Part shown: piece after piece, positions 1 to 23,641 of the stretch | Numbering within the stretch: the stretch's first letter is position 1 | How the letters are laid out: each line of letters starts with the position of its first letter | From: a virus | IMG/VR virus record: IMGVR_UViG_3300025154_000387 | Coordinates: 1 to 23,641 of that record | DNA length: 23,641 bases | Direction: 5' to 3' (one strand) | Notes under the pieces: generated by a model | Databases searched by the model: none | The model's input: the letters and a program-made list of their open reading frames with translations, nothing else | What the model was told of the DNA's origin: nothing | Translations under genes and position numbers: made by a program

Positions 1-71
1 CCGTAGGGGGCCACGCCGCGGGGCGTGGGGACGAGACCGTTGCACTTCAGCACGCGGGGTTGGCGGGGCAT
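1..71 (-). CDS. Partial gene, N-terminal 23 residues only, unknown product
   Basis: An open frame starts at the ATG at 71-69 and runs off the left edge without a stop. The start shares one base with the TGA of the lipoprotein gene upstream (TGATG junction), the same tight coupling seen through the operon. The visible peptide begins MPRQPRVLKCNGLVPTPRGV and is rich in Pro, Arg and Gly, with no signal peptide. Its place directly after holin-like and lipoprotein genes makes an endolysin or another lysis or late protein possible, but nothing in these 23 residues identifies a family. The coupled start is good evidence for a gene; the function is unknown. Confidence 0.55.
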   Translation of the reverse strand, partial: MPRQPRVLKCNGLVPTPRGVAPY

Positions 72-517
72 CACTTGCTCATCCCCACCGTGTACGCCTT
101 CGGATCCGGGACGTATCCGCCGGCGCCACCGGTGTTGCCGACGAACGGCCGCAGCACATCCCACGCCGTCGCGAAGGCACGGAACACCGCAGCGAGGTCA
201 GGCGTGTTGCATTGCTCCCTGGCGCCGTCGAGCAGCTCCTGGGCAATGCGCAGGCCCATCGACGCGTCTCGCAGTGCCTCGAGCGCCTTCGTCTTGGCCG
301 TGCCCTCCGGCATGGTCGAGACCATCGCGGACGCCTGAGCGATTGCCGTGTTCGCCTCGGGGAGCATCGCCTCGCCCTTTTCAATCAGGGGCTTTGCGAC
401 GGTGCACGCGTCCGTGAAGAGCGAGCACGAGGACACCGATACCACACAGGCTATCAGCGCGAGCCCCACGAGCACCGATGCCGACCACGTCATCACAGCT
501 ACCTTGATTTCGTGCAT
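71..517 (-). CDS. Small phage lipoprotein, possible lysis (o-spanin-like) role
   Basis: 148 residues. The ATG at 517-515 is chosen over an upstream in-frame start because a strong GGGAGA site lies just before it and only two bases separate it from the previous stop. Residues 10-30 are hydrophobic and end in VSSC, a good lipobox with Cys31 as the lipidation site; LIAC at 21-24 is an alternative. The mature part is Ala-rich and probably helical (about 45-120), with Cys residues at 31, 38 and in the QCN motif near 103. Gly/Pro-rich residues 128-140 follow. Position beside a holin-like gene and a membrane-anchored coiled-coil protein suggests the outer-membrane subunit of a lysis complex. That role is inferred; a superinfection or surface lipoprotein is the main alternative. 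Confidence 0.7.
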   Translation of the reverse strand: MHEIKVAVMTWSASVLVGLALIACVVSVSSCSLFTDACTVAKPLIEKGEAMLPEANTAIAQASAMVSTMPEGTAKTKALEALRDASMGLRIAQELLDGAREQCNTPDLAAVFRAFATAWDVLRPFVGNTGGAGGYVPDPKAYTVGMSK

Positions 518-519
518 GA

Positions 520-1179
520 TCAATCTCCCAACACTTGCGCGAGCACGCGCATGAGTTCCACGAGCCCCGCACCACCGCCACCAGCGGCGATAAGCGCGAG
601 AATGCCAGCGCCGAACTTCTGCGCCCGAGTCCACCTCCGGCTATCGATCGCATCAGCGCGAGCAACAGCCGCGTCTTCGTTCGCCCGAGCACGTTCACTC
701 TGCCGCGTCCGCTCGGTGAGCGTGGCTTCGAGCGCTGCGTTCCTGGCGTAGAGGATGGCATTCTCCGCCTCCAGACGCTCGGTTGTGCGGCGCATGGCCG
801 TATCGCTCATCTCCTCGTAGTCGAGTGAGGTGAGAGGCTGGCGGGGCGAGCCTGCGTGCGGAATCACAATCAAGTCAGGCTCGGGCTCCGTGGGATGCAG
901 AGTCCCTACCTTGAGCTCGTGCGCTATCAATTTGAGAGTGCGGGAGTTGTCCTCGGTCGCCGTGGCGACGCGCGCGAATTCGAGCGTCCAGCGCGTCTCG
1001 AGTTGCTCGACCTGGGCCCGCACGTCGGACAGCCCCGAGGACACTGCCGAGAGGGCACCTCTTGTCTCGTGTGAGTAGCGCTCGATCGCGTCCAGCCGCC
1101 GCTCGTTCCATGTGCAGCGGAGGCGCGGGTCACGCGAGCCGTTGTCGGGGATCACGTCGGCGTCGTTCGGCGCTGTCAC
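520..1179 (-). CDS. Coiled-coil protein with C-terminal membrane segment, putative lysis or holin-associated protein
   Basis: 219 residues from a GTG (1179-1177) that overlaps the previous TGA as GTGA and has a GGGAGGA ribosome binding site. Residues 20-90 look like a long helix, residues 130-185 form a charged coiled coil with many Glu, Arg and Ala, and residues about 192-212 make one hydrophobic, Gly/Ala-rich membrane span followed by a short tail. This is an inside-out plan compared with inner-membrane spanins, which carry the span at the N-terminus, but it resembles XhlA-type holin partners with a C-terminal anchor. It sits between a holin-like gene and a lipoprotein gene. Membership of a lysis complex is inferred from topology and position only. 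Confidence 0.7.
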   Translation of the reverse strand: MTAPNDADVIPDNGSRDPRLRCTWNERRLDAIERYSHETRGALSAVSSGLSDVRAQVEQLETRWTLEFARVATATEDNSRTLKLIAHELKVGTLHPTEPEPDLIVIPHAGSPRQPLTSLDYEEMSDTAMRRTTERLEAENAILYARNAALEATLTERTRQSERARANEDAAVARADAIDSRRWTRAQKFGAGILALIAAGGGGAGLVELMRVLAQVLGD

Positions 1180-1406
1180 GTGTGTTCCTCCCAGTACGCG
1201 TCATCGAGTTCCCACGCGTCGGTTTCCTCGAATTCGAATGAGTGCGGGACCGGCACTGAGTGTGTTTTGCCAGGCTTCCTCCACACAGCGCTCGCGACCC
1301 GCTTCCCACGGTGACGGCTGGGGACTTCGTCTGCCTCCCATCCGTGCTGCGTCAGGTAGGCAATCTGATAGACCTCATACTCGGTCAGGATGTAAACGTG
1401 GGTCAT
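1176..1406 (-). CDS. Hypothetical 76-residue phage protein
   Basis: A short gene locked between two 4-nt overlaps: its ATG (1406-1404) overlaps the holin-like stop, and its TGA overlaps the GTG of the next gene. GAGGA upstream is a plausible ribosome binding site. The N-terminus is aromatic (several Tyr in the first 17 residues), the middle is basic (around RHRGKR), and the last 25 residues are strongly acidic and Trp-rich. There is no membrane span or cysteine. No family is recognised. A regulator of the neighbouring membrane proteins is conceivable but unsupported. Confidence 0.7.
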   Translation of the reverse strand: MTHVYILTEYEVYQIAYLTQHGWEADEVPSRHRGKRVASAVWRKPGKTHSVPVPHSFEFEETDAWELDDAYWEEHT

Positions 1407-1759
1407 GGCGTCCTCGGAGGCACTGTCGAGCCCTCTTTCACGGTCGGGACTTCACGCCCCAGCCACTCATCGATTGCAGCTGCGGTCGGAAGCGGCTTCG
1501 ACGCACCGGACTCCGCGACATGCTGCGCGGCCTGCACGCCACCGAGCGCGAGCACAGCCGCGAGCAAGGGCCCGGCTGCGGTCCAGACCTCGACCGGGAT
1601 ACTGGCGCGGTAGTACGAGAGCACTGCGCCGATTACGGTGAGCACGAGCACGACGGCGTAGACGTAGGCGCCATCGATTGACGGCCACCTTTTTCTCAAG
1701 AGCGCCGTCACCGCGATGGCGAACGGCACGGATACGAGGGTTGCAACAACGTCTGTCAC
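1403..1759 (-). CDS. Putative holin (small membrane protein)
   Basis: 118 residues from a GTG at 1759-1757 with a very good AAGGAGA site and GTGA overlap with the previous gene. Three hydrophobic segments are visible: about 3-20, 31-49 and 60-76. A charged, Pro-rich C-terminal tail follows. Small size, multiple spans and a position at the end of the structural operon are typical of phage holins, which make lesions in the inner membrane to release or activate endolysin. The family cannot be named from sequence alone, and a different small membrane protein is possible. Confidence 0.65.
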   Translation of the reverse strand: MTDVVATLVSVPFAIAVTALLRKRWPSIDGAYVYAVVLVLTVIGAVLSYYRASIPVEVWTAAGPLLAAVLALGGVQAAQHVAESGASKPLPTAAAIDEWLGREVPTVKEGSTVPPRTP

Positions 1760-2157
1760 TTGCTTATCTCCTTGACGATCGGATCGTCGGCGATGGGCTT
1801 GGGGTCTTCCTTGGTCACGACATCGACGCTCGCGAGCACCTTTTCGCTGGCGCTCTGCTTGTCTGCGGTCTTGGCTTTCGCAGCAATGATCTTGTCCTCA
1901 AGCTCCTTGCTCGCCTCGTACGTCGCGGTGCCCTTGTCAACCGTGACCTTCGCAACCTGTATCGTCGCCGCGCGATCGCCCGCCGGCACGACAACGCCGC
2001 ACGCGGGGCAGCGCAATGTCTCTGCCTCGTAGTCGGCGACCTCGATCAGGTGATATCCGCATACGCACGGGTAGTCGGGCGACGCGAGGGGTAGGCGCGA
2101 TTGCGCGTCCACCGTGGTCGCTACGGCTTGGACTTGGGTGGGTGTTCCGGTGATCAT
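1756..2157 (-). CDS. Small zinc-ribbon phage protein, unknown function
   Basis: 133 residues. The ATG at 2157-2155 overlaps the stop of the LamG-like fibre gene as ATGA; a longer frame exists upstream but would run through that gene. Residues about 30-55 hold a CVC pair and a CPAC pair about 17 residues apart, a typical four-cysteine zinc ribbon. The rest is a Lys/Ala/Asp-rich, probably helical tail (residues 70-133). Similar small zinc-ribbon proteins occur near the end of phage tail operons with no settled role. Metal binding is a confident guess from motif spacing; the biological role is unknown. Confidence 0.7.
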   Translation of the reverse strand: MITGTPTQVQAVATTVDAQSRLPLASPDYPCVCGYHLIEVADYEAETLRCPACGVVVPAGDRAATIQVAKVTVDKGTATYEASKELEDKIIAAKAKTADKQSASEKVLASVDVVTKEDPKPIADDPIVKEISK

Positions 2158-3362
2158 AGTCCGTGCCTCGCCATCAAGTCGGCTTCGATCCTTGCGATTG
2201 ACGCTGCGTCCGATTGGAAAGCAATCACTTGTTCGTGGATCTTCCCCTGCAGTCCGTTGGATCCGGTCGCATTGCCAACCCATAACGTCGTGTTTGGATC
2301 GCTAGACGAACATGCACCAGAGTATGCGCCGGTCGCAACCTCGACACCGTTCTTGCGAATAGTCACACCACTAGCGTTACTTGTGCAGGTGATTAGCACC
2401 TTGGCGCCTGCTACGATCGTGCTTGCGGGGGAATTTACGGAAGCCACGTCACCACCCGCCGCGATCTTGAATGTCATGACACCCGTTGCCGCCATATACG
2501 CACTTGCACCGGGCGTGCCTGTCCAGAACAACACGTTATCGCCAGCGGTTGCGACGGTGAACACCGAAGCTACCACGAGATCGGGGGCGTCGTTGGCCCC
2601 GTTGCCCGCCTTGTAATGCAGTGGTATCCAAGCTGACGCGGCAAGGCTGGACACGATTGAGTCCCCCGCTGCGAAGTACACGCCATCCGTTGCCCACCAA
2701 GGCTGACTCCCCGCCGTCGCCTGGCTCAGATACCCGCCCAGGCTCCCCGCGCGGGGATTCCAGCGGGTGCGGGAGAGGTTGGTGGCGGTCGGTCCCCAAA
2801 AGTCCGCCGTGCCCGTAGCCCCGTTGTGATACATGGCAAATAATGCGTCGCCTGCGGTTTTCTCAGACCCTATATATTGCCATTCTGTGCTCGACGTACC
2901 CGTCCCGTATGCTCCAGGAGAGCCATCCCCCAGGTTGGGCGCGTTGGTGCCGTCGCCCCTGCCGTACACGTATGCCTGATAACGATTCCCCGCGATCAGT
3001 ATGCTTTTGTAAGCCGCCGGATCTGCGCTCGTCGCTGTCACGCGCAGCGCATTCCCCGGCCGCGGCGAGGCATCCACGACCGACAGGGCGCCCCTCGCCA
3101 CGGACCACCAGCTAGCATCGGCAAACGCGCTATTTACGAACACAGGCGCCGTCGCCTTGACCAGCGTAGCGTCGACGTCGACTGCCTCGTACCACGCCGC
3201 GAGCGACGGCAGGGACGCGGGCGTCCAGCGACGTCTTCGCAGCCCCAGTCGACACCCGACGCCGACGCCGATCCCGTCCGCACCACGCGGAGTCGGATAC
3301 CCGCCCAGGCACTCAGCGGGCGACAGGACGCGATTGCGGATCAAGATCAGCGGATGACTCAT
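2154..3362 (-). CDS. Tail fibre or receptor-binding protein with carbohydrate-binding-like and LamG-like domains
   Basis: 402 residues, ATG start in a 4-nt overlap with the previous gene and a GGGGG site upstream. Residues 1-50 form a basic, Gly-rich N-terminus that may attach to the particle. LAAWYEA at 54-60 resembles the lead-in seen before LamG domains. Residues about 75-195 look like a galactose-binding-type jelly roll (Trp/Tyr-rich strands). Residues about 225-402 fit a LamG/concanavalin-like fold, ending in the common IARIEADLMARHGL-type helix. As the last and largest of the appendage genes, it is the best receptor-binding candidate, probably recognising a surface glycan. The base composition is more A/T-rich than the baseplate genes, for example around 2830-2890, consistent with exchange of host-range modules. 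Confidence 0.75.
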   Translation of the reverse strand: MSHPLILIRNRVLSPAECLGGYPTPRGADGIGVGVGCRLGLRRRRWTPASLPSLAAWYEAVDVDATLVKATAPVFVNSAFADASWWSVARGALSVVDASPRPGNALRVTATSADPAAYKSILIAGNRYQAYVYGRGDGTNAPNLGDGSPGAYGTGTSSTEWQYIGSEKTAGDALFAMYHNGATGTADFWGPTATNLSRTRWNPRAGSLGGYLSQATAGSQPWWATDGVYFAAGDSIVSSLAASAWIPLHYKAGNGANDAPDLVVASVFTVATAGDNVLFWTGTPGASAYMAATGVMTFKIAAGGDVASVNSPASTIVAGAKVLITCTSNASGVTIRKNGVEVATGAYSGACSSSDPNTTLWVGNATGSNGLQGKIHEQVIAFQSDAASIARIEADLMARHGL

Positions 3363-3898
3363 TGCGCCCCCGATAGCCCTGTAGCGGTCGTGGCGGCCAT
3401 GATCTTCTTGATCCGAAACTCGCTCACGCGCTCGTTGGCGTCGACGGCGAAGGTCACAACCGACGCGGTGTCATCGGCGAGCATCGCGGTGATGTCCCCC
3501 GCGCCCGTCGCCCATACGACCTTGAGCGGGGGGTCGTATTCGGTCACATCGCTCTTCGTCAGCGTGCCGTCGGCGGAGTACGCCTTGCTCCCGCCGGTCA
3601 CTTCGTCGGCGAGCGCCGCCATCTCGTCCTGCTTCGTCGACGTCGCCAGCCCCGAGTCGCTTGCCTCCACGATCGACAGAGACGCGGCTGCCGCCTTCTG
3701 CCCGATGGTGGCGGGGAGCTGGGTGGTTGCAGCCGCCTCTGCCCCAGCGACGAACTCGACTGCAAGGCCACCATGTGCGCCTGCCTCCACACTGATACCG
3801 CCCCCACCTGGCTTGCCGATGATCGGCAGCACAGCGCCACCTGCGCCGGTCGGGGGAACGAATACCTTACTTAGATCGTCTGTTTCGAAGAATGCCAT
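3359..3898 (-). CDS. Hypothetical tail appendage protein
   Basis: 179 residues from an ATG with GGAGA upstream; its TGA overlaps the LamG-like gene start. The N-terminal 60 residues are Gly/Ala-rich and low-complexity, including a PGGGG run. Residues 80-105 contain a short helical stretch with STKQDEMAALADEV, of a kind common in phage fibre linkers. The last 75 residues look beta-rich, with a TFAVDANERVSEFRIKKI segment. No cysteine or catalytic motif is seen. Position between two fibre-like genes suggests a fibre, fibre chaperone or connector component; no family is recognised with confidence. Confidence 0.65.
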   Translation of the reverse strand: MAFFETDDLSKVFVPPTGAGGAVLPIIGKPGGGGISVEAGAHGGLAVEFVAGAEAAATTQLPATIGQKAAAASLSIVEASDSGLATSTKQDEMAALADEVTGGSKAYSADGTLTKSDVTEYDPPLKVVWATGAGDITAMLADDTASVVTFAVDANERVSEFRIKKIMAATTATGLSGAQ

Positions 3899-3916
3899 GT
3901 TCGTCTCCAGCGTTCC

Positions 3917-4579
3917 TTATGCGATCAATTGTTCGCCGTCGATCACACCCACGGCCACGAGCGCTTCGAGCAGTTCGATCATTTTTGCATCGTCGCCAAC
4001 GAGCCAGTTGACGACGGGTCGGGTGGCGTACTTGCCGCCGAAGCCATACAAAAACCCAGTCCCGCCGTGCACATCGGTGCCGAACTTCGCCACCACTGCG
4101 GTATCGATCGTCAGAATCACGTTGCCGTCGTCGTCACCGACTCCGCCAGCACCAGCGTGCACAACAGCGCTTCCGCCCGCTCCACCACCAGCGGCCCCAT
4201 CACTACCCGACAGCGTGAGCGAGTATCCAGCGCCGGACGCGGGAGGGGTGATTCCTATTGCACGGTTGCCGGCGGCCAACAAAAAATCACTCGTAGCGAC
4301 CCAACTGGTTGTGTACGTCAGAAACTGCCCAGCAGTGCCATCGGCAAGCCCGGCCGCCGTAGGAGTCCACTCGGTGCCATCGAACCCGAGCACCTGCCCA
4401 GTGGTCGGCGCGGTAGCACTCACTGGTCTCCCGCGAAGACCGGACACCACCAGTGATAAGCGATCAGTCCCGACCGTGATCGCCATGTCGACGAAGTCGA
4501 GGCCCTTTTTGAACAGGACCTCAGTGCCGTTCTGGTAGATCTTGCGGATGCCGCCGACGATTCCGTCTAATGCTGTCAC
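3917..4579 (-). CDS. Tail fibre-like protein
   Basis: 220 residues from a GTG (4579-4577) overlapping the previous TGA, with AAGGGGA upstream. The mature sequence begins MTALDGIVGGIRKIYQNGTE. Residues about 62-95 contain the phrase GQVLGFDGTEWTPTA, a motif widespread in phage and prophage tail fibres, followed by a related unit (GQFLTYTTSWV). A Gly/Ala/Ser-rich linker covers about 115-150, and a globular C-terminus follows. The gene is separated from the next one by 18 bp, one of the few true gaps in the fibre block. A trimeric fibre shaft is likely; receptor specificity cannot be told. Confidence 0.7.
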   Translation of the reverse strand: MTALDGIVGGIRKIYQNGTEVLFKKGLDFVDMAITVGTDRLSLVVSGLRGRPVSATAPTTGQVLGFDGTEWTPTAAGLADGTAGQFLTYTTSWVATSDFLLAAGNRAIGITPPASGAGYSLTLSGSDGAAGGGAGGSAVVHAGAGGVGDDDGNVILTIDTAVVAKFGTDVHGGTGFLYGFGGKYATRPVVNWLVGDDAKMIELLEALVAVGVIDGEQLIA

Positions 4580-5142
4580 GGCCAAATCCCCTTCTGCGAT
4601 ACGACAACAGCGCTCATGGTTACGCCGGCGTACACGCTCCAATCACCGGCTGAGCACTTGCACTGCAGTTTGAACACGCAATCCGCGGTGACCGAGACCT
4701 GGTGCACACCACTGAGCGTGCGCGGGAATAGGTCTGCTCCAACAACGCGCTTTCTGGATCCTGGCACCTCGGTGTCGGGGCCTGTTCCCTCCGTGTACAC
4801 GAGTCGGACTTCGCCGCCCGTACACGAGTTCGGATCGGTGTCGAAGGCGAAGCTGTAGAGGATTCGATCGTTGGTTGCGGCCGGGACCGTCAGCGTGACT
4901 CCAGTGGCGTCCTGCCAGTCGGTGCTTGTCGCGGAGTCGCAATTGAACTGCGAGGCAACGCCGTCGATCGTGTCGTAGGCCACATCGCGAACACGGGTAC
5001 CGAAGGCCGCCAACCACGCGGCGTTGTCGAGCGCTGCCTCAATGCCTACCCGCACGCTGTCGGCGTTGCGATGGTCGGTGAGATCCTCCGGGAGTTCGGC
5101 GGTCTCATGGTACGTTGAGCCATCAGGCGTGAAGGTTTGCAT
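4576..5142 (-). CDS. Hypothetical baseplate or appendage protein
   Basis: 188 residues. The ATG at 5142-5140 shares one base with the stop of the gpI-like gene (TGATG) and has a strong GGGGAGA site, ruling out the longer frame upstream. The first 50 residues are polar and helical (ELPEDLTDHRNADSVRVGIE). The remainder is beta-rich and contains five Cys residues, including a CKC pair near residue 165, with a possible beta-sandwich ending in YAGVTMSAVVVSQK. It lies between the gpI-like baseplate gene and the fibre genes, where fibre adaptors usually sit. No family is recognised. Confidence 0.65.
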   Translation of the reverse strand: MQTFTPDGSTYHETAELPEDLTDHRNADSVRVGIEAALDNAAWLAAFGTRVRDVAYDTIDGVASQFNCDSATSTDWQDATGVTLTVPAATNDRILYSFAFDTDPNSCTGGEVRLVYTEGTGPDTEVPGSRKRVVGADLFPRTLSGVHQVSVTADCVFKLQCKCSAGDWSVYAGVTMSAVVVSQKGIWP

Positions 5143-5948
5143 CAGACAATCTCCCCAGCAAATCGAACCGTCGTCGGCCGCGCTAGTACATAGTTGCCTG
5201 CGCCGTCGTCCTTGCCCGCTCGCCCCCAGTTTCCGTCGGGGAACCCAGCGCCGCTGTCGGTCGGATCGAACGAGAACAAATCCCACGTCACGACGACGCC
5301 GGCGCATCTGGCGTGAGGCGGATTCCAGTCCCGGATGATGGCCTCGACGGTCTGTCCCTGCTCGTACGTCGCGCTCAGGCCCCAGACTCCACCGTCGCCC
5401 CAGACTCCGCCACCGGGGCCCACAGGCTGGCCCCAAAGGCCTTCCCCGCTCCACAGCGATGTGGGGACGTAGACAATCACCCAGTAGCGAGAGAAGAGCG
5501 ACGCATCGCCATCCCAATCCCAGTTCGATGGGCTCGCGAAGTGCCAGTCGAGCGTGCCGTCGTGATAGCGCGTGTACCAGGTGCCAGCGGCGTTCACGAT
5601 CCGGATGCGCACGTTGTATCCCGTAAAGTATCCCGCAAGCTGGTTCATAAGCGCATACGGACTGCCCTTGATCCTGCGGTCGACAAGCCACGTCAAGAGA
5701 CGCGCCGCGTAGCTTTCGAGCGACTCAGCAAAGCCCCGTCGGATACCCCGCTCGCGGCCAAGTGCGGGCAGGGCGTCCGGCGGGGCAAGACTTGGATACC
5801 TCGCTTTGAGGGCTAGGAAGGCCCAGTCGACGAGCGCGTCGATATGCAACGCAAAAACGAACAGGAGGCGGAGCAGGTACACTCGCTGAAGCCACGGCGC
5901 GCGTGCGATCAGCTCGAGCCTGTGACGGAAGGGGACGAACTCGCTCAC
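5142..5948 (-). CDS. Baseplate protein, P2 gpI-like tail protein
   Basis: 268 residues from a GTG (5948-5946) that overlaps the baseplate J stop as GTGA; an ATG at 5975 is an alternative start eight or nine codons upstream. The N-terminal 60 residues are hydrophobic-helical and Arg-rich. Residues 60-125 contain PALGRERGI, ESYAARLLTWLV and a segment like those of gpI-family proteins that follow gpJ. The C-terminal half is Trp- and Gly-rich (WDWDGD, GLWGQPVGPGGG) and may contact fibres. In P2-type tails, gpI acts with gpJ and gpW in the baseplate wedge. The assignment rests on order (J then I then fibres) plus the helical core; the Trp/Gly-rich extension is unusual. Confidence 0.7.
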   Translation of the reverse strand: MSEFVPFRHRLELIARAPWLQRVYLLRLLFVFALHIDALVDWAFLALKARYPSLAPPDALPALGRERGIRRGFAESLESYAARLLTWLVDRRIKGSPYALMNQLAGYFTGYNVRIRIVNAAGTWYTRYHDGTLDWHFASPSNWDWDGDASLFSRYWVIVYVPTSLWSGEGLWGQPVGPGGGVWGDGGVWGLSATYEQGQTVEAIIRDWNPPHARCAGVVVTWDLFSFDPTDSGAGFPDGNWGRAGKDDGAGNYVLARPTTVRFAGEIV

Positions 5949-7159
5949 TTCGTCACCAGGTGCACTTGAGTGCATGTATGGGTGCCCGCGACTGGAACCT
6001 CGGTTGCCGCCAGCGCGGTATCGCCAGCCGGCACCGTCACCACGACCCTGACGATCTCGGCGCTGATGTCGCGCGCGTCGTCGTCGCTGATCATATCGGA
6101 GCGCATTCCCTTGATCGCGGCCTCGAGCAAGTTGTGATCCACGGAACCAGTCGTGGCCGGGGGGATGACGTCGCCGGCGATCGGGCGCGTGGTGATGAAT
6201 TTGTCGAGTGCGGCGGACGCGTAGGTTTCGGCCTCCGCCTCGTCGAGTCCCGCGTCGGTGTAGATCCACATCTCGTAGGTTGCGGCGATCAAAACCTCGG
6301 AGGCACTCTGCACGGTGCAGCTTGCGATCCCCAGGGGCACGCACTTGGTCTGGATCGCGTAGTTCGCCGCGCCCAAATCGGTACCGACATCGCCCACCGT
6401 GCCGGTTACTGCTCCGGAAGCGGTGGCGAGCGTCACGGTCACTTCGCCCGTCGAGCTGCTCGAGGTCACGCGGACGCGGGTGATTCCGATCAGGTTCCCC
6501 GCGGAGTCGACAGCGGCCTTCGCGATGGCGGCATACGCGCCGGCAGGTCCGTTAGGCGACAGCGCGTCGAGCTGCTCACCCTCGCGCGTTCGAAGGGCGT
6601 CGTCGGCCTCGGCGTTGAGGCCCACCAGCGCCGCGGCGTTCGAGCAGGTCACACCGAGCATCGTCGTGACGATGGTGTCGATGGCTGTGGCTCCCGAGCT
6701 TGAATCACTCCCGGCCTCGGTGGCGGTGATGTCGATGGTGGCTGTTCCACCGGGGAGCAACGTGAACGCTGAGTCGTTCTTGTACGTCTTCTTTGTGACG
6801 CTGTTCTGGAAGATGGCGCCGCGAGCTACGATGTTGTAGAGGCCTCCCCCTGCAGTGTTGTCGAGCGTGAGTTGTCCCGCCGCAAACGTCGCGATGACGC
6901 GCGAGATCCCAACCATCTGCTCGGCGTGAAGCGAGAGGAAGTCCCCGGTCGCGTACTGTCGGAATCCCGCCTTGCCGACGAGCACGATGACCACGGACAG
7001 CGCCGCAATCAACGCGGCCATCACCCAGATAATCGCGCGCACAACAGCCTTCGGCTTCCAGGCGGTGGTCGGAAGCTCGAGGTCATCGAGCACGTCGTAG
7101 ATCGACTGTTTCGCCTCGGCGATTGTCACGGGGGTCAGGATGTCATCGAGCGAAATCAT
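5945..7159 (-). CDS. Baseplate J-like wedge protein (Mu gp47 family)
   Basis: 404 residues starting MISLDDIL at the ATG in a 4-nt overlap, with GGGAG upstream. Features typical of the family are visible: an N-terminal helical region with a hydrophobic stretch (about 38-58), the ATGDFLSLHAEQ segment, and a beta-rich domain with VTKKTYKNDSAF and LLPGGTATIDITA. These are followed by the EADDALRTREGEQLDALSPN segment and the Gly/Ala-rich GPAGAYAAIAKA helix near the middle. The C-terminal domain has a second alpha/beta layer ending in PVAGTHTC. The protein forms the wedges around the spike that change shape when the sheath contracts. Length is normal for the family. Confidence 0.88.
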   Translation of the reverse strand: MISLDDILTPVTIAEAKQSIYDVLDDLELPTTAWKPKAVVRAIIWVMAALIAALSVVIVLVGKAGFRQYATGDFLSLHAEQMVGISRVIATFAAGQLTLDNTAGGGLYNIVARGAIFQNSVTKKTYKNDSAFTLLPGGTATIDITATEAGSDSSSGATAIDTIVTTMLGVTCSNAAALVGLNAEADDALRTREGEQLDALSPNGPAGAYAAIAKAAVDSAGNLIGITRVRVTSSSSTGEVTVTLATASGAVTGTVGDVGTDLGAANYAIQTKCVPLGIASCTVQSASEVLIAATYEMWIYTDAGLDEAEAETYASAALDKFITTRPIAGDVIPPATTGSVDHNLLEAAIKGMRSDMISDDDARDISAEIVRVVVTVPAGDTALAATEVPVAGTHTCTQVHLVTK

Positions 7160-7629
7160 ACGCTGGCTCCCATGATCTGGGTGAGGATCGAAGTCGTTGA
7201 CGACGCCTGTCCGATGAGGTCGAAGGCCTCGCCGTTGACGGTGGTTCCGTCGATAGAAACGGACCACATCTCCTGCGTGAGCTGCTCGAACCGCACCACG
7301 ACGGTGGCCACTCGATCGTCTCGAAGGATCTCGCCCTCGAGCAAGGATGGCCACATTCGAATCTCACTTTGTGTTGCGGGTCGGCGCAGTAGGCTCGTGA
7401 TCGATCTTCCCTCACCAGGCGCGTCCGGAATGCTGTCTGTGTCGCTCGTGATGGTGCGCCAGATCGAGAGAGCTACGGCACGTGGCGTTGTGCCATCGTC
7501 CTCCGAAAACAGCGCGTCGCAGTCATCACCGCACGCAATGTCGGAGCCGTATTGGCCGGACTCGTAGGTCTTCCAGCCCGTAGGGATGTCCGCGGCCGCG
7601 GTCGCGATGGCGTCGAGAATCAAACTCAT
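7156..7629 (-). CDS. gp25/gpW or Mu gp46-like baseplate protein
   Basis: 157 residues from MSLILDAI, ATG in an ATGA overlap and AAAGGTG upstream. The acidic middle (CGDDCDALFSEDDG, residues 33-46) is followed by a core with GRSITSLLRRP, ILRDDRVATVVVRFEQL and a final alpha/beta segment. The order spike/gpV, this gene, gpJ, gpI is that of P2 and Mu, where this slot holds gpW/gp25 or gp46, a wedge component that nucleates sheath assembly. The similarity is more by size, pattern and position than by motifs, so the exact family is uncertain. Confidence 0.7.
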   Translation of the reverse strand: MSLILDAIATAAADIPTGWKTYESGQYGSDIACGDDCDALFSEDDGTTPRAVALSIWRTITSDTDSIPDAPGEGRSITSLLRRPATQSEIRMWPSLLEGEILRDDRVATVVVRFEQLTQEMWSVSIDGTTVNGEAFDLIGQASSTTSILTQIMGASV

Positions 7630-8135
7630 GCTCGCACCTTTGCAGCGCTGGCGCCGGGGTTCAGAATGATCGCTGCTGGTCCGCCGCTGCCGGGGAACAG
7701 AACCTGATCGCCGTAGCGCACAACGCGGCCAGTTGCGTTTGCCGGTGTGTCTGTGCCGCTCCCAAGCTCCACCATGTCGGCGGACGGCCCGACGAACACG
7801 GTACCTGACGCGTCGAGCGTGAGTGTTACGGGACGCCACCCAGCGTCACCAGGAGCGGCAAAGTGGGTGATCATCGGCATATCGCGGCGACCCTCAACAA
7901 ACTGCACGAGCACCGTCGAACCGAGCCCCAGTTGCGCATTGAGCCCCGCCATGCCGGGAGATATCGAGATCGGAAGCAAGTCCGGGAGCCCGCGGTCCAC
8001 TACCACCTGCAGGTGCCACCGGCCGTCCCCAGGGTTGGCCTTGACTACTCGGTAGCGATACGCCCCCAGGAACGGCAGCTCGGGCAGCACATGCCGCACC
8101 GCGCGCTCGAGGTCGGTCATGAGGCGATCGATCAT
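7626..8135 (-). CDS. Baseplate assembly or spike protein (P2 gpV / Mu gp45-like)
   Basis: 169 residues starting MIDRLMTDLERAVRH at the ATG that overlaps the hub gene stop, with GAGG upstream. After a short N-terminal helix, an OB-fold-like domain (about 20-95) carries YRVVKANPGDGRWHLQVVV and a GSTVLVQFVEGRRDMPMIT strand pair characteristic of the gpV family. Residues 100-169 are a beta-rich, Gly-rich tail without the clear metal-binding apex histidines of needle spikes. The protein would form the trimer at the tail tip. The family call is supported by both sequence pattern and synteny. Confidence 0.78.
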   Translation of the reverse strand: MIDRLMTDLERAVRHVLPELPFLGAYRYRVVKANPGDGRWHLQVVVDRGLPDLLPISISPGMAGLNAQLGLGSTVLVQFVEGRRDMPMITHFAAPGDAGWRPVTLTLDASGTVFVGPSADMVELGSGTDTPANATGRVVRYGDQVLFPGSGGPAAIILNPGASAAKVRA

Positions 8136-8809
8136 GACGCTGCCTCGCAAATGCATACGAAGCGCGAGCGCTCAGACGTCACCTCGAGATCGAACGAGCG
8201 AACGACCATCGGGACGTCAAGCCCGACGCGCAGGATCTTCCCCACGTCGATCGACGCCGGCGAGCTCGCCACGACCTGGGCGACCTTCCACCGCGGGTCG
8301 AATTCGAGCACCTGGTACTCGCCCACCACTTCAGACCGGGCACGAGGACCGACTCGCGTGATGCCGTCGAATCCCACCCACCACGAGGTTGGGCTGCAGA
8401 CAGCCTGGAGGGCCCGTCCTGCCGTCGTCCGCTCGCGGACGTAGTCCACGCCCAGGGCGGTACCGATCACGACGCTACCGAGCGTCTCCCCAGCAGCGTT
8501 GGCAAGATCCACCACTATCGACGCCGCGGACACGCCGGAGTCGGAGTGATACGGCTTGGGCTCGATCGGCTTCCGCCATCCGCCGGCGCCGGCGACCACA
8601 AAGGCCTTCGAGAGCAATCCGTCGGAGCCGCTGAGCTCCGGGACGAACGTGCCGACGTACTGGGCCCCGCCTACGTCGAGGATCGCCGCACCCGTCAGCC
8701 CGGACCTGTCTTGATCGAAGTCCACCACTGCTGTCCACACGCCGGAATGCGGCACGCTCAGCGCGAGCGCTGTAACGAGCATTCCGTTGGCTGTGACTGA
8801 CTGACTCAT
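8132..8809 (-). CDS. Baseplate hub-like protein (Mu gp44 / gpD-type position)
   Basis: 225 residues, ATG in an ATGA overlap; no clear ribosome binding site, so it probably depends on translational coupling. The N-terminal half has beta strands typical of a hub-like module (PHSGVWTAVVDFD, AQYVGTFVPEL). Residues 95-150 form the SVVIGTALGVDYVRERTTAGRALQAV segment followed by WWVGFDGI, and the C-terminus is again beta-rich. It occupies the slot between the tape-measure-proximal protein and the spike, where the hub gpD/gp44/gp27 is expected, but it is shorter than typical hubs of 300 residues or more. Late control D-like hub is the best guess. Confidence 0.6.
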   Translation of the reverse strand: MSQSVTANGMLVTALALSVPHSGVWTAVVDFDQDRSGLTGAAILDVGGAQYVGTFVPELSGSDGLLSKAFVVAGAGGWRKPIEPKPYHSDSGVSAASIVVDLANAAGETLGSVVIGTALGVDYVRERTTAGRALQAVCSPTSWWVGFDGITRVGPRARSEVVGEYQVLEFDPRWKVAQVVASSPASIDVGKILRVGLDVPMVVRSFDLEVTSERSRFVCICEAAS

Positions 8810-9423
8810 AGCAGTGAATTCAACTCGTCGACGAGGCCATCGATCATTGCGTCCGCTTCGTTCTGCGTGCTCGTGCCGCCTCCGCCGTCGGTCTTGGCCG
8901 ATCCACCCTTGGTGCCTGCTTTCGAAGCCGCTCGGTGCTGCCGGAACTTGATCTCGAATTCGTCCACACCAGGTGCGACCCGCCGAGGGCCGATCACGTC
9001 GAGCACGATGACTGCCACAATCGGCACGGGCAGGAGCATCAGGTTCGGGTAGTAGATCGACAGCGAGTTAGGGTTCTTCTCCGTGGGCGGCTTGAGCAAT
9101 TCCTTGAACGTGTGCCACTCGGCCCACTGCTGTTGGGGCGTTGGTAGCGACGGGCCGCGCCATCCGAGTTGGATTTTTGCGGGGAACTCAGCCAGACCAT
9201 CACCGTTGTACACGACGGTCGCGCCCGACTGGCCCTTGCCGTCCTGCGTGTCCCACTTGCGAGGGTTCGATCCGGCGCAGTCCGCCACGAGCCCCGGGAC
9301 CTGGATCTGATTGAGGTACAGATACCGCCACAGCTCAGGGTAATCGAACGGATTGAGCTCGGCGCCCTGCAGCGAGCTGAGCAGCCCGTCGTCGGTCAGT
9401 TCGCCTGGGAGCTGCTGCGTCAT
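8806..9423 (-). CDS. Tail protein at tape-measure/baseplate junction
   Basis: 205 residues from an ATG in an ATGA overlap with the tape measure stop. The sequence holds LNPFDYPELWRYL near the N-terminus, a Gly-rich turn region (GKGQSGATVVYNGDG), an aromatic stretch WAEWHTFKELL, and a hydrophobic segment LMLLPVPIVAVIVL (about 129-142) followed by FEIKFRQHRA. The end is low-complexity (Gly/Thr/Lys) and then acidic helical. The hydrophobic segment is more likely a buried strand than a membrane span. The gene sits where other myoviruses encode tube-initiator or DNA-circularisation/LysM-like proteins that cap the tube at the baseplate. The family is not recognised. Confidence 0.65.
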   Translation of the reverse strand: MTQQLPGELTDDGLLSSLQGAELNPFDYPELWRYLYLNQIQVPGLVADCAGSNPRKWDTQDGKGQSGATVVYNGDGLAEFPAKIQLGWRGPSLPTPQQQWAEWHTFKELLKPPTEKNPNSLSIYYPNLMLLPVPIVAVIVLDVIGPRRVAPGVDEFEIKFRQHRAASKAGTKGGSAKTDGGGGTSTQNEADAMIDGLVDELNSLL

Positions 9424-11258
9424 GCGATCGCCACCGTGGCCGGGATGCCGGCTTGCTCGAGGCCCGTCTCGATCGCCTCGCAGAGCTGGGCAATGACTCC
9501 GCGCGTCTGCTTCTCTTCAGCCGCGGACATGCCTTCGATCTTGAGCGGGATCGTGATCGAGACCGGCCCGCTACGAGCTCCGCCTCCGGATGCCTGGCGC
9601 CCCGCCTCAGCCATCGCAGCGATCTGCGGGGGCTCCACTGTGCTGATGTCCGTGAATGCAAGCGGCTCTACCAGTGATGTCGCTGCGTCCTCTACCGCCT
9701 GCGCCTCCTGCTCGATACCAATCGCCATGCCCTGGCCAGCGTACCCTCCGACCCTGGTTGTCGCCTTCGAGGGGCTTCCAATTTCCAACGTGCTGGTGAG
9801 GGTGGATAGCAGACCAGACGCCATCGACTTGATCGCGTCGTAGACAGCGCCGGACCCGCTGGTGATGCCGTTGACCAGGCCGCTGATGAGGTCGCCGGCG
9901 GCGGACAATCCGGCGGCTCCAAGCTCGAATAGCGCGCCTACTGCGTCTGAAACGGCGCCTCCGATGGCGACCGCGGCGGAGGCGATCGCCGTGACGAGGC
10001 CGAAGACGACAGCGATCACAGCCGCAATCACACCGATAACGACGCCGAACACGGCGGCCACGATTACCAAGCTCGCGATGAACAAGCCCATGACCCACTT
10101 GCCCGCTGTGACCGCGATCGCAATCGCGTCGATCTTCCCGGCGAGCTCGGCGGCCTTAGCCTTCGCCGACTCGGGAATCATTTCGAGGATCGCGTTCGTG
10201 GCCTTCAGCACCCCGATCGCAGCCATGAGCGCGAGGATGATCATGCCGCGAAACAGCTGATGCGCCAGCGGGATAGCGGCCGTGAGCCCGTTGATCAGCG
10301 GCACCACGATCGTCGAGAGCAACGCTTCGAGCGCGCGTCCTTCCGATCGATTCTTGCTGAACAGATCGACGAAGCCTGCGAGCGCGGTACCGAACTTGCC
10401 AGTAGCGGTCTTGGTCTTGGGCCCAGCAAAAATACCGGCGATATGATCGCTGAGCTTCATTCCGATCACGTCGAGGTTCGCCATTCGCCGCGCGATCAGA
10501 TCCGGGCCTGGATTCTTGCCGAGTCCCGCCGCCTTGTAGGAAGCAGCGAGCAAGGCCTTCTCGAGCTCAGCCCCGCGCTTGCCGCTCTTCCACAGCCCGT
10601 CGGCGAGTTTGCCGACTTCGGCGGTCGACAGCGGCACCTTCGACGCGACCTTACTGATCGAGCCCGACAGCGCAGCAGCAGACGCCGCGGATCCGGTCAT
10701 GCCCTCGCGCAAGATATCGATCTTCGACGCTGCGTCACTGGCCGAAATCGCGGACTTCACGAGCGCCACGCCGAGCGCAATCACCGCGGTGGTGGCGATC
10801 AGCGCAACAGCAGCGAGCGCCGCGAAACCAAGGCTGGCAGCCGCAAAGATCGCCGTGCCCTTGCCGGCGAACAGTGACAGCTTGGTGTATGCCTCCTTGA
10901 GCTCGTAAAACCGCATGACGGTGTTGCCTATCGGCCCGCCAAACGCACCGAAGTTGGATGCCATATCACCGTAGTGATCGGCCATTACCAACGAGGCCTT
11001 GTCGGCGCCTTCGAACTCACGCGCTAGCCGATTGGCCTCTTTGGCGGTCTTGCCCATGCTGTCGGCCACGGCCTTCGCTTCTGCGGACATTTCGCTCGCG
11101 GATCCGCCGGTCGACTTCAGGTCGCTGTTGAGCTTCTGCAGCTCGCTCGCGGCCCCGCGCATGGCCTCCTGCATCCCCTGCAGAGATGCCCCCGCGGCTG
11201 CGGCTGCGCCGGACGTCTCATCCCTGAGGACGAGCCCGAATTCCGCGGTGTCAGCCAT
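9420..11258 (-). CDS. Tail tape measure protein
   Basis: 612 residues from MADTAEFG (ATG 11258-11256, GAGGG upstream), overlapping the end of the previous gene by 8 nt. The first 130 residues are helical and Ala-rich. Hydrophobic blocks lie at about 135-170, 338-352 and 388-435. The signature LEIGSPSKATTRVG at 491-504 with a GYAGQGMAIGI continuation is a classic tape-measure motif. The C-terminus is amphipathic. The protein sets tail length and is released on infection, its hydrophobic parts helping DNA cross the membrane. By the usual rule of about 0.15 nm per residue this predicts a tail near 90 nm. It is the longest gene of the tail block, right after the chaperones. Confidence 0.9.
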   Translation of the reverse strand: MADTAEFGLVLRDETSGAAAAAGASLQGMQEAMRGAASELQKLNSDLKSTGGSASEMSAEAKAVADSMGKTAKEANRLAREFEGADKASLVMADHYGDMASNFGAFGGPIGNTVMRFYELKEAYTKLSLFAGKGTAIFAAASLGFAALAAVALIATTAVIALGVALVKSAISASDAASKIDILREGMTGSAASAAALSGSISKVASKVPLSTAEVGKLADGLWKSGKRGAELEKALLAASYKAAGLGKNPGPDLIARRMANLDVIGMKLSDHIAGIFAGPKTKTATGKFGTALAGFVDLFSKNRSEGRALEALLSTIVVPLINGLTAAIPLAHQLFRGMIILALMAAIGVLKATNAILEMIPESAKAKAAELAGKIDAIAIAVTAGKWVMGLFIASLVIVAAVFGVVIGVIAAVIAVVFGLVTAIASAAVAIGGAVSDAVGALFELGAAGLSAAGDLISGLVNGITSGSGAVYDAIKSMASGLLSTLTSTLEIGSPSKATTRVGGYAGQGMAIGIEQEAQAVEDAATSLVEPLAFTDISTVEPPQIAAMAEAGRQASGGGARSGPVSITIPLKIEGMSAAEEKQTRGVIAQLCEAIETGLEQAGIPATVAIA

Positions 11259-11652
11259 TGCCGCCCTCGATGTGCGCAATCGCGCGGTCGACCATCGCCC
11301 GCTTGATCGTTTCGCTGGTATCCGCCGGAAGCTCACCGGTTGGGATGATCTCTCGACGAGGCACACCCCGGCCGAGATGGTGGTAGATCTCTGGAGCGCC
11401 CAGCGTGACGGTCACCTGATTGCCGCTCACCGACACATTGACCGCGGACGCTGCCCCGCTGAGAGGGCGTCGACCATCCTTTGTGGGCGGCCACGCTTCG
11501 CCCATCACGGACGTACCGGCGGCCACCGAGCGACGGATTGCAGACTCCACAGCAACAGCGGCATCGGGCGCGGCATCGTCGACCACCTTCGGCAGCGATT
11601 GGAGCCTGTCAATCCAGGTTCCGACCTTTGCGATTGCTGCGTCTGCGCTCAT
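11251..11652 (-). CDS. Phage virion morphogenesis / tail completion protein (gpG or gpS-like)
   Basis: 133 residues; the ATG shares one base with the TAA of the chaperone extension frame (TAATG). The N-terminal half is helical and the segment GEAWPPTKDGRRPLSG (51-66) matches the pattern found in Mu gpG, P2 gpS and HK97 gp10-like proteins, where a W-x-P-L/T-K turn precedes a charged loop. A later PRREIIPTG segment is also typical. These proteins finish the tail or join it to the head. In Mu and P2 the gene lies near the head-tail genes; here it is between the chaperones and the tape measure, which is unusual. Confidence 0.72.
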   Translation of the reverse strand: MSADAAIAKVGTWIDRLQSLPKVVDDAAPDAAVAVESAIRRSVAAGTSVMGEAWPPTKDGRRPLSGAASAVNVSVSGNQVTVTLGAPEIYHHLGRGVPRREIIPTGELPADTSETIKRAMVDRAIAHIEGGNG

Positions 11653-11852
11653 TATTTCGCCATCGCCTTCAAAAAGCTGCGGAGCTCGATCCTCAGCGCC
11701 CGCATCGTTGCCCAGTGTTCCGCTTGCAACACCGCCGCTACCAGTTGCCGATCAAACTCGTTGTCCGTGTCCTCCCGTCCGACCTCCAGAGCCAGGATGC
11801 ATTCCGCTGCAATCCCCGGTCGCTCTCGCGCGTGGCTCAGGAGGTCTCGAAT
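11652..11852 (-). CDS. Tail assembly chaperone, -1 frameshift extension (T part)
   Basis: This frame is open from ATG 11882 to TAA at 11654-11652, but no ribosome binding site precedes that ATG and the first ten codons overlap the upstream chaperone gene. It is best read as the extension made when ribosomes slip by -1 at GGGAAAA (11858-11852). The fusion would hold 173 residues of the first frame plus 66 from this one (IRDLLSHARERPG onward), 239 in total. The extension is helical and rich in Ala, Leu and Arg, ending LRSFLKAMAK. In lambda the equivalent gpGT binds tube protein and tape measure and is absent from the mature tail. The coordinates given are the part read after slippage. Confidence 0.8.
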   Translation of the reverse strand: MRDLLSHARERPGIAAECILALEVGREDTDNEFDRQLVAAVLQAEHWATMRALRIELRSFLKAMAK

Positions 11853-12370
11853 TTTCCCTCGGTTTGCTCCCGTTGCCGCCATCCCGCGAGCCAGATCAGT
11901 GCGTCACAGCAGCGCCCGATCAGGCCCGGAAGGGTGGAGACCATCGCGTTGAATCGTTGCTTGTCCGGGTACAGAAGGAACTCTCGCGCGAATTGCTCCT
12001 GCGCATTCTGCGAGGTCTTGTTCTTGTCCGCGAATCCCCGGTACTTCGCCGGCGTCGGCCGACCCATGACGACCATGCCCATCGACGTGTCGATCCGCCA
12101 GATGTGGATGCCGACGCGTCCGTGCTCGACCTCGAGCTCCTCGAGCTTCTCGATCTCCTCGGCGGCCCTCGCCTCGCGTTCGATCTCGCGCTGGAGGTCG
12201 TCGAGCTCGAAGCGCCTCGTTCGCTTGTCCTCGGCCGCTTCTCTCGCCGCGCGCGCCTCGTCGAGCTTGGCTTGGAGTGCTTCTCGTCGGATCTCTTCTT
12301 CGGTCTTCGGTGCCTCGAATTGTGTACCCGGGATACCTGCGGTTCGATATGTGCTGTCATCTTGGCCCAT
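11837..12370 (-). CDS. Tail assembly chaperone, zero-frame product (G part)
   Basis: 177 residues starting MGQDDSTY at ATG 12370-12368, chosen because AAAGGAGT stands seven bases upstream; a TTG eight codons earlier has no such site. Residues about 24-90 are a highly charged coiled coil (EEEIRREALQAKLDEARAAR onward), then a globular C-terminal domain with Met-rich strands (SMGMVVMGRP) and an amphipathic end. Position between tube and tape measure and the slippery heptamer four codons before the stop are the hallmarks of a lambda G-type chaperone. The long N-terminal coiled coil is not typical of lambda G and may be an added interaction module. Confidence 0.82.
   Translation of the reverse strand: MGQDDSTYRTAGIPGTQFEAPKTEEEIRREALQAKLDEARAAREAAEDKRTRRFELDDLQREIEREARAAEEIEKLEELEVEHGRVGIHIWRIDTSMGMVVMGRPTPAKYRGFADKNKTSQNAQEQFAREFLLYPDKQRFNAMVSTLPGLIGRCCDALIWLAGWRQREQTEGKFETS
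11852..11858 (-). other. Programmed -1 ribosomal frameshift site (GGGAAAA)
   Basis: On the minus strand the chaperone gene reads GAG GGA AAA TTC, giving a perfect X-XXY-YYZ heptamer G-GGA-AAA. After slippage the tRNAs pair with GGG and AAA and translation continues at ATT in the -1 frame, which is open for 66 codons. The zero-frame stop follows four codons later. A GGGAG sequence eight bases upstream could act as a Shine-Dalgarno-like stimulator, as known for other bacterial frameshifts. Lambda uses the closely related GGGAAAG at the same place in its tail genes. Confidence 0.88.
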
Positions 12371-12394
12371 GACAGACTCCTTTCTAGTCGGCAA

Positions 12395-12805
12395 TTATTC
12401 GGGGTCGCCGAACACCCAGTACGAAATGGACGCCGCGGCGACTTGCTCGGCGCCGAGTTCGACGGAACAGGATGTGACTGGAGTCGATGCGCCGTCGACC
12501 GGTCCTGCGATGATCTGTGTGCCGCCGGGCTCGATCTCGTGACTCAGGGCCACGGCGCCGTTGATCAGGATTCCCAGAGGCCCGTCCGTGTTGTTGTCGA
12601 TTCGCAGGCCCGTTGCCTCGGTGCCCACGGATCCGAACGGGATCTCGTAGACGGTCGTGGCGACGGCACCCGCCGGCACGTCGATCAATCCCTCGTTGAG
12701 TGCCTGGTAGGGAACCGACACGGTCTTGCGAGGAGCGCTCACAGACGACCCGCCTGCGCTTGAATAGGACATGTCGAAGGTGAACGTTGCAGTCTTGTTT
12801 GCCAT
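12395..12805 (-). CDS. Hypothetical small tail protein
   Basis: 136 residues from an ATG two bases after the tube gene stop, with GAGGT upstream. It begins MANKTATFTFDMSYSSAGGS and is beta-rich throughout, with little charge and one internal Cys, consistent with a compact beta-sandwich. No family is recognised. It lies between the tube and the tail chaperones, a slot where some contractile phages carry a second tube-like or tail decoration protein. That is a positional guess only. Confidence 0.68.
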   Translation of the reverse strand: MANKTATFTFDMSYSSAGGSSVSAPRKTVSVPYQALNEGLIDVPAGAVATTVYEIPFGSVGTEATGLRIDNNTDGPLGILINGAVALSHEIEPGGTQIIAGPVDGASTPVTSCSVELGAEQVAAASISYWVFGDPE

Positions 12806-12807
12806 CG

Positions 12808-13305
12808 TCAGACCTCATTCTCGCTGTTGTAGAGCGTCTTGCCGTTGCGGCGGCACTTGAGGAATTTGATCGTGATCTCTTCCTCCCTGCCGTCGGCGCT
12901 CTCCTCGTTGGCGTTGCTGTTGCCGAGCCAGATCAGCGTCTCCCACTCGGCCCGCTGCTCCGGAGTCCCCTCGCCAAGGTCCCACTGCAGCTGAGCGCTC
13001 TTGAGCTGAACCTTGCTCGGCCCGTACGACTTGCCGTCGCTCGAGTGCGCGGCCCACCAGTCGCGAAGCTCGGCGATCGCGTGCACTGGTCCCTTGATCT
13101 TGAGATCCCCAGGAACGTACTTGCCATCAGAGAACGCCACGGGGGCATGGTCGGCAGTCGCTGCGTAGCCCACGACCACCTCGCACGCCTCATCCCACGT
13201 GAGCGACGTGAAGCCCGTGAACAGGTCGCCGTCGAGCGTGAGGCGCGTATGCGACCACGAGACCAGCCGGCCGTTGATGTTGAGTGTGTTGATGGTCTGT
13301 GCCAT
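12808..13305 (-). CDS. Tail tube protein
   Basis: 165 residues starting MAQTINTLNINGRLVSWSHT, ATG with GAGGT upstream that overlaps the end of the sheath gene. The protein has an N-terminal beta hairpin, a GDLFTGFTSLTWDEACE segment, then a helix (IAELRDWWAAH) flanked by strands, and a C-terminal IKFLKCRRNGKTLYN strand region. Order directly after the sheath, length near the usual 110-180 residues and the alpha/beta layout support the inner tube, the hexameric-ring conduit for DNA. Sequence motifs for the family are weak, so the call leans on position. Confidence 0.75.
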   Translation of the reverse strand: MAQTINTLNINGRLVSWSHTRLTLDGDLFTGFTSLTWDEACEVVVGYAATADHAPVAFSDGKYVPGDLKIKGPVHAIAELRDWWAAHSSDGKSYGPSKVQLKSAQLQWDLGEGTPEQRAEWETLIWLGNSNANEESADGREEEITIKFLKCRRNGKTLYNSENEV

Positions 13306-13313
13306 GCGCTACC

Positions 13314-14777
13314 TCACGCCACGACGCCGGTGGCCGGATTGACGAACCCCATGGTGATGTCGAAGCCGGCGGGATACGCCAGCGGCACGATGCGAAGAGC
13401 CCCGGTCACAACCGAGTTCTGCGCGAGCAGGTTGTCGGTTTGACCGACGGCGAACGACTGCGCCGATACGCTGTCACCCACCGCGTTGCGCACCTCGGCC
13501 TCGACTTCCTTGTTGATGTCCTTGGCCTCGGGCGTGGTGATGTAGCCCGTCGACGGAGACACGAAGATGTTCTTGCGGCACCGAGACAACAGCCGACTTC
13601 CACACGCTGCGGCCGCGCGGTTCGTAACTGCGACGTACTGCCAGAGGTAGTAATCGCTGCCGATATTGGCGAGCACCCGCGGGGTGGTGACGTAGGCACC
13701 CTTGCGCCCCTTGAGCGATGTCAGCGTCTCGAAGCCAAGAGCGTCGAGACCAGGATCGAGGGACTCATCGTGTAGCCCAGCCTTGCGGCCGGCTGCGTTC
13801 TTGATCTTCACGTCGCCACCGAGGTTGCCGAGGTCCACCTGGCCGAGGTCGGTCTTCCACGGCTTGGCGAGCTTCAGCGCGCGAGCGGTGGAGATCCAGC
13901 CGGCGGGTCGACGGTACTTGCGAGCGCCGACTGCCGAACTCGAAAACTCACAGTAACCGGCGGACACGGCAATCCGCTTGCTCGTGACCCCAGAGAAGTC
14001 CGCGGCCAACGATGCGATCCACGTGGCTTCGGACTCGCCGACAGCCGGGCCTCTTGCGTTGAGTCGTGCCGCCTTGCGGTCGCCAGCGGCCCAGAGAGAT
14101 TCGAGCCACGTGTCGAAGCTCCCCACCTCGGAGCCGCCCATCGGGGTCGCGAAGGCGGCAAAGTCCCAGTCGTAGCCCATCTCCGCGATCGCGGTCCGCG
14201 CGTCAGAGAAGTCGCTGGCGTTCTCTTGCGGTCCAGTTGTGCGGGTGAACCAGTAGTCGCCGGCGACGAGCGTGCCGGCGGCCAGATCGAACTTCACGTT
14301 GCCGGTTGGGAATGTGATGTGATTGTCAGTGCCGAGCTTCGTTGTGGCCGACATCGTGCGGCCGCCGTCAAGGCTGTGCTGGTACGTGATGCCATCGACC
14401 CCGATCGTCCCGCCGGCGATGACCTTCACGTACGGCTCGTATTCGTCGTACGGCTCAACAGCGGCGTCCGCGGTCGGAACGCTGGTGCCATCGACGTTGG
14501 TCGAGTCGATTGCGCCGTATGCACCCACCGACGTGGTGTCAGTGCGCATGAACACACACGCCTTGGCAGGGCGACCTATTGTTGCGCAGCCCAGTTCGAC
14601 GCCGGCGCCGTAGCCGAAGTTGGTTTCGATGTCTGCCGGGCGGGCAAACGCCACCGGTTGCAGAAGCGGGCCTTTGGACGCAGGCCCAGCGACGACGGCG
14701 ATGTGTCCGACGAGGTTCGACGGGAGCACGCCCAACGCGCCGTCGAGCAGAGTGATATTGACGTTGGCGATCGGCAT
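13314..14777 (-). CDS. Tail sheath protein (DUF2586-like)
   Basis: 487 residues from an ATG preceded by CGGAGG. The N-terminus (MPIANVNITLLDGALGVLPS) and the GHIAVVAGPASKGP segment that follows are typical of Mu-related sheaths. The middle domain holds inserted beta modules (about 90-190). The C-terminal half contains LDALGFETLTSLKGRKGAYVTTPRVL, a hallmark of the DUF2586/sheath family, with SDYYLWQYVAVTNRA, then a helix and final strand that would weave adjacent subunits together. The protein forms the contractile outer tube. Length agrees with the family. This gene makes the particle a myovirus. Confidence 0.86.
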   Translation of the reverse strand: MPIANVNITLLDGALGVLPSNLVGHIAVVAGPASKGPLLQPVAFARPADIETNFGYGAGVELGCATIGRPAKACVFMRTDTTSVGAYGAIDSTNVDGTSVPTADAAVEPYDEYEPYVKVIAGGTIGVDGITYQHSLDGGRTMSATTKLGTDNHITFPTGNVKFDLAAGTLVAGDYWFTRTTGPQENASDFSDARTAIAEMGYDWDFAAFATPMGGSEVGSFDTWLESLWAAGDRKAARLNARGPAVGESEATWIASLAADFSGVTSKRIAVSAGYCEFSSSAVGARKYRRPAGWISTARALKLAKPWKTDLGQVDLGNLGGDVKIKNAAGRKAGLHDESLDPGLDALGFETLTSLKGRKGAYVTTPRVLANIGSDYYLWQYVAVTNRAAAACGSRLLSRCRKNIFVSPSTGYITTPEAKDINKEVEAEVRNAVGDSVSAQSFAVGQTDNLLAQNSVVTGALRIVPLAYPAGFDITMGFVNPATGVVA

Positions 14778-14780
14778 CGG

Positions 14781-15326
14781 TCATGCCTCCGAAGGTGTGG
14801 GAAGAACGAACGTGGTGGTGAACTCGGGGTCGCGAATCACAGGCGTGTCCGGAATCCCCTCGAAGTCATCGAGCACTGAGATCGTGAAGCTCCACTCCTG
14901 CCCGAGGACGTGCTCTTGCTTCGCAGGGGCTACTCGCAGGACGGGGCCGTACTGAATCTCGCTCGCCCTCGCGTCGTGCAGCACGCGTAGGACGTGTCCG
15001 AGCAGCGTGTACACTGCCTCGTACTGGTGCCGCTCGTCGGCTGCGGACGCTGCCGTAGAACCGTCGTATCCCCAGACGTACACGGTGGCCGCCATTGGCA
15101 TTGACGCTACCCGCTTCGGGTTGCCGCCCGGCTGCCTGGGCGGCTTGATGTCGCCGATCTTGGCGCCTTGGAGCGGCTCAATTACGACGCGGTTTGCGAC
15201 GCGCGCACCGTGATTGACCTGCCTAGCCTTTTCGCGCGACCCGAACACCACAGACGTGGTGGAGGTCTCGGACTCGCCAGCGAGAGCGGCTGCAACCAGA
15301 TCGAACAGTGTGCCCAGGGAGCTCAC
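14781..15326 (-). CDS. Mu gp37-like tail terminator / completion protein
   Basis: 181 residues from a GTG (15326-15324) overlapping the gp36-like stop as GTGA. It starts MSSLGTLFDLVAAALAGE and has a mixed alpha/beta pattern with ATVYVWGYDGS and a central helix (EAVYTLLGHVLRVLHDA), ending in a beta region (WSFTISVLDDF). The series capsid, gp36-like, this gene and then sheath mirrors Mu, where gp37 (DUF1834) lies just before the sheath and is thought to close the head-proximal end of the tail. The call relies on order and general fold. Confidence 0.7.
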   Translation of the reverse strand: MSSLGTLFDLVAAALAGESETSTTSVVFGSREKARQVNHGARVANRVVIEPLQGAKIGDIKPPRQPGGNPKRVASMPMAATVYVWGYDGSTAASAADERHQYEAVYTLLGHVLRVLHDARASEIQYGPVLRVAPAKQEHVLGQEWSFTISVLDDFEGIPDTPVIRDPEFTTTFVLPTPSEA

Positions 15327-15793
15327 GAGCCGTCCTCCGATCTGCCAGTCGCTGCCTGCTTACTCATCCACGCATACGGGGAGGCTTCAGAGCAGGCGAG
15401 CGGGCCACCCTTGGACACGCCAGTCGCGGTCGTGTCGGATCGAAGCGGGAGTTCAAAGAGACCGTCCTTGGAGTCCGCGGCCTCCTTGATCTCGTCGCGA
15501 GCTCGCGTTGCGCGCTCGACGATCGCCTGGTCGGAGACGGAGGACGGGGACCACCCGAGTTTCGTGTACGCCTCTGGTGTCACCAGATGGTCGAGCCATT
15601 TGCGAATGACGATCGGATACGGTGCCGTGAACGGAGCTGCGTATCGCTTCGACAGCCTCGCATCGATCCACGCGCTCCAATCGCTTAGAGCGGCGTCCAG
15701 AAAGCCGGGCTCCCTCACCTCGAGCTCGTCCACTGACGCGTTCGACATGACGGTCCGGACGCGGAACTCTGGGACTGTGAGGTAGGACGCCAT
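15323..15793 (-). CDS. Mu gp36-like head-tail connector (DUF1320)
   Basis: 156 residues. The ATG at 15793-15791 has no convincing ribosome binding site: the bases before it are locked in a GGGCTTC/GAAGCCC hairpin. The sequence begins MASYLTVPEFRVRTVM and continues with ALSDWSAWIDARLSKRYAAPF, then a helical part (IVIRKWLDHLVTPEAYTKLG), a pattern characteristic of the DUF1320/gp36 connector family. The tail end (from about 115) is polar and probably disordered. In related phages this adaptor sits under the portal and links it to the tail terminator. It is the first gene after the gap behind the capsid gene. Confidence 0.8.
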   Translation of the reverse strand: MASYLTVPEFRVRTVMSNASVDELEVREPGFLDAALSDWSAWIDARLSKRYAAPFTAPYPIVIRKWLDHLVTPEAYTKLGWSPSSVSDQAIVERATRARDEIKEAADSKDGLFELPLRSDTTATGVSKGGPLACSEASPYAWMSKQAATGRSEDGS

Positions 15794-15840
15794 GGGCTTC
15801 TACGGGGGAAGCCCCCTGCGGACCTTGGCCGGTAGGGGGC
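15794..15840 (-). promoter_or_regulatory. Two overlapping, mutually exclusive hairpins before the connector gene
   Basis: In the 92-bp gap between the capsid and connector genes, GGGCTTC/GAAGCCC (15794-15800 with 15808-15814, 7-nt loop) abuts the connector ATG. A second stem, GCCCCCT/AGGGGGC (15811-15817 with 15834-15840), is extended by an inner ACC/GGT pair. The two share 15811-15814, so only one can form at a time. No U-run follows, so a simple terminator is unlikely; control of connector translation, attenuation, or mRNA processing behind the abundant capsid message is more plausible. The rest of the gap (15841-15885) shows nothing I recognise. Confidence 0.5.
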
Positions 15841-15885
15841 TGAGAGGTGGGGAGACGAGTTGCTACGTCTTGGGTCTGGCTCCTA

Positions 15886-16863
15886 TCAGGCGCCCTTGAT
15901 CTTTCGGAGACCCTGCCAGAAGGCCAAGGCGAAGCCGTACCAGATGTGCGCGCTGTTCTTGAGCTTGCCAGTGTTCTTGAAGAAATCTGAGTCCGTGTCC
16001 CACTGCCGGAGTTCGAGCTCGAGACCCGGAGACCAGCGCGCGCACAGCCACGGAGGCATCTTCTTCACCAGACTGGAGTCTGCGAGGTACCAGTCATCGG
16101 GGTCGGTGAACTCCGGAACGTGGACGGCCTTCAGTCCCGCGATTGGGTTGGTCATGGTGGCCGTGCCGCCACCGGGGACACCGGTGCCGCTTGCAACCGA
16201 CACCTGGATTTGCTTGATCAGCGCGTCCACGATCTCGAACTTTTCTGTCGGCAACAGGATGGTGTCTGGATTGACTCGCAGCTTCTTGCCGTTGACGTCC
16301 TTCACAGCGCGCATTGCGGTCCGCTCTGCGATGATGTTGGCGATTGAGTTGCAGTCCTTCGGCGTCGCCTGGTAGTTGCTGGACGTTCCGAGTCCAGGTT
16401 TCTTAGTGTTCGCCGGGTGCGTCGCCGAAAAGAAGTTCTGACCGTTCCAGATCAGCGTGGATTCGCCGGCCTCGAGCAAGGCAGCAATCGAGTCGGCCCG
16501 GTGGTTCTGCTCGGCGATGTTCGCGGAATTCGCACTGTCGTTCCACTGACGATAGGCAAACACCTTCGTCAACAAGTCGACCAGTCGGGCTTCGTAGCCC
16601 ATGTCGTACTCGACCACCTTGAGGTCGAGCTTGTCCTCGCCCATCGTCTCGACGGCGCTGTCGCCCTCGGTCTCCTTGAACTTCCCACTCATCGCAGACA
16701 GCGGGTACGTCGTTTCGGGGACGTTCACGGGTGTGGAGTCGCCGTAGTCGTCGACCCACCCCGGGGGGACGTCGGCACCCTGCGCGGCGAGATAGCGGTC
16801 GGAGTACTCGACAAGGGCTTCCGCACTGGTCGCTGGCAGCTTGTCTGATTCGTAAAGGCTCAT
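15886..16863 (-). CDS. Major capsid protein (Mu gpT-like)
   Basis: 325 residues from an ATG with AGAAGGGA upstream. After a helical start (MSLYESDKLPATSAEALVEY), the protein has the family pattern: GKFKETEGDSAVETMGEDK, RQWNDSANSANIAEQNHRADS, the WNGQNFFSATHPANTK phrase that is typical of gpT-type head proteins, and VNPDTILLPTEKFEIV. It ends with the ARWSPGLELELRQWDTDSDFF segment. An HK97-like fold is expected. The protein assembles on the scaffold encoded two genes upstream and is processed in the prohead. Length is close to that of Mu gpT. It is followed by a structured intergenic gap. Confidence 0.88.
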   Translation of the reverse strand: MSLYESDKLPATSAEALVEYSDRYLAAQGADVPPGWVDDYGDSTPVNVPETTYPLSAMSGKFKETEGDSAVETMGEDKLDLKVVEYDMGYEARLVDLLTKVFAYRQWNDSANSANIAEQNHRADSIAALLEAGESTLIWNGQNFFSATHPANTKKPGLGTSSNYQATPKDCNSIANIIAERTAMRAVKDVNGKKLRVNPDTILLPTEKFEIVDALIKQIQVSVASGTGVPGGGTATMTNPIAGLKAVHVPEFTDPDDWYLADSSLVKKMPPWLCARWSPGLELELRQWDTDSDFFKNTGKLKNSAHIWYGFALAFWQGLRKIKGA

Positions 16864-16884
16864 GGTAGTCCCTTCTGCTGCCTA

Positions 16885-18033
16885 TCAGGCGGTTCGAAGC
16901 TTGCGTGTGTATTCGACCCACACGCGGTGGATCAGGAGGTCATCGGTCCCGAGCGTGCCATCAGTCGGCTTGAACGTCCCCGACACCTTGCTTCCGACGG
17001 CCGGCAGATCCGCAGCCGTAAGTGTCAATTCCAGCGTGGCGATGGTCTTCGCATCGACGTCGCCGGTGAGAGCGTCGGTCGTGCCGCCGTAGTCGGCATC
17101 AGCGTCGTGAAGCGCTCCGTCGACCTGATTGAACAACTCCACATCGAGCGTGGTCGCGTCGCCGACGGTTGCGTCGGACTTCGAACACATCGCCTTCAAG
17201 GTCATATCCGCGGTGATGTTCGCATCGTACGGGATCTTGAAATCGAAAATGTTCTTCGGCGGACTCGCTGCGTTGTTGATCCGGTAGCAAACCGCCTTGG
17301 AGTCCGCGACGGTGAGGCCGTCGGCTCCACCGTTCGCGAACTTTGCCACGTCGCCGTCCGCGTCCCGAATCGAACCGAGCTCGATCTCGATGACCCCTTG
17401 GGCCGAAGTGGCGTCGATGTAGATCTCGTCCAGCGCTTCGTCGACCGTCGCTGCCGCGGTCTTGTTGCCGGAATCCTCGAACCCAACCATGTTGGCCCCG
17501 TGGGTGGCAGTCACGGCCGCCAAATCGGAAACGATTTGAGCGAGTGCTGCCTCGACGTTGTCGACGTCGAAGTACCCGTCGCTGTCGTCGAGTTCAACAT
17601 CCAGGGCCTCGGCCACGCGAACGGCGGAGGGAGACACCCACACCTTCACGCGTGAGTCCTGCATCCCCATGAAGATGCCCGCCTTGAAGCGAGTGCCCGA
17701 CGCAGAGTTGTCGGCGATCGTGTGATCGTCTGACATGTACACGGTCCAGCCGATCGGCGTGGCTGCGCTGCATGCGTCGCCCCCCGTCGCGTTGGCGAAA
17801 AGGTATTGCCGATCAGTCTCGACAGCGCATCGTCCGAGCGCTGCGGCCGCGTGTGTCGACACGCCGATGCAGTCGCCGGACAGCGCGGTCGACCCAGGAA
17901 CCAGCTTCGCGTCAGCGTCGAGCTGAGCGACCATGATCCCTTCCTTGATCGCCGACGCTCCGACTGCGACGTAGATGGTCTTGCCCTCGGCGCCGACGGG
18001 CTCACGAATCAGGTTTACGGTGGTGTTTGCCAT
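16885..18033 (-). CDS. Head decoration or head-fibre protein
   Basis: 382 residues from an ATG with AGGAG seven bases upstream. Residues 1-135 fit a small beta-barrel decoration protein (IYVAVGASAIKEGIMV, VPGSTALSGDCIGVS), resembling DUF2190/gpD-type modules that sit next to capsid genes. Residues 150-210 contain two related helical phrases, VDNVEAALAQI and TVDEALDEIY, of the kind that link fibre segments in phages. Residues 215-382 form a separate beta-rich domain. A decoration protein with an extended head fibre is the likely reading. It lies between protease-scaffold and capsid genes, the usual position for head stabilisers. Confidence 0.68.
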   Translation of the reverse strand: MANTTVNLIREPVGAEGKTIYVAVGASAIKEGIMVAQLDADAKLVPGSTALSGDCIGVSTHAAAALGRCAVETDRQYLFANATGGDACSAATPIGWTVYMSDDHTIADNSASGTRFKAGIFMGMQDSRVKVWVSPSAVRVAEALDVELDDSDGYFDVDNVEAALAQIVSDLAAVTATHGANMVGFEDSGNKTAAATVDEALDEIYIDATSAQGVIEIELGSIRDADGDVAKFANGGADGLTVADSKAVCYRINNAASPPKNIFDFKIPYDANITADMTLKAMCSKSDATVGDATTLDVELFNQVDGALHDADADYGGTTDALTGDVDAKTIATLELTLTAADLPAVGSKVSGTFKPTDGTLGTDDLLIHRVWVEYTRKLRTA

Positions 18034-18035
18034 TG

Positions 18036-18713
18036 TCAGCTCCTGCCCGCCTGGGCCTCACGCCGAGCCTTGAGCTCGGCGAACTTCTCGGGGGTGCACC
18101 CAGTGTCTCTGCAAATCTTGAGCTCGCGCTCGGTCAGGCCCGCGACCCCGGTCCCGCCGCCAGCAAGCGACCCGACCGCGGTGACGTCGCCGGCCAGATT
18201 CGGCACCTCGGCCGGGAACGACCTGGCAATCCGCCGCGCCGTTTCGATTGGCGTTTTGGGATCCTCGACGAGGGCTCGCAGTTCCTTGCTGACGATGCGC
18301 GATTCAGCGAGCAGCTTTGCGCGCTCTTCAGCCACAGCCGCGGCGCGTTTTGTAGCCGCCTCTGCGCGTCGCTCGCTTTCGATCGTGTCGAGCAGCTTGA
18401 GCACGCGAGCATCGGCTGCAGCCGCAGCGGGCTCGGTCGGCTCGGCCATCTCCGCTGGGGCATCGAGAGTCCCCCCGCCGAGGAAGCTCTGCCCCACCTT
18501 GATCGCATTCTCGCACGCAGCGATCATCGCGGTGGTGGCAGCGATCGCCTCGTCGGCCGTGCCTCCGTCACACGCGGTCGCGGCGTCGGTGCACACGGTC
18601 GCGCAGTCTGCTGCGGCAGTGGAGACCTCCGCAGCCGTCGCCCGTCCGGAGCTATTGGACTCGCCCTCGCCGGCGGGCACGTCTTCGGCCGCTTGACGCT
18701 TCGTGTTCTTCAT
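18036..18713 (-). CDS. Nested scaffold protein from internal start
   Basis: An in-frame ATG at 18713-18711 (Met330 of the protease) is preceded by GAAGGA with an 8-base spacer, a far better site than chance would require. The product would be 225 residues, MKNTKRQAAEDVPAGE onward, matching the scaffold half alone. This copies the lambda gpC/gpNu3 and Mu gpI/gpZ arrangement, where excess scaffold is made from an internal start while the full protein supplies the protease. The Met falls exactly at the boundary between protease and scaffold domains, after a polar linker (305-329). Protein evidence is lacking. Confidence 0.72.
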   Translation of the reverse strand: MKNTKRQAAEDVPAGEGESNSSGRATAAEVSTAAADCATVCTDAATACDGGTADEAIAATTAMIAACENAIKVGQSFLGGGTLDAPAEMAEPTEPAAAAADARVLKLLDTIESERRAEAATKRAAAVAEERAKLLAESRIVSKELRALVEDPKTPIETARRIARSFPAEVPNLAGDVTAVGSLAGGGTGVAGLTERELKICRDTGCTPEKFAELKARREAQAGRS

Positions 18714-19700
18714 CGCTGATGTCCTTCGCGCTTTCGCGCCGCTGAGCCGCCCTCGCATCCCCGAGAGCTCCGATTCCTGTGCCTTTGCGCTCATGGTCTC
18801 GATCACTCCGCTGATCGACATGACTCCGTCGATAAGCTTCTTCTCCAATGCCGCGGCCGCGCCGAATGTCGCTCCGTTGAGCGCGCGCACCAGCAACGCA
18901 TCCACGCCGCGCAGCGACCCAATGGCCTCGTAAAAGCGCGTCGCAGCCTCCGTTACTCGCACACGCTCTCGCTCGAGCGCGACGTCGACAACGGGGTCGA
19001 ATGGGTTTCCCGCGTCCTTGCCTGGAGGATCACGCACGAGCGTGACGGCGTTGCCTTCCTGCTCGAGCGCCCCTCGCATGTCGGCGAACATCGTGTAGCA
19101 GCCGATCGAACCCACCTCCGCGGATGTCGGCGCGAAGATCCCTGCGTCGCTCACACCAGCTGCGAGCCAGTATGCGGCGCTACATGCGAGCTCGTCGACG
19201 TAGACGCCGATCGGCTTCTGCTCCGCATCTCGAACTGCGACGATCGACCGAATGCACTCTTCGAGCCCGGCCAGATCTCCGCCGGGTGAGTCGACTCGCA
19301 GGACGACGGCCCCAACCTCAGTGTCTTCGATCGCGCTTGTCACACGCTCTGCGATCGAGTCGTATCCGTCGATCCACCCGCAAAAGTAGTCCGCCCGCTG
19401 AGATAGCGGACCGATCACGTCGACGATGGCGATCTGCGATCGAGCCTTCTTTGTTGCCGCGGCACCACGTTCTGATCGGCGTCCAGACACCGGATGGTGG
19501 GCAATGTCGTGCGGACCCGACTCGATCGAAAACGTCCGCCCTATCGCCGTCGAGGCGAGCGCCATCGTCTGACCAGTGCGATGGTGCAGTAGCGTCCGCG
19601 CATCGAGCACGTAGGTCGTGCGATCGAGCGAAGGTGCGCGCGGCCGGGAGGTCGAAGCCACGTCGCGCCCTCGCGACATCATGCGACCTATCGCCTTCAC
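18036..19700 (-). CDS. Prohead protease of the S49 (SppA) family fused to scaffold domain
   Basis: 554 residues from a GTG in a GTGA overlap with the portal stop, with AGAAGGAAG upstream. Residues about 85-300 are an S49 peptidase: VVLRVDSPGG (132-141) supplies the oxyanion region, Ser174 in ACSAAYW is the likely nucleophile and Lys228 in PPGKDAGNPF the general base, as in lambda gpC. Residues 330-554 form a helical, Ala/Glu-rich scaffold ending with LTERELKICRDTGCTPEKF, a phrase common at the ends of such proteins. The full-length protein cleaves head proteins; the C-terminal part guides capsid assembly. Six Cys residues cluster in the scaffold half (366, 370, 377, 396, 530, 535), which is odd. 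Confidence 0.87.
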   Translation of the reverse strand: MKAIGRMMSRGRDVASTSRPRAPSLDRTTYVLDARTLLHHRTGQTMALASTAIGRTFSIESGPHDIAHHPVSGRRSERGAAATKKARSQIAIVDVIGPLSQRADYFCGWIDGYDSIAERVTSAIEDTEVGAVVLRVDSPGGDLAGLEECIRSIVAVRDAEQKPIGVYVDELACSAAYWLAAGVSDAGIFAPTSAEVGSIGCYTMFADMRGALEQEGNAVTLVRDPPGKDAGNPFDPVVDVALERERVRVTEAATRFYEAIGSLRGVDALLVRALNGATFGAAAALEKKLIDGVMSISGVIETMSAKAQESELSGMRGRLSGAKARRTSAMKNTKRQAAEDVPAGEGESNSSGRATAAEVSTAAADCATVCTDAATACDGGTADEAIAATTAMIAACENAIKVGQSFLGGGTLDAPAEMAEPTEPAAAAADARVLKLLDTIESERRAEAATKRAAAVAEERAKLLAESRIVSKELRALVEDPKTPIETARRIARSFPAEVPNLAGDVTAVGSLAGGGTGVAGLTERELKICRDTGCTPEKFAELKARREAQAGRS

Positions 19701-21247
19701 GCTGCTTCCTTCTGCGATTGTTCGGTCGGAGCCGCGGTCGGCTTACCGATCGGTCGCCACGCGACCTTCCAAACAACATCGCCGTTTTCGTCACGCTCAA
19801 AATCGCGCACGCGCTCGATCCCGCACAGACGACACCGGTTGACGGCGCCGTGCTCGCAGCGGTCAACGTTTTCCGCGGTCATCTTGTCCGCGAGCTGCTG
19901 GGCCGCGTCGTCTGTCGGAGGCTCATCAGGGATACCGTCGCCGTCCACGTCCGTTGTGGTACCGTCGGCCGTGGCTGCCATCGGCTCGCCTATCGTCACC
20001 GTCGGCACGCTCTGCGCAACAAGCAGCGATGCGATGTCTACGTCTCGACCGTATGGGGCGAGGGAGGTGCGCATCGCCGTGATCGCCGTCGCGAGCTGTA
20101 GCATCGCGTTTGCTTCCGCCAAACGATCCTTCGGTGGCGTGACATCCCATAGCACCGTCGCACGCGACGTGAGCGCATCGACCCCCCAGCGCGCCACGAC
20201 CCATGGCGGAATCGCTTGGGTGTTGAGCGTGTGAGCGAGCGAATCGGCGATCGCTTTGATGATGTCCGCGCGAATCGACTTGTGGATGTCGGCGTTCGCG
20301 AACCCTGTGCCGCCCGTCGTCGTGACGAGCTGGCCAGCGATCGCAAGAATGATCTCTTCGTTCGACGTCGTGATCGTCGCGCCGAACGCTTCGTAACCAC
20401 GCCCGTTGCTCTCGAGCAGCTTCACGTCGTAGCCGGGCTTCATCCCGAACACGGTGTTGACTCCCCAAGCCATCACCTTCTGGAACCAGGAGTCCGCCTG
20501 TTCGTCGGTCGCTGCAGAGGGGCTGTATGCAACGCGCGCGGGGTTCGCCAGCTTTGACTCCCAGTTGCTTCGGTACGACTTCGCGTGCGTCTTCGGAATC
20601 CACGCCTCGCCCAGCGCGTACACAATGCCGTGCCTCCACGGGGCAACACGGCCGCCAGCGACGTGCAGGACGAAACGGCCATCACCTGGCGTGATGCGAA
20701 GATCGCCCGCCTTCGTTTGGTAGTACCACTGGTTCTCATCCCAGCGGTACCGCAAACCCTCCGGCTCCTGGCGCACGAGGACCGGGTAGTCGCGTGCGCG
20801 CACTGGCACGAGCTCGCCCAGCGCTACGCCGAGGCCACGGCCATCAGCGGCCATCAGAGCGAGCTCCGTGCTCGGAAACATCTGATCGAACACGCTCACG
20901 GTGCCGTTGCCGGTGAGCTCGGCGACCTGCGCGTCATCGCCGGAGAATTGCCGAGGTAGACGCACCAGGCCGTCAGTGCACGTGCTCATTAGGCCTGCCA
21001 CGACGCCGTCTGCCTGCATCGCACTCCACAGCTTTGCCAGCTGGCGGAGATTCCCGTTGTCTGCTTGCGTGCGCGCGGTCTCGAGGTCCGCCAGGTACCA
21101 GCGCGTCTGCGTCCGTGCTTGGCGCGATAGCTGCGCGCCGGCCGCAGCTCTGATTCGCAATGCTTCTTCGTCGTCCTTCGGATCGGACGGCTTTTCATAC
21201 GCGCTCACACCGAGCAGCGCAGAGAGCACGTCACCGAGGATCGCCAT
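19697..21247 (-). CDS. Portal protein (DUF935-like, Mu gp29 type) with C-terminal zinc-knuckle-like motif
   Basis: 516 residues. The ATG at 21247-21245 is the only usual start codon after an in-frame stop, yet it lacks a ribosome binding site. The core has the family pattern: AGLMSTCTDGLVRLPRQF (about 84-101), WRHGIVYALGEAWIPK (204-219), and AFGATITTSNEEIILAIAGQLVTT (287-310), followed by helical segments for the stem and crown. The C-terminal 90 residues add DVDGDGIPDEP (433-443), which matches calcium-binding DxDGDG loops, and Cys464/His466/Cys472/Cys475 in CEHGAVNRCRLCG, a possible zinc site. The portal forms the ring through which DNA enters. The extension may lie on the inside of the head. 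Confidence 0.82.
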   Translation of the reverse strand: MAILGDVLSALLGVSAYEKPSDPKDDEEALRIRAAAGAQLSRQARTQTRWYLADLETARTQADNGNLRQLAKLWSAMQADGVVAGLMSTCTDGLVRLPRQFSGDDAQVAELTGNGTVSVFDQMFPSTELALMAADGRGLGVALGELVPVRARDYPVLVRQEPEGLRYRWDENQWYYQTKAGDLRITPGDGRFVLHVAGGRVAPWRHGIVYALGEAWIPKTHAKSYRSNWESKLANPARVAYSPSAATDEQADSWFQKVMAWGVNTVFGMKPGYDVKLLESNGRGYEAFGATITTSNEEIILAIAGQLVTTTGGTGFANADIHKSIRADIIKAIADSLAHTLNTQAIPPWVVARWGVDALTSRATVLWDVTPPKDRLAEANAMLQLATAITAMRTSLAPYGRDVDIASLLVAQSVPTVTIGEPMAATADGTTTDVDGDGIPDEPPTDDAAQQLADKMTAENVDRCEHGAVNRCRLCGIERVRDFERDENGDVVWKVAWRPIGKPTAAPTEQSQKEAA

Positions 21248-21336
21248 GCGGTCAACGCAACCACACGCGCCGGTTACATGCAGTTACCAACTGCAAATCG
21301 GCCCTTGGTAACCGAGTGTAACCCGAGATTTGAAGC
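21248..21336. promoter_or_regulatory. Structured gap between large terminase and portal: four-box GTTAC dyad
   Basis: This 89-bp gap holds GTTAC at 21273-21277 and 21283-21287, then the inverse GTAAC at 21308-21312 and 21318-21322. The boxes within each pair are 10 bp apart, one helical turn, and all four share one symmetry centre. The arms 21272-21288 and 21307-21323 match at 14 of 17 positions. A hairpin TGCAGTT-ACC-AACTGCA (21279-21295) and a pairing CGGTTAC/GTAACCG (21271-21277 with 21308-21314) also exist. The region is more A/T-rich than its surroundings and precedes a portal start with no ribosome binding site. An operator, a packaging-related site or a structured leader are the candidates. 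Confidence 0.6.
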
Positions 21337-23043
21337 TCATCGACGGAACCCACCAAACGGATCGATCGCCCCAGAAAACGGATCGAGCACCGGTCTCACG
21401 TCGCCTCGGTCGGTCGGCCGCTTGACCTCCGACGCCGACGATCCTTCCGACGACGAGCTCTCCCACGGCTTCGGATCCCACACGGCAAGGCACATGGCAT
21501 CGGCGCGGTCCGGCGAGCGCTTGATCTTTTTTCGAAGCTCTTTCTTGCTCGTGACCTTCAATCGCCCTTGCGGCCCCTCGATCCACTCCGGCGCGTGCAG
21601 CTCTGCCGCGAGCCTCGAGTCCTCGGGTATCGCTCCACCTTCGCCGCGATCCTCCACTGCACGCAACCAGTGAGCCGCGTTGCCCCAAAGCGCATCGCGC
21701 ATCAGATCCCAAATGTCCGCCTGCCTCACAGCACGATCGGACGCGCGGATCGGGAACACCTCGAACGGCTCTGCGCCGTCATCGAACCTGCTGAGGTACG
21801 CTCGCAACGTGCTGAGCACCTCGGCGCCGATCGGTCCAGAGCGATCGAGCACGACGCGAGGACGTTCCTTCGGCGTCTTGTGCTCTCGGACGATGTTGAG
21901 CAGATGCACCAGGTGCGCGTCCGCAGACAGGCCACGGAACGCCACGAGTTCGATCACGCGCAAACCTCGTCGCGGCGCGAATACGCTCTCGTCGCCGTCG
22001 ACACCCTCGCCGGCAGGGTCGAGTCCGATCGTGAGAACACCTTCGCACGACGCGTCGGCCCACCGCTGCTCCGCAAGCCCGATCGTGTGCAGCGACACAA
22101 CCTTACCCTGTTCTCGCCGAACGAACTCGCCTCTGACGCGCACAGCGTACAGCGGCGAATCCTCGCCCCACTCGCGCCGTTTCTCGTCGACCCAGTCACG
22201 CGTTGCGAGCCCTGGGACAACGTTGCGACCTTCAATAACGTTCGGCGAATCCTCGCTCGACACCTGGATGCAATGCACTCCCTTGGGGTTGTCCTCCGTC
22301 TGCTTCAGCTTGTGGAACGCGTCGAAGAAGAACCCCTCCGATCGTGTCGGGTTCGAGGTCATCAGCACGCGCGCTCCGCCAGCGCGATTGCCTTCGATCG
22401 CCTCGTTGATGTCGTCGCCGATGCCGCTCGCCTCGTCGAGGACGTAGAGCAGATTGCGCCCGGAGATGCCCGCGACAGCTTCTGCTTCCCTCGCGGTGAA
22501 GCCGACGATTTCGCGGAAGTCAGCCGACTTGAGCCCCGATCGCGCAAGCTCGCGGAGCTCGCCGCCGATGGGCTTGATCGCGCGGCGGTGCAGCATGCGC
22601 AGCTCACGCCACAGAATCTGGTCGACCTGACGCGCGGTCACGCTCGACATCACGACGCGGGCCTCGTCGTGCGTGCAGAAGAACCACAACGCCACAACAG
22701 CGTCGGTCACGGACTTGCCGACTTTGTGACCCGACGCGACCGCTACGCGCATGTGGTCGCGCACCGCCAGGAGGATCTGAACCTGCTGGACCGTGAGCCT
22801 GATCCCGAGCACCTCGATCGCGAAGGCCTCCGGGTCCAGCCGATACCGTTCGCTCGGCCAGTGCTCGGACTCCGACAAATTCAGCGCCGATCGAATCTCG
22901 TCGCGCTCGTCCTCGTCGCGCGTGGTCTCGTATCGCAGCTCGAGGTCGCCGTCGATCGCCGTCGACAGCCCGCCTGACATCGTGCGCGCCCGCGATGACG
23001 GCGACCGCCTCGACTGGACCTCACGTGCGATCGAGGTCGTCAC
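21337..23043 (-). CDS. terL: Terminase large subunit
   Basis: 568 residues from a GTG (23043-23041) that overlaps the small terminase stop as GTGA and has AAGGAG eight bases upstream. The ATPase domain carries a Walker A, ASGHKVGKS (about 103-111), and a Walker B, NLLYVLDEAS (about 197-206), with a DEARVVMSS strand between. MTSNPTRSEGFFF is the usual coupling region. The nuclease domain begins near LTIGLDPAGEGVDGDES, with further acidic residues in VVLDRSG and SPDRADAMCLAVWD. The enzyme cuts concatemeric DNA and drives it into the prohead. The last 60 residues are Ser/Asp-rich and probably flexible. Confidence 0.93.
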   Translation of the reverse strand: MTTSIAREVQSRRSPSSRARTMSGGLSTAIDGDLELRYETTRDEDERDEIRSALNLSESEHWPSERYRLDPEAFAIEVLGIRLTVQQVQILLAVRDHMRVAVASGHKVGKSVTDAVVALWFFCTHDEARVVMSSVTARQVDQILWRELRMLHRRAIKPIGGELRELARSGLKSADFREIVGFTAREAEAVAGISGRNLLYVLDEASGIGDDINEAIEGNRAGGARVLMTSNPTRSEGFFFDAFHKLKQTEDNPKGVHCIQVSSEDSPNVIEGRNVVPGLATRDWVDEKRREWGEDSPLYAVRVRGEFVRREQGKVVSLHTIGLAEQRWADASCEGVLTIGLDPAGEGVDGDESVFAPRRGLRVIELVAFRGLSADAHLVHLLNIVREHKTPKERPRVVLDRSGPIGAEVLSTLRAYLSRFDDGAEPFEVFPIRASDRAVRQADIWDLMRDALWGNAAHWLRAVEDRGEGGAIPEDSRLAAELHAPEWIEGPQGRLKVTSKKELRKKIKRSPDRADAMCLAVWDPKPWESSSSEGSSASEVKRPTDRGDVRPVLDPFSGAIDPFGGFRR

Positions 23044-23594
23044 CCGGCGAGCTCCTTGAGCGCTCGTGACACCGCCACCGCTGCGGCTGGGAACGGCTGC
23101 AGGGCGTCCACGATTGCGTCCTGCAGACGGCGCCACGCAGGCGTTCGCAGGATGCGCGCTTCCGAAATCTCCTGTCCCTCACCGGTGAGCTTCGACAGCA
23201 ACTCAATGCATCGCGTCTCGGTCGCCTCGAGGCGCAGCCGCGTCTGCGGAGGCATAGCTGCGTCGCTCAGCGCCGCGCCCCGGATCTCGTCCAGCCGCTG
23301 AAGCTGTGCGCGGAGACGCCCTTCTGCGTCCAGCTTGGTCTCCGGGTCTGCGCTGCGCTGGGCCTGCGCCGCACCGAGGGCCATCGACTTCACCTCAACG
23401 TCCCACGCCGGAGCCGGCACTCCGAACAATGCCTCGATGGTCTTTCGCCTCGCGGTGGACGGTCGCTTGGTTGACCCAAGCCACTGGGTCACAGCAGCTC
23501 TCGACACGCCGAGCTGAGCCGCGATCGCAGCGTGGTCAAGACCAGTAGCGGCCAGTAGCCTCGCACCCTCGTTTTTTTCGGCTATTCGGGCCAT
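23040..23594 (-). CDS. terS: Terminase small subunit (helix-turn-helix DNA-binding)
   Basis: 184 residues from an ATG with AAAGGT upstream. Residues 10-40 form a helix-turn-helix (LDHAAIAAQLGVSRAAVTQWL), and a short KRPSTARRKTIEALFG segment follows, giving a domain like those of Cro/XRE-type regulators or small terminases. A coiled-coil region (about 83-145) and a C-terminal helix would form the oligomerisation ring and the contact with TerL. The gene directly precedes terL with GTGA coupling. Small terminases recognise the pac or cos site. A regulator cannot be fully excluded, but order, length and the coiled coil favour terminase. Confidence 0.78.
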   Translation of the reverse strand: MARIAEKNEGARLLAATGLDHAAIAAQLGVSRAAVTQWLGSTKRPSTARRKTIEALFGVPAPAWDVEVKSMALGAAQAQRSADPETKLDAEGRLRAQLQRLDEIRGAALSDAAMPPQTRLRLEATETRCIELLSKLTGEGQEISEARILRTPAWRRLQDAIVDALQPFPAAAVAVSRALKELAG

Positions 23595-23641
23595 CGGGTT
23601 ACCTTTCCCCTTGAAAATACCCGCCGAATCTCTCTCTGAGG
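23595..23641 (-). promoter_or_regulatory. Start of upstream region of the structural operon
   Basis: The last 47 bp lie upstream of the small terminase. They contain an A/T-rich run (TTGAAAATA on the plus strand), the AAAGGT ribosome binding site and one GGGTTACC sequence at 23596-23603 that carries the same GTTAC core as the dyad before the portal gene. No convincing -35/-10 pair is visible in this short piece. Confidence 0.35.

Follow-up and report, generated by a model that had tools for sequence, protein, structure and literature searches.

A set of short, symmetrically arranged DNA words lies in the gap between the large terminase and portal genes of an uncultured phage, which raises the question of what reads these words and what they control. 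The phage fragment comes from IMG/VR, and the whole stretch of DNA analyzed (23,641 bp) is called the window hereafter. The genes listed are all on the minus strand, and the following are needed here.

23040..23594, minus strand: gene for a 184-amino-acid protein with an N-terminal Xre/Cro-type helix-turn-helix (HTH), directly upstream of terL
21337..23136, minus strand: large terminase gene terL (599 amino acids; PHROG 2, E = 3.1e-27)
19697..21247, minus strand: portal gene (516 amino acids; PHROG 113, E = 5.6e-19)
18036..19700, minus strand: S49/SppA-like head maturation protease
15886..16863, minus strand: major head protein
13314..14777, minus strand: tail sheath

The portal protein of the window is distant kin of the DUF935-type portals of Meiothermus and Myxococcus phages, with 25 to 30% identity. 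A search of GTDB genomes for relatives gave one distant match only. Within the GenBank phage collection nothing matched the HTH protein of the relative L025 (see below), and for terL the identity was at most 31% among the matches listed, so that the group has no near isolate in the collection searched. The terL-portal gap measures 89 bp (21248 to 21336), of which the element occupies 21273 to 21322. Nearly all other gene junctions had been described as overlapped in the first-pass annotation; most neighbors do overlap or nearly so, but there is a second gap of about 92 bp (15794 to 15885), unusually long, that precedes the major head protein gene.

Four phased boxes form an exact dyad

On the plus strand, GTTAC is read at 21273-21277 and 21283-21287 and GTAAC at 21308-21312 and 21318-21322, giving GTTAC-N5-GTTAC-N20-GTAAC-N5-GTAAC. 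The period of 10 bp, the spacer of 20 bp and the dyad center at 21297.5 that had been proposed at first pass were recovered exactly from the sequence. In the direction of transcription, with positions counted from the portal start, the parts are as follows.

21318..21322, minus strand: box 1, GTTAC, -75 to -71
21308..21312, minus strand: box 2, GTTAC, extended GTTACCAA, -65 to -61
21288..21307, no strand: central spacer of 20 bp (30 bp in L024 and 21 bp in L025, two relatives described below)
21283..21287, minus strand: box 3, GTAAC, extended TTGGTAAC, -40 to -36
21273..21277, minus strand: box 4, GTAAC, -30 to -26
21248..21272, minus strand: leader before the portal gene, without a Shine-Dalgarno sequence, CGGCGCGTGTGGTTGCGTTGACCGC, with GTGG at -17 to -14

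As single words, GTTAC is not enriched in the window (14 copies versus 13.6 expected). The four-box arrangement was found in none of 100 dinucleotide shuffles, and perfect four-box dyads of any box word are expected 0.03 times per Markov copy of the window. Equally well-phased clusters, which would speak for a chance origin, were also looked for along the window, and the arrangement in the terL-portal gap was the only one.

The nearest relatives keep the geometry of the boxes

Searches of IMG/VR with terL and portal yielded about 150 relative loci, the nearest of those fetched being L024 (terL 68% identical) and L025 (terL 67%). The junction of L024 reads GTTAC-N5-GTGAC-N30-GTAAC-N5-GTAAC, with 10 bp more at the center than the window, and that of L025 reads GAGAC-N5-GAGAC-N21-GTCTC-N5-GTCTC, with an extra GAGAC 20 bp upstream. 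Phased boxes are therefore kept in both close relatives, and what is conserved across the three phages is the geometry and not a fixed sequence; the first-pass search pattern held as to its four-box layout, whereas its exact GTTAC words and N20 spacing differ. Because L024 and L025 remain alignable in this gap around the boxes (TCTATGTTTTCCGTGAGACAG versus CCTACGTTTACCGAGTTACAC), the box words must have changed in place, in four of four boxes and in both orientations. Such a concerted change points to one phage protein reading all four boxes, and the co-variation expected of one reader was thus observed in L025.

A word-blind scan of all terL-portal junctions at several periods returned the window, L024 and L025 as the AT-containing high scorers of period 10, and in 1.6 Mb of fetched DNA there were almost no perfect dyads with AT-containing boxes besides those of these three phages. 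The GAGAC four-box form occurs once in IMG/VR, which is L025 itself. That the full form is limited to three phages, and that similar GTTAC-rich clusters exist in unrelated phages, would suit a chance pattern or unconstrained inherited sequence. Nevertheless, the boxes of the window and L024 are identical at 19 of 20 positions against 38 of 64 (59%) elsewhere, and all four boxes of L025 changed in concert where the null expectation is the 0.03 given above, which makes a chance origin very improbable. We regard the element as real, conserved and apparently sequence specific, and there is good support for the earlier proposal of a DNA element that a protein dimer or oligomer would bind cooperatively, since the phased boxes recur and those of L025 changed together.

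The element is confined to a small group of phages

Among 102 unique gaps, GWKAC-N5-GWKAC pairs were present only in the window, L024, L025, L044 and L071, the background rate of such pairs being 0.024 per kb. The gap of L071 carries GTTAC-N5-GTTAC-N5-GTTGC at -52/-42/-32 from the portal start and that of L044 carries GTGAC-N5-GTGAC at -56/-46, in both cases without inverted partners. These five phages cluster on a quick terL tree (3 changes, against a shuffled mean of 5.0, with 0 of 500 shuffles as low as 3), a tree compatible with one origin of the pairs or with several. Across the family as a whole, no excess of inverted or direct repeats upstream of the portal gene was found, which confines the element to a small group and refutes the idea that every relative has some dyad before its portal gene.

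An exact scan of IMG/VR for the four-box GTTAC arrangement gave 22 matches, mostly GTTAC-rich clusters, in phages absent from the terL and portal searches; on both counts, they are no evidence for a common system. L013, L015 and L016 have GTTACCGAAT-like repeats with a 10-bp period and inverted copies, apparently independent phased GTTACC clusters. In a larger clade (72 rows), the gap is mostly filled by a gene for a stand-alone Cro-like HTH protein of about 75 amino acids, which runs across the terL stop and leaves about 40 bp to the portal gene (L031, L033, L045, L057, L130 and several dozen more). Its HTH domain is akin to the N terminus of the protein encoded upstream of terL, as if duplicated.

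A DNA site is favored over an RNA hairpin

The same stretch could act as RNA, a terL-portal hairpin serving as a processing site or in translational control. The RNA fold noted at first pass is real, at -26.8 kcal/mol on the transcribed strand, and the window, L024 and L025 share a stem/internal-loop/stem hairpin (z = -4.0, -6.0 and -3.5, respectively) whose pairing is preserved by the changes from GTTAC to GAGAC. Since all three close phages fold similarly, covariation alone cannot settle whether DNA or RNA is read. The smaller hairpin of 7 bp with a 3-nt loop can be read in the window (TGCAGTTACCAACTGCA) but has, by inspection, no counterpart in L024 or L025. Moreover, a stem needs no direct identity between boxes, yet the six direct pairs agree at 29 of 30 positions, and L071 and L044 have direct boxes without the hairpin (z = 0.09 and -0.93, respectively). 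Of the central spacers (20, 21 and 30 bp), the first two are nearly equal and the third is longer by about one helical turn, the extra 10 bp of L024 matching helical phasing. The direct box identity, the boxes without a hairpin and the spacer lengths together favor DNA, and a role as RNA is improbable. Neither an Rfam match nor an intrinsic terminator was found for the element. As judged from these patterns, the element is very probably a DNA site bound by one oligomeric protein.

Most portal starts lack Shine-Dalgarno sequences, and in the closest phages the downstream boxes keep their distance from them

The absence of a Shine-Dalgarno sequence at the portal start of the window was confirmed. 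Likewise, an SD-like tetramer was found at the portal start of 4 of 92 relatives, versus 12 of 13 for the sheath gene. A weak motif runs through the family at portal starts, GTGGC at -17 to -13 and C at -1, which the GTGG of the window fits. This avoidance of SD sequences, together with the GTGGC/C motif, suggests that portal transcripts may be leaderless family-wide.

The downstream pair of boxes lies at -40/-30 from the portal start in the window, at -38/-28 in L024 and at -39/-29 in L025, and the upstream pair varies more (-75/-65, -83/-73 and -75/-65, respectively). The lack of SD sequences at portal starts (88 of 92) and the fixed distance of the boxes from the start favor an operator that overlies a putative portal promoter. 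We infer a putative promoter that would have boxes 3 and 4 across its -35 region and a transcript beginning at or near the portal start codon. A recognizable sigma-70 promoter was not found at the element, so an activator-dependent or non-consensus host promoter must be assumed.

An operator before the portal gene is the best reading

Three roles had been left open by the first-pass annotation: operator, packaging or processing site, and translational control. The fixed position of the boxes relative to a portal start without an SD sequence favors the first, and the RNA or translational role was weakened. Our best reading, with a probability of roughly 0.6, is that the element is an operator, a double-stranded DNA site for one oligomeric phage protein that would control the portal gene. 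The support is at the level of sequence: the boxes, their spacing, conservation and concerted change, their fixed place relative to the portal gene, and the SD-less start. Taken separately, control of portal transcription by the element appears somewhat better than an even bet.

In the mechanism that we propose, each 5-bp box would be contacted by one DNA-binding domain of a single phage protein that forms oligomers. A pair of boxes spaced by one helical turn would form a half-site, and two inverted half-sites would form the whole site. The downstream half-site (-40/-30) would cover the -35 region of the presumed portal promoter and the upstream half-site (-75/-65) would add cooperative binding. 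In this way the protein would activate or silence the portal/head operon separately from the terminase genes. The likeliest reader would be the HTH protein whose gene directly precedes terL, a probable small terminase.

The HTH protein upstream of terL as candidate reader

The designation of the 184-amino-acid HTH protein as a probable small terminase comes from its gene position and from its layout and type of fold; no database family identifies it as such. Its homologue in L025 matches Pfam HTH_3 at 3.2e-8, and the protein upstream of terL is recovered at about 1e-8 by a profile made from the short HTH proteins that are encoded on their own in the gap. The AlphaFold model (mean pLDDT 87, pTM 0.43) consists of an HTH head followed by long helices, and Foldseek matched the HTH part only, to lambda-repressor-like domains, with E > 0.1 and high probability.

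In L025, GAGAC ranks first of all 512 5-mers in two places, the junction (99 nt, 5 copies) and the 198 nt before the HTH gene (6 copies). The two densest GAGAC/GTCTC clusters of that contig, which was read almost whole (232 bases were not fetched), are the junction and the roughly 200 bp before the HTH gene. The window includes 47 bp upstream of its HTH gene, in which one GGTAACC is present.

23598..23602, plus strand: single GTTAC (GGTAACC on the minus strand), just before the HTH gene start; the window ends 39 bp further on

No box cluster was found upstream of the HTH gene in L044 or L071, and the L024 contig does not contain that gene. Across relatives, 5-mers common to the upstream regions of the HTH and portal genes are convincing in L025 only. 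In L193, whose HTH protein belongs to the same group, the terL-portal gap has no boxes. The HTH protein is the leading candidate as reader of the boxes and its link to them is circumstantial; we put forward the small terminase as the box-binding protein tentatively, at somewhat less than even odds.

In small terminases of solved structure that form HTH rings, adjacent HTHs are spaced about one turn of B-DNA apart and one domain covers 3 to 5 bp, a spacing that 5-bp boxes every 10 bp fit (PMC4737164). In vitro, several small terminases have little specificity for sequence (PMC7672466, PMC4737164), and how these proteins find DNA is still poorly understood. A bolder, rather unlikely possibility is that the small terminase also serves as a transcription switch with sequence specificity, in which its HTH ring reads phased 5-bp boxes upstream of both its own gene and the portal operon. 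If so, the amount of a packaging protein would be tied to head-gene expression, and its specificity would drift with all boxes at once. Two HTH proteins (57% identical), two box words and one frame make a natural specificity-swap pair. Even with a separate regulator as reader, the element would be a well-defined late-gene operator.

Packaging sites and dedicated regulators as alternatives

The boxes could instead be a pac or cosB-like recognition site for the small terminase, with no role in transcription. The element adjoins the terminase genes, the spacing of its 5-bp boxes by one turn suits an HTH ring (PMC4737164), and the word clusters of L025 upstream of the HTH gene are in the usual place of pac and cos sites. 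However, a packaging site would not require the constant spacing seen between the downstream pair and the portal start codon, and the 42- to 50-kb contigs of relatives tend to have an end a few kb upstream of the portal gene, before terS, which places their ends away from the terL-portal junction. Weighing both sides, a packaging site without a transcriptional role is quite unlikely. The ends of these near-complete contigs (L032, L043, L060 and L080 among them) lie about 2.5 to 4.5 kb upstream of the portal gene, before or at terS, a clustering that hints at a defined genome end there. A cos site at the junction itself is not favored, the contigs of L025, L044 and L071 running through it and other ends lying upstream of terS.

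By analogy, the element would act like known phage operators and like small-terminase repeat sites. Systems of the SPP1/SF6 type offer a parallel in their small terminase, an oligomeric ring whose N-terminal HTHs are about one turn of DNA from each other, and in the direct repeats that surround its gene (PMC4737164). The boxes described here differ in being short and in exact phase, in forming two pairs inverted to each other, and in preceding the portal gene. The SF6 domain is little specific for its repeats, whereas the box words here change in concert. The cos phage PaP3 has a sequence-specific HTH small terminase, modeled with two HTHs on a site of about 20 bp (PMC7672466), but that site is a cohesive-end site and the element here is not at a visible genome end.

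Returning to the operator reading, its reader might be a dedicated regulator, such as a CII-like activator or a late repressor, in place of the small terminase. As a sub-case, this possibility shares the operator evidence. The sites of lambda CII are TTGC-N6-TTGC, direct repeats 10 bp apart that straddle the -35 region and are bound by a tetrameric HTH activator. The pair at -40/-30, with its short direct repeats at a 10-bp period over the presumed -35 region, resembles them, although the words differ and a second, inverted pair lies upstream. Most relatives also have a small stand-alone HTH gene exactly in the terL-portal gap. Conversely, the sole CI/Cro-like pair of L025 has TGACAG/CTGTCA as its intergenic repeats and no GAGAC, for which reason it was rejected as reader, and no other candidate is tied to the boxes, the window being incomplete. 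A dedicated regulator is thus doubtful, though a serious contender.

The stoperators of Cluster A mycobacteriophages are single repressor sites of about 13 bp, present in many copies along the genome. Like them, the element is a phage site in an intergenic gap of structural genes; unlike them, it is one composite site and not many single ones. A stoperator was rejected by copy number, there being one composite site in the window and few pairs in the L025, L044 and L071 contigs.

Two further regions next to HTH genes were observed. The non-coding stretch of L025 upstream of its HTH gene (4097-4352) is a candidate packaging or regulatory region, with a strong hairpin, GTCTCCCATAC-GTA-GTATGGGAGAC, and three repeats of TCGCCCGAGACTCGCC that are almost identical. 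In L195 (5906-5939) and L196, the portal gene and an HTH-terS-like gene point away from each other across a 66-bp gap, which contains the perfect inverted repeat GCGTTGTC-N18-GACAACGC.
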